Of a stretch of DNA of 64,000 nt, positions 1 through 64,000 are shown in pieces. A program made the position numbers and the translations under genes. Under the pieces are notes generated by a model that was given only the letters and a program-made list of their open reading frames with translations, had not been told where the DNA came from and made no database searches. How positions within the stretch are numbered: the stretch's first letter is position 1; every line of letters starts with the position of its first letter. This DNA comes from Actinocorallia herbida (GTDB taxonomy: Bacteria > Actinomycetota > Actinomycetes > Streptosporangiales > Streptosporangiaceae): the NCBI RefSeq assembly GCF_003751225.1, contig NZ_RJKE01000001.1:4774001-4838000 (forward strand), written 5' to 3'.

Positions 1-68
1 TGGACGACGGACGAGGGAATCCCCGATTCGGGTGATCAGAATACGCGAGTGATCAAAATCCCGGGGAC

Positions 69-99
69 GCTGATCGTTATTTGCGCGATAAAGATCAGC
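69..99. promoter_or_regulatory. large inverted repeat upstream of first secreted gene
   Basis: Two 12-base arms (69-80 and 88-99) are complementary except for one position and enclose a 7-base loop. The outer 7 bases, GCTGATC/GATCAGC, are perfect. Two direct copies of GTGATCA lie just upstream at 32-38 and 49-55, so the block is rich in GATC-containing repeats. It is far more AT-rich than the neighbouring genes and lies about 190 bases before the first start codon. It could be a regulator-binding site or the terminator of a gene left of the window. No gene is visible in 1-282. Confidence 0.4.
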
Positions 100-282
100 A
101 CGCACCTTACCTATTTGTTGACAAGACCTCACTTAGGCCTGGCCGGTTTCCGCCCCGGCCCTTGTTCTCCCCTAATTTCAAATCTACGCTCGCGGTAAGT
201 ACCTGATTACAGCGCTGGGCGACCCATTACCACTCGGTCATGGATCGCGCATCGCCCACCCCCTGTGAAAGGTCACTCCACC

Positions 283-888
283 ATGCGCAGAATCGCTGCG
301 GCGGCCACCGTCGCCGGCGCGGGCGCCCTCGCCCTCGTCCTCAGCTCGCCCGCCCTCGCCCTGTCGTGGTCGGTCACGGGCGGCGGCTCGGTCACCGCCG
401 TCAACTCCGGCAACATCAACTTCCAGGACGTCACCGCCGGCATCACCGCCGCCTGCACCTCCGGAAGCGGCACGGGCAGCGTGCCGAACGGCAGCAACAC
501 CCCGGTCGGCACGCTCAGCTCCCTGTCGCTGAGCAGCTGCACCGGCGCCGGCATCAGCTTCACCCTGACGGTGAACGTCGCCAGCAGCGCCATCAACGTC
601 ACCGGCCCGACCGTCAGCGGGGTCACCCCGGGCAGCATCACCGGCATCACCGTCAACGCGTCCGCCCTCGGCGGTCTGTGCAAGCTCACGGCCGGCGGCG
701 GCTCGCTCAACGGCAGCTACACCAACGCCACCGGCGCGCTCACCACCACCGGCGCGACCGGCGTGACGGTCACCAGTGTGACCGCGGGCTGCCTCGGGCT
801 CGTGAAGAAGAACGACGTCGCGAACCTGACCGGCACGTTCATCGTCTCGAACGGCTCCGGCGGCCACCCGCAGATCACAGCGGTCTGA
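283..888 (+). CDS. secreted protein of unknown function
   Basis: Predicted 201-residue exported protein of unrecognised family. An Arg-Arg start, an Ala/Leu-rich core and an Ala-Leu-Ala end make a clear Sec signal peptide over about residues 1-26. The mature part is rich in Gly, Ser, Thr, Asn and Val, has four Cys that could form disulfides, and shows alternating hydrophobic/polar residues typical of all-beta secreted folds. No catalytic motif was recognised. ATG 283 is chosen because an AAAGG motif sits about 10 bases upstream; an in-frame GTG at 265 would put six extra residues before the signal. A strong hairpin follows the stop. It resembles in style, but is not clearly homologous to, the product at 4783-5529. 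Confidence 0.8.
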   Translation: MRRIAAAATVAGAGALALVLSSPALALSWSVTGGGSVTAVNSGNINFQDVTAGITAACTSGSGTGSVPNGSNTPVGTLSSLSLSSCTGAGISFTLTVNVASSAINVTGPTVSGVTPGSITGITVNASALGGLCKLTAGGGSLNGSYTNATGALTTTGATGVTVTSVTAGCLGLVKKNDVANLTGTFIVSNGSGGHPQITAV

Positions 889-918
889 TCCGCGGAGACC
901 GATCCCCCACCGAACACC

Positions 919-949
919 GGGCCGCGCGACCTTCACGGTCGTGCGGCCC
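919..949 (+). terminator. hairpin terminator after first secreted gene
   Basis: Two 13-base arms (919-931 and 937-949) pair fully, with one G-U pair, around a TTCAC loop, 30 bases after the stop at 888. No U tract follows, as is usual in high-GC actinomycetes. Apart from this hairpin and the operator at 1186-1207, nothing was seen in 889-1233. Confidence 0.75.
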
Positions 950-1185
950 TCAGCGGTGGGATCACAGGCGGGGGGCGCGACCACGGCGGCCGGATGCCGC
1001 CGTGGTCGGACCCTCATGTCCGCGCACGGCTCCGGCACGCCGGCGGGGCCCTCGCGGGCATCCCGGCCGACGCCGCCCCCCACCGGGACACCGCCTCCGA
1101 GCGGACCCGGCACCCGAGCACCGTGTGCGGACCGACGACGCCCCCGCCGTCCCGCAAGATTCTGGCGAAGCACCGGACCGCCCGG

Positions 1186-1207
1186 CAACAAGCGATCTTG
1201 CTTGTTG
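1186..1207. promoter_or_regulatory. candidate operator for the TetR-like gene
   Basis: Perfect inverted repeat CAACAAGC - 6 bases - GCTTGTTG ending 26 bases before the ATG at 1234. Size, symmetry and placement over the promoter/leader are typical of a TetR-family self-operator. That the downstream protein binds it is inferred. Confidence 0.55.
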
Positions 1208-1233
1208 CCCGTGCGGCACGTGATGATCGTCCG

Positions 1234-2034
1234 ATGGACGAAGACGACCCGCTTTCCGCGCTGCGCCATCTCCAACCCCGTCCGTCGCTTCCGGACGACA
1301 AGACCCGCCTCCTGCTGGAGGCCGGGCTGGAGGCGGTGACCGCCGCGTTCCAGGACCGCCCGCAGTCGCAGGAGATGCCGCTGGCCGTGGTCTGGCCCAG
1401 CCAGGACAGCGTCATGGAGCGCTACCGCGAGCGGGTGGGCGACCGGCGGGTGACCCGGGCGGTGATGGAGTACCGCTGGAAGTGCATGCCGGACTTCTAC
1501 GCCGACCTGTTCGCCTGGGCCCTGCACCCCTCCCACTACGCGGTCGAGCAGCAGCTGTCGCAGGAGGCCCCCGGAGTCGTGGAGGCCGTCCCGGACTTCG
1601 GCGACGCCGCCTTCCGGATCGCCCGCGCCGACCTCGACACCGTGTTCGGCACCCCGATCCTGCGCATCAAGCTCCTCATCTGCGTGAGCCACCCCGTCCC
1701 GAAGGCGTTCGACGAGTCGCTGGCCCGCTTCTACGAGGCGGCCACCACCTGGTGGAGCGGCGCCTACGCCAGCGTCATCGCCGCGATGGGCCTGGAGCTG
1801 CGGCCCGAGATCCCCCTCCGCACCTTCGCCACCCTCATGACGGCGATCGAGGAAGGACTCGCCCTGCGCTACCTCGCCCGGCCCGCCGAATTCGGCCACG
1901 ACCTCGACGCCCTCGCCGACACCCTCGCCAAGGGCGCCCTCGCCCTCCTGAAGGGAAGCACCCAGAACCCCGGCGACGACACGACACTCGCCGCCTTCTT
2001 CACCGGCCGCCTCACCGCGCCCCCCGCCCCCTGA
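1234..2034 (+). CDS. TetR-like transcriptional regulator (divergent)
   Basis: Protein of 266 residues, probably a diverged TetR-family regulator. The N-terminal part (about residues 20-80) has a long amphipathic helix beginning with a KTRLLLEAGLEAV-type segment, then a basic stretch that could be a helix-turn-helix. The remainder is alpha-helical and rich in Ala/Leu with several Trp and Tyr, as in TetR ligand-binding domains. The spacing between helix 1 and the presumed HTH is longer than usual, so the family call is tentative. The ATG at 1234 lies 26 bases after a perfect inverted repeat, which supports both the start and the regulator role. An upstream in-frame GTG would run through that repeat. 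No partner gene is next to it. Confidence 0.55.
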   Translation: MDEDDPLSALRHLQPRPSLPDDKTRLLLEAGLEAVTAAFQDRPQSQEMPLAVVWPSQDSVMERYRERVGDRRVTRAVMEYRWKCMPDFYADLFAWALHPSHYAVEQQLSQEAPGVVEAVPDFGDAAFRIARADLDTVFGTPILRIKLLICVSHPVPKAFDESLARFYEAATTWWSGAYASVIAAMGLELRPEIPLRTFATLMTAIEEGLALRYLARPAEFGHDLDALADTLAKGALALLKGSTQNPGDDTTLAAFFTGRLTAPPAP

Positions 2035-2208
2035 CCCGAGCCGCACGGTTGCCGTTCCGGCCGGTGCGTCGGTCCCGGCCGCGGGGAATCACGAGCACCT
2101 GCGCGGAACGCTCTTCCTTCCCCGTCGGGGCGCGGTCGATCGCGCAGGCCGACGGGGACGCGTCCGGGGGTGTTCGCACCGCGGACCGGGGCCGCCGCGA
2201 CGGTCGGG

Positions 2209-2637
2209 TCACCGGGCGTGCAGGGGGCCGGCGAGCGACTTGCGCAGGGACGCCGGGGCGACCAGGGGGAGGAGGGCGGCGAGCGCGCGGCGCTTGAAGC
2301 CCTGGGGCTCGCGGGTCAGTTCGACGTCGACGCGGGTGCCGTCCGCACCGGGGGTGAGCTGGAAGACCCAGCCGCCGCCGGGACCGAAGACCTTCGAGTC
2401 GTGCGTGGTGATCTCGACCCGGCCGCGTGCGGTGTCCCACTCGTAGCGGGCGCGCTCCCAGGCGGCCGCGGTCCCTTCCGTCACCTCGGCCCAGGTGTCG
2501 CCGAGCCCGTGCACCTCGAAGTGCGCTTCATCGATGGTGGACCAGGCCGCGGGGCGGTCCGGGCCGAAGTCGGTCAGCACGTTCATGAGCTCGGTGACGC
2601 TGAGGGCGGAGGTGAGGTCGAGGCGGACGACGGTCAT
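2209..2637 (-). CDS. SRPBCC-family protein
   Basis: A 142-residue protein with the SRPBCC (START/polyketide-cyclase-like) pattern: an N-terminal strand with a hydrophobic start, a central stretch containing WAEVTEGTAAAWERA, the strand-turn pattern of the helix-grip fold, and a C-terminal amphipathic helix. Such proteins bind hydrophobic ligands; no catalytic residue can be assigned. A good AAAGGAG ribosome-binding site precedes the ATG. It is divergent from the CGNR-domain regulator at 2776, and the shared intergenic region carries two near-identical palindromes, so it is probably that regulator's target. The C-terminal ligand-binding helix is basic and Leu-rich. Confidence 0.75.
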   Translation of the reverse strand: MTVVRLDLTSALSVTELMNVLTDFGPDRPAAWSTIDEAHFEVHGLGDTWAEVTEGTAAAWERARYEWDTARGRVEITTHDSKVFGPGGGWVFQLTPGADGTRVDVELTREPQGFKRRALAALLPLVAPASLRKSLAGPLHAR

Positions 2638-2674
2638 GGTCGGGCTCCTTTCAGGTGAACCGGCCGGATCGGAA

Positions 2675-2695
2675 GTAACCGGTTCAAGTGGTTAC
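2675..2695. promoter_or_regulatory. operator copy 1 (GTAACC-N9-GGTTAC)
   Basis: Inverted repeat GTAACC-N9-GGTTAC in the divergent SRPBCC/CGNR intergenic region. An identical arrangement occurs at 2715-2735, exactly 40 bases on, about four helical turns. Confidence 0.6.
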
Positions 2696-2714
2696 GACGG
2701 TAGCGGGCGGATCA

Positions 2715-2735
2715 GTAACCCGTCAAGACGGTTAC
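2715..2735. promoter_or_regulatory. operator copy 2 (GTAACC-N9-GGTTAC)
   Basis: Second copy of GTAACC-N9-GGTTAC; the inner bases CGTC-AA-GACG are also symmetric. A further half-site, AGACTGGTTAC (2765-2775), directly abuts the GTG start at 2776. The likely ligand is the CGNR-domain protein. Confidence 0.6.
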
Positions 2736-2775
2736 TTGGCTTGCGTTCGCCCGCATCACCACTCAGACTGGTTAC

Positions 2776-3342
2776 GTGCACCACGCCTTCCCGTGCGGGA
2801 CCCTTCCGCTCGACTTCGCCGGCACCCTGCGCGCGCGCCGCAGGGCCGCGCCCGCCGAGAAGCTCGGCACGCCGGAGCTGCTCGACGCCTGGTTCACCGA
2901 GTCCGGCCTGCTCGCCGCGCCCTCGGGCGCGGACGCGGTGGACCTCGCCTCCGCCCGGGAACTGCGCGAGGCGATCTACACGCTCGTCACCGCCCGGATC
3001 GACGGCGTTCAACTGCCGTCCGCCGCGGTCTCCGTCGTCAACGACCAGGCCGCGTGCCTGCCCGTCGGGCTCGCGCTCGGCGGCGCGGGGGTGCTGCGCA
3101 CCGGCACGGCCGCGCAGGGCCTGGCGAGCCTCGCCCGCGAGGCCGTCGCGATCGTCGGCGGCGACGAGGCGCAGCTGCTGCGCGAGTGCGGCCGCCCCGA
3201 GTGCACCCAGGTCTACCTCGACCGCTCCCGGGGCCGCCGCCGCGAGTGGTGCGCCATGCGCACCTGCGGCAACCGCGTCAAGGCCGCCGCCTTCCGCGCC
3301 CGCCACGGCACCGCCCCCGCCAACGACCCCACCTCGTCCTGA
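2776..3342 (+). CDS. CGNR zinc-finger / ABATE-domain regulator
   Basis: Protein of 188 residues with the ABATE plus CGNR architecture. The N-terminus has the PLDFAGTL signature of the ABATE stress-regulator domain. The C-terminus holds a Cys4 zinc finger with Cys138, Cys143, Cys159 and Cys164, the last inside the diagnostic CGNR motif (164-167), followed by a basic helix. This family is considered to be DNA-binding regulators. There is no Shine-Dalgarno before the GTG, and the ABATE signature starts at residue 6, so the transcript is probably leaderless. Two 21-base palindromes and a half-site lie upstream, suggesting autoregulation and control of the divergent SRPBCC gene. Confidence 0.85.
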   Translation: MHHAFPCGTLPLDFAGTLRARRRAAPAEKLGTPELLDAWFTESGLLAAPSGADAVDLASARELREAIYTLVTARIDGVQLPSAAVSVVNDQAACLPVGLALGGAGVLRTGTAAQGLASLAREAVAIVGGDEAQLLRECGRPECTQVYLDRSRGRRREWCAMRTCGNRVKAAAFRARHGTAPANDPTSS

Positions 3343-3349
3343 GCCCGGC

Positions 3350-3515
3350 TCACGGCGCGGAAGGCGCGCCTTCGGCCCTCCCGACGGACCGTTCGGCCGA
3401 GCCCCGGCTCGTCGGCCTCTTCGCCGGGAGGGCGAGGGCGGGCACCGTAGCGGCGATGGTGACGGCGATCGCGCACCAGAAGGCGCCTTGGAAGGCGTCG
3501 GCGCATCATCGCCCG
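3350..3515 (-). pseudogene. C-terminal remnant of an MFS transporter
   Basis: Reading the minus strand from about 3510 to a TGA at 3350-3352 gives a stretch beginning ADAFQGAFWCAIAVTIAAT, with GC-rich third positions. It matches the last transmembrane helix and short basic tail of DHA-type major facilitator exporters. No upstream reading frame continues it, so only about 50 codons remain. The rest of 3343-3660 (plus-strand triplets from about 3505 reading RIIARFGRGDRVGFLLAP) also looks like old coding sequence but was not identified. The neighbouring MarR gene could once have controlled this exporter; that is inference. Confidence 0.5.
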
Positions 3516-3660
3516 CTTCGGCCGCGGGGACCGCGTCGGTTTCCTGCTCGCCCCCGCGGCCGCCGAACCCGACAGGAGCGCCGCCGCGCCCCTCGGCCTC
3601 GCCGCGCTCCGTCCCTCGCCCCCGGGCATCCGGCCTACGGCTGACGCCCCCGCGGCCCGT

Positions 3661-4089
3661 TCACGCGGGGTCCTCCTCGGCGAGGAGGGCCAGGGCGGCG
3701 GCGGTGCGCAGGAAGTCCGCGTCGCCGAGCCGGGCGCGCAGGGCGGCGTTGAAGCCGTCGATCGCCGGACGTGCGGATTCCAGGGCGGCGGCGCCGTGGG
3801 TCGTCAGGTGCAGGGAGACGGCTCTGTGCTCGGCCGGATGCGGGCGGCGGGCGATCAGGCCCGCGGCGTCGAGCCGGCCGACGAGGGCGGTGACGGCGGA
3901 CTCGCGCAGGCCGAGGACCCGGGCGAGGCCCTGCTGGGTGACGCCCGGATCGTCCCGCACCGCGAACAGCGCCCCGAGCTGAGCGGTGGTGATCCCCGCG
4001 GCGTCCTTGCAGAGCCGGTCGGCGTCGATGCGCAGCCGGTGGGCGGCGCGCTGGAGCAGGAAGTACAGGCGGTCGTCCGATGCGGGCAT
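3661..4089 (-). CDS. MarR-family transcriptional regulator
   Basis: Protein of 142 residues with the complete MarR fold. N-terminal dimerisation helix (LYFLLQRAAHRL), then a winged HTH over about residues 32-100 with VTQQGLARVLGLRESAVTALVGRL as helix-turn-helix and RRPHPAEHRAVSLHLT as wing, ending in a C-terminal dimerisation helix. The length is typical. It is divergent from a hotdog thioesterase, and the intergenic space holds a perfect 12-base palindrome over the thioesterase start site, so repression of that gene is likely. MarR ligands are often aromatic acids or CoA esters, which would fit a PaaI-type partner (inference). Confidence 0.9.
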   Translation of the reverse strand: MPASDDRLYFLLQRAAHRLRIDADRLCKDAAGITTAQLGALFAVRDDPGVTQQGLARVLGLRESAVTALVGRLDAAGLIARRPHPAEHRAVSLHLTTHGAAALESARPAIDGFNAALRARLGDADFLRTAAALALLAEEDPA

Positions 4090-4099
4090 GCCAGGAATC

Positions 4100-4130
4100 T
4101 TGACAGACGGCGGGCCGGGGCGCCTATCCT
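4100..4130 (+). promoter_or_regulatory. promoter of the thioesterase gene
   Basis: TTGACA at 4100-4105 and TATCCT at 4125-4130, 19 bases apart, reading toward the thioesterase gene. Confidence 0.5.
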
Positions 4131-4133
4131 CAG

Positions 4134-4145
4134 TTCACTAGTGAA
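4134..4145. promoter_or_regulatory. candidate MarR operator
   Basis: Perfect palindrome TTCACTAGTGAA directly after the -10 box, covering the expected transcription start of the thioesterase gene, between it and the divergent MarR gene. Confidence 0.6.
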
Positions 4146-4165
4146 GTGAGAGGGAGGGCAGGCTC

Positions 4166-4579
4166 ATGGACCCGATGGCGTTCGCCGAGGAAGTGCTCGC
4201 CGCGCAGCCTTTCAGCAAGCTCGTCGGCACCCGGATCGTCGCGTTCGGCGACGGCGAGGCGGTGCTGGAACTCGACATCCGCGACGACCTGCGCCAGCAG
4301 AACGGCTACGTCCACGGAGGGCTGCTCGGCTACCTGGCCGACAACGCGCTGACCTTCGCCGCGGGGGCCTCCGTCGGCGGCAACGTCCTCACCTCGGGAT
4401 TCACCATCGACTACCTGCGCCCGGCCGTCGCGGGGGTACTGCGCGCCGAGGGCAGGGTCGTGCGCGCGGGCCGGGGCCGGGTCGTCAGCCGCTGCGAGAT
4501 CTTCACCGTCGACGAGCGGGGCGCGTCCGTGCTGTGCGCCGTCGCCCAGGGTGACATCGCGGTCCTGTCTCTCGCCTGA
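4166..4579 (+). CDS. PaaI-family hotdog thioesterase
   Basis: Protein of 137 residues with the hotdog fold typical of PaaI/YbgC-like acyl-CoA thioesterases. The hallmark HGG motif is at residues 50-52 (GYVHGGLLGYLADNA), followed by the long central helix with Asp59, the residue that usually activates water, and the TSGFTIDYLRPA strand. Expected activity is hydrolysis of aryl- or acyl-CoA thioesters in the cytoplasm; the substrate cannot be read from sequence. A GGAGGG ribosome-binding site precedes the ATG. The divergent MarR gene and the palindrome over the promoter suggest induction by a substrate-related ligand. Confidence 0.85.
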   Translation: MDPMAFAEEVLAAQPFSKLVGTRIVAFGDGEAVLELDIRDDLRQQNGYVHGGLLGYLADNALTFAAGASVGGNVLTSGFTIDYLRPAVAGVLRAEGRVVRAGRGRVVSRCEIFTVDERGASVLCAVAQGDIAVLSLA

Positions 4580-4782
4580 GCGGGTCACCTGTCCCGGCGC
4601 TCAGGCCGCCCTGGCGGAACCAGGGCAGAACGAACCAGGGCAGAACTCTGTCACTTGAGCGCGATTCCGCCCCGGTTCGGATGTGCCTGCCGGACATAGC
4701 CGCCGTGCTCCGTGCCGCCCTACGCTGACGCGGCTCACGCCGGTTCACGGCGCGGGCGTTCCCACCCCCCATGGAGCAGCCC

Positions 4783-5529
4783 ATGAGACGCCTTCGTAAG
4801 GCCTCCTCTCTCACAGCGGCCACCGCGGCCTGTGTGCTCGCCTTCTCCGGCGGCGCCCAAGCCGCGACGTTCACCCCCGGTCCCGCCGACTTCGCCAACT
4901 GCCCGACGCTGCCGTCCGGCGCGACGAAAGCGCTCTGGCAGTGCGTGTCGGTCGTCCTGACCAACGGCTCGTTCAAGCTCGGCAGCAGGCTCAACATCAG
5001 CATCGGCGGCCCGATCCGGCTCAACGCCGCCGTCGGCATCCACAACGGGAAGATCGCCACCGCGACCGGCAGCGGCGGCAGCGGCTCGTCCACACCCGGC
5101 GGTGACATCCCCGGCATCGGCGCCTTCTCGGTCCAGATCCAGCAGGCCGGGCCGCTGGTCGTCGACGGGCTCGTCCCCAAGACCATCCCCATCAAGATCC
5201 ACGTCACCGGCCCGCTGCTGGGCGGCTCCTGCTACCTCGGCAGCGACAGCGACCCGATCAACCTGACGCCGACGGTGTCCGGCCTCAAGCTGCAGCAGAG
5301 CAACGGCACCCCGTACGTCTCCGCGACGATCGCCGAGAAGACCTTCAACGTCCCGGCCTCCACCGGCTGCGGCCTGGGCGGGATCCTCAGCGCCCTCGTC
5401 AACTCCTTCCTCGGCCTGCCGAGCCCCAGCGGGAGCAACGCGGTCTCGATCGACGCCGCCCTCCAGGCCAAGAACTACGCCTTCGGCAACATCACCAACA
5501 CCCTCGCCGCCACCGCCCTGTCCTCCTGA
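4783..5529 (+). CDS. secreted protein of unknown function
   Basis: Predicted 248-residue secreted protein. Residues 1-27 are a classic Sec signal (MRRLRKASS, hydrophobic core, AQAA end). The mature chain is rich in Gly, Ser, Asn and Ile, has a Gly/Ser linker around residue 105 and about four Cys, and shows alternating beta-like hydrophobicity; no known domain was recognised. Start ATG 4783 is preferred over ATG 4771 because a GGAG motif lies within the latter's first codons at a proper distance. The gene is monocistronic, ending in a perfect 15-base hairpin. It belongs to a group of four secreted unknowns in the first 12.4 kb. Confidence 0.8.
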   Translation: MRRLRKASSLTAATAACVLAFSGGAQAATFTPGPADFANCPTLPSGATKALWQCVSVVLTNGSFKLGSRLNISIGGPIRLNAAVGIHNGKIATATGSGGSGSSTPGGDIPGIGAFSVQIQQAGPLVVDGLVPKTIPIKIHVTGPLLGGSCYLGSDSDPINLTPTVSGLKLQQSNGTPYVSATIAEKTFNVPASTGCGLGGILSALVNSFLGLPSPSGSNAVSIDAALQAKNYAFGNITNTLAATALSS

Positions 5530-5539
5530 CCCGCCCCGA

Positions 5540-5573
5540 GCGGCCCCCGGCGTCCTGCGACGCCGGGGGCCGC
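5540..5573 (+). terminator. perfect 15-bp hairpin terminator
   Basis: Arms 5540-5554 and 5559-5573 are perfectly complementary (15 pairs, nearly all G-C) with a CTGC loop, starting 11 bases after the stop at 5529. Confidence 0.85.
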
Positions 5574-5743
5574 CCCGCGCGAGGAACGCCTCCGCCCGCG
5601 TCCGCCGAAGTGGTCCTTACAGGGTGGGGTGGGTCGGCGATAGAGACCTGGGAGCCAGGAAGGGGGTGGCTCGGGCGGGTGATCCGGGACCGGAGGCGCG
5701 GTCCCTAACGTCGGGAGCACGCACCGACGACCCGGGAGAGACC

Positions 5744-6745
5744 TTGACCGACACCCTCGCAGCACCGCGGAGCGGCAGCGACTTCACCCCGCTGGCCCGC
5801 CAGGTCCGGGAGAGCGGGCTCATGGAACGCCGCACCGGCTACTACGCCCGCTCGATCGCCTTCACCACGCTGGCGACCGTCGCCGTCTGGGCCGCCGCCG
5901 GGGTCGTCGGAGGCTGGTGGGCGCTCCCGCTCGCGGTACCCGCCGCACTGCTGTCGGCCAGGATGGGTTTCCTCGGGCACGACGCGGGCCACAAGCAGAT
6001 CGCCGCCACGGCCCGCGGCAACCGGCGGCTCGGCCTGTTCCTCGGCAACTTCATGCTCGGCCTCAGCCACGGCTGGTGGAACCACAAGCACAACGCCCAC
6101 CACGCCCACCCCAACCACATCGGCAAGGACCCCGACATCGAGTCGGGCGCCCTCGTCTTCACCAAGGAAGACGCCGTCGGCCGGACCAGCGGCGTCATCG
6201 GCTGGCTGACCCGCAACCAGGCCGCGCTGTTCTTCCCGCTCACGACGCTGGAAGGGATCGCCCTCCAGGTGTCCAGCGTCCAGACGCTGCGGCAGCGGCC
6301 CGCCGCCGAGCGCCGCACCGAGGCGCTTCTCCTGGCCGTGCACCACCTCCTGTACTTCGGCGCCGCGTTCCTGCTGCTGCCCGTGCCCGTCGCCCTCGCC
6401 TTCATCGCGATCCACCAGGGGCTGTTCGGCCTGCACCTGGGCGCCGCGTTCGCGCCCAACCACAAGGGCATGCCGATGCCCGGACCGGACGACGACTGGG
6501 ACCACCTGCGCAAGCAGGTCCTCACGTCCCGCAACATCCACGGCGGGGTCGTCACCGACTGGATGCTCGGCGGCCTCAACTACCAGATCGAGCACCACCT
6601 GTTCCCCGCCCTGCCCCGCCCCGCCCTGCGCAAGGCCCAGCCCCTCGTCCGGGCCCACTGCGAGTCCCTCGGCCTCCCCTACGCCGAGACCTCTCTGATC
6701 ACGTCCTACGCGATCGCCCTCCGCCACCTGGACTCGGTCGCCTGA
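5744..6745 (+). CDS. membrane fatty-acid desaturase
   Basis: Integral-membrane di-iron desaturase of 333 residues. The three histidine boxes are HDAGH (79-83), HNAHH (116-120) and QIEHH (281-285); the last, with Gln first, is typical of front-end/linoleoyl-CoA-type desaturases, as in actinobacterial DesA3-like acyl-CoA desaturases. Two hydrophobic hairpins flank the boxes (about 40-75 and 205-245). There is no fused cytochrome b5 or reductase domain, so electrons must come from another gene, not seen nearby. Start TTG 5744 is chosen for a GGGAGAG motif 3-9 bases upstream; ATG 5822 would still leave a complete enzyme. Expected role: introducing a double bond into membrane acyl chains. Confidence 0.85.
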   Translation: MTDTLAAPRSGSDFTPLARQVRESGLMERRTGYYARSIAFTTLATVAVWAAAGVVGGWWALPLAVPAALLSARMGFLGHDAGHKQIAATARGNRRLGLFLGNFMLGLSHGWWNHKHNAHHAHPNHIGKDPDIESGALVFTKEDAVGRTSGVIGWLTRNQAALFFPLTTLEGIALQVSSVQTLRQRPAAERRTEALLLAVHHLLYFGAAFLLLPVPVALAFIAIHQGLFGLHLGAAFAPNHKGMPMPGPDDDWDHLRKQVLTSRNIHGGVVTDWMLGGLNYQIEHHLFPALPRPALRKAQPLVRAHCESLGLPYAETSLITSYAIALRHLDSVA

Positions 6746-6784
6746 CCTGACGTCCCGGGACTCGCCCGTCCCGAACTCCCACCT

Positions 6785-6803
6785 CACGGCGCGGCGCGCC
6801 GTG
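6785..6803 (+). terminator. hairpin after desaturase gene
   Basis: Arms 6785-6792 and 6796-6803 (CACGGCGC/GCGCCGTG) pair perfectly around a 3-base loop, 40 bases past the desaturase stop. Confidence 0.5.
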
Positions 6804-6964
6804 GGGCGGGTCCGCGTCACGGCCGGGCACCGGGCTCGTCGCCGCACATCTCCGGAAGGCGGTTCATGGCCTCCGCCAGAGCCCACGTCATACCTCGGAC
6901 CCGAAGGACGGCTCTCCCCGAAGGGGCACGACAGGGAGCCTCCGCCCTCACTACCCTCTTGGCC

Positions 6965-8203
6965 ATGAGCGTGCACCATGTGTTGGGCCGCCCCCTGAAC
7001 GCGGTGATCGCCGTGCTGCGCGCCCCGTCCGGACCCGACCGTTCCATCTGCTGGCCCGACCAGCCGCGGGCCCGGCTCGCCATCATCCTCGCCGTCCTGC
7101 CCCTCTCGATCGGGCTGACCGGCGGGTCGATCGCCCTGTACGCGGGCCTGCACGGCGTCTCGGCCGACCTCGCCTGGCCGCTCGGCATACTCCAGTGCCT
7201 GCCGCTGCTGGTCGCGCCGCGCTGGCCGGTGCCCGCATGGCGGGTCGTCATGATGGGGCTGCTGTGCGGCACGGTGGCGGGCGGTGGCGACACGTTCATG
7301 CCCTGGCCGGTGACGTCGCTGCTGGCACTCGTCGGGGTGCTGTTCGCGGTGGGCGCCAGCTCGGACCGGCCCAAGCCACTGGGCGCGGGGCTGGTCACCG
7401 TCTTCGTGATCGTCGCGGTCCCGCTGTGGGTCGGCAGGCTCGAGTCGTGGTTCGGGCTGATCCTGATCGGGCTCGTCCTGCTCGCGCTGGTGTTCGGCGA
7501 CGCGGTCGGCGGCCGGTACCTCGCCGAGATGCGGCTGGCGCTCGAGGCCGAGCGGCACCGCCGCGATCAGGCGCTCAACGCGGTCCTGGAGGAGCGCTCC
7601 CGGATCGCGCGGGAACTGCACGACGTCGTCGCCCACCACATGTCGGTCATCGCGCTCCAGGCCGAGGCCGCCCCGTACAAGATCCACGACCTGCCCGAGC
7701 CCGCCCGCGAGACGTTCGCGCTGCTGCGGGACGAGGCGCGCAGCGCGCTCACCGAGACCCGGCGGATGGTCGGCCTGCTGCGCGCGGGATCGGAGGCCGC
7801 CGAGCGGGCCCCGCAGCCCGGCGCGGACCGGATCCCCGAACTGCTCGACGCGCACGAGGGCCTGCGCGTCTCCCTCGAGGTCAGGGGAGCCCACCGGACG
7901 CTGCCCGACGCCGTCGACCTCTCGGCCTACCGGATCGTGCAGGAGGCGCTGAGCAACGCCGCGAGGTACGCCCCGGGCTCCTCGGTCGAGGTCGAGGTCC
8001 ACTACCTCCCCCACGAACTCCGTCTGGAGATCCGCGACGACGGCGCGAAGGAAGAGCCCCAACCCGGCAACGGCGGACACGGCCTCCTGGGCATGCGCGA
8101 ACGCGTCGCCATGCTCGGCGGCTCCCTGAAGACCGGCCCCCGCCCGGAAGGAGGCTGGTCGGTCTCCGCGGGGCTTCCCCTCGACTCCCCTCCCTCACCC
8201 TGA
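6965..8203 (+). CDS. DesK-like sensor histidine kinase
   Basis: Protein of 412 residues. The N-terminal half has about five to six membrane helices (residues 37-180) with only short loops, so sensing is probably within or near the membrane. A coiled-coil linker leads to a HisKA_3 box, RIARELHDVVAHHMS, with phospho-acceptor His219, then an HATPase domain with an N-box (SNAARYAPG) and a late G-box (HGLLGMRERVAMLGG). This is the NarL/DesK class of kinase. ATG 6965 is preferred; an upstream in-frame start at 6866 would add a basic, non-membrane leader. The cognate response regulator follows 57 bases on, same strand. Confidence 0.9.
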   Translation: MSVHHVLGRPLNAVIAVLRAPSGPDRSICWPDQPRARLAIILAVLPLSIGLTGGSIALYAGLHGVSADLAWPLGILQCLPLLVAPRWPVPAWRVVMMGLLCGTVAGGGDTFMPWPVTSLLALVGVLFAVGASSDRPKPLGAGLVTVFVIVAVPLWVGRLESWFGLILIGLVLLALVFGDAVGGRYLAEMRLALEAERHRRDQALNAVLEERSRIARELHDVVAHHMSVIALQAEAAPYKIHDLPEPARETFALLRDEARSALTETRRMVGLLRAGSEAAERAPQPGADRIPELLDAHEGLRVSLEVRGAHRTLPDAVDLSAYRIVQEALSNAARYAPGSSVEVEVHYLPHELRLEIRDDGAKEEPQPGNGGHGLLGMRERVAMLGGSLKTGPRPEGGWSVSAGLPLDSPPSP

Positions 8204-8260
8204 ACGGCGGGGATTCCTCCCTTTCCTCGTCCGAAGGCGGGTCTCCACTTCGCCGAGCCT

Positions 8261-8917
8261 ATGATGGCCGACATGATCCGGGTGGTGATCGCTGACGATC
8301 AGGTGATGATCAGGGACGGGCTGGCGACGCTGCTGGACTCCGATCCCGGCATCGCCGTCGTCGCGCAGGCGGGGGACGGGCAGGAGGCCGTGGAGCTGGC
8401 GAGTGAGCTGGCGCCCGACGTGGTGGTCATGGACATTCGGATGCCCCGGATGGACGGGCTGGCCGCCACGGCCCAGATCGCCTCCGAGACCGGGCCTCGC
8501 GTCCTCATCCTCACCACGTTCGACCTCGACGAGTACGTGTACGAGGCCCTGGGCGCGGGCGCGTCCGGCTTCCTGTTGAAGGACGCCCCGGCGCACGACC
8601 TGATCCACGCCGTCAAGGTGGTGGCGTCCGGCGACGCGCTGCTCGCCCCGTCGGTGACCCGCCGCCTGATCCAGGACTTCGCCCGACGCCGCCGCCACGA
8701 GCGGCCCAGGACCGGCGCCGCGGACGCCCTCACCCCGCGCGAGCTCGACGTGCTCCGCCTCATCGCACGCGGCCTGTCCAACGCCGAGATCGCCGGTGAG
8801 CTGTTCCTCGCCGAGCAGACGATCAAGACGCACGTCGGCCATGTGCTCACCAAGCTCAATCTGCGCGACCGCACCCAGGCCGTCGTCTTCGCCTACGAGA
8901 ACGGCATCGCGGGCTGA
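8261..8917 (+). CDS. NarL/LuxR-type response regulator
   Basis: Protein of 218 residues. Receiver domain over about 1-125 with acidic pocket ADD, phosphorylatable Asp58 in VVVMDIRMP, Thr in LILTTF and Lys in FLLKD. A LuxR-type HTH follows at about 152-212 (LTPRELDVLRLIARGLSNAEIA...TIKTHVGHVLTKLNLRDR). It pairs with the upstream DesK-like kinase. Three in-frame ATGs (8261, 8264, 8273) are possible; the receiver strand MIRVVIADD fits the last one best. Target genes cannot be told from the sequence; the linked desaturase recalls DesK/DesR control of desaturases, which is a testable inference only. Confidence 0.92.
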   Translation: MMADMIRVVIADDQVMIRDGLATLLDSDPGIAVVAQAGDGQEAVELASELAPDVVVMDIRMPRMDGLAATAQIASETGPRVLILTTFDLDEYVYEALGAGASGFLLKDAPAHDLIHAVKVVASGDALLAPSVTRRLIQDFARRRRHERPRTGAADALTPRELDVLRLIARGLSNAEIAGELFLAEQTIKTHVGHVLTKLNLRDRTQAVVFAYENGIAG

Positions 8918-9090
8918 CCCGAGGCCCCTGGCCGCCCTGAGGTTGCCCAACGATCGATGAACCTCCGATGTACGGGAGGTTCCTCATCTAGATCACGAAT
9001 CTGTGATCATGGTAGTTTTCGCCACGCAAGAGTCGGCCTCATCCGTACATGACCGGAAGCTGCTCCGGTCCTCCCCGATCGGAGTGCCCT

Positions 9091-9801
9091 TTGCGTTTCT
9101 CGTCCCGCCCGGCCAAGCTCGCCCTCGTCACGGCGGCCGCCGCCACCGCCGTCGTCGCGACCTCCACCTCGGCCTCCGCCGCCAGCTTCACCGTCTCGGC
9201 GAAGGTCAACAAGAGCGACTGCACCTCGCAGAGTTCGCCCTACAAGTGGTGGGGCGGCGGCCCGTCGTCCGCCTCCGCCTACACGTACCGGCCCCGCGGC
9301 ACCGTCGTCATCTGCTACTACAAGTACCGGATCGCCGACAGCGACCGCAGGTACGACTACTGGGCCGTCTCGATCGTGTCGAAGTGGAGGTTCAGCGACG
9401 GCGACCCCAAGGCCGGCGCCCGGATGTTCCAGAACATCAAGTCCAACGTCGGGGCCAGGAGCAACGTCTACGCCGCCACGCCGACCCACAAGTCCAACCG
9501 CACCTGCAGCCAGACGTTCGACGTCGCGGTGCAGGTCGGCTTCTTCAGCGCCACGGTCAGCCCCAGGATCTGCAAGGGGTACACGGTCAAGCGCAGCAGC
9601 TACTCCTCGAAGTACGCCCGCTACACGTCCGCGAAGGCCGGCGGCCTCCGCGTCGTCGACACCGTCTACACGCAGAAGGTCCCCAAGGGCGTGGTCCCCA
9701 AGTACAACCTGTCCGTCGGCGTCCCGCGCTACGAGTTCAAGTGGACCGGCATCTGGAACGTCACCTCCCGCATCGTCTACATCAACCGCAACAAGTTCTG
9801 A
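9091..9801 (+). CDS. secreted protein of unknown function
   Basis: Predicted 236-residue exported protein. Residues 1-30 form a Sec signal (RFSSRPAKLALV, Ala/Thr core, SASA). The mature chain is very rich in Tyr, Lys, Ser and Arg and basic overall, has about five Cys, and looks all-beta; no domain was recognised. TTG 9091 is taken as start because GGAG lies 7 bases upstream and the signal sequence begins there; the in-frame ATG at 9049 would add a Cys/Pro-rich 14-residue leader unlike a signal peptide. Its basic, Tyr-rich nature could suit binding to cell-wall polymer, which is speculation. Confidence 0.78.
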   Translation: MRFSSRPAKLALVTAAAATAVVATSTSASAASFTVSAKVNKSDCTSQSSPYKWWGGGPSSASAYTYRPRGTVVICYYKYRIADSDRRYDYWAVSIVSKWRFSDGDPKAGARMFQNIKSNVGARSNVYAATPTHKSNRTCSQTFDVAVQVGFFSATVSPRICKGYTVKRSSYSSKYARYTSAKAGGLRVVDTVYTQKVPKGVVPKYNLSVGVPRYEFKWTGIWNVTSRIVYINRNKF

Positions 9802-9891
9802 TCCGAAGCGCTCCGCCGCGCCCCTGACCCCGGTCCCGAGCCCCTCGGTTATCGTGATCTCACGGTTACGGTGTGTCGGATCGGGGGGCTC

Positions 9892-11568
9892 ATGGCGGCA
9901 CCGTGCGTCACCGTCGACCTCGGGGTGATCGAGCGGAACGCCCGGGCGGTCACCGCGGCGTGCGCCCGCCACGGCGTCAGCGTCTTCGGGGTGACGAAGG
10001 GGACCTGCGGGATGCCGCAGGTGGCGCGGGCGATGCTGCGCGGCGGCGTCATCGGGATCGGCGAGTCCCGGCTGGAGAACATCCGGCGGCTGCGGGCGGC
10101 CGGGATCAGCGATCCGGTGCTGCTGCTGCGCAGCCCGCCGCCGGACCTGGCGGACGAGACGGTCCGGCTGGCCGATCTCAGCCTGAACTCCGAACTGGAG
10201 ACGATCGAGGCGCTTTCGCGGGCGGCGGAGCGGCGCTCCCGCGTCCACGAGGTGATCCTCATGGTGGATCTGGGCGATCTGCGGGAGGGGGTGTGGCCGC
10301 CGGAGCTGATGCCCGCGGTCGCCCGGATCGTGGTGTGGCCCGGGGTGCGGCTGGTCGGGCTCGGCACGAACCTGACGTGTTTCGGGGCGGTGCTGCCGTC
10401 TGCGGAGAACATGGGGCGGCTCGCCGGGTACGCGCGGCGGGTGCGGGCGGAGTTCGGGCTGGAGCTGCCGCATGTGACGGGCGGGAACTCCAGCAGCCTG
10501 CCGTTCCTGCTGGCGGGCGGGATGCCGCCGGGGATCACGAATCTGCGGCTCGGGGAGACGATCCTGCAGGGCGGCCGGGACACGTTCTTCGACGAGCCGT
10601 GGGACGAACTCGACAGGTCGGCGTTCACGCTGGAGGCCGACCTCCTCGAGGTGAAGGTGAAACCGTCGGTGCCGATCGGGGAGACCGGCGTCGACGCGTT
10701 CGGCGGCCGCCCGGTCTTCCCCGATCGGGGCGACCGGCTGCGCGGCATCCTCAACGTCGGGCGGGAGGACGTCGACGTCGCGGTGCTGCACCCGGTCGAG
10801 GCGGGGGTCGAGGTGCTGGGCGCGTCCAGCGACCACATGATCGTCGACGTGACGGAGATGGCGCCGCCGCCGTCGGTCGGCGACACGCTGCGCTTCCGCC
10901 TCGGCTACGGGGCCCTGCTCGCGGCGATGACCAGCGAGTACGTGCGGAAGGTCCCCATGTTCGACCAGCCTCCACCCCGCCCCCGCTCGATCGCCCTGGA
11001 CGTCGACCCGGGCCTCGCGGCCGCGGCCGTCGCGGCGAAGGCCGCCGCGCGGATCGCCGCCCTGAACCTGGCGCCCTCCCCCGGCGGGATGCCCGCCCGG
11101 CTCACCGAGCACCCGTCCGCCCGCCTGGTCGCCGACACCGGGGGCGACTCCCTCGGGCTGGTCTGGCTCACCGCGGACGCCGGCCTCCTCGCGCGGCTCC
11201 TGGAGCTCCGGCCCCGCCTCGCGCCGGAGAACATCGCGGTGGTCGGCCTGCGCGAGGCGTCCGACCTGGTCCGCGGCACCCCGCTGTCCGTCGCCACCAT
11301 CGTCGACGTCGACGCGCGCGGCATCCGGGACGTGATGCGCCGCGCCCTGGACGCCGCGACCGCCGGCACCCGCGGATACCTGCTCCTGTGCGAGGCCGGG
11401 GTCCACACCCCCGGCAAGGGCCTGTCGGAACGCGAGGCCCACCAGGCCACCGAGGCCGTCGCCGCCCGTCCGGGCCTCCTCGGCCTGGAGTTCACCGGCC
11501 TGACCCCCACCGCCGTCCCCTTCGCCTGCGACCTCCTCATGTCCGCCCTGGGCCGCACCATCCTGTGA
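9892..11568 (+). CDS. ornithine-racemase-like domain fused to a metal-dead arginase-like domain
   Basis: Protein of 558 residues with two parts. Residues 1-360 match the alanine/ornithine racemase (Orr) PLP barrel: start of barrel VTVDLGVIERNA, PLP lysine Lys36 in GVTKGTCG, then LNSELETIEAL, ILMVDLGDLREG, GLGTNLTCFG, VTGGNSSSLP, KPSVPIGETGVDAFG and ASSDHMIVDVTE. Residues 370-558 align with arginase/agmatinase C-terminal halves: APENIAVVGLR, DARGIRDVMRRALD, GLSEREAH and a final ALGRTIL. The Mn ligands are gone: GGDHS reads GGDSL, the DAHGD-type motif reads TADAG and the DLDGLDP-type motif reads CEAGVHTP. It probably racemises ornithine or a related basic amino acid, with the second domain structural or ligand-sensing (inference). 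ATG 9892 follows a G-rich site. Confidence 0.8.
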   Translation: MAAPCVTVDLGVIERNARAVTAACARHGVSVFGVTKGTCGMPQVARAMLRGGVIGIGESRLENIRRLRAAGISDPVLLLRSPPPDLADETVRLADLSLNSELETIEALSRAAERRSRVHEVILMVDLGDLREGVWPPELMPAVARIVVWPGVRLVGLGTNLTCFGAVLPSAENMGRLAGYARRVRAEFGLELPHVTGGNSSSLPFLLAGGMPPGITNLRLGETILQGGRDTFFDEPWDELDRSAFTLEADLLEVKVKPSVPIGETGVDAFGGRPVFPDRGDRLRGILNVGREDVDVAVLHPVEAGVEVLGASSDHMIVDVTEMAPPPSVGDTLRFRLGYGALLAAMTSEYVRKVPMFDQPPPRPRSIALDVDPGLAAAAVAAKAAARIAALNLAPSPGGMPARLTEHPSARLVADTGGDSLGLVWLTADAGLLARLLELRPRLAPENIAVVGLREASDLVRGTPLSVATIVDVDARGIRDVMRRALDAATAGTRGYLLLCEAGVHTPGKGLSEREAHQATEAVAARPGLLGLEFTGLTPTAVPFACDLLMSALGRTIL

Positions 11569-11747
11569 CCAGTGGCCGCGCCCGAGGGCGCCCGGGAGGT
11601 CCTTCCCGGCCGCCCCCGACGCGCGCTTGGCTCGCCGTCATGCGCGAGTCCGACATGTGCCGGACTCCTGGAAGCAAGACCCGGCACCCGGCCGGTTCGC
11701 CGCCCGAGCGGAAGATCGTTGATCTTGATCGTTTCGACGGGAGCAAC

Positions 11748-12362
11748 ATGAAGCGCACAATCATGGCGTTGAGCAGCCTGTTCAGCGCCGCACTGCTGGT
11801 GCTAGGCCTCGCCGGTCCGGCGTCGGCCGAGGTCGGGATCTACAAGATCGGCGGCTGGAACACGCTGCAGAGCTCCAACAACGGGCTGATGTTCAGCGTC
11901 AAGTCGGGGCAGTGCTCCTACGAGGCCAAGTTCACCATCTCGGCCGGCGGCACGACGATCGGCGGCGCCAAGCAGTCGTCCCTCTGGGTGTACGGACACC
12001 TGCTCCCGGGCTATCCCAAGACGAGCTCGGGAAAGCCCAACTGCCGGGCGTCCATGGACATCCAGCTCTACAACTGGACGACCGACACGTTCAAGACCAC
12101 CAACATCGTGATGGTCCCCGTGGTCTATGACACGCACCAGACGACGACGTTCGACGTGTTCACCGGGATGACCCTCGGGGACTACGCCGATTACCAGGGC
12201 TGGACCCTCATGGGCGTCACGACGTCCGTGGAGGACCTCAGGCTCACCGCCCTCGGCACGGTGAACGGCACCTACGGCGGCAAGTTCTACGACATCCGCA
12301 TGTGCGAAGGCGGTTCCAAGGTCCGCTGGGACTGCGGCTGGTGGGAGAAGGGCTCCATCTGA
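11748..12362 (+). CDS. secreted protein of unknown function
   Basis: Predicted 204-residue exported protein. A Sec signal covers about residues 1-27 (MKRTIMALSS, Leu/Ala core, PASA). The mature region has four or five Cys, many Thr, Gly, Tyr and Trp, and ends with a Trp/Cys-rich segment (WDCGWWEKGSI). No known domain was identified. A GGGAG site sits 5 bases before the ATG. The gene stands alone and ends in a perfect 11-base hairpin. It shares length class, export and tail hairpin with the other secreted unknowns in this part of the window but no clear sequence motif. Confidence 0.8.
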   Translation: MKRTIMALSSLFSAALLVLGLAGPASAEVGIYKIGGWNTLQSSNNGLMFSVKSGQCSYEAKFTISAGGTTIGGAKQSSLWVYGHLLPGYPKTSSGKPNCRASMDIQLYNWTTDTFKTTNIVMVPVVYDTHQTTTFDVFTGMTLGDYADYQGWTLMGVTTSVEDLRLTALGTVNGTYGGKFYDIRMCEGGSKVRWDCGWWEKGSI

Positions 12363-12372
12363 CCAAGGGTAC

Positions 12373-12405
12373 GGGGGGACGCGTTCCACCGGAGCGCGTC
12401 CCCCC
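12373..12405 (+). terminator. perfect 11-bp hairpin terminator
   Basis: Arms 12373-12383 and 12395-12405 (G6ACGCG / CGCGTC6) are fully complementary with an 11-base loop, 11 bases after the stop at 12362. Confidence 0.85.
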
Positions 12406-12585
12406 GGCACGTCCTGTCACGGACGCGGAGGACGGGACCCGCACACCTGGCCGGGGTACGCGCAGGTCATTGGGCTAGGGTCGGGAAGGCGGTCAGTGGC
12501 CCGGCGCGGTCCGAGCGCACGTACGGGAGGCCGGTCCCTCGCGGCTCCGGACGTCCGAGATCTCCGACACCATGGGCTTCGCATA

Positions 12586-14304
12586 GTGGATCATCAGTTC
12601 GTCCTCATCGCCGGTGCGGCACTCGCGATCATGATCGCCGCGTCCGTCTTCGCCCGGCGCACCGGTGTGGCGGCGCCGTTGCTCCTCGTCGGGCTCGGTA
12701 TCGCCGCCAGTTATCTGCCGAGCACGCCGGTGATCCACCTCGAACCGGAATGGGTGCTGGCCGGGGTCCTGCCGCCGCTGCTGTACTCGTCGGCGGTGAA
12801 CCTCCCGGTGATCGACGTCCGCCGGAACTTCTGGCTCATCTCCTGGCTCTCGGTCGCCATGGTGATCGTGTCGGCGCTGGTCATCGGCGCGGTGGTGCAC
12901 CTGCTGTTCCCCGACATCTCCTTCGCGCTCGCGGTCGCGCTCGGCGCCGTGGTGAGCCCGACCGACGCGGTCGCGGCGACCGCGATCGGGCGCCGCGTCG
13001 GGCTGCCGCCGCGCCTCATGGTGGTCCTGGAGGGCGAGAGCCTGGTCAACGACGCGTCCGCCCTGGTCGTGCTCCGCACGGCGCTGGCCGCCCTCGCGGT
13101 GACCGGCGAGTTCTCGCTCGGCCACACGGTCCTGGAGTTCGGCTGGGCGGTCGTCGGCGCCGCCGTCATCGGGTCGGTCACCGGATGGGTGACGGCCCGG
13201 CTGCGCGAGCGGCTCGACGACCCGGTCCTCAACACCACCATCTCCTTCGCGGTCCCGTTCCTCGCCTTCTTCCCGGCCGAGGAGGTGGAGGCGTCCGGCG
13301 TGCTCGCGGTGGTCGTCGCGGGCCTCGTCACCGGCACGATGGGCAGCCGCCGCTTCAGCGCCAGGGACCGGCAGACCCAGACCACCACCTGGACGACGAT
13401 CAGCTTCATCCTCGAAAGCGCCGTCTTCCTCGCGATGGGCTACCAGCTGCCGGAGTTCGTCAACGCGGCCCGCGGCGAGACCACCCTCGGACGGATGACG
13501 GGGCTCGTCGCGGTGGTCGTCGCCCTCCTCGTCGCGCTGCGCTTCCTCGGGCTGGCGTGGCCCGCGCTCACCTCCCGCTTCGGCACGGGCGACAAGGGGG
13601 AGCAGGCGAGGGCGCGCCTCGACCGGTTCGAGGAGCGCCTGGACGCCAGAACGCCCGCCGACGAGCGCGAGGAGGCCCGGCTGGCGGCCGCCCGCCGCCG
13701 GCTGGAACGCGGCAAGGCCGACGTCGAGTTCGAGGAGCGCGAGCCGATCACCGCCCGCGGCAGCCTGGCCCTCGCCTGGGCGGGCATGCGCGGAGTCGTC
13801 ACGGTCGCCGCCGTGCAGACCATCCCGGTCGGCACCCCCAACCGGGCGACGATCGTCCTCGCCGCGTTCTTCGTCGCGCTCATCACCCTCGTCGCCTTCG
13901 GTCTCACCCTCCCCGCGGTGATCACCCGGCTGCGGTTCCGCGCGGAGAGCCCCGAGGAGCGACGGGACGCGTTCCACGCGCTGCTGCGCCAGGTCGGCGA
14001 ATCCGCGGTGGACGCGCTCGGCCCGCTGGAGGAGCAGACCATCGACGGCGAGCGGATCGACCCTCGGCTCACCGCCCAGATGAAGGAGCGGATCCTCCCC
14101 CGCATCCTCACCGGCGCCCACCAGGCGAGCGCCCCCAAGCCCGGCGCACTCGAACAGACCCTCATCCTTCAGCACCGCTACCTCGACGCCATGCGCGACG
14201 CCCTCTCCGCCGAACGCGGCATCGGCGCGTACAGCTCCGAGACCTACCGGCACGTCGAGGACCTCCTCGACACCATCGAACAGCGCACCACCACCCGGGC
14301 CTGA
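12586..14304 (+). CDS. CPA1-type Na+/H+ antiporter
   Basis: Integral membrane protein of 572 residues of the monovalent cation:proton antiporter-1 (NhaP/NHE-like) family. About twelve hydrophobic helices cover residues 5-410. Transport-site motifs are SPTDAVAATAIG (Asp127) and GESLVNDASALV (Asn155-Asp156), the ND pair typical of electroneutral CPA1 exchangers. A charged Arg/Glu-rich cytoplasmic insertion lies at about 335-390 between the last helices, and a cytosolic tail of roughly 130 residues follows. It exports Na+ (or K+) in exchange for H+. Start GTG 12586 is taken because the first membrane helix begins there; upstream in-frame codons encode a basic, non-hydrophobic stretch. Confidence 0.88.
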   Translation: MDHQFVLIAGAALAIMIAASVFARRTGVAAPLLLVGLGIAASYLPSTPVIHLEPEWVLAGVLPPLLYSSAVNLPVIDVRRNFWLISWLSVAMVIVSALVIGAVVHLLFPDISFALAVALGAVVSPTDAVAATAIGRRVGLPPRLMVVLEGESLVNDASALVVLRTALAALAVTGEFSLGHTVLEFGWAVVGAAVIGSVTGWVTARLRERLDDPVLNTTISFAVPFLAFFPAEEVEASGVLAVVVAGLVTGTMGSRRFSARDRQTQTTTWTTISFILESAVFLAMGYQLPEFVNAARGETTLGRMTGLVAVVVALLVALRFLGLAWPALTSRFGTGDKGEQARARLDRFEERLDARTPADEREEARLAAARRRLERGKADVEFEEREPITARGSLALAWAGMRGVVTVAAVQTIPVGTPNRATIVLAAFFVALITLVAFGLTLPAVITRLRFRAESPEERRDAFHALLRQVGESAVDALGPLEEQTIDGERIDPRLTAQMKERILPRILTGAHQASAPKPGALEQTLILQHRYLDAMRDALSAERGIGAYSSETYRHVEDLLDTIEQRTTTRA

Positions 14305-14343
14305 ACCCCTCCCCCCAACGGGGTGCCTCCGCGAAGGAGCGCC

Positions 14344-14862
14344 ATGACCGAACCCGACGAGCACGGTGACCCTCTCGATCTGACGGGGGCCCGCCTCGAC
14401 GGCCTGAGCCTGTCCGGGTTCCGGCTGGCCGGAGCACGGATGCGCGGAGCGGTACTGAGGTTCACCGACCTGTCCCACGCGGACCTCACCGGGGCGGACC
14501 TCGTCGAGGCGACGCTGTACGGGACGTTCCTGGAGGGCGCGGAACTCCGCGGCGCGAACCTGACCCGGGCGAGCGCCGAGGGCATGATGGCGTCGGAGGC
14601 GGACCTGGCCGGGGCCGTGCTGCACCGCGCCGACCTGTGCTGGGCACAGCTGTGCGAAGCCGACCTGACCGGCGCCGACCTGCGCGACGCCGACCTCACG
14701 CGAGCCGATCTCACCCGGGCGGTCCTGCGCGACGCGCGGATGACCGGCGCGAACCTCTCCGACGCGCGGCTGACCGGCGCCGACCTGCGTGGCACGGGCG
14801 TCCGCGCCGAGTGGGCGCGCACCGTCACGCCGCTGGTCCAGGGGGCGCTCTTCGACCCGTGA
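14344..14862 (+). CDS. pentapeptide-repeat protein
   Basis: Protein of 172 residues made almost wholly of A(D/N)LXX-type pentapeptides from about residue 16 to 155 (DLTGA, DLVEA, ANLTR, ADLTG, ADLRD, ADLTR and so on), predicting a right-handed quadrilateral beta-helix. Such proteins can mimic DNA and protect gyrase, but many have unknown roles. The start is clear: AAGGAG 8 bases before ATG. It lies 39 bases after the antiporter gene on the same strand and could be co-transcribed. A hairpin follows at 14916-14940. Confidence 0.88.
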   Translation: MTEPDEHGDPLDLTGARLDGLSLSGFRLAGARMRGAVLRFTDLSHADLTGADLVEATLYGTFLEGAELRGANLTRASAEGMMASEADLAGAVLHRADLCWAQLCEADLTGADLRDADLTRADLTRAVLRDARMTGANLSDARLTGADLRGTGVRAEWARTVTPLVQGALFDP

Positions 14863-14915
14863 CGAGCCGCGCCCCACGGGCCGTTCACGTGGCCGACGGC
14901 GGAGCGGAAGCCGAT

Positions 14916-14940
14916 GACGCCGGACGGCACTCCCGGCGTC
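14916..14940 (+). terminator. hairpin after pentapeptide-repeat gene
   Basis: Arms 14916-14923 and 14933-14940 (GACGCCGG/CCGGCGTC) pair perfectly around a 9-base loop. Confidence 0.55.
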
Positions 14941-15003
14941 GCTCGGATCGGCCGGGCTCTGGGATGATCGGGGGACCGTCCGCCTTCCCCAGGAGTCACC
15001 GAC

Positions 15004-15771
15004 ATGACCGAGTTCTCCGGCGTCCACCAGCGGCTCGTGGCGCGTGTGCCGCTCGAGCCGGACGCGCGCCTGGAAGCGGAGGTCGTCGCCTATGCCGAGC
15101 GTGAGCAGACCCTGGAGGGTTACGCCGTGCACGACGCGGCGGTCGCCGACCCTAAGCCCGCCGTCATCGTCCTGCACGACTGGACGGGCCTGCGCGAGTA
15201 CCCGCGCGCCCGCGCCCAGATGCTGGCGCGGCTGGGCTACTTCGCCTTCGCCGCCGACCTGTACGGCACCGGCCGCCGCTTCGACGACCAGAAGGAGGCC
15301 GCCGCGGAGGCGGGACGCTACTACGGCGACCTCCCGCTGCTGCGCGAGCGGGTCCGAGCCGCCTACGACGTGGTCGCCGCCGACCCGCGCGTGGACGAGA
15401 CCCGCATCGTCGTCATCGGTTACTGCTTCGGCGGCAGCGCGGCCCTGGAGTTCGCCAGGACCGGCGCCGACCTGGCCGGCACGGTGTCGTTCCACGGCGG
15501 CCTCCAGCCGCACGACCCCGCCGACGTGACCCGCGTCAAGGGCTCGCTCCTGATCCTCACCGGCGGCGCGGACCCGGTCGTGCCCGACGCCGCCGTCACC
15601 GCCTTCGCCGACGAACTCCGCACCCGCCCCGACCTCGACTGGCAGATCACCGTCTACTCCGGCGCCCCGCACTCCTTCACCCTCCCGGAGACCCCCGCCT
15701 ACCGGGAGGTCGCCGACCGCCGCAGCTGGCGGGCCCTGACGTCCTTCCTCGAAGAGGTCTTCACCCGATAG
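15004..15771 (+). CDS. dienelactone hydrolase family protein
   Basis: Alpha/beta hydrolase of 255 residues of the dienelactone-hydrolase type. The nucleophile is Cys141 in VIGYCFGGSAAL, as in true DLH (G-x-C-x-G-G), with Asp190 (TGGADPVVPD) and His223 (SGAPHSFT) completing the triad. The length is normal for the family. Such enzymes hydrolyse enol-lactones in aromatic catabolism, or other esters. No aromatic-degradation genes adjoin it, so the substrate is open. The CACCGACATG context gives a weak ribosome-binding site (AGGAG about 10 bases upstream). Confidence 0.88.
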   Translation: MTEFSGVHQRLVARVPLEPDARLEAEVVAYAEREQTLEGYAVHDAAVADPKPAVIVLHDWTGLREYPRARAQMLARLGYFAFAADLYGTGRRFDDQKEAAAEAGRYYGDLPLLRERVRAAYDVVAADPRVDETRIVVIGYCFGGSAALEFARTGADLAGTVSFHGGLQPHDPADVTRVKGSLLILTGGADPVVPDAAVTAFADELRTRPDLDWQITVYSGAPHSFTLPETPAYREVADRRSWRALTSFLEEVFTR

Positions 15772-15808
15772 AGCGACGGGTGCGGCGGCCGAAATCGCCC
15801 ATCGATTC

Positions 15809-16357
15809 ATGTCCGGACACCCTGCGGTGGACCGGAGTCGGCTTAGCCGAGCGTCCGACTTCGCACCCGTGCCGTTCTCCTCCACCGAGGCGCCGGCCGG
15901 GCTGCTGCTCCATCCGAGGGTGCGGGACTGCGCGGTCGTGCGGATCTCCATGGGGTACGGGGGGCACGCGCTCGTCGCGCACGTGGTGGCCGACGGGAAG
16001 GTCGAGGCCGCGGATCTGGGGGCCTTCCTCGCCGCGCCCCGGGCCATCGCCCGCCGCACGCCCCGCGCGTTCGTCCCCGTCCGGGCGGTGCCCCGCGGCG
16101 AGGACGGGAAGGTGGATCCCGCGCGGCTGCCGCGGCCGGTGACCGGACGGCGCTCCTATGGCAAGGGCGGGCCGACCCGCACGCCGCCCTTCGCCGAGCA
16201 CTCCGATCCGGGCCCCGAGCGGCTCACCCGCGGGATGCTGCTGCTCGCGGTGCCCGTCGCCGTCCTCGCGTTCGTGCTGACCGAAGTGCTGTGGCGGCAC
16301 TCGACCGACACCACGGGCATCCCGTCGCCCTGGTGGTGGCTGTTCCCACAGCGCTGA
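15809..16357 (+). CDS. small protein: AMP-binding C-terminal-like domain plus membrane helix
   Basis: Open frame of 182 codons with coding-like third positions. Residues 30-115 resemble the C-terminal subdomain of acyl-CoA synthetases/NRPS adenylation domains: LLLHPRVRDCAVVRIS, GHALVAHVVADGK, and PRAFVPVRAVPRGEDGKVDPARL, where Lys of the GK motif is the usual A10 lysine. A basic linker and one transmembrane helix (MLLLAVPVAVLAFVLTEVLW) follow. The frame ends at 16357, but a second hydrophobic helix (ALVVAVPTALTFLAHLSVAWL) continues immediately in the +1 frame, suggesting an ancestral two-helix tail broken by a frameshift near 16325. No ribosome-binding site was found at ATG 15809 or GTG 15869. 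It may be a degraded gene. Confidence 0.4.
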   Translation: MSGHPAVDRSRLSRASDFAPVPFSSTEAPAGLLLHPRVRDCAVVRISMGYGGHALVAHVVADGKVEAADLGAFLAAPRAIARRTPRAFVPVRAVPRGEDGKVDPARLPRPVTGRRSYGKGGPTRTPPFAEHSDPGPERLTRGMLLLAVPVAVLAFVLTEVLWRHSTDTTGIPSPWWWLFPQR

Positions 16358-16418
16358 CCTTCCTCGCCCACCTGTCCGTCGCCTGGCTGCTGCTGGCGCG
16401 GTGGCCGCAGGACAACTC

Positions 16419-16700
16419 CTACCGGCCGGTCAGCCGGAGGTCGGTCTCGGTCGGCGCGAGCCTGCCGGCCCCATCGGCGACGACGTCGACGTCGAACCCG
16501 CCGCGGTGGCCCTCGTCGGCCAGGGCCCGGCCCACCGCGGCGCCGAAGCGCGCCGCGGTCGCGGCGAGGCGCTCGGGCAGCGCGCCGGGTCCGACCGTGA
16601 CGCCCTGGTAGCTCGTCCCCTCGACCTCCATCGCGCCCGTCGGGCGCTCCGACGGTCCCGTTGAACTCCGCGACGTTGCCGACCCGCGCCCGTCCCCGGT
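16419..16700 (-). pseudogene. C-terminal remnant of an ATP-grasp ligase
   Basis: On the minus strand, a frame ending at 16419 reads EGTSYQGVTVGPGALPERLA... and then GGFDVDVVADGAGRLAPTETDLRLTG, the end of an ATP-grasp catalytic core (normally G-x-F-G-I-D-F-V/L ... DGR-L-Y-x-x-E-x-N-P-R-x-T-G). Here the metal-binding E-x-N-P-R is altered to E-T-D-L-R. A second minus-strand frame slightly upstream reads GNVAEFNGTVGAPDG, consistent with a frameshift near 16640. No full-length protein is possible, and the region 16358-16780 has no other gene. Confidence 0.45.
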
Positions 16701-16780
16701 CCCCCGGCCCAGGCCGCCACCCACCCCGGCTCGTCGGCGGCACCCGGAAGACCGCTCATCGGTGCGCTGTGGCAGATTCC

Positions 16781-18157
<1,377 letters not shown>

Positions 18158-18246
18158 TTACGACTCCGCCCACCCCTGCCGAGGCGCCCCCGCCCCGTGT
18201 CCCGAACACGGACCCACCGGGTCGGCGGGCGGCCTCCCGGGGCCGC

Positions 18247-18912
18247 TCAGCGGCGCCGGGGTCTGGGAGCGGCGCGCTTCTGCGGGGTCTTCTTAAGGGC
18301 GGGCTTCTGGGGGGCGCGGCCGCGGGAGCTGTTGGCGGTGCGGCCGCGGACGATGCCGATCAGCTCCTCCATGAGATCCGTCGTCACGTCCGCGGGCCAG
18401 GCCAGGCCGATCTGGGACCGGGGGGCGTCCGTCACGGTCCGGTAGGTGACGTCCTTGCGGTGGTGGAGGCGGGCCAGGGACTGCGGGAGCAGCAGCACGC
18501 CGGCCTCCGACGCCACGAGCTCGATCGCGTCCTCGGTGATCTCGGGGCGGGTGAAGGCGGGCCGCCCTGGGCGATCGGCCCAGTCCAGGACGTCGTCGAG
18601 CGGCGCGAAGACGTCCTCGTCGGCGAGATCGGCGAGCGCCACCTCGTCGACCGCGGCCACCGCGTGCTCCTTCGGCACCACGACGACGGTCGCCTCCACA
18701 TAGAGCGGGATGACGTGCAGGGCCTCCCGGTCGATGGGCAGCCGCACGAACGCGGCGTCCGCGCCGCCGCCCCGCAGGAGGGGAACGGCCTCGGCGGCGG
18801 GCACCTGGATCAGCCGGAGCGGCACCTCACGCACCCGCTCGGCCCAGACACCTGCCCATTTCGCGGGCGTCACCCCCAGCGCGTAGGCCAGCCGGAATTC
18901 ACCCTCAGTCAC
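18247..18912 (-). CDS. LysR-type substrate-binding domain protein without HTH
   Basis: Protein of 221 residues consisting of a LysR effector-binding (periplasmic-binding-protein type 2) domain only: FRLAYALGVTPAKWAGVW, VPAAEAVPLLRGGGADAAFVRLP, PLYVEATVVVVPKEH and IELVASEAGVLLLPQSLARL. There is no N-terminal winged helix. The C-terminus is a Lys/Arg/Pro-rich tail of about 35 residues that could bind nucleic acid. It is divergent from the DUF5997 gene 54 bases away, a pairing I recall from other actinomycetes. The GTG start overlaps its own G-rich Shine-Dalgarno region, so the exact start is uncertain. Confidence 0.8.
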   Translation of the reverse strand: MTEGEFRLAYALGVTPAKWAGVWAERVREVPLRLIQVPAAEAVPLLRGGGADAAFVRLPIDREALHVIPLYVEATVVVVPKEHAVAAVDEVALADLADEDVFAPLDDVLDWADRPGRPAFTRPEITEDAIELVASEAGVLLLPQSLARLHHRKDVTYRTVTDAPRSQIGLAWPADVTTDLMEELIGIVRGRTANSSRGRAPQKPALKKTPQKRAAPRPRRR

Positions 18913-18966
18913 CTCCCCAGCCTAGTGGCGTTCTGACGGCCCTCTCGCACTGGCTACCCTTGACCC

Positions 18967-19362
18967 ATGAGCACGTCCAGGGCGAAGACCCCGCAGACCA
19001 TGAAGCCCGCGACCGCGGCCAAGAAGCTGGGGATCCTGCTGTCGGCAGCGCCCGCCGAGTTCCAGGAAGGCGTGGTGTCCCGGGACGAGCTGAACGCGCT
19101 CCAGGCCGACCCGCCGGCCTGGCTCACCGACCTGCGCCGCGAAGGCCCCCACCCCAAGCAGGTCGTCGCCGCCAAGCTCAGCATCTCCACCTCGGGCCTG
19201 GCCCGCGGCGGCATCACGGGCCCCCTCACCACCGCCGAGATCGAGGCCCTGAAGGCCGAGAAGCCCGAGTGGCTGCGCAAAGAGCAGAACAACCTGAACG
19301 AGGTCCGGCACGAGACCGTCCGCCTCAAGCAGCAGAACGCCAAGGCCCGCTCCACGAAGTGA
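18967..19362 (+). CDS. DUF5997 family protein
   Basis: Protein of 131 residues matching the small actinobacterial DUF5997 family: MKPATAAKKLGILLSAAPAEFQ, SRDELNALQADPPAWLTDLRREGPHP, KQVVAAKLSISTSGLARGG and LTTAEIEALKAEKPEWL. The central segment VVAAKLSISTSGLARGGI looks like a helix-turn-helix, so a nucleic-acid-binding role is conceivable, but the function is unknown. It is divergent from the HTH-less LysR-domain gene; an effector domain on one side and a possible HTH on the other suggest a split regulator (inference). Confidence 0.85.
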   Translation: MSTSRAKTPQTMKPATAAKKLGILLSAAPAEFQEGVVSRDELNALQADPPAWLTDLRREGPHPKQVVAAKLSISTSGLARGGITGPLTTAEIEALKAEKPEWLRKEQNNLNEVRHETVRLKQQNAKARSTK

Positions 19363-19402
19363 AGCCGCCCTATCTGAGGCCGGGCAACGAGAGGACGGCC
19401 TT

Positions 19403-19705
19403 GTGAAGGTCGTCTTCACGGCCGAGCTGTGGATCTGGGAGGCCCGGCGGTCCGACACCTGGACGTTCGTCAGCCTGCCCGCCGAGGTGTCCGCCGACCT
19501 CCTCGACCGGCCGCGCCCGCCGTCGCCGGGCTTCGGCGCGCTCCGGGTGCGCGCGGCGATCGGCGGAACCACCTGGACCACCTCGATCTTCCCCGACAAG
19601 GCGCGCGGAACCTACGTCCTCCCCGTCAAGCGCGCCGTCCGCACCGCCGAGGACCTGACCCCCGGCGACCCCGCCACCGTCACCCTCACCGTCCTCGATC
19701 CCTGA
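19403..19705 (+). CDS. DUF1905 domain protein
   Basis: Protein of 100 residues with the DUF1905 beta-barrel pattern: VVFTAELWIWEARRSDTWTFVSLP, GFGALRVRAAIGGTTWTTSIFPDKARGTYVLPVKRAVRTAEDL and PGDPATVTLTVLD. The function of the family is unknown; members often fuse to a bacteriocin-protection (YdeI/OmpD-associated) domain, which is absent here. The GTG start has GAGAGG upstream. The last 20 bases overlap, tail to tail, the end of the histidine kinase gene on the other strand. Confidence 0.88.
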   Translation: MKVVFTAELWIWEARRSDTWTFVSLPAEVSADLLDRPRPPSPGFGALRVRAAIGGTTWTTSIFPDKARGTYVLPVKRAVRTAEDLTPGDPATVTLTVLDP

Positions 19706-20939
19706 GACCCGGTCGGCTCGGGCGGAGCGGCAGGCGCAGGACCATACGGGCGCCCGGCAGGCCGTCGGTGCGGTCGGCGGCGTGCAGGGTGCCGCCGTGG
19801 GCCTCGGCGATCTGGCGGGCGATCGGCAGGCCCAGGCCGCTGCCGCCCGGGTCTGAGGACCGCGCGTCGGAGCGGCGGAAGAAGCGGGTGAAGATCCGCT
19901 CCTTGTCGGCGTCGGGGATGCCGGGACCGTCGTCGACGACCTCCAGCACCGCCCGCCCGTCGGTGGCGCCGAGCCGCACCTCGAGGTGCGAACCGGCGTG
20001 CCGTTCCGCGTTGGCCAGCAGATTGGCCAGGAGACGGGCCAGCCGGATCGGCGAGGCGTCCACCACGATCCCGCTGCCCAGACTCGTCGACGTGGTGATC
20101 GTGAAAGAGCGGCGGGCCAGCTCGCTCCGGGTCAGCTGGGCCAGGTCGACCGGCTCGGTCGGCGCGGGCGCCCCCGCCTCCAGGCGGGCCAGCTCCAGCA
20201 GTTCGCCGATGATGTCGCCGAGCCGCTCGGCGTCCTGCAACGCGGCCCGCAGGATCTCGCGGGGGTCCGCGTCAGGGTCCTGGAGCGCCTCCGCCAGCCT
20301 GATCTGCAGGCCGGTGATCGGGCCGCGCAGATCGTGTGAGGTGTCGACGACGACCTGGCGCTGCCGCCGGACCATCTCCCGCAGCCCCTCGGCGATCCTG
20401 CGCTCCCTGGCCTCGGAGCTGCGCAGCCGCTGGTTGACGTCCTGGAGCCGCCCGGTCTGGAAGAACAGCTGGGCCTCGATCGCGGCCGCACGGGTCAGCC
20501 CCTCGTCGAAGACCGGCGCCCGCCCTTCCTCCCGGATCCGTTCGACGACCGAGGTGACCTCCTCCACCCGCAGGACCAGACCGTGGACCGGGCCGCCGGC
20601 CTCCCGCAGGGTGCGGCAGGCCACGCTCCAGTACCGCTCCTCGGAGGTTCCCGGAAAGCCCGGTACTTCGACGTCGTAGCGTTGCAGCACCACGACGTCC
20701 GCCGCGTCCTCGTCCCCGGCCAGCAGCCGCTCGAAGCACGCCCGCATCGTCTCCGCACCCTCTTTCCAGGACCCGCCCGGGAAGACGTCGAAGAGGTTGC
20801 GGCCCACGCATTGCTCGCGGGTCCGGCCGAGGAGCAGCTCGTAGTCGCGGTTCACGGCGGCGAAGGTCAGGTCGGGCGACAGCACCGCCAACGCGACCGG
20901 GGCCCTGTCGAACCAGGACCGGAAATCGACCTCGTCCAT
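19686..20939 (-). CDS. orphan PAS-domain sensor histidine kinase
   Basis: Soluble kinase of 417 residues. A PAS fold over about residues 1-120 (WFDRAPVALAVLSPDLTFAAVN, GRNLFDVFPG, YWSVACRTLREAGG) is followed by a coiled coil (about 150-190), a HisKA box VVVDTSHDLRGPITGLQ with the phospho-acceptor His, and an HATPase domain with LLANAERHAG, VDDGPGIPDADKERIFTRFFR and GGSGLGLPIARQIAEAHGG. There are no membrane helices, so it senses a cytosolic signal. ATG 20939 is supported by GGAG 6 bases upstream. No response regulator is adjacent. Confidence 0.9.
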   Translation of the reverse strand: MDEVDFRSWFDRAPVALAVLSPDLTFAAVNRDYELLLGRTREQCVGRNLFDVFPGGSWKEGAETMRACFERLLAGDEDAADVVVLQRYDVEVPGFPGTSEERYWSVACRTLREAGGPVHGLVLRVEEVTSVVERIREEGRAPVFDEGLTRAAAIEAQLFFQTGRLQDVNQRLRSSEARERRIAEGLREMVRRQRQVVVDTSHDLRGPITGLQIRLAEALQDPDADPREILRAALQDAERLGDIIGELLELARLEAGAPAPTEPVDLAQLTRSELARRSFTITTSTSLGSGIVVDASPIRLARLLANLLANAERHAGSHLEVRLGATDGRAVLEVVDDGPGIPDADKERIFTRFFRRSDARSSDPGGSGLGLPIARQIAEAHGGTLHAADRTDGLPGARMVLRLPLRPSRPGLRDRGR

Positions 20940-21274
20940 CGGCACTCCCTCTGCCGTCGTGTGCGGGGAGGAAGCGAGCCGCCGCGTCATCCCCGAAGGC
21001 CTCGCCCTGCGATGGCGGCGCATAGGACGGCACCGCCCGGGTCAGGCCGGGCAGAGGTCCGGACGAGCACAGTGTGCTCGACCACCGCCGCCGACAAACA
21101 CGCCCCCGTCATGATTTGCCCGATGATCACCCAAGATTTGGACATCTTCCGCCGGGCCGATGATGAGCCTCAGTCCGCCGCGCTTCCGAGGTCTTCTCGG
21201 GCTCGGCCCGAACCGACGCCTTTACGCAGTAAGGCTCCTACGGGGCCGCCGAGCCAGGGACCTTGGGAGGCGGG
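20940..21274. other. 335-base region without a gene
   Basis: It holds the leader of the minus-strand kinase gene and the end of the minus-strand gene at 21275. Apart from the perfect 17-base palindrome at 21064-21080 and an AT-richer patch around 21105-21170, no coding pattern or hairpin was seen. Confidence 0.5.
21064..21080. promoter_or_regulatory. 17-base perfect palindrome
   Basis: CGAGCACA-G-TGTGCTCG, symmetric about one base, 125 bases upstream of the orphan kinase start. It has the size of a dimeric regulator site; no ligand can be assigned. Confidence 0.4.
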
Positions 21275-21958
21275 TCAGGGGGGGCGGAGGGGGAGGCCGG
21301 CGCGGACGCGGCGCTTGAGCGCGTGGAAGTCGCGGAAGCCGTCCACGTCCACCAGCGGGGTGCCGTCTTCGGCGGTGTCGTCGAGGACGCGCAGGAGGTC
21401 GCGGTCGAAGTGGTCGAGGAGCCGGACATCGTCGAGCGGCAGGCCGGCGGGGCGGTTCGCCGACATGCGCGGGGTGCCCACGACGACGTTCGCGTGGACC
21501 CGGCCCTCGACGGTGAACCAGTGCTCCTCGCCGTAGAAGAGGTCCGCGTGGACGTCGCCGCCGATCAAGGCCGAGCAGTCGTTGTAGTCGCCGATGAGCC
21601 GCCCGGTGCGCAGGTCTCCGTGGACCTCCAGCCAACCGGCGGTGACCACGTCCCGGGCCCGCATGCCGCCGGTGACCAGCAGGAACGACTCCGGATCGTC
21701 GCCGTCTCCGTAACAGCCGTCGACGATGAGATCCCCGTGCACGATCAGGAGGTAGGCGCCCTCGTCGGTGAGATCGAGGTCACCGGGAACGTGCAGGTCC
21801 CCGTCCGCGACCAGCACATCGGTCTCGTAGTCCTCGATGTCGTCGAGGGCGCCGTCCACCGCCTTCGCCTTGTGCGGTTCATGGAACAGCCGGACCGCGG
21901 CCCGTGCCTCCGCCTCGGTGACCTGGCCCCGCCGCAGACTCCGCACCCCTTCGATCAT
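21275..21958 (-). CDS. beta-helix-like (polymer-forming type) protein of unknown function
   Basis: Protein of 227 residues. Residues 45-150 repeat a G-D-L/V pattern with hydrophobic spacing (VADGDLHVPGDLDL, LLIVHGDLIVDG, LLVTGGMRARDVVTAGWLEVHGDLRTG, ALIGGDVHADL), as in polymer-forming/bactofilin-like or other right-handed beta-helix proteins. There is no signal peptide or membrane segment. The C-terminal 70 residues are charged, with LDDVRLLDHFDRDLLRVLDD. The function is not known. It stands alone between the orphan kinase and the PEP-synthase-like gene, both on the same strand. Confidence 0.6.
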   Translation of the reverse strand: MIEGVRSLRRGQVTEAEARAAVRLFHEPHKAKAVDGALDDIEDYETDVLVADGDLHVPGDLDLTDEGAYLLIVHGDLIVDGCYGDGDDPESFLLVTGGMRARDVVTAGWLEVHGDLRTGRLIGDYNDCSALIGGDVHADLFYGEEHWFTVEGRVHANVVVGTPRMSANRPAGLPLDDVRLLDHFDRDLLRVLDDTAEDGTPLVDVDGFRDFHALKRRVRAGLPLRPP

Positions 21959-22048
21959 GCGCCCAAGGTAGTGCGGCCGGCGTCGCGAACTTCGGGATAT
22001 CCCGGAAAGAGCGGACCCGACGTTCGGTACGCGGGAGCTTTCGCAGCT

Positions 22049-24448
22049 TCAGGGGACGGGGGCCAGGAGGGTCACGGTGCCGCGGTCGCCATCGACCCGG
22101 ACGCGGTCGCCGGTGCGGAGCATGAGGGTGGCGCCCTGGGTGTTGACCACGCAGGGCAGGCCGTACTCGCGGGCGACGACGGCGCCGTGCGAGACCGAGC
22201 TGCCGACATCGGTGACGAGCGCGGCGATCAGGGTGAAGTACGGCGTCCAGCCGACGTCCGTGACGGGCGCGACGAGGATCTCGCCGGGGCGGAGGTCACG
22301 GGCCTGCGCGATGGTCGTCGCGACCCGGACGACGCCCTCCGCGACGCCCCCGCACGCGGGACGGCCGGTGATCACCCCGTCCGCGCTCGCCTCCGGGGCC
22401 TGCGGCCGGGCCGGCACGGGCCTGCCGACGCAGACGTCCGGGAACTCCAGCCGGGCCTGGAACGCCAGCGCCGCCCTGCGTGACTCCGCCTGCTCGACCA
22501 GGTCGCCGAGATCGCCGTCGCCGACGAGGGCGGGCAGCTCCGACCGGTCGAGAAAGAACACGAGGTCGGCGTCGGGCAGGCGTCCCGCCGCAGCGAGCTG
22601 CTCGCCCAGCAGGCGGTACCCGCGGCCGAGCCGGTGCGCGACGAGCACCATGCGCGACTTGGTCGCCTCTCGGCCACGCGCCCCGGCCCGCGCCAGCCCG
22701 GCCATCACCCGCACGGCCCCGGGCACACCCTCCCGCACCGGCTCACGCGCCGGGCGGACGGCGTCACCGGTGTCGCGGCGGGCCCGGAGCATGGCCTGCA
22801 TGATCGTGCCGAGGCCGTCCGGGTCGTCGCCCCACGACGGGTCGCGCACGCACAGCTCCCGGTAGCCCCGGTGGCCGTGGCGGGCCAGGAACTCCTGGAA
22901 CGTGCGGCCGATCGGACCGCCGTCCCCGGCCAACCGGGTGACGGCCTCGGCAGGGTCCGCCGTGAGGAACGCCGAGGCTTCCGACGGGTCCGCGGCCAGC
23001 CGACCCACGACGTCGTCCAACTGCGCCAGCATGACGGCGCTTTCCACCTCGGTGGCGCCGGCCAGCAGCGCGGAGGCCCTGGACCGGCCGTCGTCCTGGC
23101 TTCCGCCGGCCTTGACCGCCTCGCGCACCATCGTCTGCTCCAGCATGTTCGCCGCGACGGCGGACCTCGCGGAGGACCGGACGTGGGTGAGCGTCGCCTC
23201 GTTGTAGAGCTCGATCGCCGCGTCCAGTTCGGCGAGCAGGCCGGCCGGCGACCCGGCGGACGGCGTCGCGAAGCGGGCCAGGTCGCGGTCGAGACGGCGG
23301 ATCGCCCGGCCCGCCGACAGCGCGAAGGCGGTCAGCCGGACGGTGTTGACCAGCCGCCGGGCGAACGGCTTCGGCGGCTTCGGCACCAGCTCCGGCACGA
23401 CCCGGCCCGCGATCGACAGCGAGTACTGCTCCAGGGAGTTGCCCAGGATCCCCGAGCTCAGGGCCGTCCCCTCGGTCATGTTGAGGAACAGGTGGCCGGA
23501 GAAGTAGCCCAGTTGCAGCCAGCGGTCCTCCCGGTAGGCGTCCTGGACCCCTCCCGCGATCTGGACCAGCTGCATCGCGTACTCGATCGCCTGCCCGCTG
23601 ACGGACGCGGTGAGCGGGCAGAACGCGCCGGGCATCATCTCGCCGATGTTGCACCGGGTGTAGACGTGGTCCTCGCCCGCCACCAGGCTGTCCATCGCGT
23701 TCAGGTCGCCGGGGAGCGCGGTGATCGGCCGCGCCTGGAGCCAGCGGATCTCGCCCGTCCGGTCGATCGCCCATTCGAGGTCGAGGGGCCTGCCCCAGCG
23801 GGCCTCCGCCGCGCGGGCGCCCGCCACGACGGCCGCCACCTCGGCGTCGGTGAGCGCCGGGCTCTGCGCCGTCTGCCGGTCGACGATCCGGCCGGCGCGG
23901 TCCACCTCGTAGTGGTCGGAGCTCGCGGAACCGTCGACCAGCGACTCCCCCAGGCCGGGCACCGCGTCGACGACGCAGAGGTCGCGGCGGCCGCTCGCCG
24001 GGTCCGCGGTGAACACGACCCCGGCGGCGCGCGCGTCCACCATCTCCTGGACGACGAGGTGCATGGCGCCGGAGACCCCCGCGGCCGACCGGTAGGCGGT
24101 CGCGCGTTCGGAGGACGCCGAGGCCACGCAGTGTCCGATCGCGGCGAGGAGCCCGTCGTACCCGGCCACACCCAGGACCGACGCGTACTGGCCGGCGAAG
24201 GAGTTCTCGGCGCCGTCCTCGCCCGCCGCCGAGGAGCGCACCGCGACCGTGCGCGCCGAGTCGGCCAGCCGGGCATGTCGGGCCTCCAGCCCGTCCGGGA
24301 GCCCGGCCGCGTCGGCGTCCGCGATGACGAACGCCGCGGGCACCGCGAATCCCGCCGCGGCGAGCTCGGCGAGGCCCAGGGCCTTGCCTCCGTACCTTGC
24401 GTCGACGATGTCCGACAGCTCCACGAGGCGGCTCCGCTCAGGCTTCAC
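22049..24448 (-). CDS. PEP-synthase-like phosphotransferase (PPDK_N plus mobile His domain)
   Basis: Protein of 799 residues. The N-terminal 290 residues are the PEP/pyruvate-binding ATP-grasp domain: GGKALGLAELAAAGFAVPAAFVI, TVAVRSSAAGEDGAENSFAGQYASVL, VVQEMVDARAAGVVFTADP and DLEWAIDRTGEIRWLQARP. A helical middle follows, and the C-terminus is the swivelling phospho-histidine domain with His754 in GSSVSHGAVVAREYGLPCVV. The PEP/pyruvate barrel of true PEP synthase is absent, so it resembles rifampin-phosphotransferase (Rph)-type or other PEP-utilising phosphotransferases acting on a small molecule. It is not a clear Rph and I do not name it so. The GTG start faces a TetR gene 27 bases away, the probable regulator. 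Confidence 0.8.
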   Translation of the reverse strand: MKPERSRLVELSDIVDARYGGKALGLAELAAAGFAVPAAFVIADADAAGLPDGLEARHARLADSARTVAVRSSAAGEDGAENSFAGQYASVLGVAGYDGLLAAIGHCVASASSERATAYRSAAGVSGAMHLVVQEMVDARAAGVVFTADPASGRRDLCVVDAVPGLGESLVDGSASSDHYEVDRAGRIVDRQTAQSPALTDAEVAAVVAGARAAEARWGRPLDLEWAIDRTGEIRWLQARPITALPGDLNAMDSLVAGEDHVYTRCNIGEMMPGAFCPLTASVSGQAIEYAMQLVQIAGGVQDAYREDRWLQLGYFSGHLFLNMTEGTALSSGILGNSLEQYSLSIAGRVVPELVPKPPKPFARRLVNTVRLTAFALSAGRAIRRLDRDLARFATPSAGSPAGLLAELDAAIELYNEATLTHVRSSARSAVAANMLEQTMVREAVKAGGSQDDGRSRASALLAGATEVESAVMLAQLDDVVGRLAADPSEASAFLTADPAEAVTRLAGDGGPIGRTFQEFLARHGHRGYRELCVRDPSWGDDPDGLGTIMQAMLRARRDTGDAVRPAREPVREGVPGAVRVMAGLARAGARGREATKSRMVLVAHRLGRGYRLLGEQLAAAGRLPDADLVFFLDRSELPALVGDGDLGDLVEQAESRRAALAFQARLEFPDVCVGRPVPARPQAPEASADGVITGRPACGGVAEGVVRVATTIAQARDLRPGEILVAPVTDVGWTPYFTLIAALVTDVGSSVSHGAVVAREYGLPCVVNTQGATLMLRTGDRVRVDGDRGTVTLLAPVP

Positions 24449-24465
24449 GGCAGTTACGTTACACT

Positions 24466-24483
24466 TTGCTCGAAAATGAGCAA
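24466..24483. promoter_or_regulatory. candidate TetR operator overlapping the start codon
   Basis: Perfect inverted repeat TTGCTC - 6 bases - GAGCAA covering the ATG at 24476, in the 27-base gap between the divergent phosphotransferase and TetR genes. Binding here would block both. Confidence 0.5.
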
Positions 24484-25066
24484 TGCCCAAGGAAGACCGC
24501 GGGACGCCCGTATCCACGGCGCGGTCCTGGACGCCACGGCCGAACTGCTGGCGGAGGTCGGTTACGCCGACCTGACCGTGGCCGCCATCGCCGACCGCGC
24601 GGGCACGTCCCGGCCCGCGGTCTACCGGCGGTGGCCGAGCAAGGCCCATCTGGTCCACGAGGCGGCCTTCCGCGACACCGCCACCGGCGGCTCCGCCCGG
24701 ACCGGCTCGTTCGCCGGGGACCTGCGCGAGCTGGTGCGGCGGACCGCGGAGCTCCTGACCACTCCCCTGGCCCGCGCGGCCGTCCCCGGCCTGATCGCCG
24801 AGGCCGCGACCGACCCGGACATCCACCTGCGGCTGCTCGAACGGTTCTCCGCCGGGGGATGGCGCGGCCTTGACGCCGACCTCGCCGCGGCCGTCGCGCG
24901 CGGCGACCTCGACCCCGGGGTCGACACGCTCGTCCTGCTGGAACTCGTCATCGGCACGGTCCTCGTCGCGACCCTGACCAGGGGCCCCGACGCCCTCGGC
25001 CCGGACTGGATCGACCGGACGACCCGCGTGCTCCTCCACGGCGTGCGCCCCGCGCCGGCGCCCTGA
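24476..25066 (+). CDS. TetR/AcrR-family regulator
   Basis: Protein of 196 residues. The N-terminal HTH is textbook TetR: RIHGAVLDATAELLAEVGYADLTVAAIADRAGTSRPAVYRRWPSK (about residues 11-57). The C-terminal helical domain is the TetR_C type with LLERFSAGGWRGLDADLAAAVARGDLDPGVD. It is divergent from the PEP-synthase-like gene with an inverted repeat over its own start codon, so autoregulation and control of the phosphotransferase, perhaps in response to that enzyme's substrate, are expected. The next genes downstream have their own promoter. Confidence 0.92.
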   Translation: MSNAQGRPRDARIHGAVLDATAELLAEVGYADLTVAAIADRAGTSRPAVYRRWPSKAHLVHEAAFRDTATGGSARTGSFAGDLRELVRRTAELLTTPLARAAVPGLIAEAATDPDIHLRLLERFSAGGWRGLDADLAAAVARGDLDPGVDTLVLLELVIGTVLVATLTRGPDALGPDWIDRTTRVLLHGVRPAPAP

Positions 25067-25080
25067 CGGCGCCCGGAGTA

Positions 25081-25109
25081 TTGATCACACCATGATTACA
25101 GTGTTATTT
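25081..25109 (+). promoter_or_regulatory. promoter of the acyl-CoA synthetase operon
   Basis: TTGATC at 25081-25086 and TTATTT at 25104-25109 with a 17-base spacer, in an unusually AT-rich stretch just upstream of the ATG at 25145. Confidence 0.5.
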
Positions 25110-25144
25110 TTCCTGCGCACCCGCCCGGCTCGAGGGGAAATCGC

Positions 25145-26752
25145 ATGGATGAAGCGCAATCGGCCGCCTTGCAGTTCGCGGGCCAGGACATCCCCTGGCT
25201 GCTGCGAAGCTGGGCCGAGCGGCAGCCCGACAAGGCACTCCTCATCTGGGAGCCCCGCCACGGGGAAGGCCGGACCTGGACCTATGCCGAGTTCTGGGCC
25301 GACGTGCGCGGCCTGGCCGCCGGGCTGGCCGGGCGCGGCGTGGGCAAGGGCGACAAGGTGCTCCTGCACGCCGACAACTGCCCGGAGATGGTGCTGGCCT
25401 GGTACGCCTGCGCCACCCTGGGCGCCGTCGCGGTCACCACGAACACCCGCAGCGCCGCGAGCGAGGTCGAGTTCTTCGTGGGCAAGACCGGCTGCGTCGG
25501 GGCGATCACCCAGCCCCGGTACGCCGCCGTGGTGCGGGAGGCCGCTCCCGACCTCCCCTGGGTCGCCGTCACGCGGGACAACGGCGGCGAGGAGCCGACG
25601 GCGCAGGAGGCGGGCCACGGCCTCGGTTCCTTCGACGCACTCTACGGCGACGCGGACGCGCTCCCCGACCGTGAGCCAGAGCCCCTGGCCCCCGCGGGCA
25701 TCCTGTTCACCTCCGGCACCACCTCGCGGCCCAAGGCCGTGGTGCACACCCATGCCAACGCGCTGTGGGCCGCCCGGATCGGGCCCGCCAACATCGGGAT
25801 GACGGGCGACGACACCTACCTGATCTATCTCCCGTTCTTCCACGTCAACTCCCAGAGCTGGGCGCTGTGGACGACCCTGGGCGTCGGCGGAACCGTGGTG
25901 CTCCAGCCGAAGTTCTCCTCCTCGCGCTTCTGGGAGGTGGTCACCGGCCACGGGGTCACGCACATCTCGCTGCTCCCGTTCGTCATCAACGCGGTCCTCA
26001 GCGGGCCCGTCCCGGAGCACAGGCTGAAGGCCGGTGTGTTCGGGCTGATCGTGCCGGAACTCGAAGCCGTCCTGGGTTTCCGCGTCGTCCCCGCCTACGG
26101 CATGACCGAGACGGTGATCCACGCGACGACGGCCGGCCTCGGCCTGCCGCCGATCCCCCGTTCCATGGGCCGGCCCACGCCCGGCTACGAGATGCTCATC
26201 GTGGACCGGGAGACGGGCGAGCCCTGCGCCGAGGACCAGGCCGGCGAGCTGTGGGTGCGGGGCACCCGGGGCATCCAGCTCTTCCTGGAGTACCACGACA
26301 ACCCCGAGGCCATGGCCAAGAGCTTCACCGCCGACGGCTGGTTCAAGACGGGCGACATCGTCCGCTGGTCCGACGGCGGCAGCCTGATGTACTGCGAGCG
26401 GGACGCCGACCTGCTGAAGGTCGGCGGCGAGAACGTCTCGGCCCGCGAGGTCGAGGACGTCTGCCGGCAGGTGCCGGGCGTCTCCGACATCGCCGTCGTG
26501 GGCCGGTCGCACCCGATGCTCGACGAGGTGCCGGTGGCCTTCGTCGTCCGGGGTCCCGCCGCGCAGGGCGACGACGCCGAGTTCGGGGCGGCCCTCATCG
26601 CGCGCTGCGCGGACGCGCTCGCCGACTTCAAGGTGCCCAGGGCCGTGCACGTCGTCGCCGACTTCCCCCGCGCCACCCTGGAGAAGGTCGCCAAGAACAA
26701 GCTCCGCGACCTGGCCGACGAACTCGCCAAGGAGACCGACGCAGATGCCTGA
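25145..26752 (+). CDS. acyl-CoA synthetase (AMP-forming)
   Basis: Protein of 535 residues of the ANL superfamily. The ATP-binding loop LFTSGTTSRPKAVVHTHAN is near residue 188, the AMP motif VPAYGMTET near 318, the hinge region GWFKTGDIVRWSDGG near 400 with the following ERDADLLKVGGENVSAREVE, and a C-terminal catalytic lysine region LEKVAKNKLRD near 520. It activates a carboxylic acid to the acyl-CoA through an acyl-adenylate. GAGGGG precedes the ATG. The next gene, an enoyl-CoA hydratase, starts inside its last codons, so both belong to one degradation unit; the acid is not identifiable from sequence. Confidence 0.93.
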   Translation: MDEAQSAALQFAGQDIPWLLRSWAERQPDKALLIWEPRHGEGRTWTYAEFWADVRGLAAGLAGRGVGKGDKVLLHADNCPEMVLAWYACATLGAVAVTTNTRSAASEVEFFVGKTGCVGAITQPRYAAVVREAAPDLPWVAVTRDNGGEEPTAQEAGHGLGSFDALYGDADALPDREPEPLAPAGILFTSGTTSRPKAVVHTHANALWAARIGPANIGMTGDDTYLIYLPFFHVNSQSWALWTTLGVGGTVVLQPKFSSSRFWEVVTGHGVTHISLLPFVINAVLSGPVPEHRLKAGVFGLIVPELEAVLGFRVVPAYGMTETVIHATTAGLGLPPIPRSMGRPTPGYEMLIVDRETGEPCAEDQAGELWVRGTRGIQLFLEYHDNPEAMAKSFTADGWFKTGDIVRWSDGGSLMYCERDADLLKVGGENVSAREVEDVCRQVPGVSDIAVVGRSHPMLDEVPVAFVVRGPAAQGDDAEFGAALIARCADALADFKVPRAVHVVADFPRATLEKVAKNKLRDLADELAKETDADA

Positions 26753-27560
26753 ACCCACCTCCGCCCCGCTCGTCCTCGTCGAGGCCGACGGCGCCGTGCT
26801 GACCGTCACCATCAACCGGCCGGAGAAGCGCAACGCCACCAACGCCGAAGTCCTCTGCCGCCTCTACGACGCCTGGGTCCGGCTCGACCGGGACGACTCG
26901 CTGCGGGTCGCCGTCCTCACCGGCAAGGGCGACACCTTCTGCGCCGGCATGGACCTGCGCGAGATCCTCCGCCTCCGCGAGCGCGTGCGGGACAACGAGT
27001 GGATCATCCGGTTGCAGGACGAGCCCGGCATCTCCCTGCACGCCTACCTCAAGACCTACCGGCCCACCAAGCCCGTCATCCTGGCCGCCGAGGGCTTCTG
27101 CCGCGCCGGGGGCACCGAGATCCTCCAGGGCACCGACATCCGCGTCGCCGGGGAGAGCGCCGTCTTCGGCGTCACCGAGGTGCAGCGCGGGCTGTTCCCG
27201 ATGGCCGGTTCCGCGGTGCGCCTGCGCCGCCAGATGGGCTACGCCGTGGCCGCCGAGATGCTGCTGGCCGGAGAGGATCTGACGGCCCGCCGCGCCCATG
27301 AACTCGGCCTGATCAACCACGTCGTGCCCGACGGCCAGGCCCTCGCCAAGGCCAGGGAGATCGCCGACCGCATCGCGCGCAACGGCCCCCTGGCCGTGCG
27401 GGCCGTCCTCGCCACGCTGCGGCAGACCGAGAGCCTGTCCGAGGAGGACGCCTTCGCGATCGAGACGCCCCTGGGCGGCGCCGTCATGCAGTCCAAGGAC
27501 GCCGCCGAGGGCCCGCGGGCGTTCCTGGAGAAGCGCGAGCCCGTCTTCACCGGCGAGTAG
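26745..27560 (+). CDS. enoyl-CoA hydratase/isomerase family protein
   Basis: Crotonase-fold protein of 271 residues. Oxyanion-hole motifs are TFCAGMDLREI and GFCRAGGTEI; the catalytic-Glu region is FGVTEVQRGLFPMAGSAVRLRRQMGYAVAAEMLL. The C-terminal helix set has the usual LINHVVPDGQALAKAREIADRIARNGPLAVRAV. It would hydrate or isomerise a 2-enoyl-CoA made from the acid activated by the upstream synthetase. The ATG overlaps the synthetase stop by 8 bases, giving translational coupling. The two-gene unit lacks a dehydrogenase and thiolase, so the pathway must be completed elsewhere. Confidence 0.92.
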   Translation: MPEPTSAPLVLVEADGAVLTVTINRPEKRNATNAEVLCRLYDAWVRLDRDDSLRVAVLTGKGDTFCAGMDLREILRLRERVRDNEWIIRLQDEPGISLHAYLKTYRPTKPVILAAEGFCRAGGTEILQGTDIRVAGESAVFGVTEVQRGLFPMAGSAVRLRRQMGYAVAAEMLLAGEDLTARRAHELGLINHVVPDGQALAKAREIADRIARNGPLAVRAVLATLRQTESLSEEDAFAIETPLGGAVMQSKDAAEGPRAFLEKREPVFTGE

Positions 27561-27704
27561 CGCGGCGGCCGCGGCCTCGCCGGTGAACTACCGTGGTCAC
27601 CGGCGGGGCCGAGCGCGAAAGCGGGCCACCGAAGGGAGACGAGGGAGACCGATGGCGCTGGAACGCGGCGGCGGTGCCGCCCCGCACGGGGAAGGGGACT
27701 GACC

Positions 27705-28307
27705 GTGCCCGGACGGCCCGCGTTCGACCTGGACGCCGCCGAGATCGTCCAGGCCGCGGTGGAGATCCTCGGCGAGCAGGGGCTGGACGCCGTCAGCATG
27801 CGGACGGTCGCCGCCCGCCTCGGCGTCTCCCCGGTACCGCTGTACAGCCGGGTCGGCAACAAGGAGTCCCTCCTGGACGCCATGTCGTGCCACCTCCTCG
27901 CCGGCGCCGTCCCCGACCAGGACCCCGATGAGCCCTGGCAGGACTACGCCCTCCGGTGGGCGACGGCCCTGCGCGACCGCCTCCTGGCCACCACCGACCT
28001 GCTCCGCCTCCTCGGCCACCGCACCTCCCCCTACGTCGAGGTGTCCAGACCGCTCCACGCGGCGCTGCGCGCGGCGGACTTCTCCCCGGACGCCGCCACC
28101 CGCGCCTGCCGCCTCGTCGTATGGACCGCCGTCGCCGGCACCCTGGTCGAACCGGGCCGCTTCGAAGGCAGAGGCGGCACCACCCGCCGCACCACCGGCG
28201 ACGCCCCCGCGATGTCCGAAGCCGAGTCCGACCATCTCTTCAAGCTCCACCTCCGCTACCTCGTCGAAGGCATCGAACGCGACACCGCCCTCCCCGAAAC
28301 GCCCTGA
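27705..28307 (+). CDS. TetR/AcrR-family regulator
   Basis: Protein of 200 residues. TetR HTH at about 10-55 (AAEIVQAAVEILGEQGLDAVSMRTVAARLGVSPVPLYSRVGNKESLLDAM). The remaining helices match the tetracycline-repressor-like C-terminal class (ALRWATALRDRLLATTDLLRLLGH, CRLVVWTAVAGTLVE). It starts with GTG 144 bases after the crotonase gene, same strand, and could control that unit, although no palindrome was found in the gap. It is convergent with the TetR at 28329. Confidence 0.9.
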   Translation: MPGRPAFDLDAAEIVQAAVEILGEQGLDAVSMRTVAARLGVSPVPLYSRVGNKESLLDAMSCHLLAGAVPDQDPDEPWQDYALRWATALRDRLLATTDLLRLLGHRTSPYVEVSRPLHAALRAADFSPDAATRACRLVVWTAVAGTLVEPGRFEGRGGTTRRTTGDAPAMSEAESDHLFKLHLRYLVEGIERDTALPETP

Positions 28308-28328
28308 CCTCCCCACCGGGCGCGGGGT

Positions 28329-28907
28329 TCAGGACAAGGCGGGGATGAGGTAGGTCTCCAGGTATCGGCGAACGGAGGCGGGGTCGTCGATGTCGACGGC
28401 GTCGCCGGGGATGGCGGCCAGGGAGATGACCTGGCGGAGGACGAACTCGGCGGCGGAGCGGAGCTCGAGGTCGGCGCGGACCTCACCGGCGCGGACGGCA
28501 TCGGCGAGGTGAGCGTGCCAGAACCCGACGGTGCCGGGGATGACGTCGTGGACGTAGGCGCCGACGACCTGGGCGAACTGATCGGGCTCGCGGTCCCGGA
28601 GCTCGGTGGCGAGCGGGCCCCACGGGGAGGTGCGGGCGATGGCGACGGCCTCGGCGACCTTGGCGGCCAGACCGCGGCGGCCGCGCACCCGGTCGTCGGC
28701 CCGGGTCCAGAACTCCGCGTCGCGGCGGATCAGGGCGGCGGAGACGAGGGCCGCCTTGTCGGGATAGTGCCAGTACAGACCGGAGCGGCCGACGCCGGCG
28801 GCGCGGGCCACCCCGGTCATGGTCGTCATCCGGATGCCGTGGGCGCGCAGGCTGGCCTCGGCGGCGTCGAGGATCCGCTCGCGGGCCGGTCGCGGGCCGT
28901 CGGTCAT
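28329..28907 (-). CDS. TetR/AcrR-family regulator
   Basis: Protein of 192 residues. HTH over about 10-55: RERILDAAEASLRAHGIRMTTMTGVARAAGVGRSGLYWHYPDKAAL. The helical C-terminal domain contains LRQVISLAAIPGDAVDIDDPASVRRYLETYL. Its ATG lies 4 bases after the stop of the flavin monooxygenase gene on the same strand, so the two form an operon and this is probably the local regulator. Inverted repeats at the divergent monooxygenase/alcohol-dehydrogenase promoter (30787-30822) are plausible targets. Confidence 0.9.
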   Translation of the reverse strand: MTDGPRPARERILDAAEASLRAHGIRMTTMTGVARAAGVGRSGLYWHYPDKAALVSAALIRRDAEFWTRADDRVRGRRGLAAKVAEAVAIARTSPWGPLATELRDREPDQFAQVVGAYVHDVIPGTVGFWHAHLADAVRAGEVRADLELRSAAEFVLRQVISLAAIPGDAVDIDDPASVRRYLETYLIPALS

Positions 28908-28911
28908 GGGA

Positions 28912-30794
28912 TCACCTGATCACGAAGTCCGCGAAGTCCGGTTCCCGGGTCCAGGTCCAGAAGTCGACGAGGCGCCATGGGCTGAGGGAGTGCACCTCGC
29001 CGTCGGCGTTCTTGAAGAAATTGTGCTCGACGTGGGGCGAGGACCACACCATCGACCTCAGCTCCGCCTGGCTGCGGCCGTACCAGTCGTCGTACTTGTC
29101 GGGCCTGGGCTCCAGCGCGGCATGACCGCCGTCCGCGAGGTGCCGCAGGCACCGGACGATGTAGCGGATCTCGCACTCAGAGTGGAAGATCAGGCTGCCG
29201 CTGCTGGCCAGGTTCGTGCCCGGCCCGTACATCATGAAGAAGTTCGGGAACCCGGGCACGGTCATGCCGAGGTAGGCGCGCGGCCTGGTGCCCCACTCCT
29301 CGCGCAGGTCCTTCCCGTCGCGGCCGCGGATCCGGAGCGGGAGCAGCATGTCGTTCACCCGGAAACCGGTCGCCCACACGACCACGTCAGCGGGGTGCTT
29401 CACGCCGGTCCCGTCGACGACGCCGTCCGGCTCCAGCCGGTCGACCCCGGCCCTGACCAGCGCGACGTTCGGCCGGGTCAGGGCGCGCAGCCAGCTTCCG
29501 TTGTCCTGGAGGGTGCGCTTGGCCGTCGGCGGATAGTCGGGAACGACCTTCGCCACGAGTTCCGGATCATGCCCGACCTGGCCGGTGATCCAGTCGGTGA
29601 ACATCACCCGGGCGAAGTCGTTGGCCTCGCTGACGGACCGGTGCTGCGGCCCCCAGGCGTCGTCGACGCGCGCGGCCGCGAGCCCGGTGTCGCAGCCCGG
29701 CCAGAAGATCAGGAACCGGAACCAGCGGCCGTAGAACGGCAGGTGCCGCAGCGCCCACCGGACACCGGGCCCCACTGCCTCGTGATAGTTCGGGTTCGGG
29801 AACATCCACTGGGCGGTGCGCTGGATGACCGTCAGGCTGCCGACGGTGTCCGCGATCGCCGGGGCCACCTGGAAGCCCGTCGCGCCGGCGCCGACCATGA
29901 CGACGTCCTTGCCTGCGAGGTCGACGGCGTGGTCCCAGCGGGCGGTGTGGAACGACGGCCCGGCGAACTCCCCGGGGACCTCCGGCACGAACGGGCGGTT
30001 GAGCTGCCCGACCGCGCTGATGACGGCCCGGGCGGTGAGGAACTCGCCGGAGTCGAGCTCGACGGACCAGGTTCCGGCCGCCTCGTCCCAGGTGGCGCCG
30101 AGCACCTCGGTCTTCCAGCGGACGTGCCCGCCGATGCCGTGCTCGTCCAGCACGCGCTGGAAGTAGGCCTGGAGCTCGGGCTGCCGGGCGAAGTACTCCG
30201 TCCAGTGGTCGCTGGGCTCGGAGCTGTAGCAGTAGAAGTGGTTGCCCACGTCGACGCGGGCGCCCGGGTAGGTGTTCTCCCACCAGGTGCCGCCGACGCC
30301 CGCGTTCTTCTCCACGACCACGTAGGGGAACCCGGACTCCTGCAACCGGATCGCGGCGAGCAGGCCGGACATGCCGCGGCCGCCGGGGAGACGCCGGCGG
30401 CGCGGCGGTCCCGGCCGTCGAGCTCCATCTCCTCCAGCATCATCGGGACGTACTCGGCGGCGACCTCCGCACAGACGATCCAGTCCATCATCCGCTTGAG
30501 CAAGTCGGCCGGGATCGGCTCGGGCTCGGGGCAGCCCCGGTCGCGCCAGGCCCGGATCACGTCGAGCGCGAACGCCCGTGCGGCCTCCTTGTCCTCCTCG
30601 CTCATGTAGCCCTGCACCTCGTTGAGGAAGAGGCCCTGCGGCCGGAGCGGCCCGTCCAGGAGGCCCGGGTCGCCGCTCATGTGGACGCACGAGAGCAGCA
30701 GCGTGGGGATGGAGACGTCCCTGAGGTACGCCGCGACGGTCGCGTCGTCGAACTCGGCGGCTGTGAACGGAGCACCACTGTGAGGATTCCGCAT
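28912..30794 (-). pseudogene. Baeyer-Villiger-type flavin monooxygenase, apparent frameshift
   Basis: Two frames make up one FAD/NADPH monooxygenase of about 626 residues. The first, from ATG 30794 (MRNPHSGAPFTAAEFDDA), encodes a helical N-terminal extension of about 135 residues typical of actinobacterial steroid/cyclopentadecanone-type BVMOs. The FAD domain continues in another frame: GMSGLLAAIRLQESG, GVGGTWWENTYPGARVD, VSAVGQLNRPFVPEVPG, FHTARWDHAVDLAGKDVVMVGAGATGFQVAPAIAD, ATGFRVNDMLLP and GPGTNLASSGSLIF. The frames meet at a G4 run (30385-30388), where the first glycines of the FAD fingerprint are garbled; one missing base explains it. It may be a sequencing error or a true lesion. It is followed at 4 bases by a TetR gene and is divergent from an alcohol dehydrogenase that could make its ketone. 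Confidence 0.75.
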
Positions 30795-30822
30795 GCGGCC
30801 GATACTAGGCACTTGTGCGGAA
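30787..30822. promoter_or_regulatory. inverted repeats in the BVMO/ADH divergent promoter
   Basis: TTCCGCA (30787-30793) and TGCGGAA (30816-30822) are exact complements 22 bases apart; the first also lies in the 10-base palindrome CCGCATGCGG (30789-30798) that covers the monooxygenase start codon. Confidence 0.4.
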
Positions 30823-30848
30823 CTGTCCAGGTCCCTACGTTCGAGCGC

Positions 30849-31874
30849 ATGCGCACAGTCGTCGTCACCGAGCCGGGCAAGGTCGAGGTCCACACCGTCG
30901 CGGATCCCGTGCTCCCCGGGCCCGCGGGCGCGATCGTCGAGGTGGAGACCTCGGCGATCTGCGGCTCGGACCTGCACTTCTACGACGGTGACCTGCCGCT
31001 GTTCCCGGTCGCCGCCGGGCACGAGGCGGTGGGACGCGTCGTCGAGGTCGGCGCCGAGGTCCGCCGGTTCCGGCCGGGGCAGCGCGTGCTGGTCGCCTCC
31101 GTCGCCGGGTGCGGCGACTGCGTCGGCTGCGCGGACGGCGACCCCGTCACCTGCGTCGCGGGCGGGAAGGTGTTCGGCGCGGGCGAGCTCGGCGGCGCGC
31201 AGAGCGACCTGCTGGCCGTGCCCGCCGCGGACTTCAACCTCCTCGCGGTGCCCGACGGCGTCGACGACGAGGCCGCCCTCCTGCTCACCGACAACCTCGG
31301 CACCGGCTGGGTCGCGGCCCAGCGCGCCGGGCTCGCGCCGGGCGGCACCGCCGTCGTCCTGGGGCTGGGCGCGGTCGGCCAGTGCGCGGTCAGGTCGGCG
31401 TTCCTCCTGGGCGCGGGCCGGGTCCTGGCCGTCGACCCCGTCCCCGGCCGGCGCGCCCGCGCCGAGGACTCCGGCGCCGTCGGCGTCGCCGCCGAGGACG
31501 TCACCGCGGCGATCCTCGACCTCACCGACGGGCGCGGCGCCGACGCCGTCATCGACGCGGTCGCCAAGGACACCAGCCTCGACACCGCCTTCGCGACGGT
31601 CCGCGCGGGCGGCACCGTCTCCGTCGTCGGCGTCCACGACCTCGCCCCCTACCCGCTCCCGATCCTCATGGGCGTGTTCCGCAGCGTCACCCTCGCGATG
31701 ACGACCGCCCCGGTGCACCGGACCTGGACCGACCTGGTCCCCCTCGTCCGGCACGGCCGCCTCGACACCACCGGGATCTTCACCCACGAGTTCCGCCTGG
31801 ACGACGCCGCCGCCGCGTACGCCGCCGTGGCCGCCCGCACCCCGGACTGCATGAAGGTGAAGCTGCTCCCGTGA
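30849..31874 (+). CDS. zinc-dependent alcohol dehydrogenase (MDR family)
   Basis: Medium-chain dehydrogenase of 341 residues. Catalytic-zinc ligands are in AICGSDLHFYD (Cys) and AAGHEAVGRVVE (His-Glu). The structural-zinc loop has four Cys in the pattern C-x2-C-x2-C-x7-C (CGDCVGCADGDPVTC). The nucleotide-binding motif is VVLGLGAVGQCAVRSAFLLGAGRVLAVD, with Asp at the end of strand 2, favouring NAD. It oxidises a secondary or primary alcohol reversibly. It is divergent from the Baeyer-Villiger monooxygenase, so alcohol to ketone to ester is a natural two-step route (inference). An 11-base hairpin follows the stop. Confidence 0.92.
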   Translation: MRTVVVTEPGKVEVHTVADPVLPGPAGAIVEVETSAICGSDLHFYDGDLPLFPVAAGHEAVGRVVEVGAEVRRFRPGQRVLVASVAGCGDCVGCADGDPVTCVAGGKVFGAGELGGAQSDLLAVPAADFNLLAVPDGVDDEAALLLTDNLGTGWVAAQRAGLAPGGTAVVLGLGAVGQCAVRSAFLLGAGRVLAVDPVPGRRARAEDSGAVGVAAEDVTAAILDLTDGRGADAVIDAVAKDTSLDTAFATVRAGGTVSVVGVHDLAPYPLPILMGVFRSVTLAMTTAPVHRTWTDLVPLVRHGRLDTTGIFTHEFRLDDAAAAYAAVAARTPDCMKVKLLP

Positions 31875-31884
31875 CCGGCCGGGC

Positions 31885-31916
31885 CCCCGGCGGAGATGCG
31901 CCGCGCTCCGCCGGGG
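31885..31916 (+). terminator. perfect 11-bp hairpin after ADH gene
   Basis: Arms 31885-31895 and 31906-31916 (CCCCGGCGGAG/CTCCGCCGGGG), loop of 10 bases, 10 bases after the stop. Confidence 0.8.
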
Positions 31917-32087
31917 CACGGTCGTGCACCGGAACCCCCGCTACCGGCTGACCGACCCCCTCGTCGTCCCTTCCGATTCCCCGGACCTTCCCCAGGCGGT
32001 GCGAACCGGGGAACCCGGGTCCGAAGCTCCCTCTACGGCACCCTCGTCCCGGTCCCGCCCACCGAGCCCTGAGGCCGCCGCCTGGCG

Positions 32088-32486
32088 TCAGGGCGGGGTG
32101 GGGCCGAGGAGGTCCCAGGGGTTGCCCCACGGGTCGGTGAACACCGCGATCCGGCCGTAGGCCTCGTCACGCGGCTCCGCGCGGAAGACCACCCCCGCGC
32201 CGGACAGCCGGGCGTGGACCGCCGCGAAGTCGTCGACCCGCAGAAAGAACGTCACGCGTCCAGCCGCCTGGGCCCCGATCGCCGCGACCTGCCGGGGGCC
32301 GTCGGCCCGCGCCAGGACGAAGCCGGTGCGGGCCGCGGGCGGACGGACCACCACCCACCGTTTGGGACGGCCGTCGTTGGTCCGGGACGGTACGTCCTCG
32401 GCCAGCTCGAACCCCAGCACCTCGGTGAAGAACGCGATGGCCGGGTCGTAGTCGTCGACGATGAGCGTCACCAGATCCAGATGCAC
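32088..32486 (-). CDS. VOC-family (glyoxalase-like) protein
   Basis: Protein of 132 residues, one full vicinal-oxygen-chelate module: LDLVTLIVDDYDPAIAFFTEVLGFELAED, TGFVLARADGPRQ, VTFFLRVDDFAAVHARLSGAGVVF and the end strand RIAVFTDPWGNPWDLLGP. Possible metal ligands are His2 and the late acidic/Asp positions, but Glu in the last strand is replaced by Asp (WDLLG). The function may be a dioxygenase, lyase or drug-binding protein; it cannot be specified. It is convergent with the alcohol dehydrogenase; its stop codon lies in the short stem 32066-32072/32088-32094. Confidence 0.85.
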   Translation of the reverse strand: MHLDLVTLIVDDYDPAIAFFTEVLGFELAEDVPSRTNDGRPKRWVVVRPPAARTGFVLARADGPRQVAAIGAQAAGRVTFFLRVDDFAAVHARLSGAGVVFRAEPRDEAYGRIAVFTDPWGNPWDLLGPTPP

Positions 32487-32511
32487 CCGGAGCAGGGTAG
32501 CGGTTCCACGC

Positions 32512-32994
32512 TCAGTGGGCGGCGGCCATGAGGGCCATGGAGCCGGCCATACCGGCGGCGCACAGGTGGGTGCCGCGGGGGTGGGGGGTAAGGAGTCCGG
32601 CTGTGGCGGTGGCGAGGCGGGTGAGGGTCCAGGTGGTGGCCAGGAGGAGCGCGAGAGGGGCGAGGAGGTCGGTGTGGTGGTGGGTCGCGGCGGTGGTGAC
32701 GGGGGATCTGTGGGTGCCGAGGGTGGTCAGGGTGAGGAGGACGGCCATGAGGACGAGGTCGGTGGTGTGCCTGCCGTTCAGGGCGCGGCGGCCGGGCGAG
32801 CCGCAGGACCAGCCGGCGGCGAGCAGGATCAGGACGCCCGTCCAGGGGAGGAGGGCCGTCGGCGTGCCCAGGTGCGCCGTCGCCATGCCGAGTGCCATGG
32901 CGACGTGGGGCCAGCGGTCGCCCTTGGCCGTGGAAGGCAGGAAGGCGGGGGCCAGGGCCAGGAGGCAGCCGATCAGGGAGAGTGCGAAGTGCAA
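32512..32994 (-). CDS. small integral membrane protein (DUF5134-like)
   Basis: Protein of about 160 residues with four to five hydrophobic helices: an N-terminal FALSLIGCLLALAPAFL, then HVAMALGMATAHLGT, LLPWTGVLILLAAGW, DLVLMAVLLTLTTL and a Leu-rich last pair ending AGMAGSMALMAAAH. The His-Val-Ala-Met-Ala pattern recalls DUF5134 membrane proteins, which have His/Met-rich helices; this is a tentative match. The start is uncertain: TTG 32994 has a purine run (GAAAGAAGAGA) upstream and begins the first helix. It lies 68 bases after the amidohydrolase gene on the same strand. The function is unknown; Met/His helices could bind copper, of interest next to a copper enzyme (speculation). Confidence 0.6.
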   Translation of the reverse strand: MHFALSLIGCLLALAPAFLPSTAKGDRWPHVAMALGMATAHLGTPTALLPWTGVLILLAAGWSCGSPGRRALNGRHTTDLVLMAVLLTLTTLGTHRSPVTTAATHHHTDLLAPLALLLATTWTLTRLATATAGLLTPHPRGTHLCAAGMAGSMALMAAAH

Positions 32995-33062
32995 GGTGCG
33001 GTCTCTTCTTTCGCGGGCCCGGGGCGTGGCGGCGGCGGGCGCGGTGCGCGCCCGCCGGTCCT

Positions 33063-34706
33063 TCAGCGCGCGTCGTGCACCGGCCGCCCGTCGACCAGGG
33101 TGAGGACCGTCCGGGCGGCCGTCGCGCCCGCGCCGCCGTCCAGGATCGGACGGTCCAGGAGCGCCAGGTCGGCCTTGTGGCCGGGCTTGATCGAGCCCAG
33201 TTCGTGCTCGGCGTGGTTGGCGTAGGCGGAGCCCGCCGTGTAGGCGTCGAGGGCGACGCGGAAGTCGATCGCCTGGCGGGCCTCCAACGGCTCGGTGAAC
33301 ACCCCTTCGCCGACGGAGTGCGGGTCCTCCGGGACGCCGAGGCGGGTCGCCGCGGTGTGGATCGCCCAGAGCGGGTTCGGGTCGGTGACCGGCCAGTCGC
33401 TGCCCATCGCCAGCCGAGCGCCCGCCCGGTGCAGGGCGCCGAAGGGGAAGTGCATGGGCTCGCGTTCCGGGCCGAGGAGCGGGAGCTTGCGTTCCACGAT
33501 CTCCTTGTCGCGGCGGGCCCACAGCGCCTGGATGTTGGCGATCACGCCGAGCTCGGCGAACCGGGGCACGTCGGCGGGGTCGACGACGTCGAGATGGGCG
33601 ATCTGGTGGCGGAGGTCGCCTTCACGGTGCGCGGCTTCGAGGGCGTCCAGGCACTCTCGGACGGCCCGGTCGCCTACGGCGTGCAGGTGGATCTGGAAGC
33701 CGCGGCCGTCGAGTTCCCGGCAGATCCCGGCGAGTTCGGCGGGGTCGATGAAGGACAGGCCCGAGGCGGTCCCGTGGTGGCCGCCGCCCGAGTAGGGGGC
33801 GAGCATCGCGCCGGTGCAGTTCTCGCAGACGCCGTCCTGCATCACCTTGACGGTCGTCGCGCGGAAGCGTCCGATGGTGCTCGTGGCGCGGCGTTCCTCG
33901 ATCGAGTCGAGCTGGGCGAGGCCGTCGCCCGCCTCCCACCAGAGCGCGCCGACCACGCGGGCGGTGAGCCGTCCGTCCGCGGCGAGGCGGCGGTAGAGGG
34001 GCAGCGGGTCGGGCATGCCGAACAGCGGGCCGAGGCACGCGTCCTGCCAGCCGGTGACGCCGACCGCGTGCAGGTGGCGCTGCGCGGCGAGGAAGGCCCG
34101 CTCCAGGAAGGCCTCGGTGAGCGGGGGCAGGAGGTCGCTGACCAGGTCTCCGGCGCGTTCCACCAGGACGCCCGTGGCGACGCCGTCTGCGTCCCGGTTA
34201 ATCCTGCCGTTGGCGGGATCGGGCGTTCTGTCGTCGATCCCGGCGCGTTCCAGGGCGCGGCTGTTCACCCAGACGCCGTGGCCGTCGTGGCTGAAGAAGA
34301 CCGCCGGACGGTCGGGGACGATCTCGTCGAGGAAGCGCCGGTCGGGCAGGCCGCCGGGGAAGGTGTCCCCGTACCAGCCGTTGCCGCTGATCCACTCCTG
34401 GTCGGGATGAGCCTCGGCGTAGGCGCGGATCGTCTCGCGGTACCGGTCCGGCGAGTGCGGGAGCCGGGCCAGGTCGCAGGTGAGCAGCTGTGCCCCGGCC
34501 GCGAGCGGGTGCACGTGGGCGTCGGTGAAGCCGGGCAGGAGGGTCGCCCCGCCCGCGTCGACGACCTCGGTGCGCGGCCCCGCGGGCAGCGGCTCGCGGG
34601 ACAGGGCGCTGATCCGCCCGTCCGTGACGGCCACCGACGTGATGCCGGGGCCGTCCGTGTGGACCTGCGCGTTGACCACGATCAGGTCGGGGTGTGCGCC
34701 GCTCAT
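33063..34706 (-). CDS. amidohydrolase (YtcJ-like)
   Basis: Protein of 547 residues of the amidohydrolase-3 family. The N-terminal beta-sandwich ends in TLLPGFTDAHVHPLAAG (metal-binding HxH), with the barrel motifs VNSRALERAGI, MQDGVCENCTGAML (metal-bridging Lys replaced), GFQIHLHAVGDRAVRECLDALE, HLDVVDPADVPRFAELGV and MGSDWPVTDPNPLWAIHTA. C-terminal LGSIKPGHKADLALLDRPILD returns to the sandwich. Such enzymes hydrolyse amide or cyclic amide bonds; substrates are mostly unknown. It starts 40 bases after the copper amine oxidase gene on the same strand and so may act on the same pathway. Confidence 0.9.
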   Translation of the reverse strand: MSGAHPDLIVVNAQVHTDGPGITSVAVTDGRISALSREPLPAGPRTEVVDAGGATLLPGFTDAHVHPLAAGAQLLTCDLARLPHSPDRYRETIRAYAEAHPDQEWISGNGWYGDTFPGGLPDRRFLDEIVPDRPAVFFSHDGHGVWVNSRALERAGIDDRTPDPANGRINRDADGVATGVLVERAGDLVSDLLPPLTEAFLERAFLAAQRHLHAVGVTGWQDACLGPLFGMPDPLPLYRRLAADGRLTARVVGALWWEAGDGLAQLDSIEERRATSTIGRFRATTVKVMQDGVCENCTGAMLAPYSGGGHHGTASGLSFIDPAELAGICRELDGRGFQIHLHAVGDRAVRECLDALEAAHREGDLRHQIAHLDVVDPADVPRFAELGVIANIQALWARRDKEIVERKLPLLGPEREPMHFPFGALHRAGARLAMGSDWPVTDPNPLWAIHTAATRLGVPEDPHSVGEGVFTEPLEARQAIDFRVALDAYTAGSAYANHAEHELGSIKPGHKADLALLDRPILDGGAGATAARTVLTLVDGRPVHDAR

Positions 34707-34746
34707 ACCGGTGTCCTCTCCACTTCCAGGATGCGCCTCACGCGAT

Positions 34747-36702
34747 TCACTCGGCGCCCGAGCCGCAGCAGGATCCGCCCGGGGCCGCGTCCGCCGCGTG
34801 GGCGGCGCGAGGGGCCGGGGTGTCGAGCGCCGGGTTGGCGTCGAAGAAACCGGTCGGCTTCAGGACGAATCCGGTGTGGTCGACCGGCATGATCGGCCAG
34901 TCCTCGGGGCGCGGGAAGTGAGTGAGGCCGAACGTGTGCCAGACGACGATGTCGGCGCCGTCGATGTCCCGGTCGGCCTTGATCCAGGTGTCGATTCCGG
35001 TGCGTCCGTCGTTCTGGTTGACGAACTCGCCCGACGGGAACCGCTCGTCCTCGGCGTAGGCGGTGACCCACAGGTGCTTGCGGGTGAACGCCGCGCGCCG
35101 GGCGATCGAGGACTCGTCGTCGGCGAGGAGGGTGGGCAGGCCCTCGGGGTGGAGGGTGTAGGAGACGGGCTGCCCCAGGGCGTTCCGCGAGCCGGGGTTG
35201 CTGATCCGCCAGACCCGGCCGACCCGGCCGTCGGCGAGGCGGGCGGCCTCGGACTCGGTGCGCAGGCGCGTCGCCTGGCGGGTGAAGCCGTTGCCGTACG
35301 GGTTCCGCGGGCCCATCGGGACGCGGCGGACGTCGATCTCGTCGACGGCGTTCGCGACCCCGTCGACCATCATGTCGAGGCGGGCGGAGAACAGGTGCTG
35401 GTGGTAGGGGGCGCCGATGCCGGGGGCGATCTCGCCGGCCCACGGGTACTCCGAGCCGTCGGGGAGCGGGCCGGGGTAGGCGGAGGCGAACACGATGCCG
35501 GTCGCCTTGCACTCCAGCTCGATCGTGCCGTCGAGGTACAGGTACCAGTAGAAGCCGTAGTCATAGTTGCCGACGGTGATGAAGAACGAGACGACCATGC
35601 GGCGCTGACGGCGGGTGGACACGCTGCCGTTGTAGCCGTCGGTGTGCTTCCAGAGGACGCCGGCGTCCTCCTCGTGCATGCAGATCGCGTTCTTGATCGT
35701 GCGCGGGTTGCCGTCGTCGTCGTGCAGGACGGCGTCGAGGTAGTGGATCTCGCCCAGGCAGTCGCAGCCGAGGGTGAGGGAGTTGGCCTCCTTGCCGAGC
35801 GAGTACTCGCCGGCGTCGAAGTAGTTCTGCCAGAAGCGGATCGGGCCGGGGTCGCCGTAGGGGACGACCATCTCGGCGACGGACGCCCGGTAGACGATCG
35901 GGCGGATCCCCTCGCCGTCCTGGAAGCCGATCTCGTGCAGGGTGAGGCCTTCGACGGGGTTGAACCCGACGCGGAAACGCCACTTCTCCCAGGTGACCAC
36001 ATCGCCGTCGACGGTGAAGCTGGGCCCTTCGGGCTGGGTGATCACGATCGGCTTCTGGGTCGTCCTCGGCGGGCGGGCCGGGTCGTCGAGGTGGTAGTCG
36101 TGGGAGGTCTCCGGGATCGGGACGGGGCCCTCGTCGATGAGGTCGTGGACCCGTCCGGCGATCAGGTCGACGTAGGCCACGACGCCGTCGATCGGGTGCG
36201 CCCAGATGTTGTCCTCGGGGCCCTTCTGGAGGAAGGCGAGGCAGCGGACGAGGCGCAGCCCCTCCTCACCCGGGATGTCGAAGCAGCCGGCGCTCAGCGC
36301 CGACACCCGGACGCGCTCGGGGTCCTCGATGCCGCGCCGCGCCATGGCCGCAGCCCAGGCCGGGTCCTTCCACAGGATCTCCTCGACCAGCGCGAACTCC
36401 TCGAGGAGGATCGGCGGCTGCCCCTCCTCGACGACGTCCACGACCCGCTGTGCGACCACCTCGCCGCCGGTGATCGACACCACGGTCTCCCGCACCGCGC
36501 CGCTCGCGCGATCGAGCAGAAGCGACCGCACCCGCCGTTCGACGGGATCACCGGCCCGCCACGCCAGCACATCGTCCTTCGCGGGCTCGTGCAGCGCCAC
36601 CAGCGCGAACCGCGTGTGCGCCGTCACGAGGCCGGCGTCATCGATCAACTCCCGGTTACGGGCGATCTCCTCGCGGCTGAGGCGGTCGAGCGGGTGGTTC
36701 AT
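34747..36702 (-). CDS. copper-containing primary amine oxidase
   Basis: Protein of 651 residues, the usual length for bacterial CuAO. The self-processing cofactor motif is N-Y-D-Y with Tyr380 (TVGNYDYGFYW), converted to topaquinone. Copper ligands are His434 and His436 (YHQHLFSARLD) and His595 (GLTHFPRPEDWPIMP). The catalytic base lies in FWQNYFDAGEYSLG (Asp). It oxidises primary amines to aldehydes, with NH3 and H2O2 as by-products. There is no signal peptide, so it is probably cytoplasmic. The C-terminus ends in an unusual GGSCCGSGAE tail. ATG 36702 has GGAGGG upstream. A perfect TTCTTTGA-N8-TCAAAGAA repeat in its promoter is shared with the TetR/APC-permease locus at 56.4-58.7 kb. Confidence 0.94.
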   Translation of the reverse strand: MNHPLDRLSREEIARNRELIDDAGLVTAHTRFALVALHEPAKDDVLAWRAGDPVERRVRSLLLDRASGAVRETVVSITGGEVVAQRVVDVVEEGQPPILLEEFALVEEILWKDPAWAAAMARRGIEDPERVRVSALSAGCFDIPGEEGLRLVRCLAFLQKGPEDNIWAHPIDGVVAYVDLIAGRVHDLIDEGPVPIPETSHDYHLDDPARPPRTTQKPIVITQPEGPSFTVDGDVVTWEKWRFRVGFNPVEGLTLHEIGFQDGEGIRPIVYRASVAEMVVPYGDPGPIRFWQNYFDAGEYSLGKEANSLTLGCDCLGEIHYLDAVLHDDDGNPRTIKNAICMHEEDAGVLWKHTDGYNGSVSTRRQRRMVVSFFITVGNYDYGFYWYLYLDGTIELECKATGIVFASAYPGPLPDGSEYPWAGEIAPGIGAPYHQHLFSARLDMMVDGVANAVDEIDVRRVPMGPRNPYGNGFTRQATRLRTESEAARLADGRVGRVWRISNPGSRNALGQPVSYTLHPEGLPTLLADDESSIARRAAFTRKHLWVTAYAEDERFPSGEFVNQNDGRTGIDTWIKADRDIDGADIVVWHTFGLTHFPRPEDWPIMPVDHTGFVLKPTGFFDANPALDTPAPRAAHAADAAPGGSCCGSGAE

Positions 36703-36787
36703 CGGGCCCTCCGGCGAAGCGTGGTCGGTCTGAAGGCCCCCGCCACGGACGTCCGCGCGGCCCGGGAGCCGACCCCGACCAAAGTAG

Positions 36788-36811
36788 TTCTTTGATGTAC
36801 AACTCAAAGAA
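36788..36811. promoter_or_regulatory. operator TTCTTTGA-N8-TCAAAGAA (copper amine oxidase)
   Basis: Perfect 8-base arms separated by 8 bases, 86 bases upstream of the amine oxidase start. The same TTGA-N8-TCAAAGAA arrangement recurs at 56410-56430 and 57208-57228. Confidence 0.7.
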
Positions 36812-37027
36812 TGCCGACCCAGGACGAACAACGCAAGCCCTGGTAACAGAGCTTTAACATGCGCCCGTGCCCGGTTCACTGACGATCATCATTAAGAATC
36901 CGGCGACGAGGGCCTCCACCGGCGTCCACCCCTGCCACCCCCTGAGGGCCGGCACCTTTGGAACGATCCATATGCGGGCTTCGCCGGAGGGTGCGATATT
37001 CGCCGGGATGACCGGGAGGTGGACGGC

Positions 37028-37762
37028 TTGAGTGAGCCGGAAGTTCGGCCGAACGAGACGACGGTGCCGTTGATGCCGTGCGCGTCGGTGGAGGAGACCG
37101 TGGGGTTCTACGAGGCGCTGGGGTTCGAGACGACCTACAAGCAGAACAGGCCCTACGTGTATCTGGTGGTGCGGTGGAGCGGGTTCCAGCTGCACTTCGG
37201 CCCGGCACCGGAGGGCCTGGATCCCTCCCGGGGGACGTCCGGGGGCTGCCTGGTCCTGGTCGACGCCGTGGCGCCCTACCATGCGGCGTTCGTCGCGGCG
37301 ATGCGCCGGACGTACGGGAAGGTGCTGGGTTCCGGGCTTCCGCGGATCACCCGCCACCGGCCCGGCGCGTCCCGGTTCACGCTCTACGATCCGTCCGGGA
37401 ACTCGATCATCTTCATCCAGCGCGACGAGCCCGCCGAGGTCGAGTACGGCGGCTCGAAGAAGCTGACGGGCCTGGCCAAGGCGCTCGACAACGCCAGGAT
37501 CCTGCGCGAGTTCAAGAACGACGACCTCCAGGCGTTCCGCGCCCTCAAGTCCGCGATCCGCAGGCACGGCGCGGACGCCCCGGCGGCCGAACGGGCCATC
37601 GTGCTGTGCCACCTCATCGACCTGGCCACGATCCTCGGCGAGGCCACCGACCCCTGGCTCACCGACCTGCACGCCTTGTACCTCGGCCCCGACGACAGGC
37701 ACCGCGTCGAATCGGAACTCGGTCACCTCGCCGGACTCCCCCAATGGCTGCCTCCGGCCTGA
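37028..37762 (+). CDS. VOC-domain protein with helical C-terminal extension
   Basis: Protein of 244 residues. Residues 8-125 form a bleomycin-resistance-type VOC domain: VPLMPCASVEETVGFYEALGFETTYK, LVVRWSGFQLHFGP, SRFTLYDPSGNSIIFIQRD. Residues 140-244 are a helical extension (LTGLAKALDNARILREFKNDDLQAFRALKSAIRRHG...) with TPR-like helix pairs, seen in some actinobacterial VOC proteins. The role is unknown; ligand binding or self-resistance is possible. TTG 37028 is preferred because GGGAGG ends 8 bases upstream; an in-frame GTG at 37019 overlaps that site. A truncated acetyltransferase remnant and a strong hairpin follow. Confidence 0.82.
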   Translation: MSEPEVRPNETTVPLMPCASVEETVGFYEALGFETTYKQNRPYVYLVVRWSGFQLHFGPAPEGLDPSRGTSGGCLVLVDAVAPYHAAFVAAMRRTYGKVLGSGLPRITRHRPGASRFTLYDPSGNSIIFIQRDEPAEVEYGGSKKLTGLAKALDNARILREFKNDDLQAFRALKSAIRRHGADAPAAERAIVLCHLIDLATILGEATDPWLTDLHALYLGPDDRHRVESELGHLAGLPQWLPPA

Positions 37763-37773
37763 CGAACATCCCA

Positions 37774-37885
37774 CCTCGAAGCCTGGCCGGACCCGGCCGA
37801 CCCGGACAGCGCACGGACCTACGCCTCGATCGGATACCGCCGCGCGGGCGAGAAGGCCGACATCTCGCTCACGCCAGCGCGGTGA
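37774..37885 (+). pseudogene. C-terminal remnant of a GNAT acetyltransferase
   Basis: Triplets from about 37775 to the TGA at 37883-37885 read LEAWPDPADPDSARTYASIGY and then RRAGEKADISLT, with GC-rich third positions. The pattern of a helix followed by Y-x-S-I-G-Y/F-R-x-x-G-E is the end of GNAT N-acetyltransferases. No start or N-terminal part exists upstream, where the VOC gene ends. Confidence 0.45.
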
Positions 37886-37899
37886 CGAGCCGATCCGCC

Positions 37900-37935
37900 T
37901 CGCCTTGCGCCCTTCCCGAAGAGGGCGCAAGGCGA
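37900..37935. terminator. perfect 14-bp bidirectional hairpin
   Basis: Arms 37900-37913 and 37922-37935 are fully complementary with an 8-base loop, between the convergent VOC and SnoaL-like genes. Confidence 0.85.
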
Positions 37936-37956
37936 CCCGATACTCCGGCGACCGGC

Positions 37957-38370
37957 TCAGTCCCCGCTCGTCCAGACGGGCGCGATCCGCACGTCGCCGA
38001 ACCGCCAGCCCGCCGGCGTCCGCACCGCGGTGGTGATGACGCGCAGACCGCCGGTGAAGTGGGGGGCCTGGCCCTCGCGGTAGTAGCGCACGATCGAGTT
38101 CGCCGAGGCGGCCGCCCGGTCTCCCTCGACGTCCACCAGCAGATCGGTGGTCGTGTGCTGGGTGTACCGCCCCTCGACATCACTCCGCCGCATGAACCCG
38201 ACGACCTTGTCGAGACCGCGGAGTTCGCCCCCGCGCGGCGAGTGCACCGCCACATCCTCGGCGAACACGGTCCCCGCGTCCTCCCACCGCCCCTCATCGA
38301 GCAGGAGCGCGAAGCGGGTGAACAGGTCGGCGATCTCGATGCGGTCGGCGATCAGAGCATCCGTGAGCAC
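37957..38370 (-). CDS. SnoaL-like (NTF2-fold) protein
   Basis: Protein of 137 residues with the NTF2/SnoaL cone fold: a long N-terminal helix pair DRIEIADLFTRFALLLDEGRWEDAGTVFAEDVAVHSP, strand-rich middle GRYTQHTTTDLLVDVEGDRAAASANSIVRYY, and end strands RTPAGWRFGDVRIAPVWTSGD. Members include polyketide cyclases and ring-hydroxylating dioxygenase beta-like proteins; this one has a single unassigned pocket. GTG 38370 has AAGGGGA upstream. A perfect 15-base palindrome lies 14 bases before the start, so a regulator acts on it, but no regulator gene is adjacent other than the two-component pair. Confidence 0.82.
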   Translation of the reverse strand: MLTDALIADRIEIADLFTRFALLLDEGRWEDAGTVFAEDVAVHSPRGGELRGLDKVVGFMRRSDVEGRYTQHTTTDLLVDVEGDRAAASANSIVRYYREGQAPHFTGGLRVITTAVRTPAGWRFGDVRIAPVWTSGD

Positions 38371-38383
38371 GGCGTCCCCTTTT

Positions 38384-38398
38384 GTTAGTGTGACTAAC
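38384..38398. promoter_or_regulatory. 15-base palindrome upstream of SnoaL-like gene
   Basis: GTTAGT-GTG-ACTAAC, perfect arms, just upstream of the minus-strand start at 38370. Confidence 0.5.
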
Positions 38399-38404
38399 GT
38401 TTCC

Positions 38405-38442
38405 ACAGTCGACTGTACATGGATTCGTTGGCCGTGCCAACG
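38405..38442. promoter_or_regulatory. two further palindromes before the kinase gene
   Basis: ACAGTCGACTGT (38405-38416) is a perfect 12-base palindrome and CGTTGGC-CGT-GCCAACG (38426-38442) a perfect 17-base one. With 38384-38398 they make three different palindromes in 59 bases between the SnoaL-like gene and the histidine kinase gene. Confidence 0.45.
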
Positions 38443-38595
38443 GTATGTGGAGATCGCCATGAACAGGCCTTCGCGCGCCTGCGGCATCGCTTGGAAGGCG
38501 GGCGGAGTGCGGGTTCGGCGCAGCGGGTCGAAGGATGGGGTGGTCTCGTACTTTCGGTCGAGTCGGTGGGGGCGGGGGGCTCGTACGATGGGGCG

Positions 38596-39726
38596 GTGGC
38601 CGTTCTTTTGCGTTCGGTGTGGGATGAGGCGCGCCCGGGGCTGGCGCCGGTGCGGGTGTGGCGGGATTGGTGGCTGGTGGGGTTGTCGGCGCCCATCGCG
38701 GTGATCGAGGGGGTGCTGCGGCCGGAGGTGCCGTGGCGGGTGTTCTCGGTGGTGCTGACCGTCGGGTTGGTGCCGACGCTGCTGTGGCGCAGGACCCGGC
38801 CCCTGGCGATGGTCGCGGTCGCGTTCGGGGCGTGCGGGCTCGCGGCGCTGCTGACGAGCGGGGAGCCACCGGGGCTGCACACGATGGTGTTCCTGGTGCT
38901 CCTGCCGTACGCGCTGTTCCGGTGGGGGTCGGGGCGCGAGGCCGCGATCGGCCTGGTGATCGTGTTCGGCAAGGTCCTCGTCACCGGTGAGGAGAGTGCC
39001 GGAGACCTCGTCGGCGCGCTCGCCGTCCTGTCCGCGGCGATGGCGCTCGGCGGGGCGCTGCGGTACCGGGCGCGGGCTCGGGCGCGCGAGTTCGACCAGG
39101 TCAAGATGCTGGAGCGGGAGGGGCTGGCCCGTGATCTGCACGACACCGTGGCCCACCATGTCTCGGCGATCGCGATCCGCGCCCAGGCGGGGCTGGCGAT
39201 GGCCCCGGCAGACCCGGCGGCCGCGACGGACGCGCTCCGTGTGATCGAGAGCGAGGCCTCGCGCACCCTCGCCGAGATGCGCGCGATGGTCCGGGTGCTC
39301 CGGCGCGACCTTCCAGCCGAGCTGTCGCCGAGCCCGCGCGTCACCGATCTCGCACGGCTCGCCGACCCATCGCGGACGGGGCCCGCCGTGGAGGTGGAGA
39401 TCTCCGGGGACGTGGACGAGCTGACCCCGTCGGTCGCGGCGGCCGTCTACCGCCTGGCGCAGGAGTCGGTCACCAACGCGCGGAGGCACGCCCGCCATGC
39501 CACCCGCGTCTCGGTCCGCGTCGCCGCCGATGACGCGCTGGTGCGGCTGCGGGTCAGCGACGACGGCGACACCGGACTGATCCGGCCGAGCACGTCGCCG
39601 GGGTACGGGCTCATCGGGATGATCGAACGCGCGCAGCTCCTCGGCGGGACGTGCACGGCAGGACCGGATCCCGAGCGGGGCTGGACCGTCACCGCGGTGC
39701 TGCCCAGGGCGGGATGGGCCAAGTGA
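38596..39726 (+). CDS. DesK-like sensor histidine kinase
   Basis: Protein of 376 residues. Four to five membrane helices over about residues 20-155 have almost no extracellular loops. A coiled coil leads to the HisKA_3 box LARDLHDTVAHHVSAIAIRAQAG with the phospho-acceptor His, then LAEMRAMVRVLRRD; the HATPase domain has QESVTNARRHARHA, VSDDGDTG and GYGLIGMIERAQLLGG. The class is the same as the kinase at 6965. GTG 38596 is chosen because the upstream in-frame codons encode a Gly/Arg-rich stretch and cross the palindromes. Its stop overlaps the response regulator start (GTGA). Confidence 0.88.
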   Translation: MAVLLRSVWDEARPGLAPVRVWRDWWLVGLSAPIAVIEGVLRPEVPWRVFSVVLTVGLVPTLLWRRTRPLAMVAVAFGACGLAALLTSGEPPGLHTMVFLVLLPYALFRWGSGREAAIGLVIVFGKVLVTGEESAGDLVGALAVLSAAMALGGALRYRARARAREFDQVKMLEREGLARDLHDTVAHHVSAIAIRAQAGLAMAPADPAAATDALRVIESEASRTLAEMRAMVRVLRRDLPAELSPSPRVTDLARLADPSRTGPAVEVEISGDVDELTPSVAAAVYRLAQESVTNARRHARHATRVSVRVAADDALVRLRVSDDGDTGLIRPSTSPGYGLIGMIERAQLLGGTCTAGPDPERGWTVTAVLPRAGWAK

Positions 39727-40385
39727 GCCTGCGGGTGGTCCTCGCCGACGACCAGGAGATCGTGCGCACGGGGCTCCGGATGATCCTCGACGCCCAGCCC
39801 GGCATCGAGGTCGTCGGCGAGGCCGCGGACGGCGGGCGGGCCGTCGAGCTCGCCAGGCGGCTCCGTCCGAACGTGTGCCTGATCGACATCCGGATGCCCG
39901 GCATGGACGGCATCGAGGCCACCCGCGCCCTCGCCGGACCTGGCGTCGCCGATCCGCTCGCCGTCGTCGTCATCACCACGTTCGACCTCGACGAGTACGT
40001 GTACGCCGCGCTCAGGGCGGGCGCACGGGGTTTCCTGCTCAAGGACGCCGGTCCCGAGCTGCTCGCCCAGGCCCTCAGAGCCGCCGCGGCCGGCGACGCG
40101 CTCATCACCCCGAAGATCACCGCTCGGCTGCTGACGGCGTTCGCCAACACCGGGCCGCCGCCGGCGCCGCCCGTCGAGGAGCTCACCCACCGGGAGGAAC
40201 AGGTCCTCGCCGCGGTGGCGCGCGGACGGACCAACAATGAGATAGCCGACGAGCTGTACATCACGCTCAGCACCGTCAAGACGCACCTCACCAACCTGAT
40301 GGCCAAGCTCGGCGCCCGCAACCGGGTCGAGATCGCGATCTGGGCCTACGAGACCCACCGGGTCGGGCGCGGAAGGTCCCGCTGA
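39723..40385 (+). CDS. NarL/LuxR-type response regulator
   Basis: Protein of 220 residues. Receiver domain with LADDQEIVRTGLRMIL, phospho-Asp in VCLIDIRMPGMDG, Thr in VVITTFDLDEYVY and Lys in FLLKDAG; LuxR HTH near residues 155-215 (LTHREEQVLAAVARGRTNNEIADELYITLSTVKTHLTNLMAKLGARNR). The 4-base GTGA overlap with the kinase gene marks a true pair. The next gene, a DUF2306 membrane protein 101 bases on, is a possible target. Confidence 0.92.
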   Translation: MSLRVVLADDQEIVRTGLRMILDAQPGIEVVGEAADGGRAVELARRLRPNVCLIDIRMPGMDGIEATRALAGPGVADPLAVVVITTFDLDEYVYAALRAGARGFLLKDAGPELLAQALRAAAAGDALITPKITARLLTAFANTGPPPAPPVEELTHREEQVLAAVARGRTNNEIADELYITLSTVKTHLTNLMAKLGARNRVEIAIWAYETHRVGRGRSR

Positions 40386-40486
40386 CCCATCGGCCGAAAG
40401 TACGACCGCCCCTCGGGCGATCGGCCGGTCCGGTTCAGGCTCTTCAGCCGATCCGCCGCGGCCCCCTCGGCGGCGACGATCGGGGC

Positions 40487-41173
40487 ATGACCGAAATCAA
40501 GGGGGGACGGCCCCCGTCCACGCGAGCGGATCGGCTCGTACCCGCCGCGCTGATCCTGCTCATCGCGATCCCGGTGGTGGCCGGGATCGTCCGGCTGACG
40601 CAACTGGCCGTCGGCGTCGAGATCACTCCCTCGAACGCCCGGTTCTTCGCCTCCCCCGTGCCCGTGGTCGCGCACATCGTCGGCGTCATCGTCTACGGCG
40701 TGCTGGGCGCGTTCCAGTTCGCCCCCGGCTTCCGCCGCCGCAACCCCGCCTGGCACCGCAAGGCCGGCCGGGTCCTCATCGTCTGCGGCCTCGTCGTGGC
40801 GCTCTCCGCTCTCTGGATGACCCTCTTCTACCCCCGCCCGGACGATGTCGGCGACCTCCTGAGCGGCATCCGCCTCGTGGTCGGCTCCGCCATGGCCGCG
40901 TCGATCGTCCTCGGCTTCGCCGCGATCCGCCGCCGGGACTTCGCCCGGCACCGCGCCTGGATGATCCGCGCCTACGCCCTCGGCATGGGCGCGGGCACCC
41001 AGGCCCTCACCCAGCTCCCCTGGATCCTCACCGCCGGCCCGCCCGGCCGGCCGGACAAGGCCGTCCTGATGGCCGCCGCCTGGCTCATCAACGTCCTCGT
41101 CGCCGAATGGATCATCCGGACCGGGGAGAGGCCACGGCGGCTCCGGATCCCCGCCCGCGCTTCTGGGCCTTGA
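40487..41173 (+). CDS. DUF2306 membrane protein
   Basis: Protein of 228 residues with about six membrane helices: LVPAALILLIAIPVVAGIVRL, VPVVAHIVGVIVYGVLGAFQFAP, VLIVCGLVVALSALWMTLF, IRLVVGSAMAASIVLGFAAI, MIRAYALGMGAGTQALTQLPW and AAAWLINVLVAEWII. The motifs NPAWHRKAGRVL and FARHRAWMIRAYALG are the family signature (His residues at helix ends, as in heme-binding cytochrome b561-like proteins). The function is unknown. It follows the two-component pair on the same strand. Confidence 0.87.
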   Translation: MTEIKGGRPPSTRADRLVPAALILLIAIPVVAGIVRLTQLAVGVEITPSNARFFASPVPVVAHIVGVIVYGVLGAFQFAPGFRRRNPAWHRKAGRVLIVCGLVVALSALWMTLFYPRPDDVGDLLSGIRLVVGSAMAASIVLGFAAIRRRDFARHRAWMIRAYALGMGAGTQALTQLPWILTAGPPGRPDKAVLMAAAWLINVLVAEWIIRTGERPRRLRIPARASGP

Positions 41174-41240
41174 CCGCGTCGTCGGCCGGGGGGATGGTGC
41201 GGACAGCACATGAAGGAGTCTCACGGTACGGAGGTGGCAG

Positions 41241-43217
41241 GTGTTCGGACGGGGCGCCGCTGTGCTCGTTCTCGTCGCGGCGAGCGTTCTGGTTCCGCCC
41301 GCGGCCGCCGCCGCGCCCGCAGGGGACCCGGCCGTCTGCGATCCGGTGGATCCGGCGGCCTGCCTCCTGCCGTTCCCGAACGACTGGTACACCGTGCCGG
41401 ACGCGAGCACCGCGACCGGGCTGCGGGTGGACCTGGCCCGCTCCGCCACCCCCCGCAACCGGCTGGGCAAGCACGTGGACCCCACCGGGTGGAATCGCAA
41501 CGACGGCTTCTCCCCCGGCTCGATGCTGCTCGCCCACGTACCGGGGCTGGACCTCGGCGCGACGGGCGCGGCCCCCGTCACCGACCTGGCGCGTTCGCTG
41601 CGCGACGACGCGCCGATCGCCGTCGTGGACACCGTCACGGGCGAGCGCTGGCCGTACTTCGCCGAACTGGACGCGAACGCCGCCGGCTCGCCCGACCGGC
41701 GGGCCCTCATCATCCGCCCGGCGCGCAACTTCCTGGAGGGCCACCGGTACGCGGTGGCCTTGCGCGGTCTGAAGGACTCCTCCGGAGCGACGATCGAGCC
41801 CACCGACGTCTTCCGGACGCTGCTCGGGCCGACGCTCCCGGACGGCGATCCCCTGTACGCGCGCCAGCGCGCGGCCAAGAGGGTCATCGGCGACCTGGGA
41901 TGGCACGGCATCGGCACCGACGGGCTCTACCTGGCCTGGGACTTCACCATCGCCAGTGCGCGCGGCCTGTCCGAGCGGATGCTGCACATCAGGGACGACG
42001 CCTTCGCGAACCTGGGCGGCAGGAGCCCGGCGTTCCTCGTCACCGACGTCGTCGACAACCCCGAAACCGACCCGATCGCCCGCAGGGTGCGCGGCCAGAT
42101 GGCCGTTCCCAGCTACCTGAACGTCTACGGCGGACCGCCCGGATCCCGTTTCCGGTACGGCCCGGACGGGCTCCCGTCACGGCTCCCCGGCAACGTCCAG
42201 GTCGCCGCGTTCCAATGCGAGATCCCCCGGAGCGCGCTCACGACGCCGGGGCAGGCCGCGCTGTACGGGCACGGGCTACTGGGCAGCGAGGAGGAGGTCG
42301 GCTCCGGCGCGGTCAAGGCGTTCGCCGCCGAGCACGGCGTCGTCTTCTGCGCCACCAAATGGGCGGGCATGTCGAAGGACGACATCGCGAACGCCGTCGT
42401 CTCCCTCGCCGACTTCAGCAACTTCCCGTCCATGGCCGACCGGATGCAGCAGGGCTTCCTCGACCAGCTCTGGCTGGGCCGCGCCATGACCACCGGGCTG
42501 CCGAAGCACCGAGCCTTCCAGAACGCCGACGGCACTCCCGTCATCGACGTCTCGCACGGCCTGGGCTACTACGGCAACAGCCAGGGCGGGATCATGGGCG
42601 GCGCGCTCACCGCCGTCTCCACCGACATCCGCCGTGCCGTGCTCGGCGTCCCCGGCATGAACTACAGCACGCTCCTCAACCGCAGCGTCGACTTCAGCCA
42701 GTACGCCGTCGTCATGAACCTCGCCTACCCCGACGCACTCGACCGGCAGCTCCTCCTCGCCCTGGCCCAGATGCTCTGGGACCGCGGCGAGACCGACGGC
42801 TACGCCCAGCACCTCACCACCGACCCGCTTCCGGGCACCCCCGACCACCGCGTCCTGCTGCACGTCGCCTTCGGCGACCACCAGGTCTCCCCCCTCACCG
42901 CCGACGTCCTGGCCCGCACGATCGGAGCCCGCGTCCACCAGCCCGCGGTAGCCCCCGGCCGCCACCCCGACACCATTCCGTACTGGGACGTTCCGCCCAT
43001 CGACCGCTACCCGTACGACGGCTCGGCCCTGGTCGTCTGGGACAGCGGCACCCCCTACGGGCCGCTCACCAACACCCCGCCCACCGAGGGCCGGGATCCC
43101 CACTCCGACCCGCGCAGGTCTCCCGCCGCCCGCCTCCAGGCGGCGACCTTCCTCAAGACCGGCCAGATCGTCGACGTCTGCGACGCCGCACCCTGCACCG
43201 CCCCCGCCGGAGGCTGA
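41241..43217 (+). CDS. secreted alpha/beta-hydrolase-like protein
   Basis: Protein of 658 residues. Residues 1-25 are a Sec signal (FGRGAAVLVLVAASVLVPPAAAAA). The N-terminal 200 residues match a bacterial family with DPAACLLPFPNDWYT and RPARNFLEGHRYAVALRGLKD (Big-like/virulence-lipase type N-domain). The C-terminal half is an alpha/beta hydrolase with VAAFQCEIP, ALYGHGLLGSEEEV, a nucleophile elbow GNSQGG (Ser447), and HVAFGDHQVSP, where Asp and His could complete the triad. The closest idea is a secreted esterase or lipase. GTG 41241 has GGAGG 7 bases upstream. It stands alone. Confidence 0.82.
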   Translation: MFGRGAAVLVLVAASVLVPPAAAAAPAGDPAVCDPVDPAACLLPFPNDWYTVPDASTATGLRVDLARSATPRNRLGKHVDPTGWNRNDGFSPGSMLLAHVPGLDLGATGAAPVTDLARSLRDDAPIAVVDTVTGERWPYFAELDANAAGSPDRRALIIRPARNFLEGHRYAVALRGLKDSSGATIEPTDVFRTLLGPTLPDGDPLYARQRAAKRVIGDLGWHGIGTDGLYLAWDFTIASARGLSERMLHIRDDAFANLGGRSPAFLVTDVVDNPETDPIARRVRGQMAVPSYLNVYGGPPGSRFRYGPDGLPSRLPGNVQVAAFQCEIPRSALTTPGQAALYGHGLLGSEEEVGSGAVKAFAAEHGVVFCATKWAGMSKDDIANAVVSLADFSNFPSMADRMQQGFLDQLWLGRAMTTGLPKHRAFQNADGTPVIDVSHGLGYYGNSQGGIMGGALTAVSTDIRRAVLGVPGMNYSTLLNRSVDFSQYAVVMNLAYPDALDRQLLLALAQMLWDRGETDGYAQHLTTDPLPGTPDHRVLLHVAFGDHQVSPLTADVLARTIGARVHQPAVAPGRHPDTIPYWDVPPIDRYPYDGSALVVWDSGTPYGPLTNTPPTEGRDPHSDPRRSPAARLQAATFLKTGQIVDVCDAAPCTAPAGG

Positions 43218-43885
43218 CCCCGTCCGCCCCGGAGAGGCCGGAGCGGAGCAGCGAGGGAGTGCGCAGCCCCTCCCCGAAGCGCAGAGCGCGTCCGGGAGCC
43301 GCACTCAGCCGTCGTCCTGGGTGCCCACTTCGGCGGCCGCCGCTGGGAGACCGCCCCGGGCGCATTCGACCTCACCTCCGACGGCCGCCTCACTCGCGAC
43401 CATCACCGAACGGCACCGTTCGCTGCCAGACCTGGCGTCAGGGCCCGGTTCGCGGTGATCCTCGCACTTCGGTCCAGAGCCCCCGAAGACTGCCAGGGAG
43501 ACGGTGACGGTGAGATGCTCCCCGCCAGCAAGCCAAGGCAGGCCGAAGGCGACGTCGCAGGCCGGGAATTCGACGATCTGCACCGCTCAGCAGGTACTCC
43601 TCCGTCCGACCGGGCGCGTCCTCGTTCCGGAACGGGGTCGGCGTTCGCGTCCGACGGTGGCGAGGAAGGAGCATGCGGTCGGGGCCGCGGAGCTCGTAGG
43701 GGCCGATCCGCTGTCCTCGTCGTCGGGTCAGGCGGTGTCCGAGGGCTCCGGAGAACCCGGCCAGGTAGGCCGACCCCCGAGAACGAACCGTGCTCGACGG
43801 CGCCCGTGTCGGCGTCTGTGGAAGCGACGGTCTGTCGGGTGGGCGGTGTCGGCCACCCGACAGACCAGGGCGGATCAGGTGGTCC
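43218..43885. other. 668-base region with coding-like debris but no intact gene
   Basis: Plus-strand triplets around 43305-43410 (AVVLGAHFGGRRWETAPGAF) show GC-rich third positions like a gene remnant, and the minus strand at 43440-43720 reads fragments such as VEFPACDVAFGLPWLAGGEHL in broken frames. None has a plausible start, length or recognisable family. GC content drops here. The only clear element is the hairpin at 43829-43866. Confidence 0.4.
43829..43866 (-). terminator. perfect 14-bp hairpin after the GMC oxidoreductase gene
   Basis: Arms 43829-43842 and 43853-43866 are exact complements with a 10-base loop, 19 bases beyond the GMC gene stop on the minus strand. Confidence 0.85.
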
Positions 43886-45457
43886 TCAGTGGTCGGCGGC
43901 GATGAGGGCGGCGGCTCGTTCGGCCACGAGCATGACCGTTACCACCGGGTTGACCGAGGTGAGGGTGGGGAAGACGGAGGCGTCGGCGATGCGGAGGCCC
44001 TTGATGCCGTGGACTCGTAGGTCGGGCGCCACGACGGCCGCCGGGTCTCCGGACGGGCCGATACGGCAGGTGCCGGAGGGGTGGTAGACGGTCTGGTGGG
44101 TGGCGCGGGCGACCGCGGAGAGGTCCTCGTCGGAGGTGATCTCCGGGCCGGGGAAGACTTCGCGGCCGACCCAGGACTTCATGGGCTCGGCGGTGGCGAT
44201 GCGGCGGGCCAGGCGGATGCCTGCGAGGAGCATCGCCTCGTCGTGGCCTTCCGGGTCGGTGAAGGAACGGAAGTCGATGGCCGGAGGGGCGTCGGGGTCG
44301 GAGGAGCGGATCCAGACGCGGCCCCGGCTGTGGGGGCGGGCGACGTTGGGGGCGATCGCCAACGTGGCGGCGGGCATGGAGGGGGCACCGGTCTCCGCCA
44401 GGTGGCGTTCGGCGTGGACCGCCCAGGGTTCCACGGGGAAGTGCATGAGGACGTCGGGGCGGCCGTCGCCCGGTCCCGGGTCGCCGGTCTCGTCGAGGCT
44501 GAGCATGGCGCCGGCGTCCCAGCCGCTGGCGCAGGTGGTCGGCGGGGTCCGCTCGGCCTCCCAGACGACCAGGCCTTCGACGTGGTCCTGAAGGTTCTCG
44601 CCCACGCCGGGGAGATCGTGGACCACGGGGACGCCCGCGGCGTGGAGCGTCCGGCGGGGGCCCACGCCCGAGAGCTGGAGCAGGCGCGGGGTGTCGATGG
44701 CGCCGGCGCACAGGATGACCTCGACCGCGGCGTGGAGGTCGTGCTCGGAGCCGTCGCCGGAGCGGACGCGGACTCCCACCGCGCGAGGCCCGTCGGGGCC
44801 GTGCTCGAACAGGACCCGCAGCGCGCGCAGCCCGGTCAGGATCTTCGGGCCGCCGCCCGACGCCTGCGCGGCGTGGACGTAGTGGATCGAGGTCGACGCC
44901 CGGAGGTTGGTCTCCGGGGTGTACCCGACCTCGAAGAAGCCCGTCCCGTTCGGGGAGGCGTCGATGCGGCCGTCGTTCCAGCGGTCCTGCACGGGCAGGC
45001 CCAGCGCGGTGGCGGCGCTCGCCACGACGTCGGCGACGTAGGGGTTGCGGTCCTCCTCGGCCACCGGCTGGATCGGGGTGCGCAACCGCTCGTAGAGGGG
45101 CAGGATCGTGTCCGGGTCCCAGCCCTCGGCGCCGAGCTGCACCCACTCCTCCAGGTCGCCGCGCGGCGGCAGCCAGGAGATCATCGTGTTGGCGGTGGAG
45201 CAGCCGCCCAGGATCCGCAGGCGGGCCAGGCGGATGTGGGAGTTGCCGCGCAGGTTCGGCTCGGTGCGGTAGTCGAGGTCGTACTCGCCTTCCAGCATCT
45301 CGGCCCAGCGGCGCAGGTCGCGGGCGCGGGGCTCGGCGGCGTCGGACGGGCCCCATTCGATCAGGGCGACGTCGCGGCCCTGTTCGGCGAGGCGGGTGGC
45401 CAGCAGGGAGCCCGCGGTGCCGCCGCCGACGACGAGGTGGTCGTAGGTGTCAGCCAT
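43886..45457 (-). CDS. GMC-family oxidoreductase (choline-dehydrogenase-like)
   Basis: FAD enzyme of 523 residues. Dinucleotide-binding VVGGGTAGSLLATRLAEQGRDVALIEWG; GMC signature 1 RILGGCSTANTM; signature 2 ILCAGAIDTPRLLQLSGVG; catalytic His in VYHPSGTCRIG and the second-site Asn in LTSVNPVVTVM (His-Asn pair, as in choline oxidase type enzymes). It oxidises an alcohol to an aldehyde. The ATG lies 8 bases inside the end of the aldehyde dehydrogenase gene, so it is the third gene of the NCS1 permease-ALDH-GMC operon. Substrate is probably an amino alcohol such as choline or a relative; this is inference from the pairing. Confidence 0.92.
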   Translation of the reverse strand: MADTYDHLVVGGGTAGSLLATRLAEQGRDVALIEWGPSDAAEPRARDLRRWAEMLEGEYDLDYRTEPNLRGNSHIRLARLRILGGCSTANTMISWLPPRGDLEEWVQLGAEGWDPDTILPLYERLRTPIQPVAEEDRNPYVADVVASAATALGLPVQDRWNDGRIDASPNGTGFFEVGYTPETNLRASTSIHYVHAAQASGGGPKILTGLRALRVLFEHGPDGPRAVGVRVRSGDGSEHDLHAAVEVILCAGAIDTPRLLQLSGVGPRRTLHAAGVPVVHDLPGVGENLQDHVEGLVVWEAERTPPTTCASGWDAGAMLSLDETGDPGPGDGRPDVLMHFPVEPWAVHAERHLAETGAPSMPAATLAIAPNVARPHSRGRVWIRSSDPDAPPAIDFRSFTDPEGHDEAMLLAGIRLARRIATAEPMKSWVGREVFPGPEITSDEDLSAVARATHQTVYHPSGTCRIGPSGDPAAVVAPDLRVHGIKGLRIADASVFPTLTSVNPVVTVMLVAERAAALIAADH

Positions 45458-46940
45458 GGTGGATCCAGGTGGTCTTGAGGCCGGTGAACTTGTCCAGGGC
45501 GTGCAGCGAGAGGTCGCGGCCGTAACCGGACCCGCGGAAGCCGCCAAAGGGGGTGGCGACGTCCAGGGCGTCGACGCAGTTCACCGAGACCGTGCCGGCG
45601 CGCAGGCGGCGGGCGACGGAATGGGCGCGGGTCAGGCCGTCGGTCCACAGGCCGGCCGCCAGGGCGTACGGGGTGCCGTTGGCGACGGCGACGGCCTCGT
45701 CGACCGTGTCCACGACGTGGACGGTCAGGACCGGGCCGAACACCTCGGTCTGCGCGATGCGGGCCGCCGGGTCGACGCCGAGGAGCACCTGGGGGCGGAC
45801 ATAGGTCGGCGCGGGCATGCCCGGCACCAGCCCTCCCCCGTGGACCTCCCGCGCCTCGGCGGCGCCGGTCTCCATCAGTGACAGGACGCGGGCCGCCTGG
45901 CGCTCGCTCACCACGGGGCCCATGCCGGTCGCCGGGTCGAGCGGGTCACCGACGGTGATCGCGTTCGCCCGCGCGACCACCTTCTCGATCAGCGCGTCCG
46001 CGACGCCGCGCTGCACGACGAGCCGGGACGTGGCCGAGCAGACCTGGCCGGTGTTGGTGAAGATCCCCGCCGCGACGCCGTCGGCCACGAGATCCAGATC
46101 GGCGACGTCGTCCAGCACGACGACCGCGCTCTTGCCTCCGGCCTCGGGCCAGACCTGCTTGAGGTTCGACTGTCCGGCGTACACCTGGAAGAGCCGGGCC
46201 GTCTCGGTGGATCCGGTGAAGGTCACCGCGTCCACGTCGTGGTGCCGACCGAGAGCCTGCCCGACCACCGGTCCCGCACCCGGCACGACCGAGAGGACGC
46301 CCTCCGGCAGCCCCGCCTCGGCGGCGAGTTCGGCCAGGCGGAGCGCCGAGAGCGGGGAGTCCTCGGACGGCTTGAGGATCACGCTGTTGCCCGCGGCGAG
46401 CGCCGGGGCGAGCTTCCAGATCGCCATCTCCAGCGGGTAGTTCCACGGCACGACCGCGGCGACGACGCCGAGCGGCTCCCGGGTCACGACCGCGAGATCG
46501 GCGGCCGACGTGGGCGCGACCTCGCCGTAGACCTTGTCCAGGGACTCGGCGTACCAGCGCAGGATCGCGGCCGAGCCGGGGGCGTCGATCGCGCGGGTGT
46601 CGACGATCCGTTTGCCCGCGTCGAGGCTGTCCAGGAGGGCGAGTTCGTCGAGGCCGTCCTCGATCCGCTGCGCGATCCGGTGCAGGCCCGCCGCCCGCTC
46701 GCGGGGCGAGGCGGTGGCCCAGCCTCCGGCGTCGAAGGCGCGCCGGGCCGTCGTGACGGCGGCGTCGACATCGTGTTCGTCGCACTCGGCCACCTCGGCG
46801 AGGACGGCCCCGGTGGCGGGGTTCACGGTCGCCCGGGTGGCCCCCGACCGGGACGCCACGGGCCCGTCGATCCACGCGGTGGTCGTCGGCGTGATCTCCC
46901 GCGCGAGCTCGATCCAGTCTTCTCGGTTCTTCTCGGTCAT
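45450..46940 (-). CDS. aldehyde dehydrogenase
   Basis: NAD(P)-dependent enzyme of 496 residues. Cofactor-binding PWNYPLEMAIWKLAPALAAGNSVILKPSE, FTGSTETARLFQ, catalytic Glu in WPEAGGKSAVVV and catalytic Cys in FTNTGQVCSATSRL; late motifs EVFGPVLTVH and PFGGFRGSGYGRD. The usual E-L-G-G-K reads E-A-G-G-K. It belongs to the betaine-aldehyde/gamma-aminobutyraldehyde dehydrogenase-like class and would oxidise the aldehyde produced by the adjoining GMC enzyme. Its ATGA start overlaps the permease stop, and its end overlaps the GMC start. Confidence 0.94.
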   Translation of the reverse strand: MTEKNREDWIELAREITPTTTAWIDGPVASRSGATRATVNPATGAVLAEVAECDEHDVDAAVTTARRAFDAGGWATASPRERAAGLHRIAQRIEDGLDELALLDSLDAGKRIVDTRAIDAPGSAAILRWYAESLDKVYGEVAPTSAADLAVVTREPLGVVAAVVPWNYPLEMAIWKLAPALAAGNSVILKPSEDSPLSALRLAELAAEAGLPEGVLSVVPGAGPVVGQALGRHHDVDAVTFTGSTETARLFQVYAGQSNLKQVWPEAGGKSAVVVLDDVADLDLVADGVAAGIFTNTGQVCSATSRLVVQRGVADALIEKVVARANAITVGDPLDPATGMGPVVSERQAARVLSLMETGAAEAREVHGGGLVPGMPAPTYVRPQVLLGVDPAARIAQTEVFGPVLTVHVVDTVDEAVAVANGTPYALAAGLWTDGLTRAHSVARRLRAGTVSVNCVDALDVATPFGGFRGSGYGRDLSLHALDKFTGLKTTWIHHG

Positions 46941-48340
46941 GCCGCCTCGACCCCCACGACACCGGAGACCGTCGCGGGACGCGCGGCCCGGCTCCAGAAG
47001 TAGTAGAGCGGGCTGATCACGGCCAGCCCCACGATCCACGAGACGTCGACGCCGTTGAGCGCCTCGGCCACCGGCCCGACGTACAGCGCGTTCGACAGGA
47101 ACGGGATCTGCACGAGGATGCCGATGATGTAGCAGCCGATCGCCGGGACGTTGTAGGTGCCGTAGATGCCGCCGTCGGCGCGGAACAGGGCGGTGATGTC
47201 GTAGTCGCCGTGGCGGATGAGGTAGTAGTCCACCAGGTTCACGGCGGTCCAGGGCACCAGCGCGCAGAGCAGGAGCAGCATGAAGTTCACGAAGTTCGTG
47301 AGGAAGTCGCCCTTGCCGACCTGGGCGAGGCCGAGGCCGATCGCGAACAGGACGAGCGCGACGACGGTCCGGGAGCCGGACCGGGGTTCCCACTTGGGCC
47401 GCAGCGTCTGGCCGATGGTCAGCACCGACAGCGTCCCGCAGTAGAGGTTCATGGCGTTGGTCGTGCCGATGCCCACGACGAAGACCAGGAGCACGATCGC
47501 GCCCGCGCCTCCGGCGCCCTCGCGGACGGCGGTGACGGTGTCGAGGTCGGGGAAGGCGGCGCCGAGGACGGTGCCGAAGATCATCGGGATGATCGAGCCC
47601 AGGACGCAGCCCCAGTACGTCGCCCAGAAGGCGGCCCGCACGCCGGTGTCGCGCGGCATGTAGCGGGTGTAGTCCGAGACGTAGGGGGCGTAGGCGATCT
47701 GCCAGAGGGCGGCCAGGGAGACGGTGCCCATGAAGCCGGCCCAGCTGAAGCCGCCGGCCGACCAGGTGCCCGTCGGGACGTCGACGAAGACCAGGAGCAT
47801 GACGAACGCCAGGACGAGCATGGCCCCGGCCACCACGGACATCACGCCGGCCATGGCGTGGATGGCCTTGTAGCCGAAGATCGCGCCCGCCGTGGAGATC
47901 GCCCCGATGACGACGATGCACAGGGTCTCGTTCAGCCCGGTCAGGTTCGCCAGACCCTGGCCGCCGAGCACCATGTTCGAGGCGAAGAAGGCCGTGTACA
48001 TGGCGACGACGATGACCACGACGAGCAGCGAGCCCCGGGAGCCGAACTGGGCCCTGGTCTGGAGCATCTGCGGCACGCCCATCTGCGGGCCCTGCGCCGC
48101 GTGCAGCGCCATGACGACGCCGCCGACGAGGTTGCCGAGCACGAGCGCGGCGATGGCCCACGAGATCGACAGCCCGAAGACGAGGGTGGCCAGCAGGCCG
48201 GTCGCGATCGTCAGGAGCATGATGTTCGACCCGAACCAGATGGTGAACAGCTGGGACGCCCGGCCGTGCCGCTCGTTCAGCGGGATCTGCTCGATCGTCC
48301 GGATCTCCAGTGCCTCATCTTTGGGCGCCTGAGTGTTCAT
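46937..48340 (-). CDS. NCS1-family permease
   Basis: Transporter of 467 residues with twelve predicted helices. NCS1 signatures: ERHGRASQLFTIWFGSNIMLLTIATGLL at the N-terminus, GPQMGVPQMLQTRAQFGSRGS, WQIAYAPYVSDYTRYMPRDT and TNAMNLYCGTLSVLTIGQ. The family moves nucleobases, allantoin, hydantoins, thiamine and related compounds by Na+ or H+ symport. Here it starts an operon with ALDH and GMC enzymes, so its cargo is probably a nitrogenous alcohol. GAGGAG lies 5 bases before the ATG. The 197-base leader is AT-rich and carries a GCATCT-N13-AGATGC repeat (48413-48437), a likely LysR site. Confidence 0.92.
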   Translation of the reverse strand: MNTQAPKDEALEIRTIEQIPLNERHGRASQLFTIWFGSNIMLLTIATGLLATLVFGLSISWAIAALVLGNLVGGVVMALHAAQGPQMGVPQMLQTRAQFGSRGSLLVVVIVVAMYTAFFASNMVLGGQGLANLTGLNETLCIVVIGAISTAGAIFGYKAIHAMAGVMSVVAGAMLVLAFVMLLVFVDVPTGTWSAGGFSWAGFMGTVSLAALWQIAYAPYVSDYTRYMPRDTGVRAAFWATYWGCVLGSIIPMIFGTVLGAAFPDLDTVTAVREGAGGAGAIVLLVFVVGIGTTNAMNLYCGTLSVLTIGQTLRPKWEPRSGSRTVVALVLFAIGLGLAQVGKGDFLTNFVNFMLLLLCALVPWTAVNLVDYYLIRHGDYDITALFRADGGIYGTYNVPAIGCYIIGILVQIPFLSNALYVGPVAEALNGVDVSWIVGLAVISPLYYFWSRAARPATVSGVVGVEAA

Positions 48341-48412
48341 AGTTCTCCTCGTGCACGGTGACACCGTAAACACTCTGCCACCAGCGACAATCTGTCGAGC
48401 ATGAGAAATTGG

Positions 48413-48437
48413 GCATCTACATCAGAAAAACAGATGC
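48413..48437. promoter_or_regulatory. inverted repeat upstream of the permease operon
   Basis: GCATCT and AGATGC arms separated by 13 bases in the AT-rich leader of the NCS1 operon; interrupted dyads of this form are typical of LysR sites, and a LysR gene is next upstream. Confidence 0.45.
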
Positions 48438-48489
48438 AGAAACATGTGAGTTACCTCCCACCGTCCAGGAAACACCGCGTTAACAGAAC

Positions 48490-48518
48490 GAACGCCACGG
48501 GCCTCGTCCGTGGCGTTC
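48490..48518 (-). terminator. perfect 11-bp hairpin after LysR gene
   Basis: Arms 48490-48500 and 48508-48518 (GAACGCCACGG/CCGTGGCGTTC), loop of 7 bases, 20 bases beyond the LysR stop; a T-richer stretch follows on the minus strand. It separates the LysR transcript from the permease operon. Confidence 0.8.
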
Positions 48519-48537
48519 CGATGACGGGCCATCCGCG

Positions 48538-49485
48538 TTAGCGATGACCTGCATCTGATTCTCGCAAGGACCTCCCGGAAAGCAGCTCGCCCACCTCCCG
48601 GCAGACCTGCCCGAAGGCCTCGGCCTTGCGCGTCGGCCTGGCCTGGCGCATCCGCACGGCGACGACGTCGAGGGCCGGAAGATCATCGGCCAGGGCCACG
48701 GCCACCACGGTCCCGCCCCCGTAGGTGTGGTCATGGGCCGGGCGCTGGTTCAGGACCGCGTACCCGAGGCCCGCCGCGACCATCGAGCGCACCGTCTCGT
48801 AGCCCGCGGTGCGGTGCCGTACCCGGGGCTCGACGCCGACCTCCCGGAAGAGCGAGTGGAAATAGCCGGAGGTATGGGGCAGATCCAGCATCACGACGGG
48901 ATCATCGGCCAGCTCGGCGAGATGGATCCCGGTCCGGTTCGCCAGAAGGTGGCCGGGCGGCAGCAGCACGTACGGGGGCGCCGATCCCACCCGGACGGCC
49001 TGGAAGTCCTCATCAAGGTCATAGGAGTACATCAGGGCGATCTCGCACTGCCCGGAGCGGAGGCTCTGCTTGAGGACGGCATGCTCGGCCTCGAGCACCT
49101 CGACGCTCACCTCGGGGTGGTGCTCGGCGTACCTGGTGACGAGATGCGGCAGCCAGAACGGGGCGAGGGTGTCGAAACAGCCCACGACGAGGGTGCCGAC
49201 CAGCTCCCGGCCCGCGTTCGCCGCGGTGTCCGCGAGTTCCTGGCTGTGCGCGAGAAACTCCCGGAGCTTGGCGTAGAAGGCCCGTCCTGCGGGCGTCAGC
49301 GCCAGGCCGCGGGCGTGGTGGCGCAGCAGCAGCTGGACGCCGAGCTCCTTCTCCAGCTGCGCGACGGCGGTCGAGACGGCGGACTGGGAGACGACGAGCT
49401 CGCGCGCCGCGGCCGTCATGCTGCCCAGCTCGGCCGCCGCGGCGAAGTAGCGCAGCTGCACCAGAGTGAACGAAGGAGCTTTCAC
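48538..49485 (-). CDS. LysR-family transcriptional regulator
   Basis: Protein of 315 residues. N-terminal HTH: FTLVQLRYFAAAAELGSMTAAARELVVSQSAVSTAVAQLEKELGVQLLLRHHARGLALTPAG in the standard LysR arrangement, linker helix, then a two-lobed effector domain (LVGTLVVGCFDTLAPFWLPHLVTRY, CEIALMYSYDLDEDF, GYETVRSMVAAGLGYAVLN). It lies on the minus strand between the FMO-RidA-DUF1028-M20 operon (120 bases upstream) and the NCS1 operon (downstream), and may control either or both. GTG 49485 is preceded by GGCAGC only. Confidence 0.92.
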   Translation of the reverse strand: MKAPSFTLVQLRYFAAAAELGSMTAAARELVVSQSAVSTAVAQLEKELGVQLLLRHHARGLALTPAGRAFYAKLREFLAHSQELADTAANAGRELVGTLVVGCFDTLAPFWLPHLVTRYAEHHPEVSVEVLEAEHAVLKQSLRSGQCEIALMYSYDLDEDFQAVRVGSAPPYVLLPPGHLLANRTGIHLAELADDPVVMLDLPHTSGYFHSLFREVGVEPRVRHRTAGYETVRSMVAAGLGYAVLNQRPAHDHTYGGGTVVAVALADDLPALDVVAVRMRQARPTRKAEAFGQVCREVGELLSGRSLRESDAGHR

Positions 49486-49605
49486 GCTGCCAATCCTGCC
49501 CGCTCGAAGGCGATGCTCGGCACGCGGCCGCCCATGATCGGCGCCTTTGACGATCATGGGCGGTGGTCGGGGGCGGCCACGGTCGGCGTTCCGGGGCCGC
49601 TCCGG

Positions 49606-50742
49606 TCACGGGGCGGAGTCCGCGGCGACGTCCAGGGCCGTCCAGGCCAGGGCCGTCGCGGCGTCCAGGACGGCCTTCTCGGCGTCTCCGCCGACGCAGT
49701 GGGCGGCGAACTCCGGCTGGTGGTTCAGGGCGGGGAGCGAGGCGATGCCCACATACGGGTGGATCGCGGGGACCAGCTGGGAGACGTTCCCCATGTCGGT
49801 CGAGGCCCGGTTCATCCGGCGGGCCGGCGAGTCGCGGTCGAAGACGCGGCCCAGGCTCTCGGCGTTGCCGATGTAGGCGCGCAGCGCCCGGGCGTCGGTG
49901 CGGAACTCCGCGTAGGGCTTGCTCTCCGGGGCGATGTCGAGCTCGCAGCCGGTGGCCAGCGCCCCCGCCTGGAAGCACCGCCACACCCGCTCCTCGGTCG
50001 CGGCGAGCTGGTCGAGGCTCTCGGCGCGGACGTACCAGCGGCCCTCGGTGCGGGCCGGGATCGCGTTCGGGGCCTCGCCGCCCCGCGTCATGATGCCGTG
50101 GACGCGCACCGAGTGCGGGAGCTGCTGGCGCAGCAGGCCGAGCGCGACCTGGGCGACGGTGAACGCGTCGGCGGCGTTGACGCCCTGCTCGGGGTAGGCG
50201 GCCGCGTGCGCCGCCTTGCCCCGGTAGGTGACGTGGGAGTGCGACACCGCGAACGGCTCGGCCTCGGCCACGTCGACGGGGGCGGGGTGCGCCATCATCG
50301 CCAGGTCGAGCCCGGCGAACGCGCCGCGCTCCAGCAGTTCGATCTTGCCGCCGCCGCCCTCTTCCGCGGGCGTCCCGTAGACCTCGATCGTCAGTCCGGC
50401 GGCGTCGGCCAGCGGAGCGAGGGCGCGGGCCGCGCCGACCGTGATCGCGGAGATCAGGTTGTGGCCGCAGGCGTGCCCGAGGCCGGGCAGGGCGTCGTAT
50501 TCGGCGCACAGGCCGAGCCGGAAGGGGCCGCTGCCGTACGTCGCGAGGAACGCGGTGTCCAGCCCGAGGTAGGCGGGGGTGACGGCGAAGCCCGCTTCGG
50601 CGAGCGCGTCGGCGACCCAGGCCGCCGACCTGTGCTCCTCCCACGCCGTCTCGGGGTTGGCGTGCAGCAGCTCGGACAGCTCGATCAGCCGACCGGCGTC
50701 CGCCGTGACGGTCCGGGCGGCGTGGCCCTTGGCGTCGATCAT
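49606..50742 (-). CDS. M20-family amidohydrolase/peptidase
   Basis: Dizinc hydrolase of 378 residues of the M20D (IAA-amino-acid hydrolase/aminobenzoyl-glutamate hydrolase-like) type. Metal and catalytic motifs: GLCAEYDALPGLGHACGHNL, GTPAEEGGGGKIEL and MAHP; the dimerisation lid has TYRGKAAHAAAYPEQGVNAADA; the late ligand region is NRASTDMGNVSQLVPAIHPY. It cleaves an N-acyl amino acid or aryl amide. The start codon overlaps the DUF1028 stop by one base (TGATG), making it the last gene of the FMO-RidA-DUF1028-M20 operon. Confidence 0.9.
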   Translation of the reverse strand: MIDAKGHAARTVTADAGRLIELSELLHANPETAWEEHRSAAWVADALAEAGFAVTPAYLGLDTAFLATYGSGPFRLGLCAEYDALPGLGHACGHNLISAITVGAARALAPLADAAGLTIEVYGTPAEEGGGGKIELLERGAFAGLDLAMMAHPAPVDVAEAEPFAVSHSHVTYRGKAAHAAAYPEQGVNAADAFTVAQVALGLLRQQLPHSVRVHGIMTRGGEAPNAIPARTEGRWYVRAESLDQLAATEERVWRCFQAGALATGCELDIAPESKPYAEFRTDARALRAYIGNAESLGRVFDRDSPARRMNRASTDMGNVSQLVPAIHPYVGIASLPALNHQPEFAAHCVGGDAEKAVLDAATALAWTALDVAADSAP

Positions 50743-51410
50743 CACTCGTCTCCGGGGACGCCGTAGGACGGGGCGGCTTCCGGGTTCAGGCCGCGCGTCA
50801 CGTAGTCGTCGCGCTGGGGCAGCCACACCTTGAGCAGCTCGCGCAGGTCCCCGATCGGGTCCTCGCTCCAGTCGACGCGCAGGTCGGTCTCCCGCCACGC
50901 GACCTCGCGGACGACCGCGAGACCGGCCGAGTGGATCGGGCCCGCCTCTCCCCCGGCCGCCAGGCCGGCGGTGAGGGCGGCCAGGAGCCTGTCCTCCAGC
51001 TCGCCGGAGGATCCCTCGAAGGCGGTGACGACCGCGTCGATCACCCCGGTCCCGGCGAGCATGTTGCCCGCGGCGACCACGCCGGAGCCCGTCCGGTGGT
51101 GGTGCACGCCGAGCGCCTTGGCACCGGAGAACGCCGCGGCCTCTCCGTTCAGGCCGAGGACGGTGAGCTGGCGGTGCTCGGTCAGGCGGTGCCGCCGGAC
51201 GACCTCGTCCAGGGCCTCCTGCGCGCCGAGGCCGTTCTCCAGCGCGTCGAGGATCTCGGTGCCGAGGCGCGGGTCGGTCACGTTCTGCGAGGCGGCGCCG
51301 CCGACCCCGGCCCGCAGGTGGACGCAGCGTGCCGCGACGGCCGGGCTGGAGGAGGTGACGGCCATGCCGACGGCGCCGTCGCCATCGGTGGCCAGTACGG
51401 AGAACGTCAC
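50742..51410 (-). CDS. DUF1028 family protein
   Basis: Protein of 222 residues matching DUF1028: start TFSVLATDGDGAVGMAVTSSSPAVAARCVHLRAGVGGAASQN, then LGTEILDALENGLGAQEALDEV, RQLTVLGLNGEAAAFSGAKA, VVAAGNMLAG, and a C-terminal DLRVDWSEDPIGDLRELLKVW. The fold is that of Ntn-hydrolase-like proteins, and the Thr/Ser-rich N-terminus would fit an N-terminal nucleophile. No confirmed reaction is known to me. It frequently occurs with RidA-type proteins. Its GTG overlaps the RidA stop (GTGA), and its stop overlaps the M20 start. Confidence 0.88.
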   Translation of the reverse strand: MTFSVLATDGDGAVGMAVTSSSPAVAARCVHLRAGVGGAASQNVTDPRLGTEILDALENGLGAQEALDEVVRRHRLTEHRQLTVLGLNGEAAAFSGAKALGVHHHRTGSGVVAAGNMLAGTGVIDAVVTAFEGSSGELEDRLLAALTAGLAAGGEAGPIHSAGLAVVREVAWRETDLRVDWSEDPIGDLRELLKVWLPQRDDYVTRGLNPEAAPSYGVPGDE

Positions 51411-51847
51411 CGCGCGTCCTCCGGGATCACCGCGATGGCGTCGATCTCGACGAGCCATTCCGGCCGGGCGAGCGCGGACACCACGAGGCCGGTGGAGATC
51501 GGGTGGACGCCCTTGGTCCAGCGGCCGATCGTCCGGTAGACGGTCTCGCGGTAGCGCGGGTCCACGAGGTAGATCGTCAGCTTGACCAGGTGCTCCATCC
51601 GGGCGCCCGCCTCGCGCAGGAGCATGTCGATGTTGGCCATCGCCCGCTCCGTCTGGGCCCGCACGTCGCCGACGCCGACCGACTCGCTGGTGTCGAGGTC
51701 CTGCCCGATCTGGCCCCGCACGTACACGGTGTTCCCGGCGACGACGGCCTGGCACAGGTCGTTGTCGAGGTTCTGCTCGGGGTAGGTGTCGCGGGTGTTG
51801 AACGGGCGGATCCGGGTGTGTCCGCCGGCCACGATGGGGTCGTTCAC
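51407..51847 (-). CDS. RidA/YjgF-family protein
   Basis: Protein of 146 residues with the Rid fold: LCQAVVAGNTVYVRGQIGQDL, VGDVRAQTERAMANIDMLLREAGARMEHLVKLTIYLVDPRYRETVYRTIGRW and a last strand RPEWLVEIDAIAVIPEDA, with Glu in place in the active-site strand. The usual active-site Arg of RidA (P-x-R near the end) reads SALARPEWLVEID, so Arg is present. Rid proteins hydrolyse reactive enamines/imines to carbonyls and ammonia. Placed after a flavin monooxygenase or amine-oxidising enzyme this activity would be natural. GTGA overlap with the monooxygenase gene upstream. Confidence 0.9.
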   Translation of the reverse strand: MNDPIVAGGHTRIRPFNTRDTYPEQNLDNDLCQAVVAGNTVYVRGQIGQDLDTSESVGVGDVRAQTERAMANIDMLLREAGARMEHLVKLTIYLVDPRYRETVYRTIGRWTKGVHPISTGLVVSALARPEWLVEIDAIAVIPEDAR

Positions 51848-53136
51848 TGTGCTGCCTCCAGCAGGGTCTCGGCCGGGCGGGCCGCGCCCGCGCTCTCGTC
51901 GTGGGCTCGGTATCCGCGCTGGATCCCGATGTGGTCGGCGACGTGCCTGGCGTCGTGCCAGACGCCCCAGATGAAGCTCGAACCGCGGCGGGACAGCCAC
52001 GGCAGTCCGAGGAAGTAGACGCCCGGCTCGGTGGAGACGCCGCGCCGGTGCTTCGGCCTGCCGTTCTCGTCGAACGCGTCGACCTGGACCCAGCCGTAGT
52101 CGGTGGCGAAGCCGGTCGCCCAGATGATCGTGGTGACTCCGGCGGCGGCGAGGTCGAGCTCGCGGAGCGGGTCGGTCACGCACTCCGGGTCCGGCCCGAG
52201 CACGCGGGCCTCGGGCTCCTCGGGGAGGTCGAGGCCGTTGCGGGTGACGTAGGCGTCGGCCTCGTCGAGCAGGGCCATGAGGTTGGCGTCGCCGTTCGCG
52301 ACGTTGCGGGCGAGGTCCTGCGCGAAGCCGACGACGCCGTCGGCGAAGGAGTCGGTCCGGCCCACCAGGTGGACGCCGAGGGAGGCCAGGTCGCGGAAGT
52401 CGACGGTGTGCCCGCCGCGCGCCCCGCTCACCGCGATGGTGACGTGTTCCGCGCCCTGCGGCGGGGTCTCGGCGTCCCACATGCCGAGCACGCCGAGCCA
52501 CCAGCAGAAGTCGCGCCCGCGGTAGCTGCGCGGGGGCCGGTCGTGCGGGCCGACGGAGAGGTAGACCTGCCGGCCGGACCGCTGGATCTCCTCGGCGATC
52601 TGCACGCCGGACGAGCCGGAGCCGACCACGAGGACCGCGCCCTCGGGCAGTCGGTCCGGGTTGCGGTAGGAGCTGGAGTGGATCTGGTGGGGCACCGCGC
52701 CGTCGGGGACGATCGGCGGGATCACCGGCTTCTGGAACGGTCCGGTGGCGGCGACGACGAAGCGCGCCTCGATCGGGCCGTGCGAGGTCTCCACCCGGAA
52801 GCCGGGCCTGCCCTCGTTCCTGCGCACCGAGGTCACCTCGACGCCGCACTCGATCGGCGCGTTGATCTTCTGCGCGTACGCGGCGAAGTACTCGGCGACC
52901 TGCTCCTTGGACGCGAAGCCCGAAGGGTCGAGGCCGGGGAACTCCATGCCGGGGAAACGGTCGTGCCAGGCCGGTCCGTTCGCCACGAGGGAGTCCCACC
53001 GCTCCGAGCGCCAGCGCTCGGCGATGCGGCTCCGCTCCAGCACCAGGTGCGGCACCCCGTGCTCTGACAGGTGCTCGCTCATCGCGACACCGGCCTGTCC
53101 CGCCCCGACGACGAGGACTTCGACTTCCCGACTCAC
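51844..53136 (-). CDS. flavin-containing monooxygenase
   Basis: Class B flavoprotein monooxygenase of 430 residues. FAD motif VLVVGAGQAGVAMSEHLSEHGVPHLVLE; ATG-type FMO fingerprint region WHDRFPGMEFPGLDPSGF; VVAATGPFQKPVIPPI; NADPH motif VLVVGSGSSGVQIAEEI; late motif IIWATGFATDYGW. It resembles YUCCA/CzcO-like FMOs that oxygenate amines, sulfides or carbonyls. GGAGGT precedes the GTG. It heads a four-gene coupled operon with RidA, DUF1028 and M20 amidohydrolase. A TCCAACA-N5-TGTTGGA repeat (53224-53242) lies in the divergent promoter. Confidence 0.92.
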   Translation of the reverse strand: MSREVEVLVVGAGQAGVAMSEHLSEHGVPHLVLERSRIAERWRSERWDSLVANGPAWHDRFPGMEFPGLDPSGFASKEQVAEYFAAYAQKINAPIECGVEVTSVRRNEGRPGFRVETSHGPIEARFVVAATGPFQKPVIPPIVPDGAVPHQIHSSSYRNPDRLPEGAVLVVGSGSSGVQIAEEIQRSGRQVYLSVGPHDRPPRSYRGRDFCWWLGVLGMWDAETPPQGAEHVTIAVSGARGGHTVDFRDLASLGVHLVGRTDSFADGVVGFAQDLARNVANGDANLMALLDEADAYVTRNGLDLPEEPEARVLGPDPECVTDPLRELDLAAAGVTTIIWATGFATDYGWVQVDAFDENGRPKHRRGVSTEPGVYFLGLPWLSRRGSSFIWGVWHDARHVADHIGIQRGYRAHDESAGAARPAETLLEAAQ

Positions 53137-53223
53137 CTTTCGACCTCCACTCCGTGCGGCCCGCCACCCCGTTCTCGATCCGGCGGCCCGCACGCAGATC
53201 CTCGTTCCACGGCCTGCATTCTG

Positions 53224-53242
53224 TCCAACAGATGTTGTTGGA
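53224..53242. promoter_or_regulatory. inverted repeat in the FMO divergent promoter
   Basis: TCCAACA-N5-TGTTGGA with perfect 7-base arms, 88 bases upstream of the FMO start and 127 bases before the divergent flavoprotein gene. Confidence 0.5.
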
Positions 53243-53368
53243 GTCGGTCATCTGATTCGTTGATGACGCCGTCGTCGGCCTGGGCGAAGGTGATCTGGCT
53301 CACAACCTGTCACAGGGGGCGGGCGGGCGGTGTCCTGTGCCCGAACACCCGAGAACGAAGGAGACATC

Positions 53369-54574
53369 ATGAGCCAGCGCATCGAGGTCGTCGTGGTCGG
53401 TGGCGGATACGCCGGGGTCATGGCGGCGAACCGGCTGACCCGGCACGCGGGCGTGACCGTGACGATGATCAACCCGCGGCCGGTGTTCGTCGAGCGGATT
53501 CGGCTGCACCAGCTGGCCGGCGGCACCGACGACGCGATCGCCGGTTTCCGCGACGTCCTGGCCGAAGGGGTCCGGCTGATGGTCGAGACCGTCGACCGGA
53601 TCGACGCCGGGGACCGCGTCGTCCACCTGGCGTCGGGCGGCACGGTCGGCTACGACCACCTGGTCTACGCCGTCGGCAGCCGCGCCGCCGCCCCCGCGGT
53701 GCCCGGGGCCGCCGAGTTCGCCCACCCGATCGCCGGGCTGGAGGAGGCCGAGCGGCTCCGCGCGGCCCTCGACGCCGCGCCCGCCGGGGCCGCGGTGACC
53801 GTCGTCGGAGGCGGGCCGACCGGCATCGAGACCGCCGCGGAACTCGCCGAGACGGGCCGCGCGGTGACCCTGGTGTGCGGCAAGGTGCTCGGTCCGTACC
53901 TGCACGCGAGGGGGCGGCGCTCGGTCGCCCGGCGGATGGCGAAGCTCGGCGTGCGCGTCCTGGAGGGGCCCGGCGCGAAGGCGGTCGCCGTGACCGCCGA
54001 CAGCGTACGGCTCGCCGACGGCCGCACCCTGCCGAGCGAGGTCACCATCTGGACCGCCGGGTTCGCCGTGCCCGACCTCGCGGCGCGCAGCGGGCTGCGC
54101 ACCGACGCCGAAGGCCGCCTGCGCACCGACGAGACCCTGACGAGCCTGGACGACCCGCGCATCGTCGCGGCCGGAGACTCGGCCGCGCCGTCGGACCTGC
54201 CGCTGCGGATGAGCTGCCAGGCCGCGATCCCCCTGGGCGCCCGCGCCGCCGACACGATCCTCAGCAGGATCGAGGGCGAGACCCCCGAGACCCTCAACCA
54301 GGTGTTCGCCGGGCAGTGCATCAGCCTCGGCCGCCGCGCCGGGATCTTCCAGTTCGCCCGAAAGCACGACGTCGCGGTGGGGTTCCACATCGGCGGACGG
54401 CCCGGCGCGAAGCTCAAGGAGTTCATCTGCAAGGGCATCATCGAGCACCTCGCGGGCGAGGCGCACGAGCCCGGCTCGTACAAGCTGCACCGCGTCTCGG
54501 GCGGCGACCACCGCGACCGGCTGCTGGCGACCCTGCCCGACGCGGCGCCCGCCGTGGCCGAGCACGCACGCTAG
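53369..54574 (+). CDS. NDH-2-like FAD-dependent oxidoreductase
   Basis: Pyridine nucleotide-disulfide family protein of 401 residues: VVVVGGGYAGVMAANRLTRHAGVTVTMIN (FAD), YDHLVYAVGSR, VTVVGGGPTGIETAAELAETGRAVTLV (NADH), TIWTAGFAVPDLAARSGL and RIVAAGDSAAPSDLPLRMSCQAAIPLGARAAD. No redox-active Cys pair and no membrane helix, but the C-terminal part (FICKGIIEHLAGEAHEPGSYKLHR) is like those of type II NADH:quinone oxidoreductases or AIF-like proteins. GAAGGAG precedes the ATG. It is followed at 33 bases by a SigJ-like sigma gene; a carotenoid/oxidoreductase plus SigJ pairing is common in actinomycetes. Confidence 0.88.
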   Translation: MSQRIEVVVVGGGYAGVMAANRLTRHAGVTVTMINPRPVFVERIRLHQLAGGTDDAIAGFRDVLAEGVRLMVETVDRIDAGDRVVHLASGGTVGYDHLVYAVGSRAAAPAVPGAAEFAHPIAGLEEAERLRAALDAAPAGAAVTVVGGGPTGIETAAELAETGRAVTLVCGKVLGPYLHARGRRSVARRMAKLGVRVLEGPGAKAVAVTADSVRLADGRTLPSEVTIWTAGFAVPDLAARSGLRTDAEGRLRTDETLTSLDDPRIVAAGDSAAPSDLPLRMSCQAAIPLGARAADTILSRIEGETPETLNQVFAGQCISLGRRAGIFQFARKHDVAVGFHIGGRPGAKLKEFICKGIIEHLAGEAHEPGSYKLHRVSGGDHRDRLLATLPDAAPAVAEHAR

Positions 54575-54607
54575 GCGGACGGAAGGCACTCGGAGGAAGA
54601 TCCAGAC

Positions 54608-55501
54608 ATGGCAGAAGAAACGGACCCGGCGACCGAGGCGTTCGTCGCCCATCGGAACCTCCTGTTCACCGTCGCCTACGAGATGCTCGGCTCGGCCGCC
54701 GACGCCGAGGACGTCCTGCAGGAGACCTGGCTGCGCTGGGCCGACGTGGACCTCGCGCACGTGGAGGAGCCGCGCGCCTATCTCGTCCGGGTGACGACGC
54801 GCCAGGCCCTCAACCGGCTGCGGTCGGTGCAGCGCCGCAGGGAGGCCTATGTGGGGCCGTGGCTGCCCGAACCGCTGCTCACCACCCCGGACGTGGCCGA
54901 GGACGTCGAACTCGCCGAGAGCGTGTCGATGGCGCTGATGCTCGTCCTGGAGACCCTCGCGCCGGTCGAGCGCGCGGTGTTCGTGCTGCGCGAGGTCTTC
55001 GACGTCGGCTACGACGAGATCGCGGAGGCGGTCGGCAAGACGCCGGCGGCGGTCCGCCAGATCGCGCACCGCGCCCGCAAGCACGTCGACGCCCGCCGCC
55101 CCCGCATGACGGTGTCGGCCCGCGAGACCCGGGCGGTCGTCGCCTCGTTCCAGCAGGCCCTCGAATCCCGGGACCCGCAGCGCCTCCTCGACGTCCTCGC
55201 GCCCGACGTCGTCCTGGTCAGCGACGGCGGCGGCGTGAAGCGGGCGGCGCTGCGCCCCGTCGTCGGGGCCGCGAAGGTCTCCCGCTTCGCCTTCATCGGC
55301 TCAGTCGGCTTCGCGACCTCGATCACCTGCGAGCCCGCCGTCATCAACGGCGCCCCGGCACTGCTGATCCTGCTGGACGGCGAAGTCGACGGCGTCATGG
55401 CGATGCGCCTCGAAGGGGGCCGCATCGCGGGCCTCTACTACGTCCGCAACCCCGAGAAGCTCTCCCGCCTGACCTCCTCCACCCCCCTCACCCTCCACTG
55501 A
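54608..55501 (+). CDS. SigJ-type ECF sigma factor with SnoaL-like C-terminal domain
   Basis: Protein of 297 residues. Sigma region 2 at about 10-75 (FVAHRNLLFTVAYEMLGSAADAEDVLQETWLRWADVD), region 4 at about 110-160 (LETLAPVERAVFVLREVFDVGYDEIAEAVGKTPAAVRQIAHRARKHV), and a 120-residue SnoaL/NTF2-like domain at the C-terminus (VVASFQQALESRDPQRLLDVLAPDVVLVSDGGG...IAGLYYVRNPEKLSRL), the ECF41/SigJ architecture in which the appended domain acts as built-in control; no separate anti-sigma gene is present. ECF41 targets are usually the neighbouring oxidoreductase or DoxX-like genes, here the upstream flavoprotein and downstream NmrA protein. Confidence 0.94.
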   Translation: MAEETDPATEAFVAHRNLLFTVAYEMLGSAADAEDVLQETWLRWADVDLAHVEEPRAYLVRVTTRQALNRLRSVQRRREAYVGPWLPEPLLTTPDVAEDVELAESVSMALMLVLETLAPVERAVFVLREVFDVGYDEIAEAVGKTPAAVRQIAHRARKHVDARRPRMTVSARETRAVVASFQQALESRDPQRLLDVLAPDVVLVSDGGGVKRAALRPVVGAAKVSRFAFIGSVGFATSITCEPAVINGAPALLILLDGEVDGVMAMRLEGGRIAGLYYVRNPEKLSRLTSSTPLTLH

Positions 55502-55528
55502 CCGACGGTCCGAGACGAAGGAACGACG

Positions 55529-56365
55529 ATGATCCTGATCACCGGTGCGAACGGCGTCGTGGGGCGCCGCACGATCGATCTCCTGCTGCGGGAGGGCGCG
55601 GCCGTCACGGCCGCCACCCGCGGCGGAACTCCGCTCCCCGACGGCGTCACCGCCGCCACCGGCGACCTGTTCGAGCCGCGATGGATCGAGGCGGCTCTGA
55701 AGGGCGCGCGGGCGCTGCAGATCAGCCCGCGCGCCACCGGCCCCGGCCTCGGCGACCTGCTCGAGATCGCCGCCGGGCAGGGCGTGCGGCGCGTCGTGCT
55801 GCTCTCGGCGACCACCGTGGCGCACCCGGCGGGGGAAGCCCGCTTCGCCGACGGGTTCCGGCGCGCCGAGGAGCTGGTCACCGCGTCCGGCCTGGACTGG
55901 ACGGTGCTGCGCCTCGCCGACTTCGCCGCGAACTCCCTGGCCTGGGCGCCCCAGCTCAAGGCGGGCGACATCGTGCGCGGCGCCTACGGCGAGGCGGCCA
56001 CCTCCCCCCTTCACGAGACCGACATCGCCGAGGTCGCCGCCGCGGCCCTCCAGGGCCGCCTCGCCTCCGGCGCCGTGCACACCCTGACCGGCCCGGTGTC
56101 CCTCGACCAGCACGAGAAGGTCCGGCTGCTCGGCGACGCCCTCGGCCGGCGGCTCTCCTTCCAGGAACTCCCGCCCGAGCAGGTGCGCCAGGGCATGCTC
56201 GCCCAAGGGCTGCCCGAGGAGGTCCCCGCCCGCCTGCTCGGCTCCCTGGCCGACTACGCCCGCGACCCGGGTCCCACGACCGACACCGTCGCACGCCTCC
56301 TGGGCCGCCCCGCCCTCACCTTCGCCGCCTGGGCGCGGGACAACGCCGTGGCGTTCGCCCCCTGA
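55529..56365 (+). CDS. NmrA-like NAD(P)-binding protein
   Basis: Atypical short-chain dehydrogenase of 278 residues: nucleotide motif ILITGANGVVGRRTIDLLLREGAAVTAATRGG (G-x-x-G-x-x-G), then VRRVVLLSATTVAHPAGEARFADGFRRAEELVTASGLDWTVLRLADFAANSLAWA. The YxxxK active site is replaced, as in NmrA/quinone-sensor proteins. Possible role: redox sensing or quinone reduction. It has GAAGGAAC upstream and follows the sigma gene by 27 bases, completing a three-gene unit with the flavoprotein and SigJ. Confidence 0.88.
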   Translation: MILITGANGVVGRRTIDLLLREGAAVTAATRGGTPLPDGVTAATGDLFEPRWIEAALKGARALQISPRATGPGLGDLLEIAAGQGVRRVVLLSATTVAHPAGEARFADGFRRAEELVTASGLDWTVLRLADFAANSLAWAPQLKAGDIVRGAYGEAATSPLHETDIAEVAAAALQGRLASGAVHTLTGPVSLDQHEKVRLLGDALGRRLSFQELPPEQVRQGMLAQGLPEEVPARLLGSLADYARDPGPTTDTVARLLGRPALTFAAWARDNAVAFAP

Positions 56366-56409
56366 ACAGCGCCGGCCATCGCCGCGACGTCCTCCGCACC
56401 CGCAGCCTC

Positions 56410-56430
56410 CTTGAACGAGTAGTCAAAGAA
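56410..56430. promoter_or_regulatory. operator CTTGA-N8-TCAAAGAA (TetR gene)
   Basis: CTTGA (56410-56414), 8 bases, TCAAAGAA (56423-56430), 74 bases before the TetR ATG at 56504. It has the same spacing as the copper amine oxidase and APC permease sites, with one mismatch in the left arm. It suggests autoregulation. Confidence 0.6.
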
Positions 56431-56503
56431 GGGAGTGCGACTCGCCGATGGCCGGGCGGGGGGCGCGTTGCCCCGCCTGCGCACGGTGCCAGAGAATTCG
56501 GGG

Positions 56504-57118
56504 ATGAGCAGAGCGGGCAGGCCGAAGAACCAGACGGCGCGGCGCGAGGCGCTGGTGACGGCGGCAGGGCGAGCGATCGCCGAGCGGGGGCTGGAGGGCC
56601 TGCGGATCAAGGACATCGCGGCCGAGGCGGGCATGTCGGCGGGGTCGGTCCTGTACTACTACCCCGAGCTCGACGACCTGGTGCTCGAGGTGCACCGGGG
56701 CGCGGTGGAGGACTTCCTGACGGCCCGGCAGAAGGCGACCGACGCGGAGTCGGCCGAACCGGTGCGCCGCCTGCGGGCGCTGATCGACAGCGGGCTGCCG
56801 GCCGGGCCGGAGGACACCCTGCACGGGCTGCTGTACGAGCTGCACCGCCGCGCCGACCGCAGCCCGGGACACGCCACCCTCATGGAGTCCCTGTTCGCGC
56901 GGGAGGTCGGCCTGTACGCGCTGGTCCTGGAGGTCGGCGCCGCGACAGGCGCCTTCACCCTCGTCGGACCGGCCGGGGATCTCGCGCGGAACATGGTGGC
57001 CCTGGAGGACGGCCACGGCCTGCACATCGTCAGCCGCAACGCCGGCCTCAGGCCGGAGGAGGCACGGCGCCTCATCCTCGCGCACGCCCGGCTCGTCACC
57101 GGGTGCGCGGACCTGTGA
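56504..57118 (+). CDS. TetR-family regulator, probable amine-responsive repressor
   Basis: Protein of 204 residues. TetR HTH at about 8-58: RPKNQTARREALVTAAGRAIAERGLEGLRIKDIAAEAGMSAGSVLYYYPELDDLVLEVH, ending in the Y-Y-Y-P-E-L-D-D variant. The C-terminal domain is BetI-like (LHGLLYELHRRADRSPGHATLMESLFAREVGLYALVLEVGAATGAFTL). It lies 122 bases before an APC permease, same strand. The shared operator upstream of itself, the permease and the distant copper amine oxidase makes it the likely controller of amine uptake and oxidation (inference). ATG 56504 is preferred over GTG 56435, which overlaps its own purine-rich site. Confidence 0.9.
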   Translation: MSRAGRPKNQTARREALVTAAGRAIAERGLEGLRIKDIAAEAGMSAGSVLYYYPELDDLVLEVHRGAVEDFLTARQKATDAESAEPVRRLRALIDSGLPAGPEDTLHGLLYELHRRADRSPGHATLMESLFAREVGLYALVLEVGAATGAFTLVGPAGDLARNMVALEDGHGLHIVSRNAGLRPEEARRLILAHARLVTGCADL

Positions 57119-57184
57119 CCCGGGCCCGAGAGGGCCGATTCTTCGATGAAAGGTTCAGATTTACGCGTCTGTAACAACCAACTG

Positions 57185-57190
57185 TTGACA
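57185..57190 (+). promoter_or_regulatory. -35 box of the APC permease gene
   Basis: TTGACA 51 bases before the ATG at 57241. The expected -10 position (around 57205-57213) coincides with the left arm of the operator at 57208-57228, so bound repressor would block the polymerase. Confidence 0.45.
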
Positions 57191-57207
57191 GGGGTGATTC
57201 TCCGTAG

Positions 57208-57228
57208 TTTGAATCTCGGGTCAAAGAA
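57208..57228. promoter_or_regulatory. operator TTTGA-N8-TCAAAGAA (APC permease)
   Basis: TTTGA (57208-57212), 8 bases, TCAAAGAA (57221-57228), ending 12 bases before the permease ATG. A weaker copy, TTCTTCGA-N8-TCAGA, lies at 57139-57159. Confidence 0.7.
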
Positions 57229-57240
57229 TCGGAGACCCCC

Positions 57241-58716
57241 ATGACCGCATCACCTCAAGACCGCACCCGGCCGGACCAGGCAAGATCAGAGGCTTCGGAG
57301 CAGGCCGTCGGCCTGCCCAAGACCCTGCGGCGGCTCGACATCGTCGCCCTGGCCGTCGCCGCCGTCATCTCCCTGGACACGCTCGGCGTGATCTCCGTCA
57401 ACGGGGGCGAGGCGTTCACGTGGACCGCCGTCCTCGCCGTGGTCTTCCTCGTCCCCTACGCGCTGATCTTCGCCGAACTCGGCTCGGCGTTCCCGCAGGA
57501 GGGCGGCCCCTACGTCTGGGTCAAGCTCGCCTTCGGCAAGCTCGCCGCGTCCGTCACGACCCTGTTCTACTGGGTCACCAACCCCGTGTGGATCGGCGGC
57601 TCGCTGGTCTTCCTGGCCGCCGACACCTGGGACGGGTTCGTCTTCCACCTCGGCAGCGGCACCGTCGCCGACTACGTCTTCAAGCTCGGGTTCGTCTGGC
57701 TGACCATCCTCACCGCGATCGTCAGTCTCCGCACCGGCAAGTGGATCACCATCGCGGGCGCGGTCGCGAAGATCGCCGTGGTCGTGGTCTTCGTCGGCAC
57801 CGCCCTGGCCTACGGGGCGCAGCACGGATTCGCCGGACTCGAGGACGCCCGCTTCACGCCCACGATCGGCGGGTTCCTGGCGGTCGTGCCCATCCTGCTG
57901 TTCGCCTACGTCGGCTTCGAGGCGCCCAACGGCGCGGGCGAGGAGATGCGCGACCCGCAGCGCGACGTCCCGGGCGCCGTCGGCAGGTCCGCCGGCATCG
58001 CCGTCCTGTGCTACCTGCTGCCCGTCTTCGCCATCATCGCGGTCACCCCCGCCGAGGAGGTCACCGGGCTCGGCGGCTTCTTCGACGCGGTGCAGACGGT
58101 CTTCTCCCTGTACGGAGGGGCCGCCGACGGGCTCCTCACCGTCACCGCGGTCGTGTTCGTGTTCGCCCTGCTCAACCAGGGCAGCGCCTGGATGATCGTC
58201 TCCGACCGGATGCAGGCCATGGCCGCCGCCGACGGGGGCTTCTTCAGCCGGAGGCTCGGCGCGTTCCACCCGCGCCTGGGCACGCCGGTCCGGGTCAACA
58301 TCCTGTCCGGCGTCACCGCGACCGTCTTCCTCCTCGCGGCCATGCAGCTCGTCGACGGCACCAGCGCCTCGGTCTTCGGCGTCGTCCTGACCGTCGCGAT
58401 CACCACCCTTCTCATGTCCTACCTGGTGATCATCCCGGCCGCCGCCCGGCTCCGCCGCACCCATCCCGACACGCCCCGCCCGTACCGCGCCCCCGCCATG
58501 ACCGCCTGCTGCGCCGTCGTCCTCGCCTGGATCGCCCTGGGCAGCTGGGTCGCCCTCTTCCCCGGCACCCTGGAATCCCTCTTCGGCGAGTCCTACGACT
58601 TCGCCGACAGCTGGGGCGTCTCCCGCCTGACCTTCGAGTCCTTCACCCTGGGCACCGTCGCCCTGCTCCTGGTCCTCGGCCTTCTCGGCCACTTCACCGG
58701 CACCCGCCGCCGCTGA
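57241..58716 (+). CDS. APC-family amino acid/amine permease
   Basis: Transporter of 491 residues with twelve helices. APC signatures: LRRLDIVALAVAAVISLDTLGVISVNGG (helix 1 with the unwound segment), AELGSAFPQEGGPYVWVKLAFGKLAASVTTLFYWVTNP, FAYVGFEAPNGAGEEMRDPQRDVPGAVGRS and LLNQGSAWMIVSDRMQAMAAADGGF. Cytoplasmic ends are normal. Together with the upstream TetR and the operator shared with the copper amine oxidase, its cargo is probably a primary amine or amino acid precursor. A TTGACA -35 box and the operator lie just upstream of the ATG. Confidence 0.92.
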   Translation: MTASPQDRTRPDQARSEASEQAVGLPKTLRRLDIVALAVAAVISLDTLGVISVNGGEAFTWTAVLAVVFLVPYALIFAELGSAFPQEGGPYVWVKLAFGKLAASVTTLFYWVTNPVWIGGSLVFLAADTWDGFVFHLGSGTVADYVFKLGFVWLTILTAIVSLRTGKWITIAGAVAKIAVVVVFVGTALAYGAQHGFAGLEDARFTPTIGGFLAVVPILLFAYVGFEAPNGAGEEMRDPQRDVPGAVGRSAGIAVLCYLLPVFAIIAVTPAEEVTGLGGFFDAVQTVFSLYGGAADGLLTVTAVVFVFALLNQGSAWMIVSDRMQAMAAADGGFFSRRLGAFHPRLGTPVRVNILSGVTATVFLLAAMQLVDGTSASVFGVVLTVAITTLLMSYLVIIPAAARLRRTHPDTPRPYRAPAMTACCAVVLAWIALGSWVALFPGTLESLFGESYDFADSWGVSRLTFESFTLGTVALLLVLGLLGHFTGTRRR

Positions 58717-58731
58717 CCCGCCGCCCCGGCC

Positions 58732-58760
58732 GGCGCCCGCGCGATCCCGGCACGGGCGCC
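58732..58760. terminator. hairpin between convergent permease and radical SAM genes
   Basis: Arms 58732-58739 and 58753-58760 (GGCGCCCG/CGGGCGCC), loop of 13 bases, in the 49-base gap between the two stops; it could serve both strands. Confidence 0.6.
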
Positions 58761-58765
58761 GCCGG

Positions 58766-59926
58766 TCAGGGGACGCCGATGAGGGTGTCGGTCATCTGCA
58801 GCAGACGGGCGGTGTCGTAGCCGGCCGAGACGAGTCTGCGCTGAATGTGGGTGAGGAGAGGGTGGGCGGTGAAGCAGCGGGTGTCGGGCTCGGGGCGATG
58901 GCGGGCTTCGAAGACCGGCCAGCCCGAGCAGGGGCCCGCGAACTCGCAGCCGGCGCAGTGCAGTGCGCGCGCCTCGCCGTCGCGGTCGAGGGAGCGCCGG
59001 TAGGCGGGGGACGCCAGGATCTCGGGCAGCGACTGGAGGGCGACGCCACCGAGTGCCAGACCGGCATCGTAGCCGTCGACGACGCGGTAGAGGCCGCCGT
59101 CGAGATCGACGACGAAGACGCCGTCGCCGTCCCGCGCCCGGTCGTAGAGGCGGGGCCGGAAACCCGCGAGATGCCTGACGGCGACCGAGAGCAGTTCGGT
59201 GAACGGGTCCACGGGATGCACCGCGCCGTCGTCGAACCAGAGGTCGAAGGCCGCGCACAGCGCCGAGACGAGGGCGGCGCGGTCGAGGTCGAAGGCCGCG
59301 GAATCGCGGGTGGCGGGCCCGTCGAACAGCGGGAGTATCCGCCAGGCGAGGCCCTGCCGCTTGACCCACGCGTACAGCGCGGCCACGTGCGGGGCGGTGT
59401 GCGCGGCCAGCACGGTGATCATCCCGAAGGGGACGCGGGCCTCGGCGAGGCGGGCCATGTTGGCGACCACGCGGTCCTCGGTCTCCCGGCCGCCCGCCGA
59501 GACCCGGACGCCCGGCACCGCGTCGAACGAGACGCCCACGCTGATCCGGTGCCGGCGCAGCAGCGTGAGGTGCGCGTCGGAGAGCCGGAACAGGTTGGTC
59601 TGGAGGCCGAGCCGGTACTCGTCCGAACCTCCGAACCGGTCGGTGAAGCTCGCGCAGAGCCACTCCAGCTCGGCGAGGGGAAGGGACAGGGGTTCGCCGC
59701 CGTGGAGGACGACCGAGGTTCGCGGGGTCCGGCCCGAGTCGCGGACCAGTTCGTGCTGGCTCGCGACGGCGTCGAGCAGCCGGAGGAAGGTACTCCGGGA
59801 CATCCGGGCGCGGTCGGCCAGGTCGTCCCATTCGTAGCAGTAGGCGCAGCGAAGGTTGCAGAACTTGGAGGTCTTCACCACCCAGGTCGTCGACCAGTCG
59901 GCGCGCGCGGCCAAAGACGGGCTCAC
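58766..59926 (-). CDS. radical SAM / SPASM-domain protein
   Basis: Protein of 386 residues. Radical SAM cluster motif C-x3-C-x2-C at Cys23, Cys27, Cys30 (TSKFCNLRCAYCYEW), then VVLHGGEPLSLPLAELEWL and the barrel segments YRLGLQTNLFRLSDAHLTLLRRHRISVGVSFDA. The C-terminal SPASM part has C-x2-C-x5-C (Cys324, Cys327, Cys333: HCAGCEFAGPCSGW) plus Cys351. The usual first SPASM Cys, in a GGLYxC position, is missing (GGLYRVV), so one auxiliary cluster is probably all that binds. Such enzymes usually act on peptides or proteins. GTG 59926 lies 2 bases after the stop of a 108-residue protein, the probable partner or substrate. Confidence 0.88.
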   Translation of the reverse strand: MSPSLAARADWSTTWVVKTSKFCNLRCAYCYEWDDLADRARMSRSTFLRLLDAVASQHELVRDSGRTPRTSVVLHGGEPLSLPLAELEWLCASFTDRFGGSDEYRLGLQTNLFRLSDAHLTLLRRHRISVGVSFDAVPGVRVSAGGRETEDRVVANMARLAEARVPFGMITVLAAHTAPHVAALYAWVKRQGLAWRILPLFDGPATRDSAAFDLDRAALVSALCAAFDLWFDDGAVHPVDPFTELLSVAVRHLAGFRPRLYDRARDGDGVFVVDLDGGLYRVVDGYDAGLALGGVALQSLPEILASPAYRRSLDRDGEARALHCAGCEFAGPCSGWPVFEARHRPEPDTRCFTAHPLLTHIQRRLVSAGYDTARLLQMTDTLIGVP

Positions 59927-59928
59927 GT

Positions 59929-60255
59929 TCAGCCCTGGCGGCCCGGGATCTCGATGTCGACGGGAATTGCCGGATCGAATTCGACGGGCTCGATCACGTC
60001 CTCCCACTCGGTGTGCGGACGGTGGTCGATGTACTGGACCCAGGTGGGCCCGCTCTCCTGAACAAAAGCCGCAATTCCCCCCGGGGAGTTTATTTCAACC
60101 CGCAGGGTGTTGTTCTGGACGTGCAGGATATTGGTGGCGTCGCCCAGCCCGAGCGCATCGCGGATGGCCTCGGGACTGCCGCCGGAGGCGATCGCCTTCT
60201 GGACGGCACTGCGCAGTATTTTGGAGACGACCGAATCAGGATTCTCTTCTGGCAT
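59929..60255 (-). CDS. small acidic protein of unknown family, partner of the radical SAM enzyme
   Basis: Protein of 108 residues, acidic, with no Cys and no signal peptide. The N-terminal 35 residues are helical (VVSKILRSAVQKAIASGGSP). The middle has NNTLRVEINSPGGI, and the C-terminus is rich in acidic and aromatic residues (TWVQYIDHRPHTEWEDVIEP) and ends IEIPGRQG. It was not recognised. It is translationally coupled to the radical SAM gene (TGA then GTG 2 bases on), so it is the likely substrate or docking partner, but it lacks the obvious leader/core layout of RiPP precursors. A TTGCGG-N18-TACTTT promoter ends 6 bases before the ATG, so the mRNA is probably leaderless. Confidence 0.72.
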   Translation of the reverse strand: MPEENPDSVVSKILRSAVQKAIASGGSPEAIRDALGLGDATNILHVQNNTLRVEINSPGGIAAFVQESGPTWVQYIDHRPHTEWEDVIEPVEFDPAIPVDIEIPGRQG

Positions 60256-60261
60256 GGCTCC

Positions 60262-60291
60262 AAAGTACGCTTTGACACATCCGGCCCGCAA
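60262..60291 (-). promoter_or_regulatory. promoter of the small protein/radical SAM operon
   Basis: On the minus strand: TTGCGG (60291-60286), 18 bases, TACTTT (60267-60262), followed after 6 bases by ATG 60255. The start codon coincides with the expected transcription start, so a leaderless mRNA is predicted. Confidence 0.5.
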
Positions 60292-60405
60292 GGAAACAAC
60301 TTTCCGCCGATGCCCATTTCGTCGGGGCATTGACGGTGCGAATCTCCGGATGCATCCTGTGGGACGTATCAGCGTCGCATGTCATTCCCCGCACGGAGAC
60401 CGACG

Positions 60406-61200
60406 ATGACCGAACCCCTGAACCAAGAGCAGTTGCGGGACTCGCTGTTCGAGCGGTTCCTGCGACCGGGACCGCTGGCGATCGCGGACGTCGCCGAGGA
60501 CGTGGTCGAATCCGACGCCGACCTGACGCCTCCCCCCGGCACGATCACCGTGTTCTTCGCCCGCGACCCGCAGGTGCTCGCCGAACTCGGCGCGGCGCTC
60601 GCCCTGAACGACGGCGCCGGGCTCGCCGCGGTGCGCGTCAGGGCCGACGAGGCCCGTGGCGCCCTGCCGGAATCGGACGACGCCGCGCGGTCGAGCGTCC
60701 ACGCGGCCGGCACGGTCTTCGACGTGCGTTATGCGGGCCGGACCATCGCCGGGAACCGCGTCCTTCCCGAAGGGGAGCTCCTCGGGTCCGTCGTCCTGTC
60801 GTGGACCGGAGGGGCGCTGGACGACGACGCCTTCTCCGTCGTCGAGTACGGCACCGAGGAGCTGGCCGAGCAGGAGCTGGCCTACCAGGCGTACCGCCGC
60901 AGGCCGGTGCTGACCGAGCTCGAGCAGGCGATGCTGGAGCGCCTGCCGGCGGAACTGGCCGAGGTGAACCTGGGCACGATCACGGCGTCCGAGACCAAGA
61001 CCATGGAGGAGATCGCGCGCATCGTCGAGCGCGAGGCCAAGCACGCGGTCCAGACCAGGACCTGCGGGCCGGAGAACCTCGACGCGCTCCAGGAGCTCAT
61101 CGAGGGCGAGCTCATCTCGCCCGAGGCGTCGGTCCGCGAACTCGTGCGGGCGCGCCTGGACCTCATGACGCAGAGCAGACTCCGCCGTGCGGGCCGGTGA
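60406..61200 (+). CDS. unrecognised acidic protein, first gene of the HTTM operon
   Basis: Protein of 264 residues with no signal peptide or membrane helix and one Cys (TRTCGPENL, near residue 225). The N-terminal 145 residues are beta-rich with an acidic composition (PPGTITVFFARDPQVLAELGAALAL, TVFDVRYAGRTIAGNRVLPEGELLGSVVLSWTGG). The C-terminal 110 residues are helical (LTELEQAMLERLPAELAEV, METIARIV-type helix) and end with a basic tail. No family recognised. GGAG lies 7 bases before the ATG. It is divergent from the radical SAM pair and overlaps the next gene by 14 bases, so it belongs to the same system. Confidence 0.7.
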   Translation: MTEPLNQEQLRDSLFERFLRPGPLAIADVAEDVVESDADLTPPPGTITVFFARDPQVLAELGAALALNDGAGLAAVRVRADEARGALPESDDAARSSVHAAGTVFDVRYAGRTIAGNRVLPEGELLGSVVLSWTGGALDDDAFSVVEYGTEELAEQELAYQAYRRRPVLTELEQAMLERLPAELAEVNLGTITASETKTMEEIARIVEREAKHAVQTRTCGPENLDALQELIEGELISPEASVRELVRARLDLMTQSRLRRAGR

Positions 61201-61750
61201 CCTGGCCGGCCCGGCCGCCGTCGCCGGAGTGGGCGCCTGGATCCTTCTGACGGTCATCGCCAACCTGCCCCATGGTGAGAGCCTTCTCCTGCGGGTCTTC
61301 GTTCTCCGCCGGCTGCTGGCGCTGATCCCCCGCTGGTCGTTCTTCGCACCGGATCCGGTGCACAGCGACGTCAGCCTGCTTTTCCGTGACCGAATAGGGA
61401 ACGGCGGGCTGTCCGTCTGGCGTGACACGAATCCGGGGTCCCGTCGTCCCTCGGTTCTCCGCCCGTTGTTCAATCCGGACGCCCGTTCTTTCAAGGCCGT
61501 GTCCGACGCGTCGAACGGTCTGATCGCGGCGGCCAGATCAGCCGGGCCCGGCACCCGGCCGCAGGATCTGTCGTTGAACGTCCCGTACCTGCTTCTGCTG
61601 AACCACGTCGCCGGATTCGGTATCGGCCCCGGCGTCGAGGCCCGGCAATTCGCGCTGGTCCGGCACAATCGGCACGAGCAGAGGATGGCCGTGGTCTTCG
61701 TCTCCGGCTTCCACGTCCTCGAGGCCGAGGATTCCAGCGCGGGGAGATGA
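61187..61750 (+). CDS. single-pass membrane protein, SdpA/DUF5819-like
   Basis: Protein of 187 residues: an N-terminal membrane helix (AAVAGVGAWILLTVIANLPHG, about residues 8-28) and a hydrophilic domain. The motif PRWSFFAPDPVHSDVSLLFRD recalls the W-x-F-F-A/T-P-x-P element found in SdpA-type and DUF5819 proteins, which accompany HTTM-domain partners. Similarity is limited to this motif, so the family call is tentative. It overlaps the preceding gene by 14 bases and the next by 4 (ATGA), giving a tightly coupled trio. Confidence 0.6.
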   Translation: MRAGDLAGPAAVAGVGAWILLTVIANLPHGESLLLRVFVLRRLLALIPRWSFFAPDPVHSDVSLLFRDRIGNGGLSVWRDTNPGSRRPSVLRPLFNPDARSFKAVSDASNGLIAAARSAGPGTRPQDLSLNVPYLLLLNHVAGFGIGPGVEARQFALVRHNRHEQRMAVVFVSGFHVLEAEDSSAGR

Positions 61751-62541
61751 CCTTTCAGTTCGCGCTCTGCGCCTCCGCGGTCCTCGTGGGCTCGGCCGGC
61801 CTGATCCGCGCGCTCGAGGACTGGTGGAACCGCGCGGCCTTCGCCGACCACGGGATCATGTCGGCGGCCATCGTCGGCCTCCAGTGGGCCGGGCCGGGCG
61901 GTGCGCCGATGCGCGTCGCGGGGTCGTACGCCCTGGTCCGCCTCTGCATTCTCCTGCGTGTCGCGGCGGCGCTCGGGCTCGCCGCCGCACCCGTCCTGCC
62001 GACCGGCGCCGTGGCCGTGCTCCTCGCCGCCAACGCCTGCCTGCTCGCCTTCTTCCTGCTGCGCTGCGGCTACGGCGCCGACGGCGCCGATCAGATGCTC
62101 ATCATCGTCTCCGTGGGCACGGCCCTGGCCGCGGGCCCGGCAGGCGCGGTCCGCGGCGCGGGGCAGTGGCTGATCACCGGGCAGCTCGTCCTCTCCTTCT
62201 TCATCGCCGGCGCCGCCAAACTGGCGGGAGCGGACTGGAGGTCGGGGCGGGCCCTTCGCGGCATCCTGACGACCGACCGCTACGGCACCCCGGCGCTCGG
62301 CCGCCTCGTGAGCCGCCATGGTGTCGCGACCCTCGCGCTGGGGTGGGGCGTCATGCTGATGGAGGTCTCCTTCCCCGTCACCCTCCTCGGGATCCGCGAG
62401 TTGACGCTGGCCTTCCTCGTCGCGGGCCTGGTGTTCCACTTCGGTGTCGCGGCGGCGATGGGCCTCAACAACTTCTTCCTCACCTTCGCCGCCGCCTACC
62501 CGGTCGCCGCCTACACCCTGGTCATGCCGCCCCCGCGTTGA
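61747..62541 (+). CDS. HTTM-domain (SdpB/gamma-carboxylase-like) membrane protein
   Basis: Protein of 264 residues with about seven hydrophobic helices. HTTM family features: DWWNRAAFADHGIM near the N-terminus, CGYGADGADQMLIIVS, FFIAGAAKLAGADWRSGRALRGILTTDRYG and a late VFHFGVAAAMGLNNFFLTF. HTTM is the membrane core shared by vitamin-K-dependent gamma-carboxylase homologues and SdpB, the latter needed for maturing the SDP killing factor with SdpA. This protein is shorter than gamma-carboxylase and lacks its C-terminal domain. Coupled by ATGA to the upstream SdpA-like gene. Confidence 0.72.
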   Translation: MTFQFALCASAVLVGSAGLIRALEDWWNRAAFADHGIMSAAIVGLQWAGPGGAPMRVAGSYALVRLCILLRVAAALGLAAAPVLPTGAVAVLLAANACLLAFFLLRCGYGADGADQMLIIVSVGTALAAGPAGAVRGAGQWLITGQLVLSFFIAGAAKLAGADWRSGRALRGILTTDRYGTPALGRLVSRHGVATLALGWGVMLMEVSFPVTLLGIRELTLAFLVAGLVFHFGVAAAMGLNNFFLTFAAAYPVAAYTLVMPPPR

Positions 62542-62574
62542 TCGGACCGGGAGCCGGGCACGGGCGGGCGCGCC

Positions 62575-63699
62575 TCACCCGGCCGCGCCGTAGCGGGCGC
62601 GGGCGGAGGGGTGGAGGTTAGTGCGGGTGAGGTCGCCGTCATAGTGGGCGAGGACCCGCTCGTCCATGACGTGCCGCCACAGCGGGGGCAGGTAGGCCAG
62701 GACGATCATCGTGGCGTAGCCGGACGGGAGCTCGGGCGCCTCGTCGAAGTGGCGCAGGGCCTGGTAGCGGCGGGTGGGGTTGGCGTGGTGGTCGCTGTGC
62801 CGCTGGAGGTGGTAGAGCAGCAGGTTGGAGGCGACGTTGTTGCTGTTCCACGAGTGGCGCGGAGCGCAGCGCTCGTACCGGCCGGACGCGGTGCGCTGCC
62901 GCAGCAGCCCGTAGTGCTCCAGGTAGTTGACGACTTCGAGCAGCGAGAATCCGAACACCGCCTGGATCAGCAGGTAGGGCAGGATCTCCGGGCCGAACCC
63001 GGCGAGCAGCGCGCCGAACAGCGCGAACGTCAGCGCCCAGGCGTTCAGCACCTCGTTGGACGCCCGCCACGGGCCCTTGCCCGTGCGGGCGAGGCGGGCC
63101 TTCTCCAGATGCCAGCCGGACCTCAGGGAGCCCCACACGCTGCGCGGGAAGAAGTGCCAGAAGGTCTCGCCGAGCCGCGCGCTGGCCGGGTCCTCGGGGG
63201 TCGCGACGCGGCGGTGGTGGCCGCGGTTGTGCTCGATGAAGAAGTGCCCGTACGCGGTCTGGGCGAGCGCGACCTTCGCCAGCCGGCGCTCGTGCGCCTC
63301 CGTCTTGTGGCCGAGTTCGTGCGCCGTGTTGATGCCGATGCCGCCCACCGCGCCGAGGGTGAGGGCCAGGCCCAGCTTGTCGGCCACCGACAGGCCGCCG
63401 TGCGCCCACAGCCAGCACCCCGCGATCAGCCCGGCGTACTGGAGCGGCAGGTACAGGTAGGTGCACCAGCGGTAGTACCGCTGCTCCTCCAGCGCGGCGA
63501 TGGCGCTGTCCGGCGGGTTGGCGGCGTCCTTGCCGATGAGCTGGTCGAGCACCGGGAACAGGCCGAACAGGAAGACCGGCCCGGACCACCAGAAGAAGCC
63601 GGACCCGGTCGCCTCGGCGAGCCCCCAGGCGAGGAACGGGAACGACGGGACGAACAGCCCGAGCAGCCACAGGTACTTCTTCGGATCCACCCAGCCCAT
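62575..63699 (-). CDS. alkB: alkane 1-monooxygenase (AlkB-like)
   Basis: Integral-membrane di-iron hydroxylase of 374 residues. Six helices; the histidine boxes are NTAHELGHKTEAHERR (HELGH), FFIEHNRGHHRRVATPEDP (HNRGHH) and LLYHLQRHSDHHANPTRRYQ (HSDHH), plus the AlkB-specific NYLEHYGLLRQ. It inserts oxygen at the terminal carbon of n-alkanes and needs rubredoxin and its reductase; no rubredoxin is fused or adjacent within the window. ATG 63699 has GGAGG 4 bases upstream; ATG 63717 is an alternative. Divergent from a TetR gene with an operator in the promoter. Confidence 0.94.
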   Translation of the reverse strand: MGWVDPKKYLWLLGLFVPSFPFLAWGLAEATGSGFFWWSGPVFLFGLFPVLDQLIGKDAANPPDSAIAALEEQRYYRWCTYLYLPLQYAGLIAGCWLWAHGGLSVADKLGLALTLGAVGGIGINTAHELGHKTEAHERRLAKVALAQTAYGHFFIEHNRGHHRRVATPEDPASARLGETFWHFFPRSVWGSLRSGWHLEKARLARTGKGPWRASNEVLNAWALTFALFGALLAGFGPEILPYLLIQAVFGFSLLEVVNYLEHYGLLRQRTASGRYERCAPRHSWNSNNVASNLLLYHLQRHSDHHANPTRRYQALRHFDEAPELPSGYATMIVLAYLPPLWRHVMDERVLAHYDGDLTRTNLHPSARARYGAAG

Positions 63700-63737
63700 C
63701 GGACCTCCACTGGACATTTTCTAATAGATCTGTCCAG

Positions 63738-63767
63738 AAGTTAGACACTTTGCCCATCAAGTGTCAA
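63738..63767 (-). promoter_or_regulatory. alkB promoter with embedded operator
   Basis: On the minus strand: TTGACA (63767-63762), 18-base spacer, TAACTT (63743-63738). The inverted repeat GACACTT-N8-AAGTGTC (63744-63765) fills the spacer and overlaps the -35 box; a second repeat CTGGACA-N14-TGTCCAG (63710-63737) covers the leader. Confidence 0.65.
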
Positions 63768-63786
63768 TGCCCACTAGGGTGGTGAT

Positions 63787-64000
63787 GTGACGGAGTACAG
63801 GGCGTCGGTGCGGTCACTGCTCAAGGACCGGCTGCTCGACGCCGCCTATGCGCTGGTAACCGGCAACGGCTGGGACAGGCTGCGGATGTCGCACATCGCC
63901 ACCACCGCGGGCGTCAGTCGGCAGACCGTCTACACCGAGTTCGGCGCCAAGGACGCCATCGGCCAGGCCCTCGTCATGCGCGAGGTAGAACGGTTCCTGG
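63787..64000 (+). CDS. TetR-family regulator (cut by window end)
   Basis: Only the first 71 codons are in the window. They encode a TetR HTH: SLLKDRLLDAAYALVTGNGWDRLRMSHIATTAGVSRQTVYTEFGAKDAIGQALVMREVERFL. The GTG start follows GGTGAT. It is divergent from alkB, with inverted repeats over the alkB promoter, so it is the probable alkane-responsive repressor of alkB and of itself. The ligand-binding domain is not visible. Confidence 0.88.
   Translation, partial: MTEYRASVRSLLKDRLLDAAYALVTGNGWDRLRMSHIATTAGVSRQTVYTEFGAKDAIGQALVMREVERFL

What the first reader, a model, noticed from the sequence alone, without database searches (positions are those of the whole stretch)
58766..62541. Radical SAM/SPASM enzyme with four uncommon partners including an HTTM protein: candidate undescribed modification system
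Two divergent, tightly coupled operons share one promoter region: a 108-residue acidic protein plus radical SAM/SPASM enzyme on the minus strand, and an unrecognised 264-residue protein, an SdpA/DUF5819-like membrane protein and an HTTM protein on the plus strand. In SDP systems SdpA and SdpB (HTTM) mature a secreted killing peptide; combining that module with a radical SAM enzyme is not an arrangement I know. No classical Cys-rich core peptide is visible, so the target may be the 108- or 264-residue protein.
Basis: partly seen in the sequence, partly recalled or inferred. Interest (0 to 1): 0.85.

Follow-up and report, generated by a model that had tools for sequence, protein, structure and literature searches.

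The report
Two back-to-back peptide-toxin-like gene sets
Two neighbouring gene sets, each apparently a small precursor protein plus the enzymes that turn it into a modified peptide, sit back to back here; one of them belongs to a widely scattered, apparently unnamed kind of peptide-making system.

Summary

Plus strand: the 264-aa protein ('X') belongs to a family whose 14 members tagged at E<=1e-4 in 80 named loci all lie directly before an SdpA/LinL-like gene and an SdpB/HTTM gene. These partners are homologues of the LinL and HTTM proteins of a cypemycin-type linaridin cluster. X and short ORFs in the same place share a C-terminal signature: 55 of 79 loci against 12 of 1290 control genes (pattern written after looking). 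X is modelled as folded domain, disordered stretch, C-terminal helix. I read X as the precursor, its end guiding the membrane maturase.

Minus strand: the 108-aa protein has five aromatic/His residues spaced exactly three apart (WVQ-YID-HRP-HTE-WED; shuffle P 4.5e-5, post hoc), beside a radical SAM/SPASM enzyme nearest to crosslinking enzymes: probably a multi-cyclophane precursor.

Radical SAM genes are not a conserved partner of the module. Joint function is open. The window's X core is not hydrophobic, which weakens the SDP analogy.

The parts
58766..59926 (-). radical SAM/SPASM-type peptide maturase, 386 aa from GTG; CX3CX2C (CNLRCAYC) and a C-x2-C-x5-C-x17-C end read by eye from the sequence
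   Evidence: Pfam Radical_SAM 9.7e-14, SPASM sub-threshold; best NCBIfam models DynA 97 bits, AmcB, anaerobic sulfatase maturase, YhhB, FxsB, all far below their cut-offs; best solved relative ChlB radical SAM domain 1.8e-11
59929..60255 (-). 108-aa candidate multi-cyclophane precursor; candidate core residues 72-86, WVQ YID HRP HTE WED
   Evidence: aromatic/His run of 5 at period three, shuffle P 4.5e-5, post hoc; 2-bp gap to the rSAM gene
60256..60405 (.). 150-bp divergent intergenic region, GC 0.593 against 0.721 for the window
   Evidence: no sigma-70-like site found
60406..61200 (+). X, 264-aa candidate precursor protein: ordered N-terminal domain about residues 6-188, low-confidence 192-237, C-terminal helix 239-263 carrying the signature SVRELVRAR
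   Evidence: homologues; AlphaFold2 model; signature
61187..61750 (+). SdpA/LinL-like protein, 187 aa, modelled as one N-terminal helix (3-25) plus a small alpha/beta domain
   Evidence: alignments with linaridin-cluster LinL proteins and others; model mean pLDDT 82.7
61747..62541 (+). SdpB/HTTM membrane protein, 264 aa; K158, W164 and H231 invariant in 70 of 70 aligned sequences
   Evidence: TIGR04033 SdpB 30.9 bits, below cut-off; homologues; conservation in the window protein plus the 69 of 81 called HTTM genes that are 250-300 aa

Best explanation
Two adjacent ribosomal-peptide systems, each with its own precursor and maturase. (1) X is a precursor protein: a folded N-terminal domain, a variable core and a conserved C-terminal helix. 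The LinL/SdpA-like and HTTM/SdpB-like membrane proteins recognise its C-terminal helix (inferred), modify and/or cut the core at the membrane and release a peptide, probably aimed at other bacteria (inferred from SDP and linaridins). (2) The 108-aa protein is the substrate of the radical SAM/SPASM enzyme, which links aromatic or His residues of the tandem three-residue repeat to the residue two further on, giving a chain of cyclophanes (inferred). Shown: gene order, homology, the shared signature, the period-three run and a model of X. Not shown: any chemistry, product, target, regulation or joint function.
For: 14 of 14 X genes tagged at E<=1e-4 (and 2 weaker ones) lie directly before LinL (the profile had 3 seeds, one of them this Streptomyces protein). 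An iterated search reaches 16 of 80 named loci (17 with the short L148 ORF), plus the Rhodococcus plasmid locus L045. C-terminal signature upstream of the module in 55 of 79 loci, against 12 of 1290 other genes and 461 of 16000 random windows; loci of one genus are not independent, and grouped by genus or MAG label it is 32 of 47 groups. A matrix trained on X alone still puts 11 of 63 non-X loci above the 99th percentile of 1290 controls, against 139 of 12600 random windows. LinL stands directly before HTTM in 59 of the 73 loci where both were called. Q4 and Q5 match the LinL and HTTM genes of L070 (1.3e-12, 1.2e-16), whose precursor passes the cypemycin-family model (98.9 vs 35 bits). 42 of 58 signature ORFs hold a hydrophobic 19-residue stretch (mean Kyte-Doolittle >=1.0), as SDP and YIT precursors have a hydrophobic C-terminal domain (PMC6818787, passages). 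rSAM/108; three-residue crosslinks between i and i+2, among them Tyr-x-Asp and Trp-x-Asp, from passages of PMC11002830.
Against: The window X core is not hydrophobic (best 19-residue mean 0.49), unlike most others. 24 of 79 loci show no signature ORF, among them linaridin types and 4 of the 14 X genes. The signature pattern and the run-of-five test were framed after seeing the sequences; a run of 5 or more also occurs in 11 other proteins of 1641 examined, and the two YhhA precursors taken as controls have runs of only 2. The one held-out locus found misses the pattern by one position. A leader-like motif was present in only 28 of 58 signature ORFs. No curated model over its cut-off names the LinL/HTTM pair as SDP or linaridin, and no SdpC was found in this genome. 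Neither X nor LinL has a structural match in the PDB at E<=0.001. No exporter dedicated to peptides or immunity gene was recognised among the neighbours, though none was specifically searched for.
Confidence: 0.6

Rival explanations
1. One hybrid system: the radical SAM enzyme modifies X (or the 108-aa protein is a carrier or recognition protein) and LinL/HTTM finish the same peptide.
For: Shared 150-bp divergent region. All five genes lie together between a permease and an alkB-like gene, and no hit to the 108-aa, X or rSAM proteins turned up outside the own genome in the relatives searched. L035 shows an HTTM/LinL pair beside radical SAM genes and aroma-sacti-domain precursors.
Against: Two scans of 100 fetched loci (4148 ORFs of 120 aa or more in the second) found radical SAM-like ORFs only in L035, L069 and L098; within four genes of the HTTM only L098 of the named loci carries the CX3CX2C tag. 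The 108-aa protein offers its own well-placed candidate substrate.
Confidence: 0.22
2. X is not a precursor but a soluble third subunit or binding partner of the LinL/HTTM pair; the peptide is elsewhere.
For: X has a well-ordered domain of about 180 residues, and the window's X lacks a hydrophobic core.
Against: In many loci the same place is held by ORFs of about 70-170 aa with the same ending and a hydrophobic middle; the X stretch between domain and helix is variable in the alignment and the least ordered part of the model.
Confidence: 0.2
3. The 108-aa protein is an unrelated small protein and the rSAM enzyme is a solitary gene.
For: No relative of the 108-aa protein found and no close relative of the rSAM enzyme.
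Against: The 2-bp spacing (coupling inferred), the CX3CX2C motif read in the sequence, and the period-three run.
Confidence: 0.15

Closest known systems
Linaridins (cypemycin type)
   Same: HTTM and LinL-type proteins, homologous in sequence to those of L070, whose precursor passes the cypemycin-family model; corynaridin likewise has an HTTM protein, a hydrolase and LinL (PMC9927463, passages)
   Different: no PxxxTP motif in X; no hydrolase, methyltransferase or ABC transporter among the eight neighbouring proteins scanned
SDP / YIT peptide toxins (sdpABC, yitPOM) of Bacillus subtilis
   Same: three-gene logic of precursor plus SdpA and SdpB; precursor conserved in its N-terminal part and variable in its C-terminal hydrophobic domain (PMC6818787, passages); weak sdpABC homologues are already reported in Brevibacterium (PMC5719810, passages)
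   Different: SdpB only 30.9 of 178.4 bits; no SdpC found in the genome; window X core not hydrophobic; X has no secretion signal that I can see, while SdpC has one
Three-residue cyclophane RiPPs (triceptides) and other crosslinking radical SAM enzymes (DynA, AmcB, YhhB, FxsB, ChlB)
   Same: SPASM-type radical SAM enzyme beside a protein with aromatic-x-x repeats
   Different: every named model far below cut-off; 108-aa precursor longer than the two YhhA seen (60 and 84 aa), which have short runs
aroma-sacti cluster as in L035
   Same: HTTM/LinL pair beside radical SAM genes, in a genome of the same family
   Different: other enzyme types (B12-binding, YydG-like) and other precursors

Membership tests
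Linaridins | LinL homologue | tested here: met
   Q4 against the L070 LinL, E 1.3e-12; alignments
Linaridins | HTTM protein with fused or separate alpha/beta hydrolase | tested here: not met
   HTTM present, but no hydrolase domain among the eight proteins scanned
Linaridins | precursor with PxxxTP motif (PMC9927463, passages) | tested here: not met
   read by eye in the X translation: its only TP (DADLTPPPG) has D, not P, at the first position
SDP (sdpABC) | SdpB over model cut-off | tested here: not met
   30.9 of 178.4 bits
SDP (sdpABC) | SdpC homologue | tested here: not met
   none in the genome at E<=1e-5; Bacillus subtilis control rings
SDP (sdpABC) | secreted hydrophobic peptide cut from the precursor | not testable with these tools
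   window X hydropathy 0.49 speaks against
Three-residue cyclophane RiPPs | radical SAM enzyme with CX3CX2C and SPASM cysteines | tested here: inconclusive
   Radical_SAM over cut-off, SPASM below; cysteines read by eye from the sequence
Three-residue cyclophane RiPPs | aromatic-x-x motifs in a neighbouring precursor | tested here: met
   WVQ YID HRP HTE WED, shuffle P 4.5e-5, post hoc; but 11 of 1641 other proteins also have a run of 5 or more
Three-residue cyclophane RiPPs | C-C crosslink between residues i and i+2 | not testable with these tools
   needs co-expression and mass spectrometry

The most novel reading that the evidence does not exclude
X-LinL-HTTM and its short-precursor cousins form one broad class of ribosomal peptide systems, spread over about ten phyla (phylum names recalled from record titles) including Chlamydiota and a haloarchaeon, in which a C-terminal 'follower' helix rather than a leader directs an SdpAB/LinL-HTTM membrane maturase. 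SDP and linaridins are then two branches of it, and here it has been paired with a new multi-cyclophane system.
Probability: 0.35. Interest if true: 0.8.

Novelty: new variant of a known kind. Interest (0 to 1): 0.6.

Why it matters
SdpA/SdpB are needed for SDP, and LinL/HTTM-type proteins are thought to act in linaridin maturation, yet their chemistry is unsettled in the passages I saw. A shared precursor signature found next to the pair in many genera gives a substrate handle, lets the two known systems be compared on one footing, and points to many unexplored peptides. The 108-aa protein is a small test substrate for a possible five-repeat cyclophane enzyme. On novelty: in the listings of seven searches and the passages opened from them I saw no description of this precursor family or signature; the library lacks most subscription journals, and two key papers were not held.

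Tried and rejected
Rejected: a Cys-rich core (none seen). A five-gene conserved system: the trio recurs without a radical SAM gene. A defence system: PADLOC gave only viperin-like matches (31.4 and 18.8 bits) to the radical SAM protein and none to the other four. The link of HTTM to gamma-glutamyl carboxylase: two profile searches of solved structures found nothing, so an active-site lysine parallel stays a recalled lead. Structure searches with X and LinL gave no match at E<=0.001. The first signature matrix was narrow (only 2 of 63 non-X loci beat the best control). The first radical SAM profile (4 seeds) missed the genes of L035; a second scan with 8 seeds added only those. Held-out test, thin: 247 genomes of the phylum of L073 gave one new locus, L163/L164, whose upstream ORF ends SFSLKELENLRDKLKGLK and misses the pattern by one position. 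Empty-site test: of four relatives fetched, alkB is followed by two rubredoxin-like ORFs in L185, L187 and L188 but not in L186; the window lacks them too, so a breakpoint near 62542-62574 is possible but not shown, and it does not tell whether both operons came together (Pfam checked for L185 only). One locus (L130) had no centre called and was dropped, giving 79 of 80; 12 of 81 HTTM genes outside 250-300 aa were left out of the conservation count. Of 17 plasmid records with an HTTM match I opened 8.
Full report
Observation. The five ORFs are real and placed as stated. The minus-strand pair is separated by 2 bp. The plus-strand trio overlaps by 14 and 4 bp, and the divergent gap is 150 bp with lower GC, 0.593 against 0.721 for the window. 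The window lies at 4774001-4838000 of a 9.8 Mb single-contig genome.

Plus-strand trio. A single-protein search with the HTTM protein found strong relatives (E<1e-20) in 6 of 199 other genomes of the order. Five of these loci look like linaridin clusters, with PVLATP- or PVTATP-type small ORFs and neighbours that I judged by eye to resemble the methyltransferase, ABC transporter and oxidoreductase genes annotated in Streptomyces californicus. The sixth is L035: one radical SAM gene over Pfam's cut-off (B12-binding), one just below it (YydG-like), and small ORFs of which the two tested pass the aroma-sacti domain model. L070 (fetched after the phylum search) holds a precursor that passes the cypemycin-family model, and its LinL and HTTM genes match Q4 and Q5. 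Of 17 plasmid records with a match I opened 8: Rhodococcus, two lanthipeptide-bearing Streptomyces, S. californicus, Kocuria, Embleya, Paroceanicella, and a Haloplanus locus near YcaO-type genes. The LinL/HTTM pair is therefore a module found beside several kinds of peptide-modifying genes.

The wide scan. A first scan of genome contigs with the radical SAM protein found no relative (38 stretches matched a pattern, none confirmed). A scan with the 4-sequence HTTM alignment A3 found 145 relatives, of which the best 80 were kept. By record titles (phylum assignment recalled) they span Actinomycetota, Bacteroidota, Chlamydiota, Cyanobacteria, Pseudomonadota, Myxococcota, Verrucomicrobiota, Planctomycetota, Acidobacteriota, Chloroflexota and a Haloferax; several are MAGs, where mis-binning is possible. 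LinL is immediately upstream of HTTM in 59 loci, in another arrangement in 14, not called in 6, and no centre was called in 1.

That protein in turn reaches the Rhodococcus plasmid protein at 2e-5; the direct comparison of the window X with the Rhodococcus protein gave only 0.006. In the 80 loci, all 14 genes tagged at E<=1e-4, and two weaker ones, lie directly before LinL; iteration reaches 16 loci, 17 counting the short ORF of L148. The variable part lies between a conserved domain and a conserved end. The AlphaFold2 model agrees: ordered to about residue 188, low confidence 192-237, helix 239-263 at moderate confidence (mean pLDDT 71.4, 13 sequences). It has no PDB match at E<=0.001.

The signature. 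Short ORFs in the same place end alike, for instance GLSLDKLIELRKKFN in Pedobacter and GSAQDLLNFRAGSIG in Saccharomonospora; X of the window ends EASVRELVRARLDLM before a short tail. With a pattern written after seeing these, 55 of 79 loci have such an ORF ending within 500 bp upstream, against 12 of 1290 control genes and 461 of 16000 random windows. The loci are not independent (ten Pedobacter, six Mucilaginibacter and so on); grouped by genus or MAG label it is 32 of 47 groups, and 10 of the 14 X genes. A matrix trained on X alone gives 11 of 63 non-X loci above the 99th control percentile, against 139 of 12600 random windows. 42 of 58 such ORFs hold a hydrophobic stretch; the window X does not. 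A leader-like motif was found in only 28 of 58. Two precursors (L151 with PVLATP; L106 with PVLTP, similar but not the PxxxTP motif) carry both a linaridin-like stretch and this ending, which hints at a continuum.

Known background. SdpA and SdpB are required to process SdpC, and the toxin comes from its C-terminal hydrophobic domain (PMC6818787, passages). An HTTM protein, a hydrolase and LinL are suspected to dehydrate linaridins, by an unclear mechanism (PMC9927463, passages; PMC7794033, passages, names LinH or LinL). grmL has been suggested as a peptide epimerase (PMC10373908, passages). Weak sdpABC homologues and linaridin clusters in Brevibacterium are on record (PMC5719810, passages). 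Invariant K158, W164 and H231 in 70 of 70 HTTM proteins mark candidate active residues.

Minus-strand pair. The best five NCBIfam models for the radical SAM protein are DynA (97 of a 450-bit cut-off), AmcB, anaerobic sulfatase maturase, YhhB and FxsB. Its best solved relative is the ChlB radical SAM domain, E 1.8e-11 over residues 13-366; two sulfatase maturases follow. ChlB is a multiple-cyclophane synthase by the title of a reference seen. It has no relative at E<=1e-25 in 148 other relatives, nor at E<=1e-18 in 395 other genomes of the phylum. In plasmids 159 records match at E<=1e-5, all below 60% identity. In the 108-aa protein five of its eight aromatic/His residues stand at spacing three, W72 Y75 H78 H81 W84; no other called gene of the window has such a run, but 11 of 1641 proteins in window and loci do. 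Tyr-x-Asp and Trp-x-Asp are known crosslink motifs (PMC11002830, passages).

Together or apart. Two scans of 100 fetched loci found radical SAM-like ORFs only in L035, L069 and L098. I therefore prefer two systems side by side, and keep the hybrid as a live rival.

Novelty. The parts are of known kinds. The precursor family X, the shared C-terminal signature and the breadth are, as far as the searches named above show, undescribed.

Noticed in passing
window 62542-62574: The alkB-like gene (62575-63717, -) lacks the two rubredoxin-like ORFs that follow it in three of four relatives fetched (L185, L187, L188, not L186; Pfam checked for L185 only): a possible breakpoint next to the HTTM gene.
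   Followed up: partly
L035:5615-13674: HTTM/LinL pair beside a B12-binding radical SAM gene, a YydG-like one and a third ORF similar to it, a haem-oxygenase-like gene, an MFS transporter and four small ORFs, two of which were tested and pass the aroma-sacti domain model.
   Followed up: partly
L066:8484-12477: Nitriliruptoraceae MAG (L109 by title): LinL/HTTM flanked by three ORFs with one shared N-terminus.
   Followed up: no
L092 and L094: X of a Kineococcus and of a Verrucomicrobiales MAG look near-identical in parts and are each found in two frames; horizontal transfer, mis-binning or sequencing error.
   Followed up: no
L102 and L123: Saccharomonospora and Prauserella carry two tandem HTTM-LinL sets with small precursor-like ORFs before each.
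   Followed up: no
L073:10750-11169: A DCC1-like thiol-disulfide oxidoreductase follows HTTM in L073; similar ORFs follow it in other Pedobacter and Bacteroidetes loci (by eye).
   Followed up: partly
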